From Acidobacteriota bacterium (GTDB lineage Bacteria > Acidobacteriota > Terriglobia > Bryobacterales > Bryobacteraceae): a stretch of DNA of 63,012 bases. Shown here piece after piece: positions 1 to 63,012 of this stretch; within the stretch, counting starts at the first letter, position 1, and each line of letters begins with the position of its first letter. The stretch is from positions 1 to 63,012 of the forward strand of contig CANIVU010000047.1 in the NCBI GenBank assembly GCA_947470805.1, in the 5' to 3' direction. A program made the translations under genes and the position numbers. Under the pieces are notes generated by a model. It did no database searches, was not told the DNA's origin, and worked only from the letters and a program-made list of their open reading frames with translations.

Positions 1-192
1 GTGGGAGGCGGCGTACTTCGAGAGCAGGGCCTGTTCGGGGTCCCAGATGGCGACGATGGTGATGTCGTTGGGGCGGGCCTGGGCGGCGCGGAGGAAGCCG
101 GTGACGTGGCCGTGGTTGAGGCCGGCGATAGCGACGCGGAGTGGTTCGGCGTGGAGGGTGAGGGCGAGGAGGGCAAGGAGGAGCGGGCGCAT
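1..192 (-). CDS. Gfo/Idh/MocA-type oxidoreductase, N-terminal part (cut by window edge)
   Basis: The reading frame from the ATG at 192-190 stays open to base 1, giving the first 64 residues of a longer protein. It begins with a hydrophobic signal peptide (MRPLLLALLALTLHA), then a Rossmann beta-alpha start, PLRVAIAGLNHGHV, in which G-x-N-H-G-H replaces the usual GxGxxG. FLRAAQARPNDITIVAIWDP follows, where the Asp ending beta-2 would face the NAD(P) ribose. This matches secreted Gfo/Idh/MocA sugar dehydrogenases. The fucosidase gene ends 13 bp upstream on the same strand, so the two are probably co-transcribed. The family call rests on the N-terminus alone; substrate unknown. Confidence 0.7.
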   Translation of the reverse strand, partial: MRPLLLALLALTLHAEPLRVAIAGLNHGHVTGFLRAAQARPNDITIVAIWDPEQALLSKYAASH

Positions 193-205
193 GGGGATCC
201 TTTGG

Positions 206-1618
206 TTATCGGGTGAGCTGCCAGCCGTTTTCGATTTTGAGGGTGATGGTGGAGGCGGAGGCGCGGGGGAGAAGGAGCGTTAGGGCGCTCCCTTTCTGGA
301 CTGTCCCAATGGTCGGTCCGCCAAGGATGCGAACCTTGCCGGCGGGGTCGAGGAAGAGGTTTTCGATGGTGAGCGGGCCGGAAGGCTTTTCGTGCAGGAA
401 GGCGTAGAGGGTCTCGCCTTTGCGGGTGAAGTGGACCTTTTTGCCGCTGGCGGTTTCTCCGGTGGGGTTGGCGGCGGGGATGGTGCCGTAGATGGCTTCA
501 CCGTTGACGGCCATCCAATCGCCGAGCTTGGTGAGGCGGTCCAACTGGATGTCGCTGATAGAGCCATCGGGGCGGGGGCCGATGTTCAGGAGTAAGTTGC
601 CGTTGTTACTTACTATGTCGACGAAGAGTGTAATTAACTTCTCGGGCTCCATGACGTGTTCGGGGCCTTCGATCTGGTTGTAGCCGAAGCTGAAGCCGAG
701 GCCGCGGCAGGCTTCCCATTTCTTGTCGGCGACGCGGTCGTGGACGGCGTATTCGGGGGTGGTGAAATCGAAGTGGTCCTGGGAGAAGCGGTTGTTGATG
801 AGACCGTCGGGGAACTTGTTGTAGTAGTCGGAGAAGATCTGGGGGAGCTGGCCTTGTTTGGGATATCCGATGTCGTTCCAGAGGATGGAGGGCTGGTAGC
901 GTTCGATGAGTTCGCGCCAGTGGGCATCGGCATATTGGGCGTATTCTTCGGTTTGGATGACGGTGCCGCCGACCTGCTCCATGGTGGCGATTGGCGTGGG
1001 ATTGAAGGACCAATCGAGGCCGCCGGAGTAGTAGAGGCCCATGCGGAGGCCTTCGGCGCGGACGGCTTCGGAGAGTTCGCCGACGAGGTCGCGGGTGGAG
1101 GTGAGGCCGGGGTGTTTGGGGTTGGGGACGCGGCTGGGCCAGAGGGTGAAGCCGTCGTGGTGCTTGGTGGTGAGGACGGCGTATTTGGCGCCGGCTTTTT
1201 TGAAGAGTTTGGCCCAGTTGGCGGGTTGCCATTTGGGAGTTTCTTTATTGAACGTTTCGGCGAAGTTATAGTAATCGAAGTTATCGCCGTAGGTTTTGAC
1301 GTGGTGGGCGTAGGTTTGGGTGTTCGTGAGGCGAATGGAGTTGAGGTACCACTCGGCGTAGGGATTATTGGCGAACCATTTGGAGAAATCGACTTTGCCG
1401 AGTTCGCCTGTGGGCGGGGCCCAGGCGGGGACGGAATAGAGGCCCCAGTGGATGAAGATGCCGAGCTTGGCATCGCGGAACCAGGCGGGGGCCTGATGGC
1501 GGCGGAGGGAGTTCCAATCGGGGGTGAAGGTGAGCGGGCCGCTTTGGCGACGGCCCTGGGAAAATGCGGCGGTGGCGCCGAGGGAGAGGGTGCATAGGAA
1601 TGCACGGCGGTTGGTCAT
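206..1618 (-). CDS. Alpha-L-fucosidase, GH29 family, exported
   Basis: This 470-residue protein is predicted to hydrolyse terminal alpha-L-fucose from glycans by a retaining mechanism. It starts with a Tat-like signal (NRRAFLC, then a hydrophobic stretch). GH29 landmarks are WFRDAKLGIFIHWG (46-59), TTKHHDGFTLWPS (150-162, the substrate-binding HHD), a GLYYSGGLDW segment (194-203) and ILWNDIGYP (245-253), whose Asp249 sits at the usual nucleophile position. The C-terminal 100 residues look like the beta-sandwich common in the family. The length is normal for bacterial GH29. It is followed by the partial Gfo/Idh/MocA gene. Export points to periplasmic or extracellular trimming of fucosylated oligosaccharides. 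Confidence 0.93.
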   Translation of the reverse strand: MTNRRAFLCTLSLGATAAFSQGRRQSGPLTFTPDWNSLRRHQAPAWFRDAKLGIFIHWGLYSVPAWAPPTGELGKVDFSKWFANNPYAEWYLNSIRLTNTQTYAHHVKTYGDNFDYYNFAETFNKETPKWQPANWAKLFKKAGAKYAVLTTKHHDGFTLWPSRVPNPKHPGLTSTRDLVGELSEAVRAEGLRMGLYYSGGLDWSFNPTPIATMEQVGGTVIQTEEYAQYADAHWRELIERYQPSILWNDIGYPKQGQLPQIFSDYYNKFPDGLINNRFSQDHFDFTTPEYAVHDRVADKKWEACRGLGFSFGYNQIEGPEHVMEPEKLITLFVDIVSNNGNLLLNIGPRPDGSISDIQLDRLTKLGDWMAVNGEAIYGTIPAANPTGETASGKKVHFTRKGETLYAFLHEKPSGPLTIENLFLDPAGKVRILGGPTIGTVQKGSALTLLLPRASASTITLKIENGWQLTR

Positions 1619-1659
1619 GGGCCTCGGCTTTACCGTATCACGGATTGAGGATTTGGGCG

Positions 1660-1693
1660 GGGGACACCCGGCCTTCGGCCCGCGGGTGTCCCC
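1660..1693. terminator. Strong intergenic hairpin (perfect 11-bp stem)
   Basis: GGGGACACCCG at 1660-1670 pairs perfectly with CGGGTGTCCCC at 1683-1693. The 12-nt loop contains GCCTTCGGC, itself a 3-bp stem with a TTC loop. It lies between the fucosidase start (1618) and the stop of the broken SMP-30 gene (1718). There is TTT directly after it on the plus strand but no U-run on the minus strand, so a classical Rho-independent terminator for the leftward gene is only partly met. It could instead be a REP-like palindrome. Confidence 0.5.
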
Positions 1694-1717
1694 TTTGGTT
1701 GATTGCTGCGGGGAGGC

Positions 1718-2739
1718 CTAGGGGAGTTGGAGGCCTTTGTCGGGGACGGCGACGTCGAAGACGGTGAAGAAGGCCGGGTTGAGCGGATTGACGAGGCTGG
1801 CGTGGTTGGTGACCAGGATGCGATCGTTTTCGTCGTCGAAGGCGATGTTGGCCGGGTTGACCCAGGGTACGTTGGCGGGGGCGGTGTAGCGGCGTTGTTC
1901 CTGGCCGTTGGGGAGCAGGACGCTGATTTCACTGGAGCCGGCGAGAGAGACGTAGAGCTTGCCGTTGTTGGCGAAGGCGATACCGTCGGGGCCGGGGAAG
2001 CCGGCGGGGGAGGCGGGGTAGACGTGGAACTCGGTGAGTTGGGCGGCGGTGGGCTGGGCGACGAGGGGGAGGCTCAGGATGGCGCCGGAGAAGTCGTTGC
2101 GGACGGTTACGGAGACGTAGAGGCGCTTGCCTTGTTTGTCGACGCGGATGCCGTTGACGCCGAAGGGGAGGTTGGGGTTGCCGGCGAGGCGCGGGTCGGC
2201 GAACCAGAGTTGGGCGGCGCCGCCGCCGGGGGCGACTTTGTAGATGGCGCCCTGGAAGGTGTCGGTGACGTAGAGGTTGCCTTTGTCGTCGAAGGCGAGA
2301 TCGTTGAGCAGGGTGGGCTGGATTTGCGGGAAGGTGGCGTAGACGGACTGGGTGTTGGCGGCGTCGAGCTTCATTTTGATGATGCCGACGAAGGGTTCGA
2401 TGACATAGAGATTTTCGTCCTCGCCGAAGGCGATACAGGAGGCGCGCGGAAGGGGATGTAGGGGTTGGCGATGGTGATGGGCAGTTGGCGGAGGAGGGTG
2501 CCGGATTGGAGGCTGTATTCAAAGATGACGGCCGGGGTGGTGAGGCCAAAGGCGGCCGGGCCGGCGACGTAGAACTTGTGGCCTTTGATGGCGATGCCTT
2601 CGGGGAGGCCGGGGGCGGGGACTTGGGCGACGACGCGGGAGTCCCCGGCGGAGCGGTGGTCATTTTCGGCGAGTGCGATTGGCGCGGCGGCCAAGGTGAT
2701 AAGGGCTGCGGCGAGGCGCAGGTGAGAATAAGCGATCAT
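1718..2739 (-). pseudogene. SMP-30/gluconolactonase-like beta-propeller protein, broken by a frameshift
   Basis: Two overlapping frames make one protein. The N-terminal part starts at the ATG at 2739 (signal peptide MIAYSHLRLAAALITLAAA, then LPEGIAIKGHKFYVAG) and runs to NPYIPF. The C-terminal part continues as ASCIAFGEDENLYVIEPFVG and on to the stop at 1718-1720. It has NHL/SMP-30 strands such as NDLAFDDKGNLYVTDTFQG, FGVNGIRVDKQGKRLYVSV and FPGPDGIAFANNGKLYVSL. Removing 2 nt from the GCGCGC run at 2442-2447 restores one 339-residue frame, and 1022 minus 2 divides by 3. Such proteins are usually secreted lactonase- or vgb-like propellers; substrate unknown. It is either a real pseudogene or a sequencing error in a dinucleotide run. 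Confidence 0.8.
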
Positions 2740-2808
2740 GCCGTTAATTGCGAAATCCGGAGATGGATTTTTCTCTCGCCCCGGGAATTTTGTATAGAAT
2801 ACGGGGCG

Positions 2809-3978
2809 ATGAAACATACATTGTTGGGCGTGGCGTTGGCGCTGTGCGTGGCCGGGCAGCAGGCGCACGTGAACCTGGAGTGGAATCCGCAGGCGAACCG
2901 GGAGAACTTGAAGCCGTTCGGGGCTGCGGTGATTTCGCCTGAGGTGCACGCCGACCGGCGGGTGACGTTCCGCGTGCCGGCTCCGGCGGCGAGCGAGGTG
3001 TTGCTGGCTGGCGGGCCATTGCAGCTTGGCTATGCGGGCGGGGAGAAGAAGTTTGTGAAGGGCGCCGACGGGGTGTGGACTCTGACGGTGGGGCCGGTGA
3101 CGCCGAACCTGTATGTGTACAAGCTGGTGATTGACGGGGTGACGGTGCCGGACCCGAACAACACGATTGCCGGGGTGGGGGATCAGCCGCCATATTCGAT
3201 GTTAGTGGTGGCCGGGGATGGGCCGGCGTATTATGACGCCAAGCCCGTGTCGCATGGGACAGTTACGCGGCACGTCTATCATTCAACAGTAACTGGCGGG
3301 GAGCGGGAGATGTATGTGTATCTGCCGCCGGGTTACACGGCGAAGAAGAAGTATCCGGTGTTGTATTTGTTTGGCGGGAGCGGGGAGATGGCGGGGAACT
3401 GGGCGATAGAGGGGCGGGCGAATTTCATTCTGGACAACTTGCTGACCGAGGGCAAGGCGAAGGCGATGATTATTGCGATGCCGAACAATCAGATGGTGCA
3501 CCGGGGGGATCCGGGGTTTCGGGAGAAGGGGCCGGGGTTGTTGGAAAAAGATCTGCGGGACCATATCATTCCGCTGATTGATAAGACGTATTCGACGGTG
3601 CGGAGCCCGCGGGGGCGGGCGATGGCGGGGCTATCGATGGGCGGGGGGCACACGCAGGCGGTGGGGTTCCGGGCGTTGGATCTCTTTGGTTCGTTCGGGA
3701 TATTGAGCGCAGGGAACCGGGAGTCGGAAACGGCGAGCGCGGCGTTTTTGAATGACCCGAAGGTGAATGAGAAGGTGGATTATCTGCTGGTTGGGCAGGG
3801 GACGTTTGAGCCGAAGGGGATGGGGCCGACGGGGGCGGGGACGGCGGCGCTGAAGGCGGCGCTGGAGAAGCACAACGTGAAGTTTGTCTATTACGAGGGT
3901 GGCGGTGGCGCGCACGATTGGGCTACGTGGCGGCATTTGTTGGCGGAGAGGTTATTGCCGGGGTTGTGGCGGAAGTAG
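2809..3978 (+). CDS. Secreted esterase, PF00756 (enterochelin esterase/CE1-like)
   Basis: The ATG at 2809 is chosen because it directly precedes a signal peptide (MKHTLLGVALALCVAGQQ); the frame is open upstream but that part reads as non-coding. The 389-residue protein has an N-terminal immunoglobulin-like domain (about 45-135: RVTFRVPAPAASEVLLAGG, VYKLVIDGVTVPDP) as in IroE/CE1 esterases. An alpha/beta hydrolase domain follows: MYVYLPPGYTAKKKYPVLYL (168-187), nucleophile Ser276 in GLSMGG, and His369 in GGAHDWATW. Expected activity is hydrolysis of a carboxylic ester such as feruloyl, acetyl or a siderophore ester; substrate not determinable. It diverges from the broken SMP-30 gene across a 69-bp gap. 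TATAGAAT at 2793-2800 is a possible -10, with no convincing -35. Confidence 0.85.
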   Translation: MKHTLLGVALALCVAGQQAHVNLEWNPQANRENLKPFGAAVISPEVHADRRVTFRVPAPAASEVLLAGGPLQLGYAGGEKKFVKGADGVWTLTVGPVTPNLYVYKLVIDGVTVPDPNNTIAGVGDQPPYSMLVVAGDGPAYYDAKPVSHGTVTRHVYHSTVTGGEREMYVYLPPGYTAKKKYPVLYLFGGSGEMAGNWAIEGRANFILDNLLTEGKAKAMIIAMPNNQMVHRGDPGFREKGPGLLEKDLRDHIIPLIDKTYSTVRSPRGRAMAGLSMGGGHTQAVGFRALDLFGSFGILSAGNRESETASAAFLNDPKVNEKVDYLLVGQGTFEPKGMGPTGAGTAALKAALEKHNVKFVYYEGGGGAHDWATWRHLLAERLLPGLWRK

Positions 3979-4143
3979 AGGGCTTCTGAGCGTCCACCTT
4001 CTTGACCTTCTGCGGGTGGTGTCGCGTCTTGGGGACACGGCTGTGGTTGGGGCTGCGGGCCGACCTGTGTTGGAGGATCTGCCCGCCGTTTCCCCGGAGG
4101 GGTTTGTCGCGTTTGGGCTGGCTTGCCGTAGGAACGGAAAGGG

Positions 4144-5439
4144 CTAGATGTAGCGGACGGTGACGGTGGCCGAACTGGTGGCACCTGTGCGGTCCGTGAC
4201 GGTTACGGTGAACTGGTGGAGGCCGCGGGTGGACATCTGGACGGTGGGTGTTGCGGTGCCGCCGTTGAGAATGGCCGCCTGCGGGTAGCCCTGCGGGACG
4301 GACCAGCTATAGGTGAGGTCGCCGGTATTGGGGGTAGTGGAGCCGGAGGCATCGAGGGCGACCTGCGGGCTGTTGGTTTCGATGACGGAGGGCCCGTTGA
4401 TGGCGGCGGTGACGGCGGCGCCGGCCGGGCGATCGGCCACGATCATGAACTCAAACTGGAAGAGGTTGCGGCTGTTGGGGCGGACGTGGCAGAGGGTCCA
4501 GTGGACGTCGGCGGAGCCGGAGACTTCGAGGCGGGTGAAGTTGATCACGCGGTCGCCACGGGCGTCGAGGGCGGCGTCGAAGGGCTTGCAATCACCGGTG
4601 GCGGAGGTGCAGGCGGGGAAGAGGCTGGTGAGCGGCTTGTCGACGCGCATGTAGTGGCTGTCGCCGGAGACGAGAACGACTTCGCCGGGGAAGGCGAGGG
4701 TTTCGGTGCGGAGCACTTTGACGAACTCTTCGAAGCCGCTGCGGGTGGAGCCGGTGCCGGTATCGAGGAAGGTTTCGAAGATGTTGGCCTGGAGGCCGAT
4801 CAGGATACCGAGGGACTTGTTCTGTTTGGCAGTGGCGAAGATCTTGCGGAGCCAGGCAACGTTGGCTTCGTTGCGGGCGGCGAACTCTTTGTCGTTGTCG
4901 TAGAACTTGTTCGCTACGCCTTGGACGAGTTTGTATTCCAGATTGTTGTTGCTGCCGATGGCGTGGATGGTGCCGAAGACGACCGGGCCTTTGACGAGAA
5001 TGGCGTTTTCAGCGTAGAGGGCGTATTTGGGGTCTTCACTTTGGCGGGTTACGGTGACGGGGCGGCGGCCGAGGGACTGGTTGGTTTGATAGTAGGTTTT
5101 GCGGATGAGGGCGAGGCGGTCGAGCGGGTCGTAGGCACCGTTGTTGGTGCGGAGGCAGTCGGCCCATTCGTTGTCGCCGGGCGTGTAGATGACGCCGGTG
5201 TCGAAGGAGTTAAACCAGCTGACGACCTTCGTGTAGTGGGAGTTATCGCAGCGGGTGGAGCCGCTTTTGGTGTCGCCGATGTGGATGGTGAAGTCGACGA
5301 CCTGACGGTTGATGTCGGCGATGACGCGTTCGAACTTGGGTTCGGCGGCGGGGCCGTAGGGCATGTCGCCGATGAGGGCGATGTCGAAATTCTGGGCCAG
5401 CATGGCTGCGGCCGAGAGGGCGAGTAGAGATATGCGCAT
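4144..5439 (-). CDS. Exported metallophosphoesterase-like protein with C-terminal PKD-like domain
   Basis: The frame opens at a GTG (5451), but the ATG at 5439 gives a clean signal peptide (MRISLLALSAAAMLAQ) and is preferred; 431 residues. A calcineurin-type fold is suggested by the order ALIGDMPYG, HIGDTKSG, YTPGDNEW and VSGDSHYMR, with DMP in place of the usual DxH and GDNE in place of GNHD. After about residue 330 there is a PKD-like domain (VALDASGSTTPNTGDLTYSW ... TVTVTDRTGATSSATVTV). It probably acts outside the cytoplasm on a phosphoester. It stands alone; the 165 bp up to the convergent esterase hold nothing I recognise. The enzyme class is fairly secure, the substrate is not. Confidence 0.75.
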   Translation of the reverse strand: MRISLLALSAAAMLAQNFDIALIGDMPYGPAAEPKFERVIADINRQVVDFTIHIGDTKSGSTRCDNSHYTKVVSWFNSFDTGVIYTPGDNEWADCLRTNNGAYDPLDRLALIRKTYYQTNQSLGRRPVTVTRQSEDPKYALYAENAILVKGPVVFGTIHAIGSNNNLEYKLVQGVANKFYDNDKEFAARNEANVAWLRKIFATAKQNKSLGILIGLQANIFETFLDTGTGSTRSGFEEFVKVLRTETLAFPGEVVLVSGDSHYMRVDKPLTSLFPACTSATGDCKPFDAALDARGDRVINFTRLEVSGSADVHWTLCHVRPNSRNLFQFEFMIVADRPAGAAVTAAINGPSVIETNSPQVALDASGSTTPNTGDLTYSWSVPQGYPQAAILNGGTATPTVQMSTRGLHQFTVTVTDRTGATSSATVTVRYI

Positions 5440-5515
5440 AAGGGTCAACACATTGTCTGATTGCGATATGTCGGCGGGATGAATATTTGGTTAGGGTTTT
5501 GTGTCGGACTGGTTT

Positions 5516-6634
5516 TTACGGGTCGAGAGGGTCTAGGGGGTCAACGAGCAGGGACTGCGAGCGGGCGTGGAATTCGAGATCGAAGGGGGACATGCGCTTC
5601 AAGCCTTCATAGGGCAAGTAGCCGAGTTCGGACTGGCAGCGCTGGGCGAAAGAGGGCGCTTCGATGTAGGCGCTTTGGCCTTGATCGGTGGTTATGAGCG
5701 AGGGCTTGTTTTCCGGGAAGTTGTAGCGATAGAGGAGCCGGGCGGCGTTGCGGAGATTGGTGGTGGTATGGCGCGCGTGGGGTTCGATGATGATGGCGGC
5801 GGCGGGGATGGCGTATTCGGCGATGAGCGCCTTTTTCATTTCGAGGGCTTCGCAGAAGGGCGTCTGGTTGGGGTGGACATAGCCGCCGGAGACGATGATG
5901 AACGGGGCCAGACCTGCTTTGAAACGCCGGGCGGCGAGGGTGACGCGGGCTTTGCCCCAAGGGGACATGGTTTGGTTGGGACGGTCCGTGCCGGAGCCGG
6001 GGACGACGATGGCGGCGTATTTGAATTGGTTCCAGTTGGTTGTTCTGATGGCTTCAACCGCTGCCTTGTTTTCGCCTTGTTCCATGGGTTCGAAGCGGCC
6101 AGCTTCGTCGCGCCAGTTGGCTCGTAGCAGTTCCAGGGCGAACCGGAGCGGGGCGTGGAAGAAGAGCGGATGGCCGTCGGGTTCATCGGCCATTACTGCC
6201 TGGACGACGGCCAGCATGCGGGGGAAGGTGGGGGCTTTGACGTCGAACGAAATGGAATCGATTTCGGGATATCGGGGAGGTTTGCCGAGACCGTAGACGT
6301 CGTAGATCCGATTCATGGCAGCGGCGGCCTGCTGCCAGGCTTTTACGAGGTTGGGCGAGTCGCCGTACATGCGGATTTTGCGGAGAGACTCATTGGCGGT
6401 GGTGACCTTGGAGAGGACGTCGCTGACGGTGGCGATCTCTTGCGGGGTCCAGCGCATGGACTCGACGATGTTGGCGGACGAGCGGAGGGCGGCGCGTTTG
6501 GCGGCGGCTATTTGGTTTAGCCGTGCGTCGTTCGGCGTGTGTTGTTCCAGGACGGTGAGGACGTAGAAGTTCTTATCGCGGACCGGTTGGGCGGCTGCCG
6601 CCAGGGCGAGGCTGAGGACGAGGAGCCACTTCAT
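5516..6634 (-). CDS. Exported YdcF/ElyC-like DUF218 domain protein
   Basis: This 372-residue protein has an N-terminal signal peptide (MKWLLVLSLALAAAAQ) and a long helical region. A DUF218 core starts near residue 205 with AAIVVPGSGTDRPNQTMSPW, followed by KAGLAPFIIVSGGYVHPNQT and AAAIIIEPHARHTTTNLRNA. These are the usual Gly-rich, SGG and E-x-x-A-x-x-T-x-x-N blocks. DUF218 members in other bacteria (ElyC/SanA/YdcF) are linked to envelope integrity; the reaction is unknown. Its start overlaps the stop of the upstream zinc-enzyme gene by 4 bp (6631-6634), so it is the third gene of a TonB receptor, S1/P1-like, DUF218 operon. Confidence 0.8.
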   Translation of the reverse strand: MKWLLVLSLALAAAAQPVRDKNFYVLTVLEQHTPNDARLNQIAAAKRAALRSSANIVESMRWTPQEIATVSDVLSKVTTANESLRKIRMYGDSPNLVKAWQQAAAAMNRIYDVYGLGKPPRYPEIDSISFDVKAPTFPRMLAVVQAVMADEPDGHPLFFHAPLRFALELLRANWRDEAGRFEPMEQGENKAAVEAIRTTNWNQFKYAAIVVPGSGTDRPNQTMSPWGKARVTLAARRFKAGLAPFIIVSGGYVHPNQTPFCEALEMKKALIAEYAIPAAAIIIEPHARHTTTNLRNAARLLYRYNFPENKPSLITTDQGQSAYIEAPSFAQRCQSELGYLPYEGLKRMSPFDLEFHARSQSLLVDPLDPLDP

Positions 6635-7614
6635 TTCTTCTGGGGGACCGGGGGGCCGGGAGGGGCGGAGCCGGTGGCGGGGTTGTAATTGGGATTCTTG
6701 GGATCGATGGGGTTGTTGCCGCGGGTGAAGTTGAAGGGCGTATCGCTTTCGAGCCAGGCGGTGTAGGTCAAGTCCCGGAGCAGGGCGGCGCCGGCGGCGA
6801 GGCGTTCGTGGACCAGTTCGCTGGCGCGTTTGTGATCCTTGTCGGCCCAGGCGCCGGCTTTGTCGAGGGCGTAGACTTCGTCGACGAAGGTGGCGGCGGT
6901 GTCGAGGTGATCGAGGATGGCGACGAAGGGATCCTTGAGGCGTTTGGGCTCAGCGACCTGCTTGCGAACGTTTTCGGTTTTGAGCTCGATGAGGTCGACA
7001 AACTGGGACTCCATGCGGCCGTGGATGCGGGGTTCGCGGGTGAAGTCCTTCGGGTTGGGGCCGGACCAGCCATCGTGGTGGATGGTGTCGTGGAGGGGCT
7101 GCGCGCCATCGGCGGTGTAGTGGCCGAGGCGGCCCATGTATTGAGCGATTTCGAGTTCGACGAACTTCGTATCCTGGCCGCCGGACTTCATGGCGCGGTA
7201 GCGGCGCATGGCGGCGCGCATGCGTTCGAAGTTCTCTTGGGCGGCGTAGGGAAGCGTTCCGGTCCAGCGGACGTTGGTTTGGAGTCCGGCTTCGGCGGAC
7301 TGCTTCTTTTGCGCCTCGTACAGGGCGAGGACGAATTCGTAGCGGGAGCGGGGGATGGCCGGGAGCATGGCGAACTGCTCCTTGAACCAGCCGTGGTTGG
7401 GGTCTTCGAGAATCTTCAAAGCTGGTTCGGAGGGGCTGCGCCAGCTATCGGGGATGATGGCGAGATAGGCGATCCAATCTTCGTGCGCTTTGAGGAACAC
7501 GGGGCCATCGGCGGGGAGCGTTTGGACTGCGGAGCGGTTGACGGCGTTGTGGCCGCGGATGCCCCAGCTATAGGCGTTGGCGAGGGCGAGGAGGAGGAGA
7601 ATTGTGCGGCGCAT
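6631..7614 (-). CDS. S1/P1 nuclease / zinc phospholipase C-like protein
   Basis: The protein is 327 residues. The signal peptide ends so that Trp17 (AYS | WGIRGHNAVN) would be the mature N-terminus. In S1/P1 nucleases and Zn-phospholipase C this N-terminal Trp and a nearby His bind zinc; here they are W17 and H22. GRLGHYTADGAQPLHDTIHH is the second hallmark (H-Y-x-x-D-x-x-Q-P-L-H), supplying further zinc ligands. Expected role: periplasmic cleavage of nucleic-acid or phospholipid phosphodiesters. The C-terminus is Pro/Gly rich (TGSAPPGPPVP), probably disordered. It overlaps the upstream receptor gene by 1 bp (TAATG) and the downstream DUF218 gene by 4 bp, so translation is coupled. Confidence 0.8.
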   Translation of the reverse strand: MRRTILLLLALANAYSWGIRGHNAVNRSAVQTLPADGPVFLKAHEDWIAYLAIIPDSWRSPSEPALKILEDPNHGWFKEQFAMLPAIPRSRYEFVLALYEAQKKQSAEAGLQTNVRWTGTLPYAAQENFERMRAAMRRYRAMKSGGQDTKFVELEIAQYMGRLGHYTADGAQPLHDTIHHDGWSGPNPKDFTREPRIHGRMESQFVDLIELKTENVRKQVAEPKRLKDPFVAILDHLDTAATFVDEVYALDKAGAWADKDHKRASELVHERLAAGAALLRDLTYTAWLESDTPFNFTRGNNPIDPKNPNYNPATGSAPPGPPVPQKK

Positions 7615-10433
7615 TAGAACGAGTACCTCATGCCGAATTGGAAGTTGCGGCCGGACCGTGTGGAGGTGACGCGGCCGAAATCGGCGGCGCCATCGCGGTT
7701 GACGACGGCGCCGGTGCAGCCGGTGATGGAGCAGGCGGCGTTGAGGTGGTTAGTGAGGTTTTCCGATTCGGCGATGAGTTCCAGGAAGTGGTGTTCGGCA
7801 ACCTTGATGCGGCGGGTGAGGCGGAAATCGATTTGGAAGAAGCCGGGGCCGGTGAAGGAGTTGCGGGAGCGGAAGGGGAGGCGGTCGTTAAGGACGAGGT
7901 CGTTGTTGAGATCGGTGCCGGAAAGGGGGTTGATCATGTAGCCGGAGTTGAAGAAGACGACGGAGGAAAGTTCGAAGCCGTAGAAGTATTTAGGCGCCCA
8001 GAGGCCCTGCATGACCCAGTTGTGGCGGACGTCAGCGTTGGCGTTGCCACGGTCGCGGAGTCGGTTGGTGGGATCGGTGAGGGCGCCGCCTTCGAGGTCG
8101 CCTTCGGCGATGGCGTGGGACCAGCTCCAGGTGGTGGAGAGTTGGAGGCCCTGGCTGAAGCGTTTAGTGAGGGTGAGATCGAAGGCGTGGTAGTTGTTGT
8201 TGGCGCCGGATTCGGTTAGGTTGATGGCGCGGAATCGAGTGTCGGGCCGGCCGGCGGTGCCGCGGAAGACGGGGCGGCCATCGGCGAGGAAGCTGGCCGG
8301 GGCGCTTAGGTTGATATCACGGGTGTAGGGGGCGAAGCGGTGGCCCCAGTAGCCGTACTGGACGTTGACGGCAACGTCTTTGAGGATCTGGCGCTGGAGC
8401 TGGAGGCTGGCGTTGTGGCCGTACATGACTTGATAGTCTTTGGCGAAGGCGGTGATGTTGGGCGGGGTTTGGAAGGTGGGGTCGGCGGAGGCGAGGAGGT
8501 TGGGGTAGAGCGGGGAGCGGGCGTCGGTCCCGGGGATGGTGTAGCTGAGCACGCGGCGGCCGTTGACGAGTGCGCCGTTGGCGGAGGTGCCGAGGCTGGG
8601 GTTATCGAAGAAGATGCCGTAGCCGCCGCGGAGGACGGTTTTGTTGTCGCGCATGGGGGACCAGGAGAAGCCAAAGCGGGGGGCCCAGTTGTTCATGTCG
8701 TTCTGGACGCGGCGGGAGAGTTCGTAAGGCGCTTTGTCGTCGAGGACGGGATTGAGGACGGCTTCGTAGCGGATGCCGAAGTTGAGGGTGAGGCGGGGGT
8801 GGATGCGGAACTCGTCCTGGGCGAAGAAGTTGACGAAGTGGTAGCGGAGGGGGACGGCGTTTTCGCCGAGGTCCTGGGCGAGCTGGGTGTAGGTGTAGGG
8901 GCGGCTGGTGGAGGGGTCGATGGTGCGGGCGACCGTGCGGAGGTATTGATCGAGCGGGGTGACGGCGGCGCGGCCGGCGGCGGCGGGCAGGCCGCCGAAG
9001 GTGAAGAGGCGGTTGAGCGCGGCGGTGATTTGGAAGCCGGTGGTCTGGTAATCGACGCCGGTTTTGATGGTGTGGCGGCCGTGGGACCAGGTGAGGTTAT
9101 CGATGACCTGGGTAGAGGTTTCGACCGAGCCGGAGCCGGCGAGCGGGTTGACGCCGAAGCTGGCGACTCCGGTGATGTTGACCTGGGCGCCGTTCGGTTC
9201 GCCGGGGACATAGGTATCGCGGGTTTCGGCGCGGCGGTTGATGCCGAAGCGGACTTCGTTGAGGAGGGTGGGGGAGATGACGGTTGCCAGCTGGCCGGCG
9301 CCGCCGTTCATGCGGTCTTCGAAGGAGAGTGAGCGAGAGATGGTGGTGAGGGCGCCGCCGCCGCCGGGTTGATCGTTGGTGAAGCGGTTGTAGCGGAGGA
9401 AGCCGGAGTTTTTGGAGTTGATGATGAAGTTGAGTTTGGCGCTGGGAGTGTGGAAGGTTTCGCCGAAGGGAGAGTCGACGAGGTCCGATGCCGGGAGGTT
9501 CAGGGCCTTGGCGGCTTCGGGGAGGATGGTGACGGGGGCGGGAGTTTTGAGCGGGTTGTATTCGTCGTTGATGAAGAAGAAGAGGCGGTCTTTCTTCAGC
9601 GTGCCGGAGAGGTTGCCGGCGACCATCCACCAGGATTGTTCGGCCTTCTTGACGGCGAGCGGGGAGCGTGCGGAGGTGGCGAGCGGACGATACAGGCCCA
9701 TGCCGGAGCCGTGGAGTTCGTTGGAACCGGAGCGGCTGATGACGTTGATGATGCCCCCGGCGGCGCGGCCGAATTCGGCAGAGTAGGCGCCGGAGAGGAC
9801 CTGCATTTCCTGGACGGATTCGGGGGTGGAGATGACAAGGCGGATTTGGCGATTGGTGCGGCGCTGGGAGTTGTCGAGCCCGTCGACGGTCCAGGTGGAG
9901 CGGGAGTGGCCGCCGAAGGTGAACTGGGTGGTGCCGAAGCCAGTGGAGGGGATGCCCTTCACGCCGGGGCCGAGGAGGTGGAAGTTGTAGACGTTGCGGG
10001 AGGTGATGGGGAGGGTGCGGACGGCCTTTTCGTTGAGGACTTCGCCCTGGGCGACGTCGCCGGAGACGGAGACGAGAGCAGCGTCGGCATTGACGGTGAC
10101 GGATTCGGCGGCGGTGCCGACTTTGAGAATGATATCGATGCGGGCCTGCTGGCCGACGGTGAGGCGGATGCCGGTTTGTTGATAGTCGGAGAAGCCGGGG
10201 GCGGAGGCTCGGAGGTCGTATTCACCGACGCGGAGGAGGGGGAAGCGGAAGTAGCCGTCCTGGTTGGCGAGGATGGGGAATTCGGTGTTGGTGCCACGGC
10301 TGCGGGCCGTGATTTTCGCGGCTGGAATGGAAGCGCCGGATTCATCTCGGATGTAGCCGTTGAGGGCGGCGTCGGTGGCGTTGGATTGGGCGTAAAGGGC
10401 GAAGGTGGCCAGGGCGAGGGCGAGTAACTTCAT
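7614..10433 (-). CDS. TonB-dependent receptor with N-terminal carboxypeptidase-regulatory domain
   Basis: A 939-residue outer-membrane receptor. A signal peptide (MKLLALALATFALYAQ) is followed by a carboxypeptidase-regulatory-like sandwich (about 25-105: LNGYIRDESGASIPAAKITA). Next comes the plug (about 130-245: VRTLPITSRNVYNFHLLGPG, STWTVDGLDNSQRRTN, EFGRAAGGIINVISRSGSN). The rest is the barrel, ending MRYSF with the terminal Phe expected for BAM assembly. It should import an oligomer too large for porins, powered by TonB-ExbBD; ligand unknown. It is first in an operon with the S1/P1-like and DUF218 genes, so a phosphorylated or nucleic-acid-derived substrate is possible (inference). I see no clear Shine-Dalgarno sequence. 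Confidence 0.9.
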   Translation of the reverse strand: MKLLALALATFALYAQSNATDAALNGYIRDESGASIPAAKITARSRGTNTEFPILANQDGYFRFPLLRVGEYDLRASAPGFSDYQQTGIRLTVGQQARIDIILKVGTAAESVTVNADAALVSVSGDVAQGEVLNEKAVRTLPITSRNVYNFHLLGPGVKGIPSTGFGTTQFTFGGHSRSTWTVDGLDNSQRRTNRQIRLVISTPESVQEMQVLSGAYSAEFGRAAGGIINVISRSGSNELHGSGMGLYRPLATSARSPLAVKKAEQSWWMVAGNLSGTLKKDRLFFFINDEYNPLKTPAPVTILPEAAKALNLPASDLVDSPFGETFHTPSAKLNFIINSKNSGFLRYNRFTNDQPGGGGALTTISRSLSFEDRMNGGAGQLATVISPTLLNEVRFGINRRAETRDTYVPGEPNGAQVNITGVASFGVNPLAGSGSVETSTQVIDNLTWSHGRHTIKTGVDYQTTGFQITAALNRLFTFGGLPAAAGRAAVTPLDQYLRTVARTIDPSTSRPYTYTQLAQDLGENAVPLRYHFVNFFAQDEFRIHPRLTLNFGIRYEAVLNPVLDDKAPYELSRRVQNDMNNWAPRFGFSWSPMRDNKTVLRGGYGIFFDNPSLGTSANGALVNGRRVLSYTIPGTDARSPLYPNLLASADPTFQTPPNITAFAKDYQVMYGHNASLQLQRQILKDVAVNVQYGYWGHRFAPYTRDINLSAPASFLADGRPVFRGTAGRPDTRFRAINLTESGANNNYHAFDLTLTKRFSQGLQLSTTWSWSHAIAEGDLEGGALTDPTNRLRDRGNANADVRHNWVMQGLWAPKYFYGFELSSVVFFNSGYMINPLSGTDLNNDLVLNDRLPFRSRNSFTGPGFFQIDFRLTRRIKVAEHHFLELIAESENLTNHLNAACSITGCTGAVVNRDGAADFGRVTSTRSGRNFQFGMRYSF

Positions 10434-10482
10434 GCAGGACAGCGTAGCGGGCGTATGTTTCGCCGCGATTTGCGCTGCATGA
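10430..10482. repeat. Inverted repeat across the receptor start
   Basis: TCATGCAG (10430-10437) and CTGCATGA (10475-10482) are perfect 8-bp inverted arms separated by 37 bp. The left arm covers the start codon of the TonB receptor gene. It may be an operator or a messenger structure, or chance; no other support. Confidence 0.25.
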
Positions 10483-10526
10483 CAGTTTGGTTTTGCCTTC
10501 GTCCTTCTGCCGAGAAGCGAGGGTTT

Positions 10527-11429
10527 CTAGTGGGCTTCGAAGAGGTGCGAGATGTCCTGGTAGCCGTTCATGGCGAGGCGGGCGGAGTTGCCCGTGCCGC
10601 CGAAGCGGGGCCGGTGCCAGTGCATGCGCGGGGCGTAGACGATGTCGCCATCGGTGGCGTAGATCATGCCTGCGCCTTCCATCTTGTATTCGATGGTGCC
10701 GAGGAGGACGACCCAGAATTCGGCGCATTCGGGGTGGAAGTGGCCTTTGTCGGAGTCCTTGGCGGGCGGGAGTTTGGCGACGTCGCCGAAGATGATGTTG
10801 GAGACGGCGCGGTCGTCGGCGATGAAGCGGCGCTGGGATTCGGTGCCGTTGACGACGTTGGCGAAGTCGATGTAGGGGCGGTTGCCGCCTTCGTATTTGC
10901 CTTGGCCGGCGACGGTGGTTTTCAGGAATTCATAGCCGGGAACGTCGGGCGGTTTTTCGTCGGAGGGGTATTGGGTTTTGGCTTTGGCGATGTTGACTTC
11001 AAAGCGCAGGGACGGTTCGGTGCCGACGGTTTCCATCTTGTAGAAAGTCCGGTAGGGGACCTGGACGAGGTAGCCTTTCTTGGCGACGAAGGGCTCCTGT
11101 CCATCGATGGTGAAACGGATCTGGCCGGCCTGGATGACCCACCATTCGCGGGTATCGGGGTGCATGCGGCGGCGGGTGGACGCGCCGGGAGCCATTTGGA
11201 TGTATTGGGCGTTGAGGTGTTCGTCATCGACGACGAGATGGGACCAGTTGGCCTGGCCTTTGTGGGCGGCGAGAACTTCGGCGAGTTTGGTGTGGGGCTT
11301 GTGCGGGCCGGTCCAGCCGGGCAGTTTGGTGGCTTTGGGGGACCAGACAGTTTGGGATACCACTTCTGGTTTTTTCTGGGCGCTGGCGGTGAGGATTACC
11401 AGCGCGGCGAGTGCTATGGCTTTGGTCAT
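10527..11429 (-). CDS. Exported bicupin protein
   Basis: The frame is open upstream, but the ATG at 11429 follows AAAGGA and opens a signal peptide (MTKAIALAALVILTASAQ), so it is taken as the start; 300 residues. There are two cupin domains. The first is around 100-160 (HPDTREWWVIQAGQIRFTID). The second is around 220-285, with GHFHPECAEFWVVLLGTIEY (H-x-H ... E metal-binding motif 1) and GDIVYAPRMHWHRP (motif 2). The second domain keeps the His/Glu ligands and is the likelier catalytic or binding site. It is last in an operon behind GMC oxidoreductase and gluconate-dehydrogenase subunit 3 genes (14-bp gap), suggesting sugar-acid or aromatic metabolism in the periplasm. Exact function unknown. 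Confidence 0.75.
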   Translation of the reverse strand: MTKAIALAALVILTASAQKKPEVVSQTVWSPKATKLPGWTGPHKPHTKLAEVLAAHKGQANWSHLVVDDEHLNAQYIQMAPGASTRRRMHPDTREWWVIQAGQIRFTIDGQEPFVAKKGYLVQVPYRTFYKMETVGTEPSLRFEVNIAKAKTQYPSDEKPPDVPGYEFLKTTVAGQGKYEGGNRPYIDFANVVNGTESQRRFIADDRAVSNIIFGDVAKLPPAKDSDKGHFHPECAEFWVVLLGTIEYKMEGAGMIYATDGDIVYAPRMHWHRPRFGGTGNSARLAMNGYQDISHLFEAH

Positions 11430-11443
11430 ACGGGGTCCTTTGC

Positions 11444-12046
11444 TCAGGCTTCGTCTTCCCAGCCCTTGATCTTCCGGCCGGTGATTTGTTCGAGACTTTT
11501 CGGGGTGCGTTTGGCTGTTAGTTCGCTCTCCAGGCGGTAACTCATGACGGGGCCGGGGAAGTTGATCATCTTCCAACCGACGAGGTTGGCGTTGCCGCCG
11601 TGGAGCGGATCGCAGAACATGCCTTCGATGGTGTGGGCGCGGAGTTGGGCGAAGAAGGGCGTCCTTTCGATGGCGGTGAGGCGGCGGTCCTGCTCCTCGG
11701 GGGACTGGGCGGCGAAATCGGGGCCGAGGGTGGGGATGCCTTCGCGGTAGATCTGCTGGGGCGTGGCCTTGTCCTGGTTGCCGTGTTCGGGGACGCTCTT
11801 GATCCAGGGGCCCTTCGTGTAGCGATATTTGTCGCGGCCGTGGGGGCCGGCGAGTTGGCGGTCGATGTAGATGACGACGGCGGCGTCGGTGGCGCCGGGG
11901 GTCTCGCTATCGGCAGGGAAGATGCGTTCGGCGGCGGCGGTGATGGCTGTTGCTTCTTCGGCGGTGAAGAAGCGGAGTTGTACCTTTTGCTGGGCTTTCA
12001 GGAGCAGCGCGCTGGCGGGGAGGATGATGAATTCGCGGCGTTTCAT
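11444..12046 (-). CDS. Gluconate 2-dehydrogenase subunit 3 family protein
   Basis: A 200-residue Tat-signal protein (KRREFIILPASALLL) with the subunit-3 pattern: FFTAEEATAITAAAERIFPA, DAAVVIYIDRQLAG, then AQSPEEQDRRLTAIERTPFFAQLRAHTIEGMFCDPLHGGNA and VGWKMINFPG. In known enzymes this small subunit escorts the FAD (GMC) subunit through the Tat pathway and sits in a membrane-bound dehydrogenase that oxidises sugars or sugar acids in the periplasm. It overlaps the GMC gene by 4 bp. No gene for a cytochrome c subunit, the usual third component, is present here. Confidence 0.9.
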   Translation of the reverse strand: MKRREFIILPASALLLKAQQKVQLRFFTAEEATAITAAAERIFPADSETPGATDAAVVIYIDRQLAGPHGRDKYRYTKGPWIKSVPEHGNQDKATPQQIYREGIPTLGPDFAAQSPEEQDRRLTAIERTPFFAQLRAHTIEGMFCDPLHGGNANLVGWKMINFPGPVMSYRLESELTAKRTPKSLEQITGRKIKGWEDEA

Positions 12047-13830
12047 GCGAGGGCTCCGGGGTGTTTCAGGTATTTGTCGATGAGGGCGTCGGCGGCGCGG
12101 AGGGTGAAGGCGAGAGCGGTGAGGGTGGGGTTGGTGGCGCCGGCGTGGGGGAAGGCGGAGGCGCCGATGACCCAGAGGTTGGGCATGTTCCAGTGCTGGT
12201 TGTAGGTGTTTACGACGCCATCGGCGGGCGTGTCGCTCATGATGGCGCCGCCGTGGAGATGGGTGGTGGCGTATGCGGCGGTTTGGTAGCGGCCGGAGCG
12301 GCGGCCATCAGCGCGGCCCGTGCTTTGGACGAGGCGGCCACCGGAGACGGAGGCGATTTCCTTGGCCATTTGATCGGCGATTTTGGTGGCGAAGGCGCGC
12401 ATGCGCATTTCGTGGTCGGTCCAATCGATGGTGGTGCGGAGAAGAGGGTCGCCCCATTTGTCGGTATAAGTGGGGTCTAAGTCGAGGTAGTTTTGTTTGT
12501 AAGGTAAGTGCTCGGCTTCGAAGCGGGCGGTGCCGCCGATGCGGTCGTTATATTTGAGGGCGGCCTTCTTCCATTCGGCGCCCCAGTTGCGGGAGACTTC
12601 GCCGGCGGGGATGTTGCCGAAGGAGGAGATGGGGAGGCCGGAGCCGCCGCCACCGCCGACGAAGGTGCCGCCGCGGAGGATGCCTGCGTCGGGGTCGAGG
12701 CGGTTAAAGCTGTCGAAATCGGAAAAGGACATGCCCTGGCCACCGGCGCGGGCGTAGCCTTGAAGCGGCTTGTCATAAACGATTTGGGCGCTGGAGCCGC
12801 CGGACATTTGATGGGTGAAGTTGCGGCCGAGCGTGCCAACGCCCGTGGCGGGGTTGTAGGGGGTGCCGATTTGAGAGAGTAGCAACAGGCGTGTATTGCC
12901 GGTGGGGAAGGCGCTGGTGATGACGATGGAGGCAGGTTGGGTGACTTCGCGGCCTTTTTCGTCCATGTAAGTGACGCCTGTGGCGCGGCCGTCCTTGTGG
13001 AGGATGCGGCGGACCCAGGCGTGGTTGCGGAGGGTGAAATTGGACTTACGGCGGAGGACGGGGAGCAGGACGTTGGTGGGCTGCGCTTTGGCGCTGACCA
13101 TGCAGCCGTACAGCCCGCAATAGCCGCAGTAGGCGCAGCCGGGGCGGAAGACGCCGTCGGGGTTCTTGTAGTCGAAGGGAAGTGTGGCTGCTGGGGTGAT
13201 GTAGGGATGGTAGCCGAGCGCCTGCGCGGCCTTTTCAAAGACCGTCATGGGTAGGGACTGGCGGTGGGGGCCGACGGGGAATTCCTTGGAACGGGGGCCT
13301 TCGAAGATGTTGCCGCCCTCGACGAGGCGGCCCTGGATGTTACCGGCTTTGCCACCGATGCCGAGCAGTGTTTCGACCTTGGTGTAGTAAGGTTCGATGT
13401 CCTTCCAGGTGACGGTCCAATCCTGGGCGGCGAGGCCTTCGGGCATGCGGGCATCGCCGAAGCGCTGTTTCAGGGCCGTTTTGAGGGTGAAGGTATCTTC
13501 GGGGTAGCGGCAGGCGAAGCCGGCCCAGTGTTCGCCGGAGCCGCCGGTGCCGGTGCCGATGCGGACGTGGCCGGGGCTGCGGACGGGGGCGGCGGTGTCC
13601 TTGCTGGAATGGCGATGGGTCATCGTTTCTTCGGCCGCGTTCTGCATCATACGCAGGCGGAGCGAGTAATCGACTTCGTCCATGGCGTTGGCGTATTCGG
13701 CGAGGGATCGGGCGGGGCCGCGTTCGAGGACGACGATTTCGAGGCTCGTGCGGGTGGCGAGTTCCTTCGCAATGGCCAAGCCTGTCCAGCCACCACCGCA
13801 GATGACGACATCTACCTTCTTCAGTTGCAT
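12043..13830 (-). CDS. GMC-family FAD oxidoreductase (gluconate 2-dehydrogenase-like large subunit)
   Basis: A 595-residue flavoprotein. It has an N-terminal dinucleotide fold (VDVVICGGGWTGLAIAKELA, then VVLERG) and VRIGTGTGGSGEHWAG, the region that meets the FAD. A Cys-rich stretch, PGCAYCGYCGLYGCMVSAK, could hold a metal or disulfides. The C-terminal GMC block includes THLHGGAIMSD and LWVIGASAFPHAGATNPTLT. It has no signal peptide, which fits export in complex with the Tat-borne subunit 3 encoded next. Predicted reaction: periplasmic oxidation of a sugar, sugar acid or alcohol. It is first in a three-gene operon with a near-consensus promoter upstream. Confidence 0.9.
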   Translation of the reverse strand: MQLKKVDVVICGGGWTGLAIAKELATRTSLEIVVLERGPARSLAEYANAMDEVDYSLRLRMMQNAAEETMTHRHSSKDTAAPVRSPGHVRIGTGTGGSGEHWAGFACRYPEDTFTLKTALKQRFGDARMPEGLAAQDWTVTWKDIEPYYTKVETLLGIGGKAGNIQGRLVEGGNIFEGPRSKEFPVGPHRQSLPMTVFEKAAQALGYHPYITPAATLPFDYKNPDGVFRPGCAYCGYCGLYGCMVSAKAQPTNVLLPVLRRKSNFTLRNHAWVRRILHKDGRATGVTYMDEKGREVTQPASIVITSAFPTGNTRLLLLSQIGTPYNPATGVGTLGRNFTHQMSGGSSAQIVYDKPLQGYARAGGQGMSFSDFDSFNRLDPDAGILRGGTFVGGGGGSGLPISSFGNIPAGEVSRNWGAEWKKAALKYNDRIGGTARFEAEHLPYKQNYLDLDPTYTDKWGDPLLRTTIDWTDHEMRMRAFATKIADQMAKEIASVSGGRLVQSTGRADGRRSGRYQTAAYATTHLHGGAIMSDTPADGVVNTYNQHWNMPNLWVIGASAFPHAGATNPTLTALAFTLRAADALIDKYLKHPGALA

Positions 13831-13844
13831 TTCGATTCCAGGGA

Positions 13845-13873
13845 AGTATATGTCGCAGGAGGAGGGATGACAA
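13845..13873 (-). promoter_or_regulatory. Near-consensus sigma-70-type promoter for the GMC operon
   Basis: On the minus strand TTGTCA (13873-13868, 5/6 to consensus) and TATACT (13850-13845, 5/6) are separated by exactly 17 bp. The ATG begins at 13830, so transcription should start only about 8 nt before it. No good Shine-Dalgarno sequence fits such a short leader, which suggests near-leaderless translation. Confidence 0.65.
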
Positions 13874-13981
13874 GGCTGTGGCTTCCCTGCGGGAGCTTGC
13901 GTCGAGGCCCCAATATCCGCCTGGAAATACGGGTATGTTGTGCTACTTTATTGGGTTATCGTTTCGGAAAGAGATCCCAAC

Positions 13982-16568
13982 ATGAGCCGTTCAATTATTT
14001 TGCTCTTGCCGGCATTCGTGTCCGTTGTCGCTGCTGGAGCGCCTTCGGTAAACACCGCGAGTTTGCCTCTTGCGTTCGAGGCCGCGCCTGGGACCTCCCA
14101 ATATTTGGCGCGTGGCGCCGGCTTGCATGTGGCCGTTCAGTCGACCGGCGTCGACGTGCATGCGGGTAAGCGATCGGGGCCGGCCGCGGCCATTCGCTTG
14201 CATTTTGCGGGCGCCAGTGCGAAGGCGGTTGCCAGCGCTAGTGATAGATTGCCGGGGACTTCTAACTACTTTATCGGCTCCGATCCGAGTAAGTGGCGGA
14301 CGGGTGTTTCTACGTTTGCGCAGGTTGCTTTTCAGGGCGTCGATCCGGGCATCGATGTCGTTTATTACGGCAACCAGAGCCGGCTTGAATACGATATTTC
14401 GCGTGCACGCGGGGGCGAATCCCTCGGCGATCCGCCTGGAATTTGACGGCTCCGCGCGGCCATCGCTTTCGCCTGAGGGTGACCTGCTCGTTGGTGAGTT
14501 GTTGCAGCACCGTCCGGTGGCTTACCAGAACGCTCCGAATGGGCGGGTGCCGGTGGATTGCCGGTATGTGATTCGGCAGTCTGGAGAGGTGGCGTTGGCT
14601 CTGGGTGCTTATGACCGCAACCGTGAACTGATCATCGATCCTGTTCTGAGCTATGCCAGCTATATGGGCGGCACACTGAACGACGGCGTGACGAGTATTA
14701 AGGTGGACGCGGCCGGTAGCGTGTATATGACCGGATTCACCGCTTCATCGAATTTTCCCGCAAAGGGCGGGAGCCAGAATTCTTACGGCGGGTCCAATTC
14801 AGAACAACGACAGGGCCAGTTTGGCGACGCGTTTGTTGCCAAATTGAACCCGGCTGGAACTGCCGTGGTGTATGCCACCTATCTGGGCGGCAGTGGCGAG
14901 GATTTGGCGACTTCCATCGCCATTGATTCTGCAGGCAACGCGTATGTTGCGGGTAGCACGCAATCGGCCAATTTTCCGGTTTCGGCTTCCGCTCCGCAGC
15001 GCGTTTATAGAGGGTTCACAAACGACAACGGATTCTATAACCCCGGCGACGGCTTTGCGGTGAAACTGAACGCCGCCGGTAACCAGTTGGTCTATGCCAC
15101 CTATTTGGGCGGCGGGTTGAACGACCTGGCGATGGGAATTGCGGTGGACAATGGCGGCAACGCGGTGGTGGTTGGGGCGACGACGTCTTCCGATTTCCCT
15201 ACGACGGCTGGGGCTGCCGTCCGCGTCTATCGCGGCGCAAATAACACCGGTCCCAATTTCGGACCCAGCATCGCCGGCGATGGGTTCATCACGATCATCA
15301 ACGCCGCGGGTTCGGCGTTTAACTACTCGACGTTTTTCGGAGGCGCGGGCCGCGATGGGGTGAGTTGTGTTGCTCTTGATGCGCAGAACAATATCTATGT
15401 CGGCGGGCTGACGCTGTCGAGCGATTTTCCTGTGACGCCGGGCGCGTTCCAGAGCACGTTTAAGGGCGTCCCGACCATTACCAATGGGGCCACGACGGTG
15501 CCTGGTGATGGCTTCGTAGCCAAGTTTGATTTCGGGGGCAAGGTTCCTGCGCAGCCGGCGAGGATCAACGTGGTCGCCGGCTTCTCTGGCGCGGGAACGG
15601 TTTCGGCGCGACTGGCGACACCTTTTACCGTGGAAGTGTTGGATGCCGCGGGTGCCGGTGTCGCCAATGCTGTGGTGACGTTCGCGGCCACGGGCGCCAG
15701 CGTCAGTCCCGCAAGTGCGACCACCGATGCCCAGGGCCGCGCGTCGACGACCGTGACCCTTGGGGCGACAGCGGGCAGCGGTTCGGTGACCGCAACGGTG
15801 GCTGGGCTTCCTGTTGCCACGGCTGCGCTCACCATTTCTCCGGCGGCGCAAGGGCCGGTGGTCAGTGCCGTGGTGAATGGCGCGAGCTTCCTGCCGGCGC
15901 TGGCTGGCGGATCCTGGATTACGGCCTACGTGAACGTTACCGCTGCGGCGAACGCTACGGCCACAACCGTACCGCTTCCGACTACGCTCGGTGGCTTCCG
16001 CATTCTGGTGAATGGCACGCCGATCCCGATGTATCTGGTGTTCGCGCTTTCGCCGGGAACGCAGTTGAACGCGCAGCTTCCCTATGGCTTGGTGAGTGGA
16101 ACCGCGCAGGTCATCGTTGAACAAAACGGCGTGCCGTCGGCGGCGTTCCCGATTACCGTGCAGCCGAGTGCCCCTGGAATCTTCGTGTTCGGCAACAACC
16201 GGGCGGTGGCGCAGAACGTTGCGCCGGACGGTTCGGTGTCTGTTAACACGGCCGACAACGGGGTGCCGGCCGGCGACTACATCATTGCCTACTTCACGGG
16301 GCAGGGCGCTTTGAACAATCCCGTTCCCACCGGCGGCCTTGCGAGCGGCAGCCCGCTCTCCATTCCAACGTTGCCGTACTCGGCGACGCTGGACGGCGCT
16401 CCGGTTCCGATTGCCTTCCTCGGTATGACGCCCGGCCAGATTGCACTCGGTCAGGCAAACATCCAGATTCCGCGGGAAACCAAGCCGGGGACGTATCCAC
16501 TCGTTATCCGGATTGGTGACACTTCCAGCAACGGGCCGTTACTCACCGTCAATGCTCCACGTCCATGA
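13982..16568 (+). pseudogene. Secreted SBBP-repeat / Ig-like / TIGR03437-like protein, broken by a +1 frameshift
   Basis: The ATG at 13982 opens a signal peptide (MSRSIILLLPAFVSVVAAGA) and a domain that precedes SBBP repeats in related proteins (LPGTSNYFIGSDPSKW, VDPGIDVVYYGNQSRLEYD). The frame then stops at about 14446. The continuation (FRVHAGANPSAIRLEFDG) is in the next frame and runs to 16568; dropping base 14396 joins them into 861 residues. The second part has SBBP beta-propeller repeats (DAAGSVYMTGFTASSNFPA, DSAGNAYVAGSTQSANFPV and others) and an Ig/Big-1-like domain (TVEVLDAAGAGVANAVVTFA). It ends in a TIGR03437-like domain (VVSAVVNGASFLPALAGGSW) common in Solibacter. Its stop overlaps the HlyD gene by 4 bp. 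It may be a real mutation or a read error. Confidence 0.8.
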
Positions 16569-17539
16569 ACACTCGGGCCAATTGGCGGTTGATTCTTGCA
16601 ATTGCTGCCATTTTTCTGTCGTTGGGCGTTGGGTTTACGCTCGCTACAACCAACGGGACGGGAAGCGGTCACAGCGGCTTGCCGGGGGCCATCACGGTAC
16701 CGATCCAGCCTGTCACTGTTCTGGTGCCGACGAAGTCTGGCGGAGTTGTTGCCGAAGTGTTTGGAAAGCCTGGAGACCGTGTCGCCAAGGGCAGCCTCCT
16801 GCTTCGTTTGGAGACTGGTCCACTGGGCGCGCAGCGGCGTAACTTGGCCTCTGCGCTCCGGGTGACTCGTGCGGCGTTGCAATCGTCGAAGGAACTCTCG
16901 GTGCTTCCGGCGGGGCTTCGATCAGCGGTGATTGAGGTCCACCCGGATGTGATGGCGGCCGAGGATCGTTACGTTCGCGCCGTTGCCGGGCTTGATCGGG
17001 CCCGATCGTCTTCGGCTGAGGCGGAATGGAATCAAGCCGCCGCCGAACGGACTCTCGTGCGGGAGCGCCTGAGCCGTTCGCTTTCCGCTACCGGCGCGGC
17101 GGGCGATCTGGCGGCGATGATTCCCTTGCTCGAAGGCAGGATCCGGGACATCGACCAGAGCCTGGCTGATAGCGACGTTCGCGCGACGACCGATGGTGTG
17201 ATCGATATTCTGGATCTCCGTGCCGGAGACCGTTTGCTACCGGGAGGTGCGGCCGCGGTTTTGGTGCTCGCGGGCGATTATTTCTGCGAGTTTCCGGTGC
17301 CCGTCGCGGACTCTGGGGAGCTGCGGGTCGGGCTGGAATCCAGTGGTACGATCGGCCCGGGCCGGGAGGCGATCCGGTGGCGCATTGAACGGCTTGGGTT
17401 GCGAACGATTCCCGTTGGGTTCCGGGAGAACCGGCAGGTGGCGCAGGAGACGCAGGTGCGAGCCCGGTTTTCGGCGGGCGAGACGGTACGTGGCTCGCTG
17501 GCGGTGTTGGAACTTCCCAGGCTTCGGGCTACCCAATGA
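16565..17539 (+). CDS. HlyD-type membrane fusion (periplasmic adaptor) protein
   Basis: A 324-residue protein with one N-terminal membrane anchor (about 7-28). A first lipoyl half-motif follows (VLVPTKSGGVVAEVFGKPGDRVAKGSLLLRLE, about 57-88). Then come a long alpha-helical hairpin (about 95-190, Ala/Arg/Glu rich) and the second lipoyl half (DVRATTDGVIDILDLRAGDRLLPGG), with a short beta-barrel to the end. Such adaptors link an inner-membrane ABC exporter to the periplasm or outer membrane. It overlaps the preceding SBBP gene by 4 bp and the ATPase gene by 4 bp. No outer-membrane factor gene is nearby. Confidence 0.83.
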   Translation: MNTRANWRLILAIAAIFLSLGVGFTLATTNGTGSGHSGLPGAITVPIQPVTVLVPTKSGGVVAEVFGKPGDRVAKGSLLLRLETGPLGAQRRNLASALRVTRAALQSSKELSVLPAGLRSAVIEVHPDVMAAEDRYVRAVAGLDRARSSSAEAEWNQAAAERTLVRERLSRSLSATGAAGDLAAMIPLLEGRIRDIDQSLADSDVRATTDGVIDILDLRAGDRLLPGGAAAVLVLAGDYFCEFPVPVADSGELRVGLESSGTIGPGREAIRWRIERLGLRTIPVGFRENRQVAQETQVRARFSAGETVRGSLAVLELPRLRATQ

Positions 17540-18174
17540 TCTCTCCGGCGGTTTCGGTGAGCGGCGTTTCGAAGAAGTTCGGGGCGAACGTTGTCCTCAG
17601 CGGCGTCGATCTCCAGATTGCGCCGGGCGAGATATTTGGGATGTTCGGTGCGAATGGGTGCGGGAAGTCGACGCTGCTGCGCATCCTCGCGGGCGCGATC
17701 CTTCCTACGAGCGGAACGGTGGCCATCCAGGGTGTCGCCGGATACGTGGCGCAACGGTTCAGCCTGTATCAGGACCTGTCGGTGGAGGAGAATTTGTCGT
17801 TCTACGCGCGGTGCTATCGGCCCGGCGACGAGACGCTTCGCGCGGATATCGGTGCGGTGATCGAACGATTTGGGCTTGCACCGTTTCGCGTTAAGCGGAC
17901 CGGTCTGCTTTCCCACGGCTGGAAGCAGCGGGTGGCGATTGCTTCGGCGATGTGTCACAAGCCATCGGTTCTGCTGCTCGACGAGGTGACCGCCGGGATC
18001 GATCCCGACGCGCGGGACGATATGTGGACCATTCTGGCGGACGCTTCGCGCTCCGGCACCGCGATCATCCTGACAACCCACTTTACCGATGAGGCCCGCC
18101 ATTGCCATCGCACGGGGTATCTACGCGATGGGTTGCTGGGTCCTGGGCCGAAGACTGGCGGGGTGGGCGGCTGA
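17536..18174 (+). CDS. ABC transporter ATP-binding protein (short, altered signature motif)
   Basis: A 212-residue cytoplasmic ATPase. Walker A is GANGCGKST (38-46), the Q-loop is GYVAQRFSLYQDLSVEENL (Q73), Walker B is SVLLLDE (144-150, Asp149 and Glu150), and the H-loop is His182 in ILTTHFTDEA. The signature is LSHGWKQR (125-132) in place of LSGGQ. The protein ends at about residue 212 in a Gly-rich tail (GPGPKTGGVGG), shorter than the usual 230-300 residues. It should power the ABC-2 permease encoded next (overlap TGATG, 1 bp). The altered signature may lower activity, but LSxGxxQR variants work in the RbbA/YhiH-like subfamily. Confidence 0.88.
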   Translation: MISPAVSVSGVSKKFGANVVLSGVDLQIAPGEIFGMFGANGCGKSTLLRILAGAILPTSGTVAIQGVAGYVAQRFSLYQDLSVEENLSFYARCYRPGDETLRADIGAVIERFGLAPFRVKRTGLLSHGWKQRVAIASAMCHKPSVLLLDEVTAGIDPDARDDMWTILADASRSGTAIILTTHFTDEARHCHRTGYLRDGLLGPGPKTGGVGG

Positions 18175-19295
18175 TGCATCGGATGCTTGCGGTCCTTTCC
18201 AAAGAGTTCCGGCACATGCTGCACGATCCGGTGACGCTGGTTTTGACCTTCGGATTGCCTGTGGTGCAACTGCTTCTTTATGGGTTTGCGCTGGAGACGC
18301 GGGTGCAGCATGTTCCGACGGCGTTGCTGAATTTCGATCACCACGCCACGGGCGAATTGCTGGCGCAACGGATCTCGCAATCTTCGTTGTTCTCGTTGAA
18401 GGGGCCCTACCAGAGCGAGCAGGAAGCCGTTGCCGCCCTGCGGCGTGGGGATGTTCGAGTCGCTATCGAAATCCCGTCCGGCTATACGGCGAACCTGATG
18501 TATCTGCGCAAGGCGAGCGTGCGCGTTTGGGTGGACGGGGCGGACGCGACCACTTCGACATTTCTGCTGACCGCGCTCGACTCGCTCGGCTTGGAAGCCA
18601 CGATGGAGCAGATTCGGGCGCTGCGGACGGCCTCCGCTGTGGAGGCTGGCGTGACCATCGAATCGAACGTCCTCTCCAACCCAAGCGGGCGAACGGTGGC
18701 GTATCTGATTCCCGGGTTATTGGCGATTTTGATCCAGACGATCGTGACCGTGCTGATGGCCTTATCGTTCGCCTCGGAGCGGGAGGCTGGGACGCTGGAA
18801 CAGATGCTGGTGACGCCGCTGGGGCGGGGCGCCATCATTGCCGGCAAAGCAATCGCCATCGCGCTGGTGGGCCTAGTTGAAACCTCGTTTCTCGTCATCC
18901 TGATGCGGTATATCTTCGCGATTCCCATCATGGGCAGCTTGTGGCTCTTCCTCGCTTTCGTACCGCTCCTGGTGCTGATTCCGCTGGGCCTCGGCCTTTT
19001 CGTCGCGGCGCATTACCACAATCACTCCCAGGCGATCCAGTTTGCGAATGTGATTCTGTTGCCGTCCATTCTGCTGTCCGGTTTTGTCTTCCCGCGCGAG
19101 TTTTTGAAGTTCCCGTTTGACCGGGTCAGCAGCTTCTTACCCGCTTCGTATCTTGTCGCGCTGAGCCGCGATATCATCCTGCGCGGCACGTCGGCGGCCG
19201 ATCTTCTGCCGAAGCTCGCCATTACCGGCGGGTTTGCCCTCGTGATGATGGCGGGCGGGTATCTTGCCGTGCGCCGTTCGCTTGGGGTGCGCTAG
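18174..19295 (+). CDS. ABC-2 type permease (YhhJ/YhiG-like)
   Basis: The ATG at 18174 overlaps the ATPase stop and gives 373 residues; an ATG at 18102 in the same frame lies inside the ATPase gene and is not preferred. Topology: one membrane helix at about 20-40, a large extracytoplasmic domain (about 42-178: VQHVPTALLNFDHHATGELL, IEIPSGYTANLMYL), then five C-terminal helices. ABC-2 features include SEREAGTLEQMLVTPLGR and the late LPSILLSGFVFPREFLKFPF. With the HlyD adaptor and ATPase it makes a tripartite-type exporter. In related loci there are usually two permeases; here there is one, so a homodimer is likely. Cargo unknown. Confidence 0.88.
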   Translation: MHRMLAVLSKEFRHMLHDPVTLVLTFGLPVVQLLLYGFALETRVQHVPTALLNFDHHATGELLAQRISQSSLFSLKGPYQSEQEAVAALRRGDVRVAIEIPSGYTANLMYLRKASVRVWVDGADATTSTFLLTALDSLGLEATMEQIRALRTASAVEAGVTIESNVLSNPSGRTVAYLIPGLLAILIQTIVTVLMALSFASEREAGTLEQMLVTPLGRGAIIAGKAIAIALVGLVETSFLVILMRYIFAIPIMGSLWLFLAFVPLLVLIPLGLGLFVAAHYHNHSQAIQFANVILLPSILLSGFVFPREFLKFPFDRVSSFLPASYLVALSRDIILRGTSAADLLPKLAITGGFALVMMAGGYLAVRRSLGVR

Positions 19296-19298
19296 CCT

Positions 19299-20645
19299 TC
19301 AGGCGATGAGGGCGGGGACGGTGCGGCCGTGGATATCGGGCAGCGTGAAATCGCGGCCGGAGTAGCGGTAGGTCAGTTTCGTGTGGTCGAGGCCGAGTAG
19401 CTGAAGAACGGTCGCGTGTAAGTCGTGAACAGTAACTACGTTTTCGACGGCGTGGTTGCCGAGTTCGTCGGTGGCGCCGTAGATGAGTCCCTTTTTCGAG
19501 CCGCCGCCGGCGAGCCAGATGGTGAAGCCGAAGGGGTGGTGGTCGCGGCCGTCGCCGTTGCCGGTGTCGGGCGTGCGGCCGAATTCGCCGGCCCAGATGA
19601 TGAGGGTTTCGTCGAGAAGTCCGCGCGATTTCAGGTCCTTGATGAGGGCGGTGACGCCCTGATCGGTGACCAGTGCGTTGGTCTGGTGGCCTTCGCGGAG
19701 TTTGTCGTGCTGATCCCAGGTGCCGTTGTTGCCGCCGTAGAGGTTGGGCGGGGTGATCTCAACGAAACGAACCCCGGATTCAATGAGCCGGCGGGCGCGG
19801 AGGCATTGCAAGGAATAGGCGCGCTGGTGCTCGTTCTTGCTGTTTAGGCCGTATAACTCTTTGGTGGCTTCGGACTCTTTGGAGAGATCGAGAACGTCTG
19901 GCGTAAGGGCCTGCATGCGGTACGCCATTTCGCCGTTCTTGATGGCGGTTTCGATGGCGTCGTTGTTCTGGGACTTCGCGAGGAAGGCGCGGTCCTGGGC
20001 GGCGAGGGCTTGGAGTTGGGCGCGTTGAATGGGATCGGCCGCGGCGGGGACGATGTTTTCGACGGGGACGCCATCGGCACGGACGGACATGGCCTGGTGG
20101 GTGGCCGGGAGGAATCCGTTGGAGAAGTTTTCGAGGCCCCCGGGCGGGTTATCGCCGTGATTCAGAAGTAAGTAGCCCGGTAAGTTTTTGTTGGTGGAGC
20201 CGAGGCCGTAATTGACCCAGGAACCCAGGGAAGGGAAGCCACCGAAGTTCCGGCCGGTATGGAGAAAAACGTTGGCGCGGGCGTGGAGCGGGAACTCCGA
20301 TTTCATGCTGCGGACGACGCAGAGTTCGTCGGCGACGGTGGCGATGTGGGGGAAGAGTTCGCTGACGGGCAAGCCGGATTGGCCGTATTGCTTGAATTTC
20401 CAGGGGGAGCCGAGGTACTTGCGCTTGGGGCCGGAGACGTAGCTTTCCAGTTTTGCCTGCTGGCCGTCGAGCTGGGTCAGCTTCGGTTTGGGGTCGAAGG
20501 TGTCCATGTGGGAGACGCCGCCGGGCATGAACAGGAAGATGACGTTTTTGGCTTTGTGCTTCTGGACGGACTGGGCGTGGAGTGCCTGGAAGGCAAGGTA
20601 GCCGAAGCCGTTGGAGGCGGATTGGAGGAGTTGGCGGCGGGTCAT
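19299..20645 (-). CDS. DUF1501 family protein (sulfatase/phosphatase-like), Tat-exported
   Basis: A 448-residue protein with a Tat-like start (MTRRQLLQSASNGFGYLAFQ) and DUF1501 hallmarks: KNVIFLFMPGGVSHMDTFDPKP, LPVSELFPHIATVADELCVV, GSWVNYGLGSTNKNLPGYLL, ESGVRFVEITP, LIIWAGEFGRTPD and GRDHHPFGFT. DUF1501 resembles the alkaline phosphatase/sulfatase superfamily; its reaction is not established. It is common in Planctomycetes and Acidobacteria, usually beside a DUF1549/DUF1553 gene. Here the upstream neighbour (21 bp) is a transcription regulator, while a PSD1 gene lies 6 kb away in the same locus. Confidence 0.9.
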   Translation of the reverse strand: MTRRQLLQSASNGFGYLAFQALHAQSVQKHKAKNVIFLFMPGGVSHMDTFDPKPKLTQLDGQQAKLESYVSGPKRKYLGSPWKFKQYGQSGLPVSELFPHIATVADELCVVRSMKSEFPLHARANVFLHTGRNFGGFPSLGSWVNYGLGSTNKNLPGYLLLNHGDNPPGGLENFSNGFLPATHQAMSVRADGVPVENIVPAAADPIQRAQLQALAAQDRAFLAKSQNNDAIETAIKNGEMAYRMQALTPDVLDLSKESEATKELYGLNSKNEHQRAYSLQCLRARRLIESGVRFVEITPPNLYGGNNGTWDQHDKLREGHQTNALVTDQGVTALIKDLKSRGLLDETLIIWAGEFGRTPDTGNGDGRDHHPFGFTIWLAGGGSKKGLIYGATDELGNHAVENVVTVHDLHATVLQLLGLDHTKLTYRYSGRDFTLPDIHGRTVPALIA

Positions 20646-20666
20646 CAGCTTGTTGTTATTGTATGT

Positions 20667-21779
20667 TCAGATCGAGCCGTCCGCCAGGTCCTGGGGGTAG
20701 AGCGACTCGATGTTGTCGCGGGTGAGGACCTTCATTTTGGCGAAGAGGGCGGGGACGGTTGCCTTTTTCTCCAGCATGGGAGCGATGAGTTTCCACAGCT
20801 GATTGCCGTAGTCTTCGGGTCCGAAGCCGATGGCGCCGGCGAGGGGGCTGTGGGGGCGTCGCAGTTCGCGGCGAATGTCGATGGCACCCCCGAAACTCCA
20901 GACCTGCCAGAGACGGGCGCGGCCGGCCTCTTCGATGGCCTGGATGGCGCCCATCGCGGCAGGGTCACTGACACACACGACGATGCCGCGGCGGGGGCGG
21001 GAGGAGCGCATTCGGGCGCGGAGGAGACGGAGACCGGTTTCAAAGGAACCACGGCTATCGAGGCGGGTGATCTGCAGTTCCTTCGCGCGCGGGGAGCGCT
21101 TCTCGAATGACTGGAGGAATCCGCTGAGGCGGGCGGCGGGGAGAGAGCCGAAGTGGATGTTGCCGACCAGGATGACTTCCTCAATGGGTTCTGCGGGGAG
21201 GAGACGCCAGGTGGACTGGCCGGCCATGACCCCGGCGGCATAGTTGTCGGCGCCGAAATAGGAGGCGCCGGCGATGGTCATGTCGATGGAGATGAGCGGA
21301 ATGCCGGAGCCGTGAAAGAGGCTGGCCAGTTCGGGGCCGGCGTCGGAGGCGGCTTGGAAGATGATCGCGACATCGACCTTCTCGCGAAGCATTCGCTGGG
21401 CGTTGCGGACGGTTTGGGAGACGCTGCCGCGATTGTCGAAGGAAAGGAGTTCGGCGCGGTGGGCGGAGGCGGTTTGGGTTATCGACTCGGTGACGGAGCG
21501 AGGAAATGGAAGGCGATTGTCGCGAGACGCGTAGCCGATGCGCGGGATGCGTTGTTCGCCCGTGGAGAAGAGGAGCGCGGCGGTATATCGGCCCGGGGAC
21601 GGCTGGGTGACCCAGCCGTGGTGTTCGAGTGTCCGGAGGATGCGGAGGACGGTGGCTTTGTTGATTCCGGACTGGCGTGAGAGTTCGACAAGGGTCGTGG
21701 ATTCACCGGGCAATTGCTGAAGGCGGGTGAAGACGTCGATCGCTCGTTCCAGATTGGTCAGGAGATAGGACGACGGCAT
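20667..21779 (-). CDS. Transcription regulator: IclR-type helix-turn-helix fused to a periplasmic-binding-protein domain
   Basis: The ATG at 21779 gives 370 residues; another ATG at 21806 would add nine, and neither has a clear Shine-Dalgarno. An IclR-like winged helix comes first (LTNLERAIDVFTRLQQLPGE, then LVELSRQSGINKATVLRILR and TLEHHGWVTQ). In place of the IclR ligand domain there is a LacI/ribose-binding-type fold: REKVDVAIIFQAASDAGPEL, IPLISIDMTIAGASYFGADN, GIVVCVSDPAAMGAIQAIEE and MKVLTRDNIESLYP. It probably senses a sugar in the cytoplasm. It diverges from a TonB receptor/sulfatase operon and precedes DUF1501. Two identical palindromes lie at and upstream of its start, so self-control and control of the divergent operon are likely (inference). 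Confidence 0.83.
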   Translation of the reverse strand: MPSSYLLTNLERAIDVFTRLQQLPGESTTLVELSRQSGINKATVLRILRTLEHHGWVTQPSPGRYTAALLFSTGEQRIPRIGYASRDNRLPFPRSVTESITQTASAHRAELLSFDNRGSVSQTVRNAQRMLREKVDVAIIFQAASDAGPELASLFHGSGIPLISIDMTIAGASYFGADNYAAGVMAGQSTWRLLPAEPIEEVILVGNIHFGSLPAARLSGFLQSFEKRSPRAKELQITRLDSRGSFETGLRLLRARMRSSRPRRGIVVCVSDPAAMGAIQAIEEAGRARLWQVWSFGGAIDIRRELRRPHSPLAGAIGFGPEDYGNQLWKLIAPMLEKKATVPALFAKMKVLTRDNIESLYPQDLADGSI

Positions 21780-21796
21780 GGTTCTGTGAAAGAACC
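21780..21796. promoter_or_regulatory. Candidate operator 1, GGTTC-N7-GAACC
   Basis: A perfect palindrome GGTTC-TGTGAAA-GAACC directly abuts the preferred ATG (21779) of the divergent regulator. The same half-sites and spacing recur at 21868-21884. Its position would let a bound regulator block its own transcription. Confidence 0.6.
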
Positions 21797-21867
21797 ACTC
21801 TATCATTCAGGCGGAGGATTACCAGGGTGCTCTTCGTAAAGTGCGTAGGAAAGTGTCGCTACTGGTC

Positions 21868-21884
21868 GGTTCTATCAGCGAACC
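21868..21884. promoter_or_regulatory. Candidate operator 2, GGTTC-N7-GAACC
   Basis: GGTTC-TATCAGC-GAACC, identical in both half-sites and in the 7-bp spacer length to the site at 21780, centred 88 bp away. It lies 68 bp before the start of the TonB receptor gene at 21952, in the region where its promoter should be. Confidence 0.62.
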
Positions 21885-21951
21885 CTTTTCTCGGTTGCGT
21901 TGTGGTTGTTCTGTCTGTTACCTTTGCCCAATTCCCAGGTGAGGTGTCTCC

Positions 21952-24900
21952 ATGTTCATGAGAATGATTGCAGCGGCGGCGGTGTTGACCGGCCTGATCG
22001 GTGGTTTGCACGCGCAAACCGTGAGCGGTTCGATTGTCGGTTCCGTTCAGGACCCGAGTGGATCGGCGGTGCCGGGGGCCGATGTGAAGCTGAAGTCCGT
22101 GGACACGGGCGTTGAGCGGAGCTCGAAGGGATCGCCAACGGGCGACTTCGCGTTCCGGAACATTCCGCCGGGTGAGTACACGCTGAGTGTGACGGCGCAA
22201 GGCTTCCGAAGACTGGAGCGAAAGGGCTTGGTGCTGAGCCAATCGGAGACGCTGGCGACTGGGATCAGTGCGTTGGAGGTGGGCGCAGTGACCGATACCG
22301 TGACGGTGACGACGCAGGGCGCGGTGGTGCAGACGGCGAGTAGCGAGCGCGGGAGCGTGATCACGGCGAGCCAGGTGGAACGGATTCCAGTGCGCGGGCG
22401 CAATGCGTGGGACCTGATGCAACTGATGCCGGGGACGGTGCCGGCGGCGGCGACGAATGAGTCGATTTCGCGCAATACGCGCCTGAATGTGAATGGCGGG
22501 CGGATCAACTCGCTGAGCGTCGTTGTGGACGGTATGGGGATGAACCAGATCGGAAACTTCGCCAATCAATTGATGAACATCAGTATGGACGCCGTGGAAG
22601 AGGTGAAGGTCCTGATGTCGAATTATCAGGCCGAGTATGGCCGGACATCCGGGGCGGAGGTGCAGTTGGCGACCAAGTCCGGCAAGCGGGAGTTCCACGG
22701 GTTATTCAGTTACTTCAAACGGCATGAACAGTTCAATGCCAACAGTTTCTTCAACAACCGGAACGGACAGGTGAAGGGCCGGTACCGGTTCAACACGTTC
22801 AACTACAACATCGGTGGCCCGATCTTCATTCCGGGGAAATTCAATACCGAAAAGAACAAGCTGTTCTTCTTCTTTTCGCAGGAGTTCTGGCCGGTAACGA
22901 CGACTAGCTCGGGCCGGCTGACGATGCCGACGGAACTGGAGCGAGCAGGGAACTACTCGCAAACGGTGGACCTGAATAACGCGTTGATTCCGATCCTTGA
23001 TCCCACATCCCGGCAGCCGATGCCGGGCAACATCATCCCGGCGAGTCGGATCGATGGCAGCGGCCAGGCCTTGCTGAAAGTGTTCCCGCTGCCGAACTTC
23101 ACGAACCGCCAGATTTCGGGTGGGAACTACAACTACATCTTCAATGCCGAGACTGCGACGCCGCAGCGATTCGGAACTGCGCGCATTGACTACAACATCA
23201 GTGCGAAGCATCAGCTCTACGGCACGTATTCGTTCTATCTGGACCGGCAGACAGGGTGGCAGGTGGCAACGACGAGCGCCAACTGGAATCAATTGCCGCG
23301 GACCTACTGGACGGATCCGAAGCTGCTGGTGGTGCGCTACAACAGGATCATTACGCCGACACTGGTGAACGAATTGACTCTCGGGGCGAATGGGCGGAAG
23401 GAGGGCGAAGACATTGCCGCCGACGCCTTGGCGCAGAGCACGCGGAGCAAGATTGGCTTTACGGCCGGACAGTTCAGTCCCGGTGTGAACCCGTTGGGGC
23501 TGATTCCGAACGCGACGTTCGGGGGCGTTCCCGGGGCGGCGAATCTGTTCATGGACAACCGGACGCCACTACTTTCGACGCGGCTGAATGTGCCGATCAG
23601 CGATAACATTACGAAGATCAAAGGCGGGCACGTGTTTAAAGCCGGCTTTGTGGCGGAACGGATCTTCGCCACCGCCAACGCGGCCAACCCGTTCAACGGC
23701 AGCTACTCGTTTGCGCGCGATGTGAACAACCCGCTGGATACCGGGTACGCCTATAGCAATGCCTCATTCGGCGTGTTCAGCTCCTACACCGAGCAGTTGC
23801 GGCGGAATACGAATACACAGTGGTTTACCTATGTGGAAGGGTATGTGCAGGACACGTGGAAGGTGAACAAGCACCTGACGCTTGACTACGGGCTGCGGTT
23901 CTCGCACCTGGGCAACGAGATTCTGCGCGGGAATATGGTGTCGACGTTCAATGCTGATTTCTGGGATCCGGCGAAGGCGGTGAAACTGGTGCAGCCTGCG
24001 ATTGTCGGAGGGCGGCGCGTGGGACAGGACCCGATTACGAAGGCGGTGTATCCGGCGACTGCGATTGGCGCGATTGCGCCGAACTCCGGGGATCCGGCGA
24101 ATGGGATGGTGATCCCGGCGATCAATAAATCCTATCCCGGTTCGCTGATCGACACGCCGGCGGTTCTGGTGGCGCCGCGGTTTGGTTTTGCCTATGACCC
24201 GTGGGGCGACGGCAAGACGGCGGTGCGCGGGGGCGTGGGGTTGTTTAACCAGCGGAAGGACAACGCCTGGGGCGGGCCGAATCCGCAGGTGCCGATCATC
24301 ACGACGCCGACGGTTTACTACGGCACGCTGTCGACGTTGCTCTCTTCCACCGGGTTCACGTTCCCTTCGACGATCACTTCGGTGAAGCGGGATTCCAAGT
24401 CGCCGTACGCGATGAACGCGAGCCTTTCGGTGCAGCGGAATATCGGGTTTGGGACGGTGGTTGACGTTGCCTATGTGGGAACGTTCGGGCGGCATCTGGA
24501 ATGGGTTCGGGATTTGAACGCGATTCCGATTGGGACGAATTTCAATCCGCGGAATGCGGATCCGACAAATGCCGCTGTGCCGTTGCCCTCGGCGTTTTTG
24601 CGGAAATATCCAGGATTCAACAATATCAACCAGGCGGACTGGGCGGCCAACTCCAGCTACCACTCGTTGCAGGTGACGGCGAACCGCCGCTTTGCGAAGG
24701 GCCTGCAGTTTGGAGGGGCGTGGACGTGGTCGAAGGCGATGGGGTACGTGGATACCGACGGGTCCGCAGTCAGCGCGCTGGTGGATCCCAAGATCTGGAA
24801 CTACTCGGTGGCCGGGTTTGACCGTACGCATGTGCTGAAGCTGAACTACCTGTGGGAGGTGCCGGGCGGACCGTGGAAGAACCTGGCGGCCAAGCATGTG

Positions 24901-25380
24901 CTGCACGGGTGGCAGTTGTCCGGGATCACCAGTTTCGTGACCGGTGCGCCGCTCGGCGTAGGGTACAACCTGGTGGTGAACCGGGATATTACGGGTACGC
25001 CGGATTTGGGCGCGCGCCTCAACGTACTGTCGAACCCGAATCTGCCGAAGGATCAGAAAACGTTCGGCCGGAATTTTAACACCGATGTCTTTGCACCGCC
25101 CGCGGTTGGCGCGATTGGCAACTCGGCGAAGTACCTGATTCGCGGACCCGGCGTGAACAACTTCGACATTTCGATGATCAAGAGCATTGCGGTGCGGGAG
25201 CCGTTTAAGGTGCAGTTGCGGTGCGAACTCTACAATGCGTTCAATCACACGCAGTTCACCGCGATTGATACGACGGCGCGATTCGATGCGCAGTCGCGCC
25301 AGGTGAACGGGACGTTCGGGCAGTATACGGCGGCCAGCAATCCGCGGCTGATGCAGATCGCGATCCGGGCGCAATTTTAG
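21952..25380 (+). CDS. TonB-dependent receptor with N-terminal carboxypeptidase-regulatory domain
   Basis: A 1142-residue outer-membrane receptor. GAGGTG sits 7 nt before the ATG at 21952, and a signal peptide follows (MIAAAAVLTGLIGGLHAQ). The regulatory sandwich spans about 25-105 (GSIVGSVQDPSGSAVPGADV, FAFRNIPPGEYTLSV), the plug about 125-240 (RIPVRGRNAWDLMQLMPG, NVNGGRINSLSVVVDGMGMN, EYGRTSGAEVQLATKSGK), then a barrel to the terminal IRAQF. It shares an operon with the sulfatase 15 bp downstream, suggesting uptake of a sulfated glycan or its breakdown products. The regulator with paired operators lies directly upstream on the other strand. Confidence 0.92.
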   Translation: MFMRMIAAAAVLTGLIGGLHAQTVSGSIVGSVQDPSGSAVPGADVKLKSVDTGVERSSKGSPTGDFAFRNIPPGEYTLSVTAQGFRRLERKGLVLSQSETLATGISALEVGAVTDTVTVTTQGAVVQTASSERGSVITASQVERIPVRGRNAWDLMQLMPGTVPAAATNESISRNTRLNVNGGRINSLSVVVDGMGMNQIGNFANQLMNISMDAVEEVKVLMSNYQAEYGRTSGAEVQLATKSGKREFHGLFSYFKRHEQFNANSFFNNRNGQVKGRYRFNTFNYNIGGPIFIPGKFNTEKNKLFFFFSQEFWPVTTTSSGRLTMPTELERAGNYSQTVDLNNALIPILDPTSRQPMPGNIIPASRIDGSGQALLKVFPLPNFTNRQISGGNYNYIFNAETATPQRFGTARIDYNISAKHQLYGTYSFYLDRQTGWQVATTSANWNQLPRTYWTDPKLLVVRYNRIITPTLVNELTLGANGRKEGEDIAADALAQSTRSKIGFTAGQFSPGVNPLGLIPNATFGGVPGAANLFMDNRTPLLSTRLNVPISDNITKIKGGHVFKAGFVAERIFATANAANPFNGSYSFARDVNNPLDTGYAYSNASFGVFSSYTEQLRRNTNTQWFTYVEGYVQDTWKVNKHLTLDYGLRFSHLGNEILRGNMVSTFNADFWDPAKAVKLVQPAIVGGRRVGQDPITKAVYPATAIGAIAPNSGDPANGMVIPAINKSYPGSLIDTPAVLVAPRFGFAYDPWGDGKTAVRGGVGLFNQRKDNAWGGPNPQVPIITTPTVYYGTLSTLLSSTGFTFPSTITSVKRDSKSPYAMNASLSVQRNIGFGTVVDVAYVGTFGRHLEWVRDLNAIPIGTNFNPRNADPTNAAVPLPSAFLRKYPGFNNINQADWAANSSYHSLQVTANRRFAKGLQFGGAWTWSKAMGYVDTDGSAVSALVDPKIWNYSVAGFDRTHVLKLNYLWEVPGGPWKNLAAKHVLHGWQLSGITSFVTGAPLGVGYNLVVNRDITGTPDLGARLNVLSNPNLPKDQKTFGRNFNTDVFAPPAVGAIGNSAKYLIRGPGVNNFDISMIKSIAVREPFKVQLRCELYNAFNHTQFTAIDTTARFDAQSRQVNGTFGQYTAASNPRLMQIAIRAQF

Positions 25381-25395
25381 AGGAGGCCGGCTCGC

Positions 25396-26778
25396 ATGTC
25401 GATATCACGGAGAGAGTTCACCCGATTGATGGGGGCTGGCGCAATGGCGCCAGCAGCGGGCCGGCGGCCGAATATCATTTTCATCCTGGCCGATGACTTG
25501 CGCTTTGACGATTTGAGCGCCGTGGGCAACACTGTTCTTCGGACGCCGAACCTGGATGCCCTGGCGAAGAACGGAATCCGGTTCGAGAACGCGTTTGTGA
25601 CGACGGCGATCTGCTGTTGCAGCCGGGCCAGCGTGCTGACTGGGCAGCACATGCGGCGCCATGGGGTGGAGGATTTCAAACGCCCCTTGACTGCCGCGCA
25701 GATGGAGAAGACCTATCCGGTGCTGCTGCGGAAGGCTGGTTATCGAACCGCCTTCCTGGGAAAGTTTGCCGTCGGGCAGCCCACGCCGGGAAACCGTGAG
25801 TTGGCTTTGCCGAAGCACCAGTTCGATTTCTGGTACGGCTTTCCGCAGAGCATCGATTTCCGGCAGGAGATCGACGGAACTGTCCGGCATCTGACGCCGG
25901 TGATGACGGAGAAGGCGATCTCGTTTTTGCGCTCGACGCCGGCGGAGCAGCCGTTCCTGTTGTCACTGAACTTCAAAGAGCCGCACGGCCCGTTCAACTA
26001 CTTCGACCCGGACCGGCCGAGTCAGTACAAGGACGTCCCGATTCCGGCGCCCGCGACGCATACCCGCGCGGATTTTGAAGCCGAGCCGGAGTTTCTGCGG
26101 CGTTCCTTGAACGGGACTAAAGACGGCCAGTGGCCGGCCGATGCCGAGGCGCAGCGGTTGGAGGAGGCGCGTATCTCCTACCACCTGGTGGCGGGGATTG
26201 ATGACGCTGTGGGGAAGGTGATGGCGGCGTTGCGGGAGTTGAATCGGGACGGCGAGACGATCGTGATTTTCACGTCCGACAACGGGTCGTTCCGCGGGGC
26301 GCACGGGTTTACGGGCAAGTGGATCATGTATGAAGAGTCGATCCGGGTGCCGCTGATTATTCGCGATCCGCGCATGCCGGAGAAGGTCCGGGGGACGTTG
26401 TGCAAGGAGATGGCGCTAAACATCGACATGGCGCCGACGATGCTCTCCATGGCGGGCGTGGCGGCGGATTCGGGGATGCAGGGACTGGACCTGTCGCCGA
26501 TTGTGGCGGGGCGGAAGATGTCGACGCGCACCGAGTGGTTCTACGAACACACCTACAACACGGATGCGCCGCGGCTTCCGATTGTGCGGAGCGAAGGGGT
26601 GCGCGGGACGCGGTGGAAGTATATCCGGTATCCGGAGATGAAGCCCGTGTTTGAGCAGCTGTTTGATTTGGCGGCCGATCCGGTGGAGCGGCATAATCTG
26701 GCGACGAAGCCGGAGCATAAGGCAGTGCTGGCGCGGTTGCGGCGGCGATGTGATGCATTGAAGCGCGCGGCGGCGTGA
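25396..26778 (+). CDS. Arylsulfatase-type sulfatase, Tat-exported
   Basis: A 460-residue S1-family sulfatase with a Tat-type start (SRREFTRLMGAGAM). The metal-binding PNIIFILADDLRFDD (25-39) carries Asp33-Asp34. The formylglycine motif is C73-C-C-S-R77, where Cys replaces the usual Pro at the third position; Cys73 is the residue expected to be oxidised to formylglycine. Later landmarks are LLRKAGYRTAFLGKF, SLNFKEPHGPF, TIVIFTSDNGSFRGAHGFTG (metal Asp-Asn and a catalytic Lys further on) and the C-terminal EQLFDLAADPVERHNLA block. It should release sulfate from glycan esters in the periplasm. It lies 15 bp after the TonB receptor; AGGAGG precedes its start. No maturase gene is in the window. 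Confidence 0.93.
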   Translation: MSISRREFTRLMGAGAMAPAAGRRPNIIFILADDLRFDDLSAVGNTVLRTPNLDALAKNGIRFENAFVTTAICCCSRASVLTGQHMRRHGVEDFKRPLTAAQMEKTYPVLLRKAGYRTAFLGKFAVGQPTPGNRELALPKHQFDFWYGFPQSIDFRQEIDGTVRHLTPVMTEKAISFLRSTPAEQPFLLSLNFKEPHGPFNYFDPDRPSQYKDVPIPAPATHTRADFEAEPEFLRRSLNGTKDGQWPADAEAQRLEEARISYHLVAGIDDAVGKVMAALRELNRDGETIVIFTSDNGSFRGAHGFTGKWIMYEESIRVPLIIRDPRMPEKVRGTLCKEMALNIDMAPTMLSMAGVAADSGMQGLDLSPIVAGRKMSTRTEWFYEHTYNTDAPRLPIVRSEGVRGTRWKYIRYPEMKPVFEQLFDLAADPVERHNLATKPEHKAVLARLRRRCDALKRAAA

Positions 26779-26782
26779 GCGG

Positions 26783-29545
26783 TTATTGGAGGTAGAGGAA
26801 CTCTTTGGAGTTGAAGAGGGTGTGCGCGAGAGTGGGCCAGGGGTTGGCTCCGAGCGACTCGGCGAGCTGTTTATAGGCTTTGACTTCTTCGGCCGACGGT
26901 GGGCGGAGGAGGGCGGTTTCAAACATCTTCGTCAGGCGCTGTTCAAACGTTCCTTGAGGCAGGCGGTCGGCCCAGCCCTGGGCTTGCTGGAGGACGAAGG
27001 GATCGTTTAGCATTGCCAGGGACTGCGTAGGGACGTTGGTGACGTCACGGTTGCCGCGGGTTTGGAGCGGGGCGGGGAAGTCGAAGATCTCCAGGAATTT
27101 GGGGCCCTGCATGCGGGTCACCTTGACGTAAATGCTGCGGCGGCCGTTGCCGTCGAGCGGGCCCTGGAAGAGCCGGCGGTAGTCCGTTGGTTCCTTGCGG
27201 TGCGGCTGGATGCTGGGGCCGTACATGGTCTCGTCGAGGCGGCCGGAGACGGCGAGCAGCGTATCGCGGATGGACTCGGCGTCCAGGCGGCGGATCTGAT
27301 TTTCGGCCTGGAAGGCGTTAGTCAAGAGCAGTTGTTTGATGAGAGCCTTTGTGGACCATCCGTTGCGCATGAAATCGGCGGCGAGGTGGTCGAGGAGGTC
27401 GGGGTTCGAGGGCGGATCACTAAGGCGGCCGAAGTTATCGGTAGAGGTGACGAGTCCTTTGCCGAAGATGTGGTGCCAGACGCGGTTGACGTAGACGCGG
27501 GCGGTTAACGGGTTTTCCGGGCTGGCCATAGCTTCGGCGACTTCCAGGCGACCGGAGCCGGACTTGTCCACCTGGCGGAGCTTCTCGGGCATCAGGCTCA
27601 GGAAGTGCCGGGGAGCGGGACGGCCGGGGTTTAGGGCTTGGCCGCTAAGGAAGATGGGGTGATCGGCACCTGGATCCATGTCGGCCATGGCGTTGACGAC
27701 GGCGGGCGCTTCGAGTTTGGCTTCGATGGCGCGGTATTCGGCGGTCAGCGCTTCGAGGGCGGGAATGGCGTCGCGGCGGTTATTGAGGAGCCCGGTTTCG
27801 ATGGCGCGGTTGAGCGCGAGGACGTCGGCATCAGTGGCCTGCTGGGCGGCCCAGCGGCGGATGGCGCCGGCGAGGGGGACGGTGGTTTTGGTGGGTTTGG
27901 GAGCGTCGGAGTCGTTGTGATACCAGGCCTGGGAGACGACGAACCAGGAGCGGGTGATAGTTTCCGCCGGGTTGGTTTTGAATCTGCCGGGGCGTTCGGG
28001 CAGGCGGGGGTTGTCGGTAATCGTATCGAGTTCGAGATAGGTGCGGAGTGGTTGGTCGTTGCGGGTCGGTACCTTTTCGAGGTGGAGCGCGGGGCCTTCG
28101 ATGAGCTTATGGTCTTCGCCAATGACACAGTGGTCCATGACGGTGCGGTGGGCGGCGGCGTTAGCGCCGGACATTTGGAATGTCAGGAACTTTTTGTCGC
28201 GCGGGAGGATTGGGGAGCGGAGGGAACCGTTCCATTTGTCGGTCGTGGCGTTGGTGGCGAGGCCGTTGGGGAAAATGGTTTCGAGGGCCGAGTCGCCCGA
28301 GGTGGCGATGGCGAAGTCGCCCGCTTTCACTGGTTCCAGGCCGATGCCAGAGGCAGACCAACCGGGGGGAAGGCCATTGGCGAAATTGACTGACGGGGCC
28401 GGGAGTTGTTGGATCTCGATTGTCGATTGGCCGGCTTGCTGGAGCCAGAGCGTTGTCAGTTGCTGCCGGATGTTGGTCTTCAGATTTGAGAGGTCGGGCC
28501 GGGTTGGTTTGTTGAGCGTATGAACAACGGGGCGGGAGCTATTGATGATGCCGTAGAGGGCATAGTAGTCTTCGGTGGGAATGGGGTCAAACTTGTGGTC
28601 GTGGCAGCGGGCGCAGCTGACGGTGACGCCCTGGAATGCCTTGGTTAGGGTGTCGATCTGGTTGTCGACGACGTCGGTGCGGATTTCGGGGAACTGGTTG
28701 CAGTTATCGTGGCCCATTTCGCCGAAGCGCCAGAAGGCGGTGGCGAGGGTGGATTCGTTCTGACCGTTAGCGAGGCGCGGGGTTTTGAGCAGGTCGCCCG
28801 CGACGTGTTCCTTCACGAACTGGTCGTAGGGGAGGTCCTGGTTGAAGGCGCGGATGAGGTAGTCCCGATAGCGCCAGGCGCCGTGGATTTCGTAGTTCCA
28901 CTCGTAGCCGTAAGTTTCGGCATAGCGCATGAGGTCGAGCCAGTGACGGGCCCAGCGTTCGCCGAAGCGGGGGCTGGTTAGCAGAGCATCGACGTAGTTG
29001 GCATACGCGTTAGGCGAGGAATCGTTGAGGAATTGCGCGAGGAGTTCCACTGTAGGTGGGAGGCCGGTGGCGGCATAGGCAGCACGCCGGGCGAGGGTGC
29101 GTTTATCGGCGGATTTCGCGGCCGTTTTCAGGAATGCGTCGATGGGCTGGGGCGGCACCTGGCGGAGGGGCTGGAAGGCCCAGTGGGGGGCCTTGGTTTC
29201 CTTCTGGGGCTGAGCGTTGGGCCAGGGTGCGCCGCGGTCGAGCCACTGCTCGATGGCCGCAATTTCATCGTTGGAGAGTTTCCCGCCGGGGGGCATTTTG
29301 AGGGCGCCTTGTTGGCGAATGGCGGCCTTGATTTGTTCAGCGCCGGGGCCGCGGTGGCCACCTTTGAGGATGGCGTCGCGCGAGTCGAGGCGGATGCCGG
29401 ATAGCTGTTGGGCCGGGCCGTGACAGCCCTGACATTTGGTGGCTAAAACGGGACGGACCCGGCTTTCAAAGAAAGCCGGGTCCGTGTTTGCGTCCTGCGC
29501 GGTAGAGAGCGCAATGCTGCATACTGCGAGGACGAGTAATCGCAT
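26783..29545 (-). CDS. PSD1 protein with planctomycete-type cytochrome c (DUF1549/DUF1553)
   Basis: A 920-residue exported protein. A signal peptide (MRLLVLAVCSIALSTAQ) is followed by a PSCyt1 heme domain with CQGCH (38-42) and a distal-Met segment (MPPGGKLSNDEIAAIEQWLD). A DUF1549 block comes next (RRAAYAATGLPPTVELLAQF, FGERWARHWLDLMRYAET, YDQFVKEHVAGD), carrying a second heme motif, CARCHDHKFDPI. A carbohydrate-binding-like middle follows, then DUF1553 (LTARVYVNRVWHHIFGKGLV, SNPDLLDHLAADFMRNGWST, SLAMLNDPFVLQQA). The architecture implies electron transfer coupled to glycan processing, but no reaction is established. It lies 2 bp behind a TonB receptor gene in the same operon. Confidence 0.92.
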   Translation of the reverse strand: MRLLVLAVCSIALSTAQDANTDPAFFESRVRPVLATKCQGCHGPAQQLSGIRLDSRDAILKGGHRGPGAEQIKAAIRQQGALKMPPGGKLSNDEIAAIEQWLDRGAPWPNAQPQKETKAPHWAFQPLRQVPPQPIDAFLKTAAKSADKRTLARRAAYAATGLPPTVELLAQFLNDSSPNAYANYVDALLTSPRFGERWARHWLDLMRYAETYGYEWNYEIHGAWRYRDYLIRAFNQDLPYDQFVKEHVAGDLLKTPRLANGQNESTLATAFWRFGEMGHDNCNQFPEIRTDVVDNQIDTLTKAFQGVTVSCARCHDHKFDPIPTEDYYALYGIINSSRPVVHTLNKPTRPDLSNLKTNIRQQLTTLWLQQAGQSTIEIQQLPAPSVNFANGLPPGWSASGIGLEPVKAGDFAIATSGDSALETIFPNGLATNATTDKWNGSLRSPILPRDKKFLTFQMSGANAAAHRTVMDHCVIGEDHKLIEGPALHLEKVPTRNDQPLRTYLELDTITDNPRLPERPGRFKTNPAETITRSWFVVSQAWYHNDSDAPKPTKTTVPLAGAIRRWAAQQATDADVLALNRAIETGLLNNRRDAIPALEALTAEYRAIEAKLEAPAVVNAMADMDPGADHPIFLSGQALNPGRPAPRHFLSLMPEKLRQVDKSGSGRLEVAEAMASPENPLTARVYVNRVWHHIFGKGLVTSTDNFGRLSDPPSNPDLLDHLAADFMRNGWSTKALIKQLLLTNAFQAENQIRRLDAESIRDTLLAVSGRLDETMYGPSIQPHRKEPTDYRRLFQGPLDGNGRRSIYVKVTRMQGPKFLEIFDFPAPLQTRGNRDVTNVPTQSLAMLNDPFVLQQAQGWADRLPQGTFEQRLTKMFETALLRPPSAEEVKAYKQLAESLGANPWPTLAHTLFNSKEFLYLQ

Positions 29546-29547
29546 GG

Positions 29548-32500
29548 TTAGAACTGGAGATTCAAACCAAGCTTCAGGAATCGGGGCAAGTTACCCTGCA
29601 CCGGGTTGAGGCGGCCGAAGGCGCCGTTGGTCACGTCGACAGACTGAATACCGGTGAACCAGGGGTGGTTGAAGGCATTCACCATTTCGAAGCGGAACTG
29701 CATCTTCACGCGCTCGTGGATCGGGAAGATCTTCGAGATCGAAGCGTCCCAGTTCTCGTAGCCAGGCGTGCGGACGTCGGAGAAACGCAGGGGGAAGTTC
29801 CGGAGAGTGAACGGTTCCTGCGCGCCGACGAAGCGGTTGGTGGCGGGGCTCACCCAGAGATCGGTATTGAAGTACTTACCGAGCGTGGGGTTGTCGAGTT
29901 TGGCCGAACCGTTGGTGACCTGACCGGCGTTGGGGTAGTTGATCGTGGCACCAGCCATATAGGTGATGTTGGCGTTCATTTCCCAGCCGCCGACGATGAA
30001 GTCAGCAACTTTATTGAAGTTAGACCCGAACTTCTTCCCACGGCCGACGGGCAGCTGCCAGACGGTGGCGAGGTTGAACTTGCGCGGGATATCGATGTCG
30101 GGCGCCGACTGCTTGACGAGGCTGGAAGAGCCCGGATCGGAGAGGTTGAAATCCTGCACGTTGAGGAAGGCAACCCGTTCGAGGGTCTTCGAAGCGGTGT
30201 AGCTGGCCAGGAAGGTCAGGCCCTGGGAGAAGCGCTTGGACGCCTTGATCTGGAAGGAGTCGTAGCGCTGACGCCCGATGGGCAGGTTGTTGATGCTGAG
30301 CGGCGTGTACTGCGGGAAAGTGAACAGGAGGGTCTGGCGGGTGATTGTGGCACCGTTCAAAGCCGCGTTGTTCGGGATCAAACCACGCATCGGGTTCGGG
30401 ATCTGGGTGTTGTAGTAGGCGTTATCGATGGCGCCCGTCGAGGTCCGGCGACCCAGTTCGTTGGTGGGAATGAAGTTGGCGGTGGTGCCGATCGGCAGTT
30501 TGTTGATCTGGTTGCCGACGTAGGCCGCTTCAACCAGGACGCCGCCGGCCAGCTCGCGCTGGATGTCGATGGAGTACTGATGGGAGTAGGGCAGCGGACG
30601 ATTCTGCCAGTTCACACCGAGGCCCTGGCCAAGGAAGCTGGCGGCGCCTTCGGCATTGCCGACGGCGGAGAGCAACCGGCCACCGGCCTGGTTGGTGAAA
30701 GCGTTGGCAAGCGTCACAGCCGGGCGGAGGTTATCCACGGTGGTGGTGACGTTGGTGCGCTGCGAGTAGCCCTGGTTGGAACCGGTGGCGCTCTGGCCCA
30801 TGTAGAAGAGGCCATAGCCGCCGCGGACGACCCACTTTTCGCCAAAGCGATAAGCGAGGCCGACGCGGGGGGCGAAGTTGTTCTTGTCCGCGTTGAAGGA
30901 GCCTCGGGGCGCTCCGCCCTGGTTGGCGAACTTGACGGCGCCTTTGAGGTTCAAACCCGTGGCCTGAGCGGCGATGGGGCTGGCGGCGTTGAAGTCGAGC
31001 GACTGGACCATACGGTCATAGCGTTCCCAGGAGGGCGATTCGTAATCCCAGCGCATACCGAGGTTGAGGGTGAGGCGGTTGGTGATTTTGAAGTCATCCT
31101 GGAAGAAGCCGGCGTAGAAGAAGTTGACGAACGAAGGATCGATGTTCCGATCGGCGAAGCCCGAAGAGGGGTAGCCCAACAGGAACGTCGCCAGTTCGTT
31201 GCCGGCGGTGGCTTCGGCCTGGTTGGACACGCGCTGCGTCCAGTTCCGGGTGAAGGTGTAGTTGCCGGAGGCGAAGCCCGGGTTGGCCGTGTTGTTGTTG
31301 TAGCGGCGGGCTTCGACGCCAAACTTCATGAAGTGACGGCCGATGACCTTGTTGATATTTGGCTGAATGGTGTAGGTGTCGAACGCGCCGGTGTTCTGGA
31401 GCGTGCCGGTTCCCATGGCCTGGTAGGCGCCGTTGAATTCAAAGCGCGGGAAGGCGAGCTTGGTGAACTGGTTGACGAGAGCCGAATCGAAACCCAACTG
31501 CTTGGGGTCGAAACCGGTGCCGTAGGAGCTACCGGAGGACTCTTCCCAGCGGTTGAGGCCGAGGCGCAAGTCGAACGTGGTGGTGGGGTTCAACGTGGAG
31601 GTCCAGTTGAAGCCGAAGGTACGGCCGTTGCGGATCAGCGGCGCGTTGCCAGTGGGTTCGGCGGGGTTGGATTCGTTGACGTTCTTGACGAAGACGAGAC
31701 CGCGGTACTCACTAAACGGGTTCTGGCCGTAACGGAAGTTGGTATTGTTCTTGGCGTTGACCTGATAGTCCATGCGGCCGCCCCACTGGAACATGTCCGC
31801 AACCCAGCGCGAGGGGTAGGGGTAGTTGAGAACCTGGGCGGGGCCATTGCCGGCCGAGGTCGGAGCGGGGTAATACTTCAATGCCGCGGTGGCGATGGGG
31901 CTGATGCGCGAAGCCGGGATGATGTTTCCGGGGAACGCGGTACGGGTGCCATCGGCGAGCGTGGTCAACGGATCGTAGATCGAGACCAGCGCATTCTGGG
32001 CGTTGCGCAGAGTGGAGAAGTTGCCGCCGCGCCAGTCCATGGCGGGCACGGTCTGCACACCGGGGTCGGCCGAACGCTGGCGCATTTCTTCGTGCGAAAT
32101 CGTCCAGAAGAGCTTGTTGCGGCCATCGAGCAGTTTCGGAATCAGGACCGGGCCGGAGAGGAAGAAGCCGTAGGAGTTGATGTTGTTCGGCGACTTCTTG
32201 ATGCCGCCGGCGTTCAATTCCCACTGGTTGGCATTCAGCTTGTCGTTCTGGAAGTATTCAAACAGGTTGCCGTGCAACTGGTTGGTACCGGACTTGGTGA
32301 CCATGGTGACGATGCCACCACCGGTGCGGCCGTATTGCGCGTCATAGGTATTGGTCAACACCTTGAATTCCTGTACGGATTCCATGGTGGGGACGTGGAT
32401 GACGGTACGGGAGGAGCGCACGTTGGACATGCCGTCCAGCAGCACTTCGTTTTCACCGGAGCGGCCGCCGTTGACGGAGAACCCGGTGGTGCCGCCGATG

Positions 32501-33024
32501 TCGAAGGAGCGCAGATAGCGCCAGCCGCCGGCCTTGAACACGCCGGGGGCGGCCCAGGCGATCTGGAAGGGGTTGCGGCCCTGCGTCGGCAGGTTGGCGA
32601 TCAGTTGATTGTTGAGGGCCGTATCGCGGTTGGCGGTTTCGGTCTGCAGTTGGCTAACGGCGGCGTTCACCGTGATCGAGTCGGCGACGGCGCCCACCTG
32701 GAGCTGGACGTCGAGACGGGCCTTGTCAAGTGATTGGAGAATCACGTTGTCACGAACGACGCGGCGGAAGCCGTCTTTTTCGAAGGTGATGTTGTAGGCC
32801 GCCGGTTCGAGGAGAGGGGTGCTGTAAAGTCCGCCATCATTGGTGGACGTGGAGATTTTGGTGTTCTTGGCGAGGTTGGTGACGGTGACCTGGGCTCCCG
32901 GAATAGGGGCGCCGGACGGGTCGGTAACGATACCGGACAGGCTGGCGCGAACTTCCTGCGCAGACACTGCGGCACCGGCTAGTAAGCATGCTAACAAAGC
33001 ACGCTGCAAGACGAGGCGATTCAT
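29548..33024 (-). CDS. TonB-dependent receptor with N-terminal carboxypeptidase-regulatory domain
   Basis: The frame extends upstream, but the ATG at 33024 follows TTTGGAG and opens a signal peptide (MNRLVLQRALLACLLAGAAV); 1158 residues. The regulatory sandwich is about 22-105 (SLSGIVTDPSGAPIPGAQVT), the plug about 125-240 (LIANLPTQGRNPFQIAWAAP, GGRSGENEVLLDGMSNVRSS, QYGRTGGGIVTMVTKSGTN), and the barrel runs to the terminal LNLQF. Its codon use looks less G/C-skewed than that of its neighbours. It is first in an operon with the cytochrome-bearing PSD1 gene 2 bp downstream, and has its own promoter-like sequence 50 bp upstream. Ligand unknown. Confidence 0.92.
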   Translation of the reverse strand: MNRLVLQRALLACLLAGAAVSAQEVRASLSGIVTDPSGAPIPGAQVTVTNLAKNTKISTSTNDGGLYSTPLLEPAAYNITFEKDGFRRVVRDNVILQSLDKARLDVQLQVGAVADSITVNAAVSQLQTETANRDTALNNQLIANLPTQGRNPFQIAWAAPGVFKAGGWRYLRSFDIGGTTGFSVNGGRSGENEVLLDGMSNVRSSRTVIHVPTMESVQEFKVLTNTYDAQYGRTGGGIVTMVTKSGTNQLHGNLFEYFQNDKLNANQWELNAGGIKKSPNNINSYGFFLSGPVLIPKLLDGRNKLFWTISHEEMRQRSADPGVQTVPAMDWRGGNFSTLRNAQNALVSIYDPLTTLADGTRTAFPGNIIPASRISPIATAALKYYPAPTSAGNGPAQVLNYPYPSRWVADMFQWGGRMDYQVNAKNNTNFRYGQNPFSEYRGLVFVKNVNESNPAEPTGNAPLIRNGRTFGFNWTSTLNPTTTFDLRLGLNRWEESSGSSYGTGFDPKQLGFDSALVNQFTKLAFPRFEFNGAYQAMGTGTLQNTGAFDTYTIQPNINKVIGRHFMKFGVEARRYNNNTANPGFASGNYTFTRNWTQRVSNQAEATAGNELATFLLGYPSSGFADRNIDPSFVNFFYAGFFQDDFKITNRLTLNLGMRWDYESPSWERYDRMVQSLDFNAASPIAAQATGLNLKGAVKFANQGGAPRGSFNADKNNFAPRVGLAYRFGEKWVVRGGYGLFYMGQSATGSNQGYSQRTNVTTTVDNLRPAVTLANAFTNQAGGRLLSAVGNAEGAASFLGQGLGVNWQNRPLPYSHQYSIDIQRELAGGVLVEAAYVGNQINKLPIGTTANFIPTNELGRRTSTGAIDNAYYNTQIPNPMRGLIPNNAALNGATITRQTLLFTFPQYTPLSINNLPIGRQRYDSFQIKASKRFSQGLTFLASYTASKTLERVAFLNVQDFNLSDPGSSSLVKQSAPDIDIPRKFNLATVWQLPVGRGKKFGSNFNKVADFIVGGWEMNANITYMAGATINYPNAGQVTNGSAKLDNPTLGKYFNTDLWVSPATNRFVGAQEPFTLRNFPLRFSDVRTPGYENWDASISKIFPIHERVKMQFRFEMVNAFNHPWFTGIQSVDVTNGAFGRLNPVQGNLPRFLKLGLNLQF

Positions 33025-33046
33025 TTGGACTCCAAAGCGAATGAGG

Positions 33047-33063
33047 TTCCCATAGTTCGGGAA
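33047..33063. promoter_or_regulatory. 17-bp palindrome TTCCC-N7-GGGAA in the receptor leader
   Basis: TTCCC (33047-33051), a 7-bp spacer, GGGAA (33059-33063). It lies between the proposed -10 box and the receptor start, so it could be an operator or a short leader hairpin. The architecture (5-7-5) equals that of the two GGTTC sites at 21.8 kb, but the half-sites differ. Confidence 0.35.
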
Positions 33064-33073
33064 GACTTGCAAG

Positions 33074-33102
33074 ATTATATCCCATTTTCTTAATGTATTC
33101 AG
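33074..33102 (-). promoter_or_regulatory. Promoter-like sequence for the TonB receptor/PSD1 operon
   Basis: On the minus strand a perfect TATAAT (33079-33074) is preceded at 17 bp by CTGAAT (33102-33097), which keeps only the TGA core of a -35 box. It begins 50 bp before the start codon. The surroundings are AT-rich against a GC-rich background. Confidence 0.5.
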
Positions 33103-33234
33103 GCCCTTAGTACTTTGGTTGGAGTATTGACACGCGATGGGGCTAGACCGGGTTTGGGTACTGAGTTGCCATGGTGGGGCCTCGGTTTTTTCTCTACCTT
33201 TAGGTATGCAAAACAACAGCGAGGGCAGATCCGC

Positions 33235-33381
33235 ATGGGTCATTCTTTGGCTTTAATGTTCGAAACCGTCGCACAGGTCCTTCACCAGTCCATCGATCCA
33301 GTGCCAGAGCGCTTCTTTCACTTGATGTCGGGGCTGGTGTTGATCGCCGTGGGATTCCGGATGCGGAAGAGTTTCGAGTAG
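33235..33381 (+). CDS. Possible small protein, 48 residues
   Basis: A short frame begins at ATG 33235, 9 nt after a GAGGG that could act as a ribosome site. It encodes an amphipathic start (LMFETVAQVLHQSIDPVPER) and a hydrophobic stretch (LMSGLVLIAVGF) followed by a basic end (RMRKSFE), as in a small membrane peptide. I do not recognise it. The surrounding 370-bp gap (33025-33395) otherwise holds the receptor promoter, a palindrome and a 9-bp tandem repeat. It could be a chance frame. Confidence 0.25.
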   Translation: MGHSLALMFETVAQVLHQSIDPVPERFFHLMSGLVLIAVGFRMRKSFE

Positions 33382-33407
33382 CGAATTTAGCGAATTTAGC
33401 GAATTGA
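33381..33407. repeat. Three tandem copies of a 9-bp unit (GCGAATTTA)
   Basis: GCGAATTTA, GCGAATTTA and GCGAATTGA lie head to tail. On the minus strand the asparaginase stop codon (33398-33396) falls inside the second copy, and the last two sense codons derive from the third. It probably arose by slippage and is a likely polymorphic site. Confidence 0.8.
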
Positions 33408-34445
33408 CGAGTGCGGCGTGAGTTCGCCGCGGAGATTCTGGCGCATGGCGGAACTCACACTAGAGTGGGTGGCCAGAAGCCAGGCGAGCTTAGTGTAGGC
33501 GGCCTCCGGCGTCATGTCGGCGGCGCTGATCACACCCCGGTCGGCCAGTGCGCGTCCGGCTTCGTATTGCTCCATATTGACGCGGCCGCGCGGACATTGG
33601 GTGACATTGACCAGCACCTTTCCGCAGTCGGCGGCACGTGTGATGGCGGCCAGCAGTTCCGGGTTGGACGGGAAGTTCCCTTGGCCAAACGTTCGCAGTA
33701 GCGCTCCATGGATGCCGGGCCCGGAGAGCAACGTCTCCAGAACGGCGGCGGGCAGACCGGGGACGATGGTGACGTCGACCACGCCGGTGGACATGGCTTT
33801 ATGGACGAAGAAGGGCTGTCCGGTGGGCGGCGTGCGCAGGGACGGGTCCAGGAAGACGTCGGTTTCGATGGCACCGAGGGGCCGAAGGTTGGGCGAGTCG
33901 AAGGCGTCGGAATCGGTGGTGCTCATTTTGCGGGCCCGGTTGCCGCGGACCACGCGTTTGCCGAAGCAGATGGCGACTTCGGCCAGCAGCGGGAGCCCGG
34001 TGGCTCGGTAGCCGGCGATGCGGAGAGCGTGAATCAGGTTGAGCCGGCCATCAGTCCGATCGTGGAAGAGCGGGGTTTGGGAGCCGGTAAGGATGACGGG
34101 CTTGGCGAGATTTTCGCAGAGAAACGACAGCGCGCTGGCCGTGTAGGCCATGGTGTCGGTGCCGTGCAGGATGACAAAGCCGTCCCAGTGGGCGTACTCG
34201 CGTTCGAGGATGGCGGCGAGGGCGAGCCATTCGCGGGCGCCGATGTCGGAGGAGTCGACGGGCGGGAGTGCCGGATCAGCAAGCAGCTCCCAATCGATCC
34301 CGTCGCGAACTCCAACGCCGGGAATGTAGCGGAGGACGTCCTCCTTGGCGCCGGGACGGCGCGTGCCATCGGGATTTGCGGGGTCAACCGGTACCATGCC
34401 GATGGTGCCGCCGGTATAGATAACGAGGACGCTAGAGGACGCCAT
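33396..34445 (-). CDS. ansA: L-asparaginase, type I (AnsA-like)
   Basis: A 349-residue cytoplasmic enzyme (no signal peptide) predicted to hydrolyse L-asparagine to aspartate and ammonia. Both catalytic blocks are present: YTGGTIGMVP (10-19, nucleophile Thr14) and VILHGTDTMAYTASAL (91-106, Thr96-Asp97). KPVILTGSQTPLFHDRTDGR follows, as in type I enzymes. The C-terminal domain has PGIHGALLRTFGQGNFP (allosteric-site region) and NVTQCPRGRVNMEQYEAGRA. The length matches type I, and the lack of a leader argues against periplasmic type II. It is divergent from the phosphoketolase gene across 75 bp that contain a 10-bp-arm palindrome. Confidence 0.9.
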   Translation of the reverse strand: MASSSVLVIYTGGTIGMVPVDPANPDGTRRPGAKEDVLRYIPGVGVRDGIDWELLADPALPPVDSSDIGAREWLALAAILEREYAHWDGFVILHGTDTMAYTASALSFLCENLAKPVILTGSQTPLFHDRTDGRLNLIHALRIAGYRATGLPLLAEVAICFGKRVVRGNRARKMSTTDSDAFDSPNLRPLGAIETDVFLDPSLRTPPTGQPFFVHKAMSTGVVDVTIVPGLPAAVLETLLSGPGIHGALLRTFGQGNFPSNPELLAAITRAADCGKVLVNVTQCPRGRVNMEQYEAGRALADRGVISAADMTPEAAYTKLAWLLATHSSVSSAMRQNLRGELTPHSSIR

Positions 34446-34457
34446 TCGCGTTTCAGT

Positions 34458-34496
34458 CTAGCGCATAGGGCTTCCGCCGGAGGGTATATGCGCTAG
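34458..34496. promoter_or_regulatory. Palindrome with perfect 10-bp arms between asparaginase and phosphoketolase
   Basis: CTAGCGCATA (34458-34467) and TATGCGCTAG (34487-34496) are exact inverse complements separated by 19 bp. They occupy the centre of the 75-bp divergent intergenic region, so a dimeric regulator bound here could control both genes. TATATG (34485-34490), a possible -10 for the phosphoketolase gene, overlaps the right arm. Confidence 0.6.
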
Positions 34497-34520
34497 GGTT
34501 GGGGTAGGAGGTGTTGCACT

Positions 34521-36881
34521 ATGCAAACGCCACTGAACTTGGAGCTAGCCGAACGGATGAACTCCTACTGGCGGGCGGCCAATTATCTTTCGGTAGGTCA
34601 GATCTACCTTTATGCGAATCCACTGCTGCGTGAGCCGCTGCTTGCCGAGCATGTGAAACGACGGTTGCTGGGCCACTGGGGGACGACGCCCGGCTTGAAT
34701 TTTATTTACGTGCATTTGAACCGGCTGATCCGGGAGCACGAACTGAGTGTTCTGTATGTTACGGGACCGGGCCACGGGGGACCTGGCATAGTAGCGAATA
34801 CCTACCTAGAAGGTACTTACAGCGAGGTATATCCGTATATTTCTCAGGACGCCGAGGGGATGCGGAAGTTATTCAAACAGTTTTCCTTTCCCGGCGGCAT
34901 TCCCAGCCACGTGGCTCCGGAAACGCCTGGGTCGATCCATGAGGGCGGGGAACTGGGCTACGCGCTTGTGCACGCCTACGGCGCGGCGTTCGACAATCCT
35001 GATTTGCTGGTGTGTTGCGTGGTGGGTGATGGAGAGGCCGAGACGGGCCCACTGGCGACGAGCTGGCATTCCAACAAGTTTCTGAATCCGGCGCGCGATG
35101 GGGCCGTGCTGCCGGTTTTGCACCTCAACGGTTACAAAATCGCCGGGCCCACCGTGTTGGCTCGCCTGCCGCGCGAGGAACTGGAACAACTCTTTGCCGG
35201 GTACGGCTACAAGCCGTACTTTGTGGAGGGCGATGACCCGATGACGATGCACCAGCGGATGGCCGCGGTGCTGGACGAGGCGTGGGCGGAGATCCGGACG
35301 ATTCAAGCCGACGCGCGGGAGCGCGGTGTGACCGCGCGGCCGCGGTGGCCGATGATCGTGTTGCGTAGTCCTAAGGGCTGGACCGGTCCGAAAATGGTGG
35401 ATGGGAAACCGGCGGAGGGCTCCTTCCGTTCGCACCAGGTGCCGCTGAGTAATGTTGCCACCAATCCGGAGCATTTGCGCCAATTGGAAGAGTGGATGCG
35501 AAGCTACAAGCCCGAGGAGCTGTTCGATATATCCGGGCGGTTGCGGCCGGAGTTGGCAGCGCTGGCGCCGGTCGGGACGAAGCGGATGAGCGCCAATCCG
35601 CATGCCAACGGCGGCCTGCTATTGCGGGATCTGGCGATGCCGGATTATCGGGCTTATGCGGTGGACGTGCCAACGCCGGGGACCGTCGTCGCCGAGTCCA
35701 CTCGTGTAATGGGCATCTTCCTGCGGGATGTGATGAAGCGCAACTGGGAGGAGAAAAACTTCCGTGTATTTGGCCCGGATGAAACGGCGTCGAACCGGTT
35801 GGGATCGCTGTTCGAAGTGACCGACCGGGAGTGGATGGCGGAGATTGTGAAGGGCGACGATCACATGGCCGTCGATGGCCGCGTGATGGAAATCCTCAGC
35901 GAACACATGTGCCAGGGCTGGCTGGAGGGCTACCTGCTCACCGGGCGTCACGGCGTCTTCTCCTGCTACGAGGCGTTCATCCACATCATCGATTCCATGT
36001 TCAACCAGCACGCGAAATGGCTGAAGGTGTGTAACGACATTCCCTGGCGACGGCCGATCGCCTCGCTGAACTATCTGTTGACGTCGCACGTCTGGCGGCA
36101 GGATCACAATGGCTTCAGTCACCAGGACCCCGGTTTCATTGATCAGGTAGTGAACAAGAAAGCCGACGTGGTACGGGTCTATCTGCCGCCCGACGCCAAT
36201 ACACTGCTGTCGGTCACCGACCACTGCCTGCGCAGCCGGAATTATGTGAACGTCATCGTGGCCGGCAAACAGCCGGAGTTGCAGTGGTTAAACATGGAAG
36301 AGGCATCGCGGCATTGCGAAGTGGGAGTTGGCATTTGGACGTGGGCGAGCAACGATGCCGGCCAGGAGCCGGACGTGGTGATGGCCTGCGCCGGGGATGT
36401 GCCGACATTGGAAACACTGGCGGCGGTCGACGTGCTACGGCAGGATCTGCCCGACTTGAAGATTCGCGTCGTGAACGTCGTTGATCTGATGACGCTGCAA
36501 CCGGCAACGGAGCATCCGCACGGGTTGAGCGACCGGGAATTTGACTCCATCTTCACCGAAGACAAGCCGGTGATCTTCGCTTTCCACGGCTATCCGACGC
36601 TCATCCACCGGCTGACCTACCGCCGGCACAATCACGACAATATGCACGTTCGCGGCTTCAAAGAAGAAGGTACGACCACGACGCCGTTCGACATGACGGT
36701 GCTGAATGAGTTGGACCGGTATCACCTGGCTGGTGACGTCATTGACCGAGTGCCCCGCATTCGCAATCTGGCGGGCCACACCAAGCAGTTCCTGCGGGAA
36801 AAACTGATTGAGCACAAACACTACATCGATCAGTGGGGAGACGATATGCCCGAGATCCGGGACTGGAAGTGGCCGTACTAA
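34521..36881 (+). CDS. xfp: Xylulose-5-phosphate/fructose-6-phosphate phosphoketolase
   Basis: A 786-residue thiamine-diphosphate enzyme cleaving xylulose 5-phosphate (or fructose 6-phosphate) with phosphate to acetyl phosphate and glyceraldehyde 3-phosphate (or erythrose 4-phosphate). AGGAGGTG lies 7 nt before the ATG. Family blocks: [20 protein letters not shown] (about 24-43), [40 protein letters not shown], and the thiamine/magnesium motif [20 protein letters not shown] (about 168-187). Later blocks are [36 protein letters not shown] and the C-terminal [20 protein letters not shown]. The length is typical. Its stop overlaps the P-type ATPase start by 1 bp. No acetate kinase or phosphotransacetylase gene is in the window. 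Confidence 0.96.
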
Positions 36882-39514
36882 TGACGGTTCCGAGTCCCCA
36901 CGCGGCAACGGCGGAGGCCGTTGCCGCGCAACTGGAGTCCGATCTTCGACTGGGTTTGCAGGAAGAGGTGGTGCCGGCGCGTCGGGAAAAAGCCGGTTGG
37001 AATGAACTGACGGCTGTGGCGGGCGTTCCGCTGTGGCGGCGCGTGGTGGACCAGTTGGCCGATGCGCTGGTTCTGCTGCTGTTGGCGGCCGCGGTGGTCT
37101 CTGCCGTCGTCTGGTATGTGGAGCGGGAGACGCCGTACCCGTACGAAGCTTTGGTGATTCTGATCATCGTGGTGCTGAACGCGGGGTTGAGCCTGTTTCA
37201 GGAGGGAAAGGCGGAACAGGCGCTGGCGGCGCTGCGGGCCATGGCGGCCCCGGAGGTCACTGTTCTGCGCGGCGGCGTGCCACGGCGGGTACCGAATCGA
37301 GACATCGTACCGGGCGACGTATTGGTGCTGGATGAGGGCGATCTGGTGGCGGCTGATGCGCGGCTGGTGGAGAGCGCCGGGATGCGGACGTTGGAGGCGG
37401 CGTTGACCGGGGAAAGCGAGCCGGTGGAAAAGCAGTTGGAGGCGGTCGAGGAGGCCGCCGGGTTGGGGGACCGGACCAACATGGTGTTCGCCGGGACTGC
37501 CGTGAGCATGGGCCACGGGCGTGCGCTGGTGACGGCGACGGGGATGGAGACGGAACTGGGCCGGATTGCCGGAATGCTGCGGACGACGGAAAAGCAGTTG
37601 ACGCCGTTGCAACGCGAGCTGGACCGGACGGGCAAACAGTTGGGTGTTGCGGTGCTGGTGATCGCGGCGATCGTCGTGGCGACGCTGTTTTTTGTCGAGG
37701 GGATTCGCGACGCAAAGCAGGCTGTGCAGGTGCTGCTGTTTGGCGTGGCGCTGGCCGTGGCGGCCGCGCCGGAGGGATTGGCGGCGGTGGTAACGGTGGT
37801 GCTGGCGATGGGTGTGACGCGGATGGCGCGGCGCGGCGCCATTGTGCGAAAGTTGCCGGCAGTGGAGACGCTTGGCGCGGCCACTGTGATCTGTACGGAC
37901 AAGACGGGCACGTTGACGCGGAATGAGATGACGGTGCGTGCGTTGGAAACGGCGACTGGGCGCGAGGAGCCCAAGCTGTTGCTGGCCGCGGTGTTGGCGA
38001 ATAATGCGTCGGTGATTGAGGAAGCTGGTGGCCGGCGCTACCTGGGTGATCCCACGGAGTCGGCGCTGCTGGTGGCCGCCGAGCGCGGCGGCGTGGATGT
38101 GGCGGGCGTGCGCGCGAAGTACCCGCGCGTGGGCGAGGTGCCGTTTACTTCCGAACGGAAACGGATGTCGACGGAGAACGAAGGCCCAGATGGGCGCGTG
38201 GGCTTCGCGAAAGGGGCGACAGGGCGGATCTTGGAGTTGTGTTCCGCTGAGCAAGTGGGGGACGACGTGCGGCCGTTGACCGACGCGCGCCGTGCGGAGA
38301 TTCTGGCGAAGACAGAAGCGCTCGCAGCCAAAGCACTTCGGGTGTTGGGCGTAGCGACGGGAAGGGGCGAAAGTGGCCTGACGTTTGTGGGGTTGATTGG
38401 AATGATGGATCCACCGCGGCCGGAAGCAATGGCGGCGGTGGCGCGGGCGCGCAGCGCGGGAATCCGGCCCGTGATGATTACCGGCGACCACCCTGCCACG
38501 GCGCTGGCAATCGCCCGTGAGGTGGGGATTGCCGACGAGCCGCGCGTGGTGACGGGTGCGGAATTGGACAAGGCCTTTGACGGTGGCGCCGATGTTTACG
38601 CGCGCGTGAATCCGGAGCACAAGCTGCGCATTGTGCAGGCCTTACAGGCGGGGGGAGCCGTGGTCGCGATGACCGGCGATGGCGTCAACGATGCGCCGGC
38701 GCTGAAGGCCGCCGACATCGGCATCGCCATGGGCAAGGTCGGTACGGATGTTGCTAAGGAGGCCGCCGACCTGATTCTGACCGACGACAACTTCGCCACC
38801 ATCGTGGCGGCGGTGGAGGAGGGCCGCGCGGTCTTCGACAACATCCAGAAGTTCTTGCGCTATCTGCTGTCGTCGAACGCGGGCGAAGTGCTGACCGTGT
38901 TTTTCGGAGTCCTGCTGGCGCGCCAGATGGGGCTCGAGGGCGATCACGGGTTCGTTCTGCCCTTGCTGGCGACGCAGATTTTGTGGATCAACCTGGTGAC
39001 CGACGGGGCGCCGGCGCTGGCGTTGGGCGCCGATCCGGCGAGCCCCGACTTGATGACGCGTTCGCCGCGTCCGCCTGGGGCGGGCGTCATTGACCGCCGC
39101 ATGGGCTACGGCATTGTCATCATCGGTCTGGTGATGGCGGTGGGTACGCTCGCAGTGATGGACGCGTCGATGCCGGGCGGGTTTATCGAAGGCGTCGGCA
39201 CGCTGGCCTACGGGCGGACCATGGCCTTCACCACTCTGGTGCTCTTCCAGATCTTCAACGCGTTTAACTGCCGCTCGGATGAGCGCAGCGCCTTTGAGGG
39301 CCTGTTCGCCAACCAGTGGCTGTGGGCCGCGGCGGGCGCCTCGGTGGGCCTACATCTGCTGGTGCTGTACGTGCCGGTCCTGCGGGCGGCGTTCAGCACC
39401 GTGCCACTCTCCGGCGGCGATTGGCTGCTGGCGACGGCCGTGGCGAGCACTGTTCTCTGGGTTTCCGAAGGAATCAAGTGGCTCAGCCGCGCCGGATGGC
39501 TGCGCGTCGAGTAG
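36881..39514 (+). CDS. Cation-transporting P-type ATPase (P2, Ca2+-ATPase-like)
   Basis: The ATG at 36881 overlaps the xfp stop (TAATG); 877 residues. It has a cation-ATPase N-terminal domain (about 5-60) and helices M1-M2. The actuator motif is EAALTGESEPVEK, M4 holds AAAPEGLAAVVTVVLAMG, and the phosphorylation site is CTDKTGTLTRNEM with Asp340. The P-domain hinge is VVAMTGDGVNDAPALKAADI, with TDVAKEAADLILTDDNF and six C-terminal helices. PEGLA in M4 fits the SERCA/PMCA and Na+/K+ type P2 group, so calcium (or another divalent or alkali ion) is the likely cargo. Co-translation with phosphoketolase is notable; their functional link is unknown. Confidence 0.92.
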   Translation: MTVPSPHAATAEAVAAQLESDLRLGLQEEVVPARREKAGWNELTAVAGVPLWRRVVDQLADALVLLLLAAAVVSAVVWYVERETPYPYEALVILIIVVLNAGLSLFQEGKAEQALAALRAMAAPEVTVLRGGVPRRVPNRDIVPGDVLVLDEGDLVAADARLVESAGMRTLEAALTGESEPVEKQLEAVEEAAGLGDRTNMVFAGTAVSMGHGRALVTATGMETELGRIAGMLRTTEKQLTPLQRELDRTGKQLGVAVLVIAAIVVATLFFVEGIRDAKQAVQVLLFGVALAVAAAPEGLAAVVTVVLAMGVTRMARRGAIVRKLPAVETLGAATVICTDKTGTLTRNEMTVRALETATGREEPKLLLAAVLANNASVIEEAGGRRYLGDPTESALLVAAERGGVDVAGVRAKYPRVGEVPFTSERKRMSTENEGPDGRVGFAKGATGRILELCSAEQVGDDVRPLTDARRAEILAKTEALAAKALRVLGVATGRGESGLTFVGLIGMMDPPRPEAMAAVARARSAGIRPVMITGDHPATALAIAREVGIADEPRVVTGAELDKAFDGGADVYARVNPEHKLRIVQALQAGGAVVAMTGDGVNDAPALKAADIGIAMGKVGTDVAKEAADLILTDDNFATIVAAVEEGRAVFDNIQKFLRYLLSSNAGEVLTVFFGVLLARQMGLEGDHGFVLPLLATQILWINLVTDGAPALALGADPASPDLMTRSPRPPGAGVIDRRMGYGIVIIGLVMAVGTLAVMDASMPGGFIEGVGTLAYGRTMAFTTLVLFQIFNAFNCRSDERSAFEGLFANQWLWAAAGASVGLHLLVLYVPVLRAAFSTVPLSGGDWLLATAVASTVLWVSEGIKWLSRAGWLRVE

Positions 39515-39527
39515 AATTTCTTTAACC

Positions 39528-40790
39528 ATGTCCTCTTTCGACAGACGTTCCTTCCTGCTTTCCGCAACGACCGCCGCACAAGCCGCCTTCGGCGCCGCAC
39601 CGAGTGACCGGATGCGGATTGCCATCGTCGGCGTTGGCTCGCGCGGATCGGCGCACATCAACGAGATTCTGCCTGTGCCAAACGTGGAAATCGCTGCGCT
39701 CGTCGAAGTGGACGGCGCGCGCGCCGAAGCGGCCTCGCAGCGGATCTTCCAGAAGACCGGAAAGCGGCCGATCATCGAATCGGACATGCGCCGCGTGTTC
39801 GACGATAAATCCATCGACGCGGTGACGGTGGCGACCTGCAACCACTGGCACGCGCTGTCGGGCATTTGGGCGATGCAGGCCGGCAAGGACGTCTACGTCG
39901 AGAAGCCCGTTTCGCACAATATCTATGAAGGCCGGAAGCTGGTGGAAACGGCGCGGAAGTATAACCGCGTGGCGGCCGGCGGCACGCAGCGGCGCTGGTG
40001 GGGCCGCTTCCGCAAGGCCGTCGAACTGATTCACGGCGGCGCGATTGGCGAGGTCTATCAAGGGAACTTTTTCTTCCCCGGTAATCGGGATTCGATCGGG
40101 TTCAAACCTGTCAAGCAGCCACCCGCCAACCTGAACTGGGACAAGTGGCTGGGGCCGGCGCAGATGGAGCCGTACCACGAAAATCTCGTCCACTATAACT
40201 GGCACTGGTTCTGGAATTTCGGCAACGGCGAATTAGGCAACAACGGCATTCACATGATCGATATTCTGCGTTGGGGCATGCAGCAGAAGTTGCCGGTTTC
40301 GGTTCGTTCCACCGGCGGCCGGTTCGGCTACAAGGACCAGGCGGAAACGCCCAATACGCAGAACGTAACCTGGACGTTCGCCAACGGCGCCAGCATCGTC
40401 GGCCAGCTCCGCGGCCTGTACACGAAGGACCCGATGTCCTGGGATTTCTACGGCACCAAGGGTCATCTGCACATGATGGCCGACGGGCAGTTCACCATCC
40501 GTTTGGGCCGGAACAAAGTGGACGAACCGGTGGTCGAGTCGCCGAAAAATTTGGACCACTTCGCCAACTTCGCCGACGCCGTCCGCGCTCGCGATCCGAA
40601 GATGTTGCATGCCGAAATCGAAGAGACATTTCTCTCCACGGCGCTGTGCCATCTCGGCAACATCTCCTACCGTCTGGGGCGGGAATTGAAGTTCGATCCA
40701 GCGGCCATGCATTTCGTCAACGACAAAGAGGCGGATGGTTTGCTCACCCGCCCCTATCGCGCGCCGTACGTGGTGCCGGAGAAGGTTTAA
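39528..40790 (+). CDS. Tat-exported Gfo/Idh/MocA family oxidoreductase
   Basis: The start at 39528 gives a Tat signal (DRRSFLLSATTAAQAAFG); upstream sequence in the same frame lies inside the ATPase gene. The protein has 420 residues: a Rossmann domain (RMRIAIVGVGSRGSAHINEI, VEIAALVEVDG), TCNHWHALSGIWAMQAGKDVYVEKPVSHN (the E-K-P motif), then the C-terminal alpha/beta domain. The latter includes YNWHWFWNFGNGELGNNGIHMIDILRWGM, typical of the exported Planctomycete/Acidobacteria subgroup. It probably interconverts a sugar or inositol derivative with NAD(P). It ends convergently with the dienelactone hydrolase gene, the two sharing TTAA at 40787-40790. Confidence 0.9.
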   Translation: MSSFDRRSFLLSATTAAQAAFGAAPSDRMRIAIVGVGSRGSAHINEILPVPNVEIAALVEVDGARAEAASQRIFQKTGKRPIIESDMRRVFDDKSIDAVTVATCNHWHALSGIWAMQAGKDVYVEKPVSHNIYEGRKLVETARKYNRVAAGGTQRRWWGRFRKAVELIHGGAIGEVYQGNFFFPGNRDSIGFKPVKQPPANLNWDKWLGPAQMEPYHENLVHYNWHWFWNFGNGELGNNGIHMIDILRWGMQQKLPVSVRSTGGRFGYKDQAETPNTQNVTWTFANGASIVGQLRGLYTKDPMSWDFYGTKGHLHMMADGQFTIRLGRNKVDEPVVESPKNLDHFANFADAVRARDPKMLHAEIEETFLSTALCHLGNISYRLGRELKFDPAAMHFVNDKEADGLLTRPYRAPYVVPEKV

Positions 40791-41677
40791 CCCTTCAGGT
40801 ACTTGTTGAAAAATTCCATCGTGCGGGTCCAAGCGAGATCCGCCGCGGCTTTGTCGAAGCGCGGCGTGGTGTCGTTGTGGAACCCGTGGTTGGTCTTCGG
40901 GTAAATGTGGACGGTGTAGCTGGCGTTGTTGGCTTTCAACGCCTCCTCGTAGGCCGCGATGCCGGCGTTGATCCGCTGGTCGAGCTCGGCGTACTGGAGC
41001 AGCAGCGGGCACTTGATCTTGGCCGCGTCGGCCGCCGTGGCTTGCGCGCCGTAGAAGGGGACTGCAGCGTTGAGGTCGCTGCCCAGTCGGACCGCGAGCA
41101 TGTTCGAAACCCCGCCGCCGAAGCAGAAGCCAACGGCGCCCAGCTTACCGGTGGCGTCGTCGCGGGTCTTCAGCCAGCGTGCGGCGGCGATGAAATCTTC
41201 CGCCATCTTGGCCCGGTCGACGGTGCCGAACAGCTTGCCGCCGGCTTCGTCATTGCCCGGGTAGCCGCCAACGCTGGTCAGCCCATCCGGCGCGAAGGCG
41301 GTGAACCCGGCCGTGCCCAACCGGCGCGCGACGTCTTCAATGTAGGGATTCAGCCCGCGGTTTTCGTGCACTACAATGACACCCGGCGTCTTTCCACCCT
41401 TGGCGGGACGGACCAAATAGCCCTTGATGGACCCGTTGCCCTGGGGCGACGGCACGGTGGCGTATTCGGCCTTGATGCGCGCATCGTCTTTGGCGATCTG
41501 CTGCGCCCAGGCGTAATTCGGGCGCAGTGCCTCAAAGAGCATCGCGGCCGTCACGCCGCCGGTGGCGTAGTGCTTGGCGCCCTCCAGAAAGTCGCGGCGT
41601 TCGATGTCGCCGTGAACATACTTGTCAAAGAGATTTAACAGTTCTTGAGGGAAATCTGCGGCTGTTTTGCGTTCCAT
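40787..41677 (-). CDS. Dienelactone hydrolase family protein
   Basis: The ATG at 41677 is preceded by AGGAG at 8 nt and is preferred over the open upstream frame; 296 residues. An N-terminal helical segment (about 1-60, RRDFLEGAKHYATGG) resembles the leader of exported dienelactone-hydrolase-like proteins. The hydrolase domain has PGVIVVHENRGLNPYIEDVA, nucleophile Cys185 in GFCFGGG, Asp233 in ELDQRIN and His264 in TNHGFHND. It should hydrolyse a lactone or ester, classically dienelactones from aromatic ring cleavage; actual substrate unknown. It is monocistronic and divergent from the subtilase gene. Confidence 0.88.
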   Translation of the reverse strand: MERKTAADFPQELLNLFDKYVHGDIERRDFLEGAKHYATGGVTAAMLFEALRPNYAWAQQIAKDDARIKAEYATVPSPQGNGSIKGYLVRPAKGGKTPGVIVVHENRGLNPYIEDVARRLGTAGFTAFAPDGLTSVGGYPGNDEAGGKLFGTVDRAKMAEDFIAAARWLKTRDDATGKLGAVGFCFGGGVSNMLAVRLGSDLNAAVPFYGAQATAADAAKIKCPLLLQYAELDQRINAGIAAYEEALKANNASYTVHIYPKTNHGFHNDTTPRFDKAAADLAWTRTMEFFNKYLKG

Positions 41678-41755
41678 AGTGATGGCTCCTGAATGGGCTG
41701 AGAATAGCACACGGCGAGGGTATCGTATGATGGGAAGTTAGGGCTCTAAGCGATC

Positions 41756-44700
41756 ATGAAAACCGCGCGCCTCATCTGCTGGACCGGAGCCCTCTTTGTG
41801 GCACTTGCCTTTGCGCAAGGGAAGCGGGAAGCCCCTACGTTCCGCCAGGAGGCCGCCATTAGCCCTCGCCTGCGCGAGTTGGCCCGGCGGAGCACGACGG
41901 TGCCCGTGATGATCGTGCTGACTGAGCAGCCGCACCGGGAGATCCTGGCGCGACACGGGCGTTCCGCCCAACTGGCCGAGGTGGAGCAACGCTACCGCTC
42001 ACTGGCCGGGCGTGGCGGTCAGGAATCGTCAATGCGGGCCGTGCGCGATGAATGGGATGCCCTGGAACTGGCGGTGCGGCGGACGGCCTTTGCTGAGATC
42101 GCGCCGGCGATCGGTCCGTCGCAAGACGCCGTCGAAGCGCTGTTGTTGCAATCCGGCTCGACCGTGCGCCGCCGCTACATCGCTGTGAACATGATTGCCG
42201 CCGAGGTTCCCGCTGCCGCGCTGGACCGCATTGCTGCCCACCCCTTCGTTGCGGAGATCTTTCCTTTGGAGCGGCACCTGCCGCAGTTGCAGTCGAGCGT
42301 GCCTTCCCTGGGCGCGGTGACTTTCTGGAACGCCGGTTTTTCGGGTGCGGGACAATCCGTCGCCGTACTCGATACGGGCATTCGCCGAAACCACCCTGCC
42401 TTCGCCGGGGTGACTGTTTCAGATCATATTTTCCTGACTTCCGGTGCCGCCGATCCCTGTTTCGCCGACAACGCGACCTCCCCGGATGATCAGCACGGCC
42501 ACGGTTCCCACGTGGCCGGCATCGTGGCAAGCCGTGGTGCCGCCGAGTGTCCCAATTGCAAGGGCGTTGCTCGCTTGCTCGGCACTCTTTACAACGTAAA
42601 GATCGGCTATCAAACGGCCAGCGGCTCCGGTTGCCTTGGCGGCGGCTCCGCCAATCCCGGCGATGTCTACGATGCCATCGATTACCTGGCGCGAAATACC
42701 CCGGTACGAATTTTCAGCTACAGCTACGGCTCCCCGACAACAGAAGACGACAACGCCAGCGTTCGCGTTCTGGATCAGTTGGCCGACATCTACAACTTGC
42801 TTCCGGTGGTGGCCGCAGGCAACGCTGGGCCGGGCGCGACGACCGTTTCCGATCCTGCCATCGGGCGAAATTTATTGGCGGTTGCCAACTGGTCAGGACG
42901 GGGGAGTATCTACAATTCCAGTTCCCGTGGCCCCACCGTTGGCGGGCGCAAAAAACCGGATCTTGCCGCTCCCGGTACCGGCATCCTATCGGTCGCATTC
43001 AACTGGGACGCCCCGGGCGCGAACGACTTTGTGACCAAAACGGGGACCAGCATGGCGACCCCGCACATCGCCGGCGCCGCGGCTCTTTTAACAGAGGCCG
43101 GTGTCAACGACTCCATGGCCATCCGTGCCGTTCTGCTCAATACAACCGACGCTCCCGGCTGGGCCGCCGACAGCGGCTGGGGGTACGCCAACCTGGACAA
43201 GGCCCGCAACGCGTTGTTCTTCCGAACGGGCAGTTTGACGGCACGTCCTTCGCCCGGTTCGTTTCAGCTCTACCGGGTCCTCGCCGGCGCGTCCCTGCGC
43301 GCCACCGCCACCTGGAATCGTCACATCGTGAATGGTTCCACCTCGGTCTTCCACGATCTGGATCTGATCTCTTACGACACGGCGACCAACGTAGAATTGG
43401 CCTTCGACGGCTCCGCCGAAGACAACGTGGAGCAGATTTACCAGACCGGCGCTGGTGACTACGTTGTGAAGCTGCGCATGTTCAACACAACGCTCGCCGG
43501 CGGTTTGCTAAACGAAAAATTCGCGATTGCATTCTCGGAGTCGAATGTCACCGCCGCCAGCGGGCCGCGCCTGGGATTGACGTGCGCCTCTGTCGGGACG
43601 CCGGTCGCGACGGCTGGATTTGTCTACCAATGCACAGTGACGAATACCGGGGATCTCGCGGCCTTTGCCGTGACTGGTTCTGTAACGCTACCGGCCGGCT
43701 TTGCCGGATCGACAGTCCTGAATTTTGGAACGGTTCCGGCCGGTGCCAGTCGTGTGATCTCGCTGGGGTTGACGGCCCCGCCGGGCGCGGGCAGTTACTC
43801 CATCAGCGGCAGCGCCCAGAGCAGTTCCTTCGGAGAAGCTTTTGCGGCGACGGGTTCGTTCCCCCAGACCGTGAATCCGCTTGTCCCCGGAGTTGTCGCG
43901 TCCCCCTCTCCCGCCAACGCCGCCACCGGTGTTTCCGTTGCAACCGCGCTCTCCTGGACCCCGGCGGCGAATGCTACATCCTATGACGTCTATTTCGGTG
44001 CCGTCGCGCCGCCGCCGTTTGCCGGCAACACAACGGCCACGACATTCAACCCGGGCGCGCTCGCCGGGGAAACAACGTACTACTGGCGGGTCGAATCGAG
44101 GAACGTGACAGGTACTTTCTCTTCCCAGACCTGGAGTTTTACCTCTCAAATCGTTCTGAATGCGCCGGCCAACCCGTCGCCGTCCAACGGTGCCGGCAAT
44201 GTCGTTGTGGCCCCTTCAATAGCGTGGTCGGCGAGCGGGACGGGGGCGACCTACGACGTCTACTTCGGCACGGCGTCCCCCCCGCCACTCGTAGCGACAG
44301 TTACAGCTCTAACTTACTCGCCAGGCGTCGTCGCGGCTGGTAAAACGTATAACTGGGCCGTGGTCGCGAAGAAGGGGAACGTCGCCATCTCCTCACCTGT
44401 CTGGTCTTTCAACACGCTCCCCCGTGCACTCGGTGTGAATCCTCCATCTTTCGTTTCCACGGGCCCATCGGCCCCGAGCGGTTCGCCCCAGCTTTTGAAT
44501 TTCACAACCCGCGATGTCGACGGCTTCGACGACGTCAATCGGGTGTACTTCCTTGTGAGTGACGCGCCGTCCGCGTCGGGAGCCATCTGTTACGGCTACT
44601 ACGACCGCGCCGGCAACGGCATTTATCTCTACAACGACGCTCTCACCACGCCCCAGGGTCCCTTGACACCCGGCGCCGCCGGCACCCTCCAGAACGGACA

Positions 44701-46669
44701 ATGCCTGGTCGATGGCACGGCATCGGCGCTCGTCTCTGCCGCTGGTACCGACGTCGCCGTTCGCCTCAGCGTCAGCCTGAAGGGCGCCTTCGCCGGCGCC
44801 GCCCGCAAACTCTACGCGTCGGTGTCCGACAACGAAGGAAATACCACTGGTTGGATACAAACGGGCACCTGGGCAAGTACCAACCTGAATCGGGCCCCGT
44901 TGGTCGTATCCCCGACTCCCGGGACCCCTGTCGGTTCGCCACAGACATTTACGATGGTTGCCCGGGACCCCGACGGCTTCGATAACATCAGCCGCATTTA
45001 CTTCCTCGTAAACCCGGATACGTCGATACCCCAGAACACCTGCCACGGATACTACGACCGCGCCTCGAATGCGTTCTTCCTCTATAACGACGCCCTCACC
45101 GCATTATCCAGCGCCGCCCTGCAAAACAGCCAGTGTGCAATTGACGGCAGTGCCTCCGGCTTCCTTTCCGGCTCCGGCACGGACCTGACGCTCCGCATGA
45201 CAATGAGCCTAAAGGGCGTCTTCGCCGGCTCCGCCCAGAAGCTCAATTACTGGATTGTCGACTATGACGGCAACGGTACCGGCTGGGTGCAAGCGGCAAC
45301 CTGGGGTACTCCGAATCTCAACCGCGCGCCGGTTCTTCTCAGCGCCTCGCCCTCCGCCGTTACCGCACAGCAACAAACACTGACCTTCAACTTGCGTGAC
45401 GCCGATGGCGCCGGCAATTTGAGCCGGACTTACTTTCTCATTCAAACCTCCACGGCCATCACAACAAATACCTGCCACGGCTTCTATGACCGCAACCTGA
45501 ATGGTATCTACCTTTACAACGATGCCCTGAACATCCTCCAAGGACCACTTACTCCCGGAGGCGCCGGCACGCTCCAGAACACCCAGTGCGCCGTAAGCGG
45601 TGCTGGTTCGTCGTGGAGTGTCGTTTCCCCCACCGATGCCAATCTGTCGCTCAACATGAGTCTCTTGGGCTCCTATGCAAGCGCAGTGCCGAAGATCTAC
45701 GTCTGGGCGACTGATGCCGAATCGAACGGTACGGGTTGGGTCCAAACAGGTGCATGGGCGCCGAACACGGGGGCATTGGCGCCCACGGTCGCCTCCGGCA
45801 CGCCGGCGGCCCCGGTCGGTTCCCCGCAAGTCTTTTCGGTCGTCGCCCGCTCGGCCGCCGGTGCAACCAACATCAGCCGGATTTATTTCCTGGTCAACAC
45901 CACCGCCACGGTCCAAGCCGGCACGTGCCACGGCTTTTATGACCGCCCGGGCAACTATTTTGTCCTCTACAACGACGCCCTCACCGCCGCGTTCGGGCCG
46001 ATGTCCCCTGGTGGCGCCAGCCTTCAAAACGGCCAGTGTACGCTCGATGGTGCAACCACCGGCCCCGTCTCTGCCTCCGGCACCGATCTCACCGTCCGCT
46101 TCGGCCTGAGCGTGCAGGGCGCACTCGGTTCCACACCGCAGAACGTCTATTTCTGGGTGCAGGACGCGCTCAACAACGGTACCGGTTGGGTGAAGACCAG
46201 CACCTGGACGCCGCTCGCCGGCAGCGCGCAAGCGCCCACGCTCGCGGCCGCCACACCGGCCACCACCACCGGCGCCACTCGGACATTCACGCTCACCGCC
46301 CGCGACGCCAATGGGTATGGCGACCTCAGCCGCATCTATTTCGTCGTCAACACCAGTGCCACCGTGCCGGTCAACACCTGCCACGGTTTTTATGATCGCC
46401 CGACGAACGCCCTCTATCTCTACAACGATGCGCTCACCGCGCTCAGCGCGCCGTTGACGCCCGGTACCGCCGGCACTATCCAAAACTCGCAATGCGCCAT
46501 CGACGGCGCCAACTCTACCGTCGTCCTCTCCGGCCTCGACGCCGTCCTGAACCTGTCCCTCACGCGCAAGGGAACCTTCGCCACCACCGCCCAAAAGCTC
46601 TTCGTTTGGATCACCGACGCCTCCGCCCTCGGCACCGGCTGGGTCCAGGCCAGTCAGTGGAATCCGTAA
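41756..46669 (+). CDS. Secreted subtilisin-like serine protease with five C-terminal repeats
   Basis: A 1637-residue S8 peptidase. Signal peptide (about 1-20), propeptide (about 48-175), then the catalytic domain with Asp206 in VAVLDTGIRR, His249 in HGHGSHVAG and Ser432 in TGTSMATPH. After about residue 600 come a CARDB-like domain (TCASVGTPVATAGFVYQCTV) and two fibronectin-like units (SPANAATGVSVATALSW; NPSPSNGAGNVVVAPSIAW). Residues 895-1637 are five repeats of 144-152 residues. It is an extracellular protease, perhaps cell-surface attached through the repeats. It heads a run of five exported-protein genes (next gene 21 bp away). No sorting signal is visible at the C-terminus. Confidence 0.93.
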   Translation: MKTARLICWTGALFVALAFAQGKREAPTFRQEAAISPRLRELARRSTTVPVMIVLTEQPHREILARHGRSAQLAEVEQRYRSLAGRGGQESSMRAVRDEWDALELAVRRTAFAEIAPAIGPSQDAVEALLLQSGSTVRRRYIAVNMIAAEVPAAALDRIAAHPFVAEIFPLERHLPQLQSSVPSLGAVTFWNAGFSGAGQSVAVLDTGIRRNHPAFAGVTVSDHIFLTSGAADPCFADNATSPDDQHGHGSHVAGIVASRGAAECPNCKGVARLLGTLYNVKIGYQTASGSGCLGGGSANPGDVYDAIDYLARNTPVRIFSYSYGSPTTEDDNASVRVLDQLADIYNLLPVVAAGNAGPGATTVSDPAIGRNLLAVANWSGRGSIYNSSSRGPTVGGRKKPDLAAPGTGILSVAFNWDAPGANDFVTKTGTSMATPHIAGAAALLTEAGVNDSMAIRAVLLNTTDAPGWAADSGWGYANLDKARNALFFRTGSLTARPSPGSFQLYRVLAGASLRATATWNRHIVNGSTSVFHDLDLISYDTATNVELAFDGSAEDNVEQIYQTGAGDYVVKLRMFNTTLAGGLLNEKFAIAFSESNVTAASGPRLGLTCASVGTPVATAGFVYQCTVTNTGDLAAFAVTGSVTLPAGFAGSTVLNFGTVPAGASRVISLGLTAPPGAGSYSISGSAQSSSFGEAFAATGSFPQTVNPLVPGVVASPSPANAATGVSVATALSWTPAANATSYDVYFGAVAPPPFAGNTTATTFNPGALAGETTYYWRVESRNVTGTFSSQTWSFTSQIVLNAPANPSPSNGAGNVVVAPSIAWSASGTGATYDVYFGTASPPPLVATVTALTYSPGVVAAGKTYNWAVVAKKGNVAISSPVWSFNTLPRALGVNPPSFVSTGPSAPSGSPQLLNFTTRDVDGFDDVNRVYFLVSDAPSASGAICYGYYDRAGNGIYLYNDALTTPQGPLTPGAAGTLQNGQCLVDGTASALVSAAGTDVAVRLSVSLKGAFAGAARKLYASVSDNEGNTTGWIQTGTWASTNLNRAPLVVSPTPGTPVGSPQTFTMVARDPDGFDNISRIYFLVNPDTSIPQNTCHGYYDRASNAFFLYNDALTALSSAALQNSQCAIDGSASGFLSGSGTDLTLRMTMSLKGVFAGSAQKLNYWIVDYDGNGTGWVQAATWGTPNLNRAPVLLSASPSAVTAQQQTLTFNLRDADGAGNLSRTYFLIQTSTAITTNTCHGFYDRNLNGIYLYNDALNILQGPLTPGGAGTLQNTQCAVSGAGSSWSVVSPTDANLSLNMSLLGSYASAVPKIYVWATDAESNGTGWVQTGAWAPNTGALAPTVASGTPAAPVGSPQVFSVVARSAAGATNISRIYFLVNTTATVQAGTCHGFYDRPGNYFVLYNDALTAAFGPMSPGGASLQNGQCTLDGATTGPVSASGTDLTVRFGLSVQGALGSTPQNVYFWVQDALNNGTGWVKTSTWTPLAGSAQAPTLAAATPATTTGATRTFTLTARDANGYGDLSRIYFVVNTSATVPVNTCHGFYDRPTNALYLYNDALTALSAPLTPGTAGTIQNSQCAIDGANSTVVLSGLDAVLNLSLTRKGTFATTAQKLFVWITDASALGTGWVQASQWNP
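44438..46666 (+). repeat. Five tandem about 148-residue repeats inside the subtilase
   Basis: Units start near protein residues 895, 1044, 1188, 1339 and 1491. Each keeps the order R-x-Y-F-L-V, C-[HY]-G-[FY]-Y-D-R, L-Y-N-D-A-L, L-Q-N-x-Q-C and T-G-W-[VI]-x-x-x-x-W (I for L in the last LQN block). Each has exactly two Cys (C-H/Y-G and Q-C), which suggests one disulfide per unit. The DNA of the copies has diverged, so the duplication is old. Confidence 0.85.
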
Positions 46670-46690
46670 CGATACAGTAGTAGGAACGCC

Positions 46691-47908
46691 ATGCGCCCAT
46701 CGCTGCTGTTCCTCGTTCCCACACTCCTCTCCGCCCAGACCTACTTCCCTCCGCCAGACACCGCCGGCGGCTGGCGAACGCTCAACGGCGCTCCCGCCAT
46801 TCGCAAGACGGCGGGCATGGATCTGAACCGGCTCGATGGCGCTTTCACCTACGCCACCCGCACCAGCGCCCACGGCGGCTTGCTCGTCGCGCGCCATGGA
46901 TATCTGGTCTACGAAAAGTACTTCGGCCAGGGCCACCGCGACGCTCATCCCGACATGGCCTCAATCGGTAAAGCCTATGCCAGCATCGCCGCCGGCATCG
47001 TGATGCAGGAGAAGCGCAGCGAGATCCCCGACGGGCTCGACCAGAAGGTGTTCAACGAAAAGTACCTCCCCGAAGCCCTGCCCCTGAACGATCCCCGCAA
47101 GGCCGATGTTCGCTTGGGCCACCTGCTCTCCATGAGCTCCGGCATGCATGGCGACGGCGCCAATCCGGGCTTTGTGCGCGGCGTGCCCGGCAAACTGGAA
47201 GCCATGGCCGCGCCCGCCAACGCGCTCGATCTCGACGGCAACGCCGTGCGCGTGCCCATGTGGACCAACCCCGGCGAAGGCTACAGCTACTCGTCGTCCT
47301 CCACCCATCTGGCCTCCATGGTGGTCCGCCGCCTGGCAGGCATGGAGCTACAACAATACCTCGATGAAAAACTGGCGAAGCCCATGGGCTGGGGACCCTG
47401 GAACTACGCGCTCCACCGCCCCGCCGGCACGCTACCCCACACCCCGGGCGGCGGCAGCATCGCCGTGCGCGCCACCGATGCTCTCCGCTTCGCCTATCTC
47501 CTTCTCCAAAACGGACGCTGGGGCAAACAGCAACTGGTACCCGCCGATTACGTGGCCCTCTGCGCGAAGCCCTCAAAATACAACACCCACTCTCCCTTCG
47601 GCCTGATGTTCGAATCCAACGCCGCCGGCCACGTCCCCGGCGCCCCCCGCGACGCCTACTTCAAATCCGGCGCCGGCGGTTCGGCCATCTACGTCGTGCC
47701 CTCACTTGATCTGGTCATCTACAAAATGGCGGGCAACACAGCACAGTTCGATCCGGCCCTCACCCGCATCCCGCCCACTTCCTCCGTCGACCACTCCCGA
47801 GACGACTGGAAGCCCGTTCCGCACACGCAATTTGACGACGGCCCCATCGGCGGCGACGATGGCGTCCGCCGGCTTCTCGAAATGGTCGTCGCCGCCGTGG
47901 TGAACTAA
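46691..47908 (+). CDS. Secreted serine hydrolase, beta-lactamase class C/penicillin-binding fold
   Basis: A 405-residue protein with a short signal peptide (MRPSLLFLVPTLLSAQ). The S-x-x-K motif is Ser91-I-G-Lys94 in MASIGKAYASIA, the Y-S-x pair is in GEGYSYSSSSTHLASM, and a late TPGGGSIAVRATDALR takes the place of K-T-G. Such proteins are D-aminopeptidases, esterases or D,D-peptidases far more often than true class C beta-lactamases. It acts outside the cytoplasm. It sits 21 bp after the subtilase and 1 bp before a second beta-lactamase-fold gene. Confidence 0.87.
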   Translation: MRPSLLFLVPTLLSAQTYFPPPDTAGGWRTLNGAPAIRKTAGMDLNRLDGAFTYATRTSAHGGLLVARHGYLVYEKYFGQGHRDAHPDMASIGKAYASIAAGIVMQEKRSEIPDGLDQKVFNEKYLPEALPLNDPRKADVRLGHLLSMSSGMHGDGANPGFVRGVPGKLEAMAAPANALDLDGNAVRVPMWTNPGEGYSYSSSSTHLASMVVRRLAGMELQQYLDEKLAKPMGWGPWNYALHRPAGTLPHTPGGGSIAVRATDALRFAYLLLQNGRWGKQQLVPADYVALCAKPSKYNTHSPFGLMFESNAAGHVPGAPRDAYFKSGAGGSAIYVVPSLDLVIYKMAGNTAQFDPALTRIPPTSSVDHSRDDWKPVPHTQFDDGPIGGDDGVRRLLEMVVAAVVN

Positions 47909-47909
47909 C

Positions 47910-48785
47910 ATGCGAATTACACTCTACTTACTAATACTCTCCATCGCCGCCACCGCCCAGCCCGTGCGCCTGCGGCAGAATATCGAGCGCATCACCCGCT
48001 CCGTCAACGCGCAGTGGGGCATCTACGTGAAAGTGCTCGACACCGGCGAAGAGATCGCCATCAACGCCGACGCGCAGATGGACACAATGTCGACCATCAA
48101 GATTCCCCTGATGATCGAAGCCTTCCGCCAGATCGAAGCCGGCAAGCTCTCCCTCACCGATCGCATCGAGCTCACCGAAGCCATGAAACGCCCCGGCACC
48201 GGCATTCTCCGCTCACTCGACTCGGGCGCCACAATCACACTCAAAGACACCCTCATGCTGATGAACATCGTCAGCGACAACACCGCGACCGACATCCTGT
48301 TCGATAAGGTCGGCGGCGTCGAGCCCGTCAACGCGCTCATGACCACCTACGGCCTGAAAGCCACCCGCGCCACCACCCCCTCCAGCGGCTGGTTCGGAGC
48401 CCTCCGCGCCGCCCCCTCCCCGGCCGAATTCCACCGCGCGGGCAAAAACGCCTACGGCCTCTCCAGCGCCCGGGAAATGGGCGTTTTGCTCGAAAAAATC
48501 GCCACCGGCAAAGCCGTCAGCAAGGCCTCCAGCGACGCTATGCTCACGATGCTTCGCGGCCAGGTCTACTCCTCCCGCCTCCCCAAATACGTCACCGGTT
48601 TTCGCGTCGCCCACAAAACCGGCGACTTCCTCCCCTACATCGGCAACGACGTCGGCATCTTCGAAAGCGAAAAGCGCAACATCGTCGTCTGCGTCTTCAC
48701 CGCTGGCCACTACGGCGTCGGTGCGCAACTGGAAGACGCCATCGCCCGCATCGGCGAATTGATCGCCAATCACTACGGGAATTAG
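47910..48785 (+). CDS. Class A beta-lactamase-like serine hydrolase
   Basis: A 291-residue exported protein (signal MRITLYLLILSIAATAQ). Class A blocks are present: Ser61-T-I-Lys64 (MSTIKIPL), Ser122-D-Asn124 (NIVSDNTATD) and Lys236-T-Gly238 (AHKTGDFLP). The omega-loop region is about ten residues longer than usual, and no E-x-x-x-N (Glu166/Asn170) is visible where the deacylating Glu should be (T-T-P-S-S-G around 155-160; the nearest Glu is 173). It may therefore be a slow beta-lactamase, a penicillin-binding relative or a peptidoglycan-active enzyme. Resistance should not be assumed. It is translationally close to the preceding hydrolase (1-bp gap). Confidence 0.83.
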   Translation: MRITLYLLILSIAATAQPVRLRQNIERITRSVNAQWGIYVKVLDTGEEIAINADAQMDTMSTIKIPLMIEAFRQIEAGKLSLTDRIELTEAMKRPGTGILRSLDSGATITLKDTLMLMNIVSDNTATDILFDKVGGVEPVNALMTTYGLKATRATTPSSGWFGALRAAPSPAEFHRAGKNAYGLSSAREMGVLLEKIATGKAVSKASSDAMLTMLRGQVYSSRLPKYVTGFRVAHKTGDFLPYIGNDVGIFESEKRNIVVCVFTAGHYGVGAQLEDAIARIGELIANHYGN

Positions 48786-48803
48786 GATAATGAGAAATCT
48801 CTA

Positions 48804-50933
48804 ATGCGAATCTCCGCGCTGATCCTGCTCGCCTTCGCCGCCGTCGCCTGGGCCCAGCCGCCGAAAGTGAAGCTGTGGTCGCTGCAACCGGTTCAGAAAC
48901 CGGCCGTGCCTGCGCTTACCCCGTCGGGCAATCCAATCGACGCCTTCCTCGCTGTCGAACACAAGGCCAAAGGGCTTCGTCCCAACGGCCCTGCCGATAA
49001 GTTGACCCTCCTCCGTCGCGCATCGTTCGATATCACCGGCCTCCCGCCCACCCCCGCCGAACAGGACGCCTTCCTCGCCGACTCCGCGCCCGACGCCTAC
49101 GCCCGCCTGATCGACCGGCTCCTCGCCAGCGAACAACACGGCGTCCGCTGGGCGCGCCACTGGCTGGACGTACTGCGCTATGCCGATCTCGATGGTCTCG
49201 ACGGCTCCGTGATGACCGCCGCTCCCGGCATCTACCGCTGGCGCGATTGGATGATCCAGGCGCTCAACGACGACATGCCGTACGACCAGTTCGTCACCGC
49301 GCAGATCCTCGGCAACCGCTACGGCGGACGCCCGCAGTTGACCGTCTTCGGCACCCGCTCCCGTCCCGAATCGAACCCCGCCGATCGCTTCGCCCTCGGC
49401 TTCCTCGCCCGCAGCGCGCTGAACGGTGGCGACCGGAATCAGGAGGTCTCCATCAACGCCGTCGAAACGATTTCCGCCGGATTCATGGGTATGACCGTCG
49501 GCTGCGCCAAATGCCACGACCACCGCTTCGACCCCATCAAACAGAACGACTACTACGCCATGAAGGCGCTCTTCGATCCCCTCGTCGTGCGCCGCGTCGA
49601 CCTCGCCACCCCCGATGAAATCTACGCCTACAGCAAAGCGCTCGAAACCTACCGCCGCGCCAAGGATCCCATCGATCGCGACATCGCCGCCCTCACCGCG
49701 CCCTATTACCAGAAGCTCTACGAAGAGCGCGTCGCCATGCTCCCGCCCGACGTCCGCGAAATCGTTCGCAAACCGGGCAACAAGCGCACCGTCGCCGAAC
49801 AGAAAACGGCCGACGACTATTTCCCCGTCCTCCGCATCGACCCGCCAAAGATCAAGGAGATCATGCCGAAGGAGGAAATCGTCCGTTACGACGCCCTCCT
49901 CAAGCAGCAAGGCGCGCTGAAACGGCCTGCCGATCTTCCCGCGCATTGGATCGTCGAAGAGGACAGCGCCCGCCGCAAAGAGCCCACCTACATCCTCACC
50001 TCCGGCGATCCCGCGAAGCCCGAAAAAGACAAGCCCGTCCAACCCGGTTTCCCCTTCCAACCCGCCGATCTCGACTTCCGCGACGGTCTCCGCGAAGGCT
50101 TCGTCAACTGGCTGACGGACAAGGAAAACCCCCTCTTCGCCCGCGTCGCCGTCAACCGCGTCTGGCAGTGGCACTTCGGTGAAGGCCTGCAGGAAAATCC
50201 GAGTGACTTCGGCCTCCTCGGCGGCCGTCCCAGTCATCCAAAGTTACTCGACTACTTAGCCTCCGAGTTTGTCGCCCATAACTATTCCATGCGTTGGCTG
50301 CATAAGTTGATACTGACTTCGGACGCCTACCGGCGCTCGTCCAAACCCGAACCCGCTAACCACAAAATGGACCCGGCAAATACCTATCTGTGGCGCTTCC
50401 GACTCCAACGCCTGGAGGCCGAACCGCTCTGGGACGCCATCCTTTCCAGTGCCGGTGAACTCGATCTCACCGTCGGCGGCAAGTCCTTCCAAGTGGTGAA
50501 TCCGGACAAGAAACAGAGCATATTCCTGCCAAAAGACGGCACTTTCGCGACAAATACCACCCGTCGCGGAGTCTACATGACCCGCGGATTCATTCCCAGC
50601 ACCGAAGTCATGGCCCATTTCCTGCAGTCGTTCGACGTCGATGATGGCCGCACACCCTGCCCCGTTCGGACGCAAACCGTCACCGCGCCGCAGGCCCTGT
50701 TCACCATGAACGACCGTATGGTCGAATCGGCCGCCGCCAAACTCGCCACCCGCGCCGCCGCCGAACCGGACCTCCCCGCCGCCGCTCGCCGCGCCTTCCG
50801 CGAGACCATCGGCCGCCCCCCGTCGGCTATCGAACTGGACCGCGCGCTCAGCTTCCTCTCCAACGATCCGTCTAAATTGAAAGACCTCGCCTGGCTGCTC
50901 TACAACCTCGACGAGTTTCTGTTCGTGAAGTAA
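48804..50933 (+). CDS. PSD1-type DUF1549/DUF1553 protein without N-terminal cytochrome domain
   Basis: A 709-residue exported protein (MRISALILLAFAAVAWAQ). DUF1549: NPIDAFLAVEHKAKGLRP, LTLLRRASFDITGLPPTPAE, GVRWARHWLDVLRYADLDGL, YDQFVTAQILGNRYGG and a heme-like CAKCHDHRFDPI. DUF1553: ENPLFARVAVNRVWQWHFGE, HPKLLDYLASEFVAHNYSMR and TAPQALFTMNDRMVESAAAK. Unlike the PSD1 protein at 26.8 kb it lacks the leading CxxCH cytochrome, so only one heme motif remains. It is paired with a DUF1501 gene 5 bp downstream, the arrangement typical of these families. Biochemical role unknown. Confidence 0.92.
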   Translation: MRISALILLAFAAVAWAQPPKVKLWSLQPVQKPAVPALTPSGNPIDAFLAVEHKAKGLRPNGPADKLTLLRRASFDITGLPPTPAEQDAFLADSAPDAYARLIDRLLASEQHGVRWARHWLDVLRYADLDGLDGSVMTAAPGIYRWRDWMIQALNDDMPYDQFVTAQILGNRYGGRPQLTVFGTRSRPESNPADRFALGFLARSALNGGDRNQEVSINAVETISAGFMGMTVGCAKCHDHRFDPIKQNDYYAMKALFDPLVVRRVDLATPDEIYAYSKALETYRRAKDPIDRDIAALTAPYYQKLYEERVAMLPPDVREIVRKPGNKRTVAEQKTADDYFPVLRIDPPKIKEIMPKEEIVRYDALLKQQGALKRPADLPAHWIVEEDSARRKEPTYILTSGDPAKPEKDKPVQPGFPFQPADLDFRDGLREGFVNWLTDKENPLFARVAVNRVWQWHFGEGLQENPSDFGLLGGRPSHPKLLDYLASEFVAHNYSMRWLHKLILTSDAYRRSSKPEPANHKMDPANTYLWRFRLQRLEAEPLWDAILSSAGELDLTVGGKSFQVVNPDKKQSIFLPKDGTFATNTTRRGVYMTRGFIPSTEVMAHFLQSFDVDDGRTPCPVRTQTVTAPQALFTMNDRMVESAAAKLATRAAAEPDLPAAARRAFRETIGRPPSAIELDRALSFLSNDPSKLKDLAWLLYNLDEFLFVK

Positions 50934-50938
50934 ATCCC

Positions 50939-52297
50939 ATGCCAACCCGCCGCCAATTTCTGCAAAGAAGTGCCAACGGATTCCTCGGTGCCGCCGCCGG
51001 CGCGCTCTGGGCCGCCGATGGAAAACTCCCCGGCGCCCTCCTCCCGGGCGAGCCCCGCGCCAAGTCCGTCATCTACCTGTTCATGTGCGGCGGTGTCAGC
51101 CACATCGACACCTTCGACCCCAAGGACAACAAGTTCGCCGGCACCATGATGGATGCCATCGGCTTCGGCGATAACAACGCCGCCATGAAGCGCCCGGTCA
51201 TCCCGATCCTCCGCACCTACAAACAGTACGGAAAGTCCGGCATCCCCGTGTCGGACTGGTTTCCTCACGTCGGCGGCGTCATCGACGATGTGGCCGTCGT
51301 GCGGTCCATGTACTGCCACCAGACCAACCATTTCCCCGCCGTCATCGAGCACTCCACCGGTAAGCCGCTCCGCCAGTTCGAACACCCCAGCCTCGGCAGC
51401 TGGGTCACCTATGCCCTCGGCTCTGCCAACAAAAATCTCCCATCCTTCGTCAACATCGGCCGCCCCTCTTCGCCCGTTCAACTCACCGGCGGCTACCTGG
51501 GCGCGGCCCACTCCGCCACGCCATTCCAGCCTGGCGATACGCCCATCCCCAATCTCGTCCCCCCGGCCTCCTCCACCCGCGCCGCCCGCGAAAAGCAGAT
51601 GCAGGCCCTTCTCGATTGGAACCAGGAGTTCCGGGCCGACTACGCGCTCGACTCCGAAATCGGCGCCCGCCTCCAGGCCTACGAACTCGCCGGGAACCTC
51701 ATGCGGACCGCCCCGGCCATTGTCGATTTTGCCAACGAACCTACCCACGTTAAGGATCTCTACGGCATCGGCGCCAAAGAAACCGACGACTTCGGCCGCC
51801 AGCTCCTCCTCGCTCGCCGCCTGGTCGAAAACGGCGTCCGTTTCATCCAAATCTGCCACGCCGGCGGCGGCAACGGCTCCTGGGACGCTCACGGCGATAT
51901 GGCCACCCACGCCCCCTTATGCCGCGCGGTCGATAAGCCCATCGCCGGCCTGATCGCCGACCTCAAACAGCGGGGCCTCCTCGATTCCACCCTCGTCGTC
52001 TTCACCAGCGAGTTCGGCCGCACCCCCTGGTCCCAAAACACCACCGGCCGCGATCACAACGGCAAGGGCTTCTCCACCCTACTCGCCGGAGGAGGCGTAA
52101 AGGGCGGCATCGTCGAAGGCGCCACCGACGAAGTCGGCTACAAGGCCGTCGACCGTCCCCACTACATCAGCGACCTCCAGGCCACAATTCTCAACCAGAT
52201 GGGCCTGATCTACCAGAAGATGGATTTCCACGCCAACGGCCGCGCCTTCAAACTCATCGAAGAAGGCACCGGACCCATCCGCGCCATCCTCCGCTAA
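50939..52297 (+). CDS. DUF1501 family protein, Tat-exported
   Basis: A 452-residue protein with a Tat signal (TRRQFLQRSANGFLGAAAG). DUF1501 blocks: KSVIYLFMCGGVSHIDTFDP, GIPVSDWFPHVGGVIDDVAV, LGSWVTYALGSANKNLPSFV, ENGVRFIQICHAGGGNGSWD, TLVVFTSEFGRTPWSQNTTG and a late His in GRDHNGKGFSTLLAGGG. It belongs to the sulfatase/alkaline-phosphatase-like superfamily; reaction unproven. It follows its PSD1 partner by 5 bp and ends convergently with the next gene (4-bp overlap). A paralogue lies at 19.3 kb. Confidence 0.92.
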   Translation: MPTRRQFLQRSANGFLGAAAGALWAADGKLPGALLPGEPRAKSVIYLFMCGGVSHIDTFDPKDNKFAGTMMDAIGFGDNNAAMKRPVIPILRTYKQYGKSGIPVSDWFPHVGGVIDDVAVVRSMYCHQTNHFPAVIEHSTGKPLRQFEHPSLGSWVTYALGSANKNLPSFVNIGRPSSPVQLTGGYLGAAHSATPFQPGDTPIPNLVPPASSTRAAREKQMQALLDWNQEFRADYALDSEIGARLQAYELAGNLMRTAPAIVDFANEPTHVKDLYGIGAKETDDFGRQLLLARRLVENGVRFIQICHAGGGNGSWDAHGDMATHAPLCRAVDKPIAGLIADLKQRGLLDSTLVVFTSEFGRTPWSQNTTGRDHNGKGFSTLLAGGGVKGGIVEGATDEVGYKAVDRPHYISDLQATILNQMGLIYQKMDFHANGRAFKLIEEGTGPIRAILR

Positions 52298-53703
52298 CCC
52301 GAATAGCCAAACAGTTTGTCCGTCCGGATCTTCTCCGCCACCGGCGGCGGTACGAACTTCTGCCAACTGATATCCCCAGCCTTGATCCGGCTCAGGATCT
52401 CGGCCGGCATAATCGGCAGGTCCACCTTGTCGAATACCGGCAATGGATAGATCCGTTCGTTCTCCAGCAAGTGTTGGTAAAGGTGTTTCAGGTTCTGCGC
52501 CACCTCCAGGTGTTCAGCCGAGAGCGGCGAAGCCGTATTCGGATCCCACATCGGGTAGACGTACATCGCCGTATCCCCCTGCAGGAACATCGCCAGCGCT
52601 TCCAGAATCCCGCCCGCCAGGTCGGCATAATACTCTTCCTGGAAAATACTCCGCAGCGTACCCAGCCCCATCACATGGCCAATCGGCAACTTGGTGTACC
52701 GCCGCAAATACGCCGTCAGCCTGTGCGACGCCGAAAAGCTCGAGATCATCACCGGGTGTCCCAGCGCGCCCAGCATGTCCACGCGAGCCAGAAAATCCAC
52801 GTGGTCCAGTTGATCGGACGACATCAGATTCTTCAAGCTCATCTCCATCAGAACCACCATGCGGTGTTCGTCGATCTTCCTCTCGGCCACCATCCGTTCA
52901 CCCGCGCAGTACAGCATATCGAGAGTCACATTGGTCACCGGCCGGAAGCTCCCGCGCTGCAACAACACCGGCCGCCCGAACAGGATCTCCGCCGGTTCCA
53001 CCGCCTCGCCCGACGCCGTGAACACCGCCGCGTCAGTCAACCCCTGCGCCACCAACTGCAGGCTCATCAACCGGTTATCGACGCCCGCAAACGCCGGCCC
53101 CGAGAACTTGATCATGTCCACTTCCAACCGCACCCGGCTCAACCCGTCCATCAGCGTTGAAATCAGCTCTTCCGGCTGATCGTTCAAATAAAACGCCCCG
53201 TAGATCAGATTCACGCCCAGGATGCCAATCACTTCCTGCTCCCGCAGCGTCACCGGATCCAACAACCGGATATGAATCAGGATCTCCGATGGCGGCGCCT
53301 TCGGTTCGTTCTGAAAGCGAATTCCCAACCACCCGTGCCCGCTCCCGGGCTGTGACCGGCGGTTGGTCGCCACCGTATCGGCGAACGCAAAGAACTTCGT
53401 CGTCGCCCCGCGCGCCGCATCCAGCCGGTCCTGCAAGAGCGAGTATTCATGCGTCAACATGCTCTGCAGCCGCTGCCGGCTCACATACCGGTTCGACGGC
53501 CCGTAGATCGCGTCCGACACTACCATGTCGTACGCAGACATCGATTTCGCAACGGTTCCCGACGCCCGCCCGCTTCGGAAAAACCACGCCACCACTTCCT
53601 GCGCCGCACCGATCTCCGCGAACGCCCCGTAGGTCGTGGGGTCGTGGTTGAGCCGGGCGGCCTTCTGATGGGTGCTTACGGTGTCTAGATCCAAAATCGC
53701 CAT
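52294..53703 (-). CDS. Conserved protein of unknown function (starts MAILDLDTVSTHQKAAR)
   Basis: A 469-residue protein without a signal peptide, so probably cytoplasmic. The N-terminus reads MAILDLDTVSTHQKAARLN, then TYGAFAEIGAAQEVVAWFFR and SGTVAKSMSAYDMVVSDAIYG. Further on are LREQEVIGILGVNLIYGAFY and FLARVDMLGALGHPVMISSF. I recall long proteins with this opening in several phyla, sometimes auto-named nicotinate-nucleotide adenylyltransferase, but I see no H-x-G-H nucleotidyl-transfer motif, so I do not use that name. It is monocistronic and convergent with DUF1501. The intergenic region upstream contains TATAGG close to the start as a possible -10. Confidence 0.8.
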   Translation of the reverse strand: MAILDLDTVSTHQKAARLNHDPTTYGAFAEIGAAQEVVAWFFRSGRASGTVAKSMSAYDMVVSDAIYGPSNRYVSRQRLQSMLTHEYSLLQDRLDAARGATTKFFAFADTVATNRRSQPGSGHGWLGIRFQNEPKAPPSEILIHIRLLDPVTLREQEVIGILGVNLIYGAFYLNDQPEELISTLMDGLSRVRLEVDMIKFSGPAFAGVDNRLMSLQLVAQGLTDAAVFTASGEAVEPAEILFGRPVLLQRGSFRPVTNVTLDMLYCAGERMVAERKIDEHRMVVLMEMSLKNLMSSDQLDHVDFLARVDMLGALGHPVMISSFSASHRLTAYLRRYTKLPIGHVMGLGTLRSIFQEEYYADLAGGILEALAMFLQGDTAMYVYPMWDPNTASPLSAEHLEVAQNLKHLYQHLLENERIYPLPVFDKVDLPIMPAEILSRIKAGDISWQKFVPPPVAEKIRTDKLFGYSG

Positions 53704-53759
53704 TACCTATAGTGTCTATCGGCGGCGGCCGAAAGAAAACTTATGGCGATTTTCCTCAG

Positions 53760-54410
53760 TTAACTCCGAGTTCCCGATCCCCGCCGGCTGATCGCGAACA
53801 CCCCCGCCAACCCGGCCCCGATCAACAACATTGTCGCCGGCTCCGGCGTCTCCACCCCCGTCGGCGGCGGCGCCAGCGCGTAGCTGATCAACGTCTGCCG
53901 CTGCTGCCCCATGCCGTAGTCAAAGTTGTAAAGGATCGCCGCGTTCATCGAACTCCGCCCCAACGAACTCGCCACCAGCGAATTGGCCGCCACACCCAAC
54001 GCCGTCTCCGACGTCCCCAGCCGGATTACTCCCGTCCCCAACCCGTCCCCGCCGTCATGCACCACGTCCCACAGCGCCACCTGCAGCGCCGCCGCGTCAT
54101 CGTTCGATCGCACCAGCCCCGAGTACGTTTCAAGCAACCACGCCGCCCGTCCGCCATTCAAGTAAGTGTCCGGACTCCCCGTGCTGTTCTGATACGTGTT
54201 GAATCCAATGGTCGTGAATAAGTCAACGCAGTACGCAAGATACGAACTCCCGTCCCGCGTCACAAAGATCTCTGTCCCGTACTCAGACTGCGTTGGCCCG
54301 TTGGCGATAACCATCTGTACGTCCGGCCGCCCATACCCCACGCCGGTCAATTGGATCGACCCCGCCTGCAGCCCCAACGCCATCGCGAACATGCCAGCAA
54401 TCCATCTCAT
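53760..54410 (-). CDS. PEP-CTERM-anchored protein with possible Cys-Gln thioester domain
   Basis: The ATG at 54410 opens a signal peptide (MRWIAGMFAMALGLQAG); a longer frame to 54467 is less likely. The 216-residue protein ends with a PEP-CTERM signal: VETPEPATMLLIGAG, a hydrophobic helix, then SRRGSGTRS, which exosortase would recognise. The body has YLAYCVDLF (Cys61) and ALQVALWDVVHDGG (Gln110). This resembles the [YFL]-C-hydrophobic and hydrophobic-Q-x-hydrophobic motifs of thioester domains, and Cys61 is the only Cys in the protein. It may be a surface protein able to bind covalently to a target (inference). No exosortase gene is in the window. It lies 107 bp downstream of the hydrolase gene on the same strand. 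Confidence 0.8.
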   Translation of the reverse strand: MRWIAGMFAMALGLQAGSIQLTGVGYGRPDVQMVIANGPTQSEYGTEIFVTRDGSSYLAYCVDLFTTIGFNTYQNSTGSPDTYLNGGRAAWLLETYSGLVRSNDDAAALQVALWDVVHDGGDGLGTGVIRLGTSETALGVAANSLVASSLGRSSMNAAILYNFDYGMGQQRQTLISYALAPPPTGVETPEPATMLLIGAGLAGVFAISRRGSGTRS

Positions 54411-54411
54411 A

Positions 54412-54425
54412 CCCCAAGAATGGGG
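54412..54425 (-). promoter_or_regulatory. Small hairpin over the ribosome-binding region of the PEP-CTERM gene
   Basis: In messenger sense CCCCA, a 4-nt loop and TGGGG form a 5-bp stem ending one nucleotide before the ATG. The TGGGG strand is the only purine-rich stretch that could act as a ribosome site, so the stem would hide it. Confidence 0.3.
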
Positions 54426-54517
54426 CACGGCAACCGCCCCGCCCATACGCCAAATCAGTCGGTTCAAAGACTAACTTCGCGTACTACCCATGGAGTAATC
54501 TGAACCCAACGTAATGG

Positions 54518-56545
54518 TTACTGTAGCCACCCCGGCATCGTCCGCCGCAAATTCCAACCCTCCCCACGCAGCACCACATTCCCCTTCGGCCCCTCTCCCC
54601 GCAACATCGGCCGCCCATTCGGATGCGCCGGCGAAATCAGCGTTGCAGGCCGCGCGCCCATTAGCCGCAACATCTCCGGCAAGTCCGCCTTCGCCAGGAT
54701 CCCCGGCACCACCGTCTGGTCCAATCCCTCGTGAATCCGCGCCGCCACCACGTCCATGTAACTGACAATCGATCGCTCCACAGCCAACTCCGCCACCCGC
54801 GAATCCACCGCCGCCGCCACCATCGCCGCCGGCCCCACCGCTCCCTTCGCATACAAACGAACCGGTCCCCCCGTAACTCCTTCCAGATAACGAACCGCCA
54901 CCAGTAAGTCCGCCGCTTGCATCTCCACTAAGTTCCGGCCCAACAGAATTGCCCGCGCCGATAACTGATATCCCTGCCGGTACCCCGTCCGCGCCGGGGC
55001 CTTATAGCTCTCCCCCATTCCCCGCGGATCCACTGCCAGCACCGGCGTCCCCGCCGCCGCCAACTCCATCACATCCGCGTCCGCTCCCTTGCCAAACGAA
55101 CTCGCAAACACCACCCCGCGCCGTCCCGCCGCGCCATGATACAGCAACGCCGGAATCGCCAACCCTCCCTCCACCGTCAACTCCAACTTCTCCACCCGCA
55201 CCCCCTTCACCGTAACTTCTCCCAAACTCCGCACCGCCGGCCGCCCCGGCAACTCTCCCATCCCCACCGCCGCCCGCAACCCCGCCACCGTCAACTCCCC
55301 CCGCCCCGTCGCCAGCCACCGCGCATGCGCCAAATTCAAACTCTGTACCGTCTCTGTCCCGCCCGAAGTGGCCAACTGCCCCGTCGCCGTCGCATACAAC
55401 GCGCCCTCCTCCTCCGGCTGCACCGCCGGCTCCTTCCCCGCGCTCTCCTGCCCCTGCATCCACTTACTCAAAAAGCGATACGCCGCCTCCCGCCGCGGCT
55501 GCGACCACCCATGCGTATCGTCGTATTCAAAATAACCGGCCTTCTCCCCGCCACCCAACAAGTCAAACAACCGCTGATTCTGCTTATAAGTCGCCCGTGC
55601 CCCGGCAATCGGAAAAAAGTCCTGAATCGCAGTTGTCATCAAAAACGGCCGCGGCGCCAGCGCCAGCGCAAAATCGCCAAAGTCCAACCCCTGCGAAACA
55701 AACCCCGGAAACACCTGTTCGGCATCCTGCGGCCCCGGCCCGGACCATAACTCGCGCCAACGCGTCATGTAACAAGAGGAGACAATCGCCTCCAGCCGCG
55801 GCTCCACCACCGCCAAATACGCCGCCTGCGTCCCGCCCCCGGAATTCCCCGCCACCGCGATCCGCTTCGGATCAATCTCCGGCCGCGTCAGCAAATAGTC
55901 GAAAGCCCGTACGCCATCGTAAGTCTCATACCGCGCCATCGTGTGCCCGGTCAGCAACGCCTGCAGCCCCGCCATCGTATGCTCGCCCGTCCCAATCCCC
56001 ACCTTCGACTTCCCGCTGTCCACATCGAAATACTCGCTCCGCTCCCCCTGTCCCGGCGGATCAAACGCCAGCACCGCGAACCCCTGCTTCACAAACCCGA
56101 TAAAGGCGGACTGATACGTGGCCGACGCCTTCCCGTTCGCCGAATGTCCCGCTACTCCCAACACGGCTGGATACGGCCCCTTCCCCACCGTCGGCAGATA
56201 CAAATTGGCCGTCACCCGAAACCCCGGCTGGCTCTCGAAAATGACGTTCTCCACCCGGTACCCATCCCGAGCGAACCCTCCCGTCACCCGCGACTTCAAC
56301 GGCGATTTCTCCACCGGAAATCCGCCAATCGCCTCCACCATCGCCTTGCGCACAAACGCCTGCTGCGCCCGGATTCCCTCGGACGTTTCCAACGCCGCCA
56401 CCGCGCGCTCCCGCTTGTCCCAATGCCCCTCGGCCTGCTTCGTCAGCCACGCCTCAAACGCCGTGGCGTAGTCGCCCCCCACCGTCAACGCCGCCTGCGC
56501 CGGCAGCAACGCCGACAAACCAACCGCCAGAAATAGGATTCGCAT
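54518..56545 (-). CDS. Exported alpha/beta hydrolase, acetylxylan-esterase-like
   Basis: A 675-residue protein with a signal peptide (MRILFLAVGLSALLPAQA). A helical N-terminal region (HWDKRERAVAALETSEGIRA) leads into the hydrolase: FESQPGFRVTANLYLP, YPAVLGVAGHSANGKA, FAVLAFDPPGQGERSEYF, nucleophile Ser235 in AVAGNSGGGTQ, and His in YDDTHGWSQPRREAAYRFLSK. A second, weaker alpha/beta domain fills residues about 400-675. It resembles the gene at 60.1 kb in order and spacing of motifs. Predicted substrate: acetylated or otherwise esterified polysaccharide. The MFS gene upstream on the same strand ends 15 bp away, so they may be co-transcribed. Confidence 0.85.
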   Translation of the reverse strand: MRILFLAVGLSALLPAQAALTVGGDYATAFEAWLTKQAEGHWDKRERAVAALETSEGIRAQQAFVRKAMVEAIGGFPVEKSPLKSRVTGGFARDGYRVENVIFESQPGFRVTANLYLPTVGKGPYPAVLGVAGHSANGKASATYQSAFIGFVKQGFAVLAFDPPGQGERSEYFDVDSGKSKVGIGTGEHTMAGLQALLTGHTMARYETYDGVRAFDYLLTRPEIDPKRIAVAGNSGGGTQAAYLAVVEPRLEAIVSSCYMTRWRELWSGPGPQDAEQVFPGFVSQGLDFGDFALALAPRPFLMTTAIQDFFPIAGARATYKQNQRLFDLLGGGEKAGYFEYDDTHGWSQPRREAAYRFLSKWMQGQESAGKEPAVQPEEEGALYATATGQLATSGGTETVQSLNLAHARWLATGRGELTVAGLRAAVGMGELPGRPAVRSLGEVTVKGVRVEKLELTVEGGLAIPALLYHGAAGRRGVVFASSFGKGADADVMELAAAGTPVLAVDPRGMGESYKAPARTGYRQGYQLSARAILLGRNLVEMQAADLLVAVRYLEGVTGGPVRLYAKGAVGPAAMVAAAVDSRVAELAVERSIVSYMDVVAARIHEGLDQTVVPGILAKADLPEMLRLMGARPATLISPAHPNGRPMLRGEGPKGNVVLRGEGWNLRRTMPGWLQ

Positions 56546-56560
56546 GCTCCGCCCGTTGTA

Positions 56561-57784
56561 TCAAACTTCCGGCTCTTTCACTAGCCAAATGGCCACAATT
56601 CCCAATGCATAAATCCCCGCGCAAATCGTTCCCACCTGCGGGTAATCCCCGCCCAAAGCGCCAAACAGGACCCCCGCCCCCATCACGCCCACCGCCGTTG
56701 CGAACCGCCCGGAGTTATAAGCCAACCCGCTTCCCGTCGCCCGCACCGCCACCGGGAATAATTCCGGCAAATACAAAGCTAACCAACCAAAAAACAACGT
56801 CGCCACCAGCCCCTGCGCAAAGACAACGCCATGGAATCCCGGCCGCAACGGTGCCGTCAATTGGAACATCGCCATCGTCAAGGTAGACGCTCCCACACTA
56901 ATCAACAAGTAACTCCGCCGGCGTCCCATCCACCCCGCCAACTGCGCCCCCAGCAGGCTTCCCAACGCCGCCCCAATCGCCCACCAACCCTGCGTCGCGG
57001 CCTTGTATTCCGCGTTCGATGCCCCCGCCACTTTGTCCGCCCACGGGATCATCCATTTACTCGCCGCCCACGCCCCCACCATCGGAATCGAACTAATCAC
57101 AATCGCCGCCAGCGTCACCCGCACCAACCCCGGCGCGAACAGATCCCGCAACGGCGTCGGCTTCTTCTTCGCCACCCCGCGCGACTTGAGCCACGCCGGC
57201 GACTCCGGCAATCCCACCAATACCAACACACCCAACAACGCCGGCGCCCCCGAAAACTGGAAAATCCACCGCCACGAATCCGGCGTAATCGGCCACGCCC
57301 GCGCCACCTGCGACAGCAACAAAATCCCCGTGTTCAACCCCGCCGACATCACGCCCGACACCAGCGGCTTCGACGCGCCCGGCCAGCATTCCGCCACCAG
57401 CGCCATCCCGTTCGGCCACATCCCGCCCACGCCCAACCCCACCAAAAACCGCAGCACCAGCATCTGCTCCACCGTCTGCACCCACCCGCCCATCGCCGCG
57501 AAAATCGAATAAAACAGAATACTCAAGCCCATCGCCCGCGTCCGTCCAATCCGGTCGCCCAGGTTCCCCAACGCCACCCCACCCACCGCCGCCCCCAGCA
57601 TCAGCGCCGCCGTAAACCGCGCGAACCAATCCCCGCCCGCCGTCGCCGTGAACCCCGCGCCCAGCAGCCCTTTCGACACCGACAACGCCGCAATCGGCAT
57701 CAGCCCCAGCTCCACGCCGTCAAACAGCAGGCCCAGAAACGCCGCCCCCAACACCGCCCCGCGCGCCGTCCGATTCATTTCCAT
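56561..57784 (-). CDS. Major facilitator superfamily transporter
   Basis: A 407-residue inner-membrane protein with 12 hydrophobic segments. The MFS loop-2/3 motif is GNLGDRIGRTRAM (about 73-85) and the matching loop-8/9 is AGWMGRRRSYLL. RFLVGLGVGGMWPNGMALVAECWPG resembles the sugar and aromatic-acid/proton symporter subfamilies. Cargo unknown. It is followed by the exported hydrolase (15 bp), and it diverges from the oxidoreductase/DUF6807 operon across only 30 bp, hinting at a shared sugar-derived substrate. Confidence 0.9.
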   Translation of the reverse strand: MEMNRTARGAVLGAAFLGLLFDGVELGLMPIAALSVSKGLLGAGFTATAGGDWFARFTAALMLGAAVGGVALGNLGDRIGRTRAMGLSILFYSIFAAMGGWVQTVEQMLVLRFLVGLGVGGMWPNGMALVAECWPGASKPLVSGVMSAGLNTGILLLSQVARAWPITPDSWRWIFQFSGAPALLGVLVLVGLPESPAWLKSRGVAKKKPTPLRDLFAPGLVRVTLAAIVISSIPMVGAWAASKWMIPWADKVAGASNAEYKAATQGWWAIGAALGSLLGAQLAGWMGRRRSYLLISVGASTLTMAMFQLTAPLRPGFHGVVFAQGLVATLFFGWLALYLPELFPVAVRATGSGLAYNSGRFATAVGVMGAGVLFGALGGDYPQVGTICAGIYALGIVAIWLVKEPEV

Positions 57785-57814
57785 TCCAGCTAGTGTATAG
57801 TGACGCTTTCAGCC

Positions 57815-59086
57815 ATGAACAATCGACGCCTCTTCCTCGGCGCGGCCGGCGCCCTGGCCCTCACCCGCCACCTCTCCGCCGCCCCGTCCGATACCGTCCG
57901 CGTAGGCATGATCGGCCTCGGCGGCCGCGGCAACGCGCTCATGACCCAGGAGCTCTCCCGCGTCCCCGCCGCCCGCCTCACCCACCTCTGCGACGTCGAT
58001 CAAGCGCGCCTGGAAAAGGCCCAAACTACCGCCGAAAAAGCCGGCTACGGCAAGGTCCGCGGCACCGCCGATCTCCGCCGCGTCCTCGAAGATAAGGAGG
58101 TCGACGCCGTCATCATCGCCACCCCCGACCACTGGCACGCCCCCGCCACTCTCCTCGCCTGCGCCGCCGGCAAGGACGTCTACGTAGAAAAGCCCGTCTC
58201 CCACAACCTCCGCGAAGGCCGCCTCATGGTCGAATCGGCACGCAAATTCAACCGCGTCGTCCAGGCCGGCATGCAGTCCCGCAGCCGCCCCAGCACCATC
58301 CGCGCCATCGAAATCGCCCACTCCGCCCGCCTCGGCCGCGTACTCATGGCCAAGGCCTGGAACTCCCAACACCGCGCCGACATCGGCAAAAAATCGAACG
58401 GCCCCCTTCCGCCCGGCTTCGATTACGATACCTGGGTCGGCCCCGCCGAAATGGTCCCCTTCAACGAAAATCGCCATCACTACAAGTGGCACTGGAGTTG
58501 GAACTTCGGCACCGGCGACATGGGCAACGACGGTGCCCACCAGATCGATCAAGCCCGCTGGGCCCTCCAAGCCGATCTCCCCCTCCGCGTCAGCGGCGCC
58601 GGCGCCAAGTACTTCTTCGACGACGATCAGCGCACGCCCGACACCATGAACATGACCTTCGACTACGGCAAAAAAGGCCTCGTCTGGGAGATGCGCATCT
58701 GGCACGACTACGGCCTCGAAGGCATCGATAACGGCGTCGGCGTCTACGGCACCGAATCCTTCCTCCACATCGGCCGCTGGAATCGCAAATGGGGCTACCG
58801 CGTCTTCGACAAGGACGGCAAAATGGCCGAAGAATATCAGGACGCCGAACCGGACTTCCACATGCAAAACTTCATCGATTGCATCAAGTCCCGTAAACGT
58901 CCCAACTGCGACATCGAAATCGGCCACATCTCCAGCGCCCACTGCCACCTCGGCAACATCGTCCACCGCACCGGCCGCAATATTTCTTTCAATCCAGCCA
59001 ACGAATCCATCCCCAACGACGCCGAAGCCAACGCCCTCCTCCGCCGCAAATACCGCAACCACTGGGCCACCCCGAAAGGAGTCTGA
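57815..59086 (+). CDS. Tat-exported Gfo/Idh/MocA family oxidoreductase
   Basis: The ATG at 57815 gives the Tat signal NRRLFLGAAGALALTRHLSA directly; 423 residues. Rossmann domain VRVGMIGLGGRGNALMTQEL and LTHLCDVDQARLEKA, then TPDHWHAPATLLACAAGKDVYVEKPVSHN (E-K-P). The C-terminal domain has HHYKWHWSWNFGTGDMGNDG and AHQIDQARWALQADLPLRVS, close in layout to the protein at 39.5 kb. The stop overlaps the DUF6807 start by 1 bp (TGATG). Substrate probably a sugar or polyol; not determinable. TATAGT at 57796-57801 may be a -10 box. Confidence 0.9.
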   Translation: MNNRRLFLGAAGALALTRHLSAAPSDTVRVGMIGLGGRGNALMTQELSRVPAARLTHLCDVDQARLEKAQTTAEKAGYGKVRGTADLRRVLEDKEVDAVIIATPDHWHAPATLLACAAGKDVYVEKPVSHNLREGRLMVESARKFNRVVQAGMQSRSRPSTIRAIEIAHSARLGRVLMAKAWNSQHRADIGKKSNGPLPPGFDYDTWVGPAEMVPFNENRHHYKWHWSWNFGTGDMGNDGAHQIDQARWALQADLPLRVSGAGAKYFFDDDQRTPDTMNMTFDYGKKGLVWEMRIWHDYGLEGIDNGVGVYGTESFLHIGRWNRKWGYRVFDKDGKMAEEYQDAEPDFHMQNFIDCIKSRKRPNCDIEIGHISSAHCHLGNIVHRTGRNISFNPANESIPNDAEANALLRRKYRNHWATPKGV

Positions 59087-59970
59087 TGTTACTCCGCCGC
59101 CACTTACTCCTCGCCGCCGCCCTGCAGGGCCAAACGCCCAAAATCATCCCCCTCGGCGCCGCCGCGTCGTTCTACGTCGGTGACGAATGGGACAAGCCCT
59201 TTCTTTACCCCCTCCGCACCGTCAAGGGCCGCAATGTCTCCCGCCGCCATCCGCTCGAATCCCTCCCCGGCGAAAACACCGATCACGCGTGGCACCGAGG
59301 CCTTTGGTATGGTCACGGCATCGTCAACGGCCACGACTTCTGGCGCGAACTCGGCCGCGATAAAACCGCCCGCCTCGTCCTCGAAGGCCAGCCCCGCAAA
59401 TCCAAAAACGCCGTCGAAGCCTCCTTCGCCATGCGCCCCCCGCAAGGCCCCTCCATCGGCACCATCCGCCAGCGCTTCGTCATTATCGACGCCAAAGACA
59501 CCCGCCGCATCCACGCCACCATCCAAATCCAAGCCAACCAAAAGGTTCCCCTCACCTTCGGCGACACCGACGACGGCGGCTTCGGCTTCCGCCTCAGCGA
59601 TCACTTCCGCGAAGACCGCGGCGGCCGCCTCCGCAACTCCGAAGGCCTCGAAACCACCAAAAACGTCTGGGGCAAACCCGCCCGCTGGGTCGATTACGCC
59701 GCAACCATTGACGGCGCCCCCGCCGGTGTCTCCATCTTCGACCACCCCGCGAACCTCCGCCATCCCTCCCAATGGCACGCCCGCGGCTACAGCCTCTGCG
59801 CCGCCAACCCCTTCGCCTCCCGCAGTTTCAGCAAAAACAAAGGGCCCGACGGCGCCTACATCCTCCCCGCCGGCCAAACCCTGAAACTCCAATACGCCGT
59901 CGAAATCTACGAAGGCCTCCGTACCCCCGCCGAAATCGAAGCCGCCTACCGCGCCTGGGCTGCCCGTTAA
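59086..59970 (+). CDS. DUF6807 (PmoA-family) protein, exported
   Basis: A 294-residue protein with a signal peptide (MLLRRHLLLAAALQGQ). Its hallmark is ENTDHAWHRGLWYGHGIVNG (63-82), with the conserved D-H-x-x-H-R-G-x-W-x-x-H pattern. VPLTFGDTDDGGFGFRLSDH, AGVSIFDHPANLRHPSQWHA and the terminal EIYEGLRTPAEIEAAYRAWA follow. The family was named from a loose link to methane-oxidation genes, but in Acidobacteria and Planctomycetes it accompanies sugar-catabolic oxidoreductases, as here. Beta-sandwich fold expected; activity unknown. It is translationally coupled to the oxidoreductase gene. Confidence 0.85.
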   Translation: MLLRRHLLLAAALQGQTPKIIPLGAAASFYVGDEWDKPFLYPLRTVKGRNVSRRHPLESLPGENTDHAWHRGLWYGHGIVNGHDFWRELGRDKTARLVLEGQPRKSKNAVEASFAMRPPQGPSIGTIRQRFVIIDAKDTRRIHATIQIQANQKVPLTFGDTDDGGFGFRLSDHFREDRGGRLRNSEGLETTKNVWGKPARWVDYAATIDGAPAGVSIFDHPANLRHPSQWHARGYSLCAANPFASRSFSKNKGPDGAYILPAGQTLKLQYAVEIYEGLRTPAEIEAAYRAWAAR

Positions 59971-59980
59971 GTGTCACTGA

Positions 59981-60001
59981 AGTTACATATCTAACGTAAC
60001 T
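59981..60001. promoter_or_regulatory. Inverted repeat AGTTAC-N9-GTAACT
   Basis: AGTTAC (59981-59986) and GTAACT (59996-60001) are perfect arms with an AT-rich 9-bp spacer. It lies 11 bp after the DUF6807 stop and 77 bp before the proposed hydrolase start. It could be an operator for the downstream gene; it is too AT-rich and lacks a T-run for a terminator. Confidence 0.35.
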
Positions 60002-60077
60002 ATCCCCCCGCAAGCGTGCGCCTAACCAGTACTGTCGTAATCGGGTAAATCTTCGGACCGTTGTACTGGACTTCGAT

Positions 60078-61799
60078 CTGCCTGCCAAAATCTATCTGGT
60101 CGCCCTGCTCGCCGCCATCTCCACCTATGGCGCCGACCTGCGCCTGATTGATTTCCGCGCCGATCCTGAACCCCATACCAACACCCACTTCACCCCCCGC
60201 CACTTCGAATCGCAAACCGATTGGACCGAGCACCGCGCCGAAATCCGCTGCCGCGTTCTCACCTCCGCTGGCCTCTGGCCCATGCCAAAGCGCGGCCCCG
60301 CTCGCACCATCCCCTTCGGCGAAATCCAGCGCCAGGGCTACACCGTCGAACGCCTCTTCATCGAAACCCTTCCCGGCTTCTACGTCGGCGCCAATGTCTA
60401 CCGTCCCACCGGTAAATCCACCGGCCGCAAACCCGCCGTACTAGTCGCCCACGGCCATTGGAAGCACGGCCGCGTCGAACACAACGAAGCCTACTCCGTC
60501 CCCGCCCTCTGCGCTCTCCTCGCCGTAAACGGCTACGTCGCCCTCGCCTATGACATGGTGGGTTACAACGACACCCGGCAAATCCCCCACAAGTTCGGCG
60601 ACAGCGACGAGGAACGCCTCTGGTCCTACGGCCCCCTCTCCCTCCAACTCTGGAACTCCCTCCGCATGGCGGACTACCTCGCCGCCCGCCCCGATGTCGA
60701 CCCAAAACGCCTCGCCATCACAGGCGCCTCCGGCGGCGGCACCCAGACCTACCTCCTCGCCGCCGTCGACGACCGCATCCGCATCTCCATCCCCGCCGGC
60801 ATGGTCTCCGCCCACTTTCAGGGCGATGACCCCTGCGAAATGGCCCCCGGCCTCCGCGTCGGTACCAACAACGTCGAACTCGCCGCCGCCTTCGCCCCCC
60901 GCCCCATGTTGCTGCTCTCCTCCTCCCGCGATTGGACCAATCAGGCGCCCTCCGTCGAATTCCCCGCCATCCGCGAAATCTACGGCCTCCTCGGCTGGGC
61001 CAGCCACGTCGAATCCGTCCATGTCGACGCCGAACATGGCTACAACGCCGTCCAGCGCCACGCCGCTCTCCACTTCCTCGGTAAGCATTTCAACATGCCG
61101 TCGACCGTCCCCGAACCAACCGACATCACCGGCCCCCAACTCGATCTCCTCATCGGTCCCAAAGCCGCCGCCAGCCTCCCCGGCGCCGTCAACCGCCAAG
61201 GCGTCTTCCGCGCCTGGCAGCGCATGCTCACCGCCCGCAACGACGCCACGCCCCCCGCCGAAAAGAACAGCCTCCTCCGCGATCTCTCCGGCGGCCAATG
61301 GCCGGCCAAAGTCCTCCTCGTCGCTACCGGCGGCAACGGCTTTCTCCACCGCGACGGCGCCGATGACATCGTCCCCGCCCGACTCCTCCCCGGCTCCCCG
61401 GCAACCCCCGTCCTGGCGGTTCACTCCGCCGGCATGGCTGCGGCCGAAAAGCTCTCCGCCGCCGTCGCCGCCCGCAACCGCGGCTCCCAACTCCTCGTCA
61501 TCGACCTCTTCGGCACCGCCTCCGCCGTCCCCGCCCGCAAAGGCCGCTACGGCGATCACCTCGTCTTCCACTATGCCGACGACGCCAATCGCGTCCAGGA
61601 CATCCTCACTGGCCTCGCCTGGCTCGCCCGCGGCGGAGCCAAGCCCCGCCTCGTCTGCGGCGAAAGCGCCGAAGCCTGGTGCCGTCTCGCCGCCGCCCTC
61701 GCCCCGATTGAACTCGGCGTCGATTACGACGAACCCCGCCGCCGCCAGCTCTTCATCCCCGGCCTCGCCGCCGCCGGCTATCGCCAGCCCCGCGACTAG
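60078..61799 (+). CDS. Exported alpha/beta hydrolase, acetylxylan-esterase-like; start codon uncertain (non-ATG)
   Basis: The first in-frame ATG is 60282, but the same frame upstream encodes a convincing signal peptide (PAKIYLVALLAAISTYGA) and an N-terminal region leading into SAGLWPMPKRGP. The real start must be earlier. The frame is open from 60000 and contains no ATG, GTG or TTG; CTG at 60078 fits best (573 residues). Hydrolase features: LPGFYVGANVYRP, PAVLVAHGHWKHGRV, VALAYDMVGYNDTR, nucleophile Ser218 in AITGASGGGTQ, and His in VDAEHGYNAVQRHAALHFLG. A second domain (about 370-573) is similar to the 54.5-kb paralogue. Alternatives are a lost start codon or a read error. Confidence 0.82.
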   Translation: MPAKIYLVALLAAISTYGADLRLIDFRADPEPHTNTHFTPRHFESQTDWTEHRAEIRCRVLTSAGLWPMPKRGPARTIPFGEIQRQGYTVERLFIETLPGFYVGANVYRPTGKSTGRKPAVLVAHGHWKHGRVEHNEAYSVPALCALLAVNGYVALAYDMVGYNDTRQIPHKFGDSDEERLWSYGPLSLQLWNSLRMADYLAARPDVDPKRLAITGASGGGTQTYLLAAVDDRIRISIPAGMVSAHFQGDDPCEMAPGLRVGTNNVELAAAFAPRPMLLLSSSRDWTNQAPSVEFPAIREIYGLLGWASHVESVHVDAEHGYNAVQRHAALHFLGKHFNMPSTVPEPTDITGPQLDLLIGPKAAASLPGAVNRQGVFRAWQRMLTARNDATPPAEKNSLLRDLSGGQWPAKVLLVATGGNGFLHRDGADDIVPARLLPGSPATPVLAVHSAGMAAAEKLSAAVAARNRGSQLLVIDLFGTASAVPARKGRYGDHLVFHYADDANRVQDILTGLAWLARGGAKPRLVCGESAEAWCRLAAALAPIELGVDYDEPRRRQLFIPGLAAAGYRQPRD

Positions 61800-61822
61800 T
61801 TTCGATATCATAACGGGCGCTT

Positions 61823-62527
61823 ATGACCGCCTTCCCAGCCGACTTCGCCAGCGCCATCCGCTCGGCCAAAAATCCCTATCCCGTCATCCGCGGCGATGCC
61901 AATCGCCTCCGCTGGTTCCCGCGCCTCATCCGTCCCGATATCCGCGCCACCGCGCTCCAACTCCTCGAAACCCACCTCACCCCTCATCTCCGCCTCGCCC
62001 GCCGCCCCGTCGACCCCGGCCTGATCGCCAACATGACCCAAAACTACACCGAGGCTCTTCCCAAGTCCCTCCGTAACCACACGGCAATGCTCAACGATCC
62101 CCGCTCGGCCGCCTACAAAACCGCCAAAGCCATCGGCCTGATAGCATTTCTCACCTCCCCCTCCCTCAAGGACTTCGCCGAACGCGTCTCCGGCTTCCCC
62201 CTCGAACAGTCCCCCGGCCTCCAGGTCATCTGCTACCACCCCGGCGATTACGTCGGCCCCCACAACGATCACCACCCCGAAGAGCCCCACCTCCGCGACG
62301 GCTACGTTGACCTCCAAATCACCCTCACCAACGACGAAGTCTCCCACCAATCTCTCCTCTACGAAAACGGTGGTCTCTTCAACGAAGTGGTCGATATCGC
62401 CATCCCCTCCGGCGTCAGCGTCTCCCATCTGCCCTTCTGGCACCAGGTCACCCCGCTCCAGGCCCGCCGGGGCAGGGAAGCCACCGCCCGCCGCTGGCTC
62501 CTCCTCGCCTCCTTCGTTCGCCGATAA
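61823..62527 (+). CDS. 2-oxoglutarate/Fe(II)-dependent oxygenase-like protein
   Basis: A 234-residue cytoplasmic protein. The C-terminal half has the double-stranded beta-helix pattern: CYHPGDYVGPHNDHHPEE gives the H-x-D iron ligands His147 and Asp149, LTNDEVSHQSLLYENGGLFN follows, LPFWHQVTPLQ gives the distal His207, and ARRWLLLASFV supplies Arg223/224 for the 2-oxoglutarate carboxylate. It resembles prolyl-4-hydroxylase-type oxygenases; substrate unknown. It starts 23 bp after the hydrolase stop and is followed by a hairpin, so it probably ends that transcript. Confidence 0.78.
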   Translation: MTAFPADFASAIRSAKNPYPVIRGDANRLRWFPRLIRPDIRATALQLLETHLTPHLRLARRPVDPGLIANMTQNYTEALPKSLRNHTAMLNDPRSAAYKTAKAIGLIAFLTSPSLKDFAERVSGFPLEQSPGLQVICYHPGDYVGPHNDHHPEEPHLRDGYVDLQITLTNDEVSHQSLLYENGGLFNEVVDIAIPSGVSVSHLPFWHQVTPLQARRGREATARRWLLLASFVRR

Positions 62528-62546
62528 GGACTACAGAATGGAATAC

Positions 62547-62574
62547 CCCGTCCGGTGTAGTTACCCCGGACGGG
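62547..62574 (+). terminator. Hairpin after the oxygenase gene
   Basis: CCCGTCCGG (62547-62555), a 10-nt loop and CCGGACGGG (62566-62574) form a perfect 9-bp GC-rich stem 19 bp after the stop codon. No T-run follows, so termination would be of the non-canonical kind seen in high-GC genomes. Confidence 0.5.
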
Positions 62575-62666
62575 ATACGTCACCAAACCGCGTCCCGTAG
62601 GTCTTCGCATGCAGTGTTTCCAGCCCCATTCGCCCGTAAGCTCGAAGAGGGAAGGAAACCAACACC

Positions 62667-62867
62667 GTGAACAAAATCAAAAACTACATCTTAGCCGCCC
62701 GCATCTGGAAGGACACCCGAGGGCAGGACCTGATCGAATACGCTCTCATGGCCGGCTTTGTCGCCGTCGCCGCCGGGGCCGTCATGCCCGGCGTCAACAC
62801 CAACATCAGCCAGATCTTTTCCAAGATCGCCAGCTCCCTCGGCTCCGCCTCCGCCCAGGGCTCTTAA
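62667..62867 (+). CDS. Flp-type (type IVb) pilin
   Basis: A 66-residue pilin starting at GTG 62667; AAGGA lies upstream and no ATG is in frame. A short basic leader (MNKIKNYILAARIWKDTRG) is followed by QDLIEYALMAGFVAVAAGAV. Cleavage after Gly19 by a prepilin peptidase would leave Gln at +1, Glu at +5 and Tyr at +6, the Flp signature G | xxxxEY. The hydrophobic helix (about 22-40) and short Ser/Ala tail are normal for Tad pili. It would polymerise into Flp/Tad pili for surface attachment. No tad, cpaA or rcp genes are in the window. Confidence 0.9.
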   Translation: MNKIKNYILAARIWKDTRGQDLIEYALMAGFVAVAAGAVMPGVNTNISQIFSKIASSLGSASAQGS

Positions 62868-62874
62868 CCTAAAT

Positions 62875-62906
62875 CCGGCAGTTGAACCCGTTCAAACGGG
62901 TGCCGG
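62875..62906. terminator. Compound hairpin between the Flp pilin and the convergent last gene
   Basis: Outer arms CCGGCA (62875-62880) and TGCCGG (62901-62906) enclose ACCCGTT-CA-AACGGGT (62886-62901), a second near-perfect palindrome. It starts 7 bp after the pilin stop and contains the stop codon of the minus-strand gene (62892-62894), so it could terminate transcription from both sides. Confidence 0.45.
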
Positions 62907-63012
62907 CAACGCCGCCACCGGCCCACTCGGATAGAACTCACGGAAAATCACGCGCAGCAAACGCGCCCACCGTTCCGCCCGGCTCAACTGCTCCGCACTG
63001 GCTGCAAACCGA
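62892..63012 (-). CDS. C-terminal 39 residues of an unknown protein (cut by window edge)
   Basis: The minus-strand frame from 63011 to the stop at 62894-62892 encodes RFAASAEQLSRAERWARLLR, then VIFREFYPSGPVAALPAPV. The composition (amphipathic Arg/Ala/Glu helix, then a Pro-rich end) and the position, ending at a hairpin convergent with the pilin gene, look like a real C-terminus; the other minus frames I read here are less convincing. No family recognised. Confidence 0.4.
   Translation of the reverse strand, partial: RFAASAEQLSRAERWARLLRVIFREFYPSGPVAALPAPV

Follow-up and report, generated by a model that had tools for sequence, protein, structure and literature searches.

The two palindromes that lie between a regulator gene and a divergent receptor gene in the window (the whole stretch of 63,012 bases analysed here) are very probably operators of the adjacent regulator, a hybrid protein in which an IclR-type helix-turn-helix is joined to a ribose-type periplasmic-binding-protein domain; this prediction comes from sequence comparison. 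The proximal palindrome (GGTTCTGTGAAAGAACC; 21780-21796) is found directly upstream of the regulator start codon, and the centre of the distal palindrome (GGTTCTATCAGCGAACC; 21868-21884) lies 76 bp ahead of the receptor start codon. Both have the form GGTTC-N7-GAACC and are assigned to no strand, their spacers are TGTGAAA and TATCAGC, and 88 bp separate their centres. A sequence-only reading of this DNA had reported two such sites at these positions and this distance, which was confirmed by a direct check of the sequence. That reading had one site abutting the regulator start, and the proximal site indeed ends at the base adjoining the likely ATG (21779-21777, minus strand). It also placed the distal site at the receptor promoter; a scan of 21700-22000 on both strands with the sigma-70 consensus found no promoter.

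The exact pattern GGTTC-N7-GAACC occurs twice in the whole window, at these two positions only, compared with an average of 0.15 exact sites in shuffled windows, none of which (0 of 100) contains two. In the 8.7 Mb genome, 9 exact sites were counted versus 4 for the backwards-read control pattern, and if 9 sites were scattered at random, some two of them would come within 88 bp of each other with a probability of about 7e-4. The pair had been called hard to explain by chance, and these numbers bear that out. The genome-wide count suggested at that time shows the motif to be rare. Of the 7 other exact sites, 4 (L001, L005, L007, L009) are located in open frames with Pfam matches. Those seven further sites are what speaks for a coincidence of two unrelated palindromes, a practically negligible explanation in view of the shuffles, the closeness of the pair and the conservation of its layout in relatives. 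The two other genome sites most like those of the window were also considered as further targets, and both are unconvincing: the L007 site lies within the first ~15 codons of its frame, a methyltransferase frame, and L004 has no recognised neighbour gene except a weak trypsin-like match upstream. A third copy with one mismatch (GGTTCCGTTCAGGACCC; 22039-22055) falls within the receptor gene. It is 171 bp away from the distal site, out of the 11-bp phase, and is probably due to chance.

The regulator gene (20667..21779, minus strand) was annotated by Pfam, a structure model and sequence matches. Residues 19-68 of its product match HTH_IclR (PF09339; 45.3 bits, cut-off 22) and residues 100-342 match Peripla_BP_4 (PF13407; 59.8 bits, cut-off 35.1), while the body also matches PF00532 (39.5 bits, cut-off 22.2). 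The IclR C-terminal effector domain (PF01614) is absent from the 6 Pfam matches of the regulator at E 0.001, and no LacI-type helix-turn-helix is found among its Pfam matches. Judged by these domains, an IclR head without the PF01614 body would not be classed as a full IclR-family member. The AlphaFold model, with 54 aligned sequences, has a mean pLDDT of 91.9, and the fold of the modelled body matches ribose- and other sugar-binding proteins. There is one copy of the regulator in its own genome (E 1e-10), and a match (E 1e-30) is present in 83 of the 200 genomes searched from the bacterial family, the own genome included. An alternative regulator ATG exists at 21806, and the longer frame would place the proximal site inside the gene. 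In the orthologue L086/L012 (about 55-56% identical), the site GTTTCTCCAGGAGAAAC is followed by G and then by ATG; this start codon one base past the site favours a start at 21779 rather than at 21806 in the window.

On the other side of the sites, the presumed target is an Oar-like TonB-dependent outer-membrane receptor (21952..25380, plus strand), identified by Pfam (CarboxypepD_reg, Plug, OMP_b-brl_4). A sulfatase gene (25396..26778, plus strand) follows it after 15 bp and is presumed from Pfam and spacing to belong to the same operon. By the same two kinds of evidence, a DUF1501 protein (19299..20645, minus strand), encoded 21 bp after the regulator, is possibly co-transcribed with the regulator. 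Just past the sulfatase, the minus strand of 26783-33243 encodes another Oar-like receptor as well as a PSCyt/PSD1 protein, so that two receptors are present here around sulfatase-associated genes.

Taken as one reading, an operator pair combined with autoregulation and with repression of the receptor and sulfatase genes under sugar-type induction appears likely. In this process, each 17-bp site would be occupied by the IclR heads of a dimer. Autoregulation would be mediated by the proximal site, which overlaps the start region of the regulator, and the distal site would act in the leader or promoter region of the receptor, keeping the divergent receptor-sulfatase operon repressed as long as no sugar-like ligand is bound to the periplasmic-binding-protein body.

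Among the orthologous loci examined, exact palindromes upstream are kept only by the 98% identical regulator of L040, whose locus differs from window positions 21701-22000 by 2 bases, neither of them within a site. Besides the window locus and L040, one exact match was discovered (L038), ~400 bp after the regulator gene and not upstream. The exact string GGTTCNNNNNNNGAACC is absent at the loci of orthologues with 55-62% identity. An exact-motif search in relatives was therefore given up as a conservation test, because the letters have changed and only the geometry is kept. For instance, L086 contains GTTTCGCTGGAAGAAAT and GTTTCTCCAGGAGAAAC with 88 bp between the sites, and L087 (62% identical) contains GTTCCTCTCAGCGAAAC and GTTACTCTGAACGAAAC with 87 bp between them; both have a sulfatase homologue on the same side as in the window. 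Thus, of the check on orthologues that the sequence-only reading had proposed, the letters failed but the geometry and the spacing of 87-88 bp held. In another locus (L028), GGTTC-N7-GAAAC occurs before and after the regulator gene (positions 1389 and 2567), perhaps indicating a second downstream target.

In order to summarize the neighbourhood, five window proteins were searched against the upstream DNA (mostly 1.4-2.2 kb) of 97 non-redundant regulator loci out of 179, a set that includes the window locus twice (L010 and its near-duplicate L040). A divergent receptor homologue is found upstream in 21 of the 97 loci, in 4 of these more than 1.6 kb away, and a divergent PSD1-type protein and a divergent sulfatase homologue are found in 9 and 4 loci, respectively.

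For motif discovery, the incomplete L013 and L172 and the near-duplicate L040 were removed to keep intact heads (94 loci), and 78 regulators below 85% protein identity, the window's included, were retained. A palindromic expectation-maximisation search from random starts in the 78 upstream regions returned GTTTCGCA-N-TGCGAAAC, on which the 6 best of 60 starts agree. With the model refitted from this seed, at least one site was found within 320 bp upstream at 10 bits in 68 of 78 hybrids (4.7 in shuffles) and two sites in 41 (0.1 in shuffles), and these numbers become 71 and 45 of 78 at 9 bits. The window's own locus is one of the 10 loci without a site at 10 bits. Its sites score 2.0 and -2.8 bits in the family model, below the threshold, and its half-site letters are atypical of the hybrid family. 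Hence the window pair is outside the counts of 68 and 41, and was entered by hand in the distance list used below.

A model-free test was performed on 69 loci, with seven duplicate or incomplete loci left out. Two like-half palindromes at spacer 7 were found in 14 loci (shuffled mean 0.70, maximum 2), and at spacer 5 in 13, nearly as frequent because the symmetry extends inward. The inward symmetry had also raised other spacers in a first spacer test, where 41 of 69 loci had exact 5-base arms at spacer 7 (mean of 20.0 and maximum of 32 in shuffles) and 28, 35, 38 and 29 loci had them at spacers 1, 3, 5 and 9; that test was replaced by the paired-site test and the motif search. In a search of the phylum at E 1e-40, 44 of 396 genomes contained relatives, and the best 30 loci from these 44 genomes, all outside the bacterial family of the window and unused in training, served as a held-out set. 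At 9 bits, 24 of 30 held-out loci contain a site and 11 contain two (2.7 and 0.1 in shuffles). Five of the 6 loci without a site make up one subgroup (L217-L221), which comes from another family of the class and has a head beginning with VLSKALDILELL; its operator form may differ.

The palindromes might instead act at the RNA level, forming hairpins or a terminator in leader transcripts, and the distal one did score as terminator-like in a scan. However, the stem has only 5 pairs around a 7-base loop, shuffles give 0.4 terminator-like hits on average, and many relatives with the same 17-bp geometry have A+T-rich arms and hence weak stems, which leaves this explanation highly improbable.

If the sites are operators, as we prefer, their letters are expected to vary with the recognition helix of the adjacent protein, and half-site letters do track recognition-helix residues in 71 loci. 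The 10 loci in which helix position 8 (numbering starts at 0) is serine instead of phenylalanine or leucine all have one GTCTC arm or more. Glutamate at position 3 goes with ATTGC in 4 of 4 loci, two of which (L048, L058) rest on hand-picked sites, and serine at position 13 goes with C as the fourth half-site base in 11 of 14. The helix stretch NKATVLR of the window regulator also occurs in L191, which has one GGTTC arm. As the permutations ignore relatedness, this correlation may be taken as a lead. From the above, the earlier assignment of the pair to an IclR/periplasmic-binding-protein hybrid is upheld by the HTH_IclR and Peripla_BP_4 matches, by the paired 5-7-5 layout in 41 of 78 hybrids and by letters that follow the helix.

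The operator type is already known; what sets this case apart is the hybrid body, together with the frequent occurrence of long phased pairs. As given in the main text of Suvorova and Gelfand 2021 (PMC8222616), the motif of IclR group 1 is GKTYCRYW3-4RYGRAMC, with a subgroup GTTYCRYW3RYGRAAC, and sites are often paired, the tandem sites lying mainly 18-22 nt apart. The window arms GGTTC/GAACC with 7 bases between them match the odd-length form of GKTYC/GRAMC, and a 17-bp palindrome is common to both. The inner RYW3RY is fitted only partly by the window spacers, whereas the consensus of the relatives (GTTTCGCANTGCGAAAC) fits it and also fits the subgroup motif. In contrast to the tandem distance of 18-22 nt, the window pair is 88 bp apart and the pairs of relatives are mostly 76-124 bp apart. 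Short pairs are limited to 2 of 43 in relatives, at 23 bp, with none at 18-22, and to one held-out pair at 20 bp. The words “periplasmic” and “acidobacter” have 0 occurrences in the main text of PMC8222616, and neither a hybrid body nor long phased pairs were found in the portions of that paper drawn on here.

Since IclR-family proteins share the motif type (PMC8222616), the sites could be operators of another regulator, such as a conventional IclR protein of the same genome, where 4 matches to the IclR C-terminal domain reveal other IclR proteins. This is very unlikely, because the sites accompany the hybrid family in several bacterial families, the letters follow the recognition helix of the hybrid, and conventional IclR loci are mostly without such sites under the same model (22 of 29). 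In this control, taken from the same bacterial family at 9 bits (29 of 30 loci; L251 was dropped for its short upstream DNA), a site is found in 7 of 29 loci and two or more in 3, with a model trained on hybrids that could miss other half-site types. A 22-bp spacing is found in 2 of the 3 loci with two or more sites. Long pairs, at 79 and 132 bp, are present in 2 of 29 conventional loci and are thus not exclusive to hybrids.

LacI/GalR-type repressors have a sugar-type periplasmic-binding-protein body and use looped operator pairs at turn-phased distances. The body type and the loop-sized operator distances are alike in the window regulator, but its head is IclR-type and not LacI-type. AraR (GntR head) and XylR (AraC head) are fused to LacI/GalR-like sugar-binding bodies and follow the same design idea of a foreign head on a sugar-binding body; the head here is IclR-type. 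An IclR-type repressor, like the head of the window regulator, is PheR of Sphingobium: when it is deleted, TonB-dependent receptor genes go up, and its footprint covers 44 bp at one promoter (PMC13273656). No paired long-distance operators are described for PheR in the portions of that paper drawn on here. In the titles and abstracts of the open-access papers that the searches listed, no IclR-head/periplasmic-binding-protein-body hybrid and no IclR looping were found.

To figure out how the two sites may work together, we summarized the distances of 43 neighbouring pairs, the window's included. They gather near 77, 88, 98-103, 109-115 and 120-124 bp, and a period of 11.3 bp fits them best, with R 0.63 compared with a mean of 0.27 for the jitter null, in which 0 of 2000 runs came as high. 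When proximal and distal positions are re-paired between loci, the periodicity is lost (0 of 2000 as high). The phasing persists when the window pair is omitted and the threshold is varied from 8 to 13 bits (26 to 55 pairs), and also when a consensus adapted from published motifs is used (18 to 38 pairs). For 12 held-out distances, some from loci that are close relatives, p is 0.009, 0.003, 0.005 and 0.03 at periods of 11.0, 11.2, 11.3 and 11.5. With relatives collapsed into 17 clusters (60% identity) or 13 clusters (55%), the mean R of 0.74 and 0.80 exceeds the 99% null of 0.64 and 0.71, and at coarse collapse, with 9 clusters (50%) and 5 clusters (45%), it is below the 95% null. The distance differences between nearest relatives have a mean cosine of 0.08 for multiples of 11 (18 values), which is not clearly phased.

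In vivo lac loops have about 11 bp per turn (PMC8501960), and distances phased at ~11 bp, held-out loci included, fit looping. Same-face, loop-sized distances are seen in the relatives taken as a group, and the single distance of the window, 88 bp or 8 x 11, does not by itself decide. We give even chances to a loop between its two sites, in which two bound dimers may pair across the intervening 88 bp, equal to 8 turns at 11 bp per turn. The looping raised by the sequence-only reading is thus supported by the phasing in relatives and held-out loci, but not by the nearest-relative test, the coarse clusters or the correlation with intergenic length.

That correlation is an argument for a loop-free arrangement in which the same regulator has two independent operators, each serving one of the divergent promoters, a real possibility that we would nevertheless on the whole bet against. 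In 15 hand-picked loci, the distance between sites is larger where the intergenic region is longer (rho 0.91), which leaves constant-distance cooperativity unsupported, and by the logic of PMC4494728, as far as that paper is used here, such tracking points to one operator per gene. Same-face phasing could then arise if each site is fixed in position relative to RNA polymerase, and site positions of the IclR family, in the text of PMC8222616, oscillate with a period of roughly one DNA turn when measured from the gene start. The nearest-relative differences likewise give the phasing no support. However, the bunching of distances and the loss of periodicity after re-pairing speak against independent sites.

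For the hybrid family as a whole, which is found in several families of the phylum, we tentatively suppose, with the balance tipping slightly against it, that an IclR head was joined to a sugar-binding-protein body, that LacI-like looping between operators ~7 to 11 turns apart was gained with the body, and that helix and operator letters changed together. This suggests that when the sensor domain of a repressor is swapped, its operator layout may change as well, with long phased pairs in place of short tandem ones. One palindrome pair has in this way led to a testable regulatory family, with predicted operators in about a hundred relatives, which supply a draft helix-to-base code. With their natural spacing variants at about one-turn steps, these relatives amount to a natural experiment in which looping can be studied outside model bacteria, and the family offers a way into the control of nutrient receptors in little-studied bacteria.

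Two further observations concern variants of the regulator loci. Two loci (L042, L013) encode a 60% identical relative that seems to have no DNA-binding head and matches only from residue ~150 on. In a subgroup of six (L053, L054, L045, L096, L167, L169), the regulator gene and a PSD1-type gene diverge across a very short gap, and two of them (L053 and L096) contain two sites 23 bp apart, resembling ordinary IclR tandem sites.
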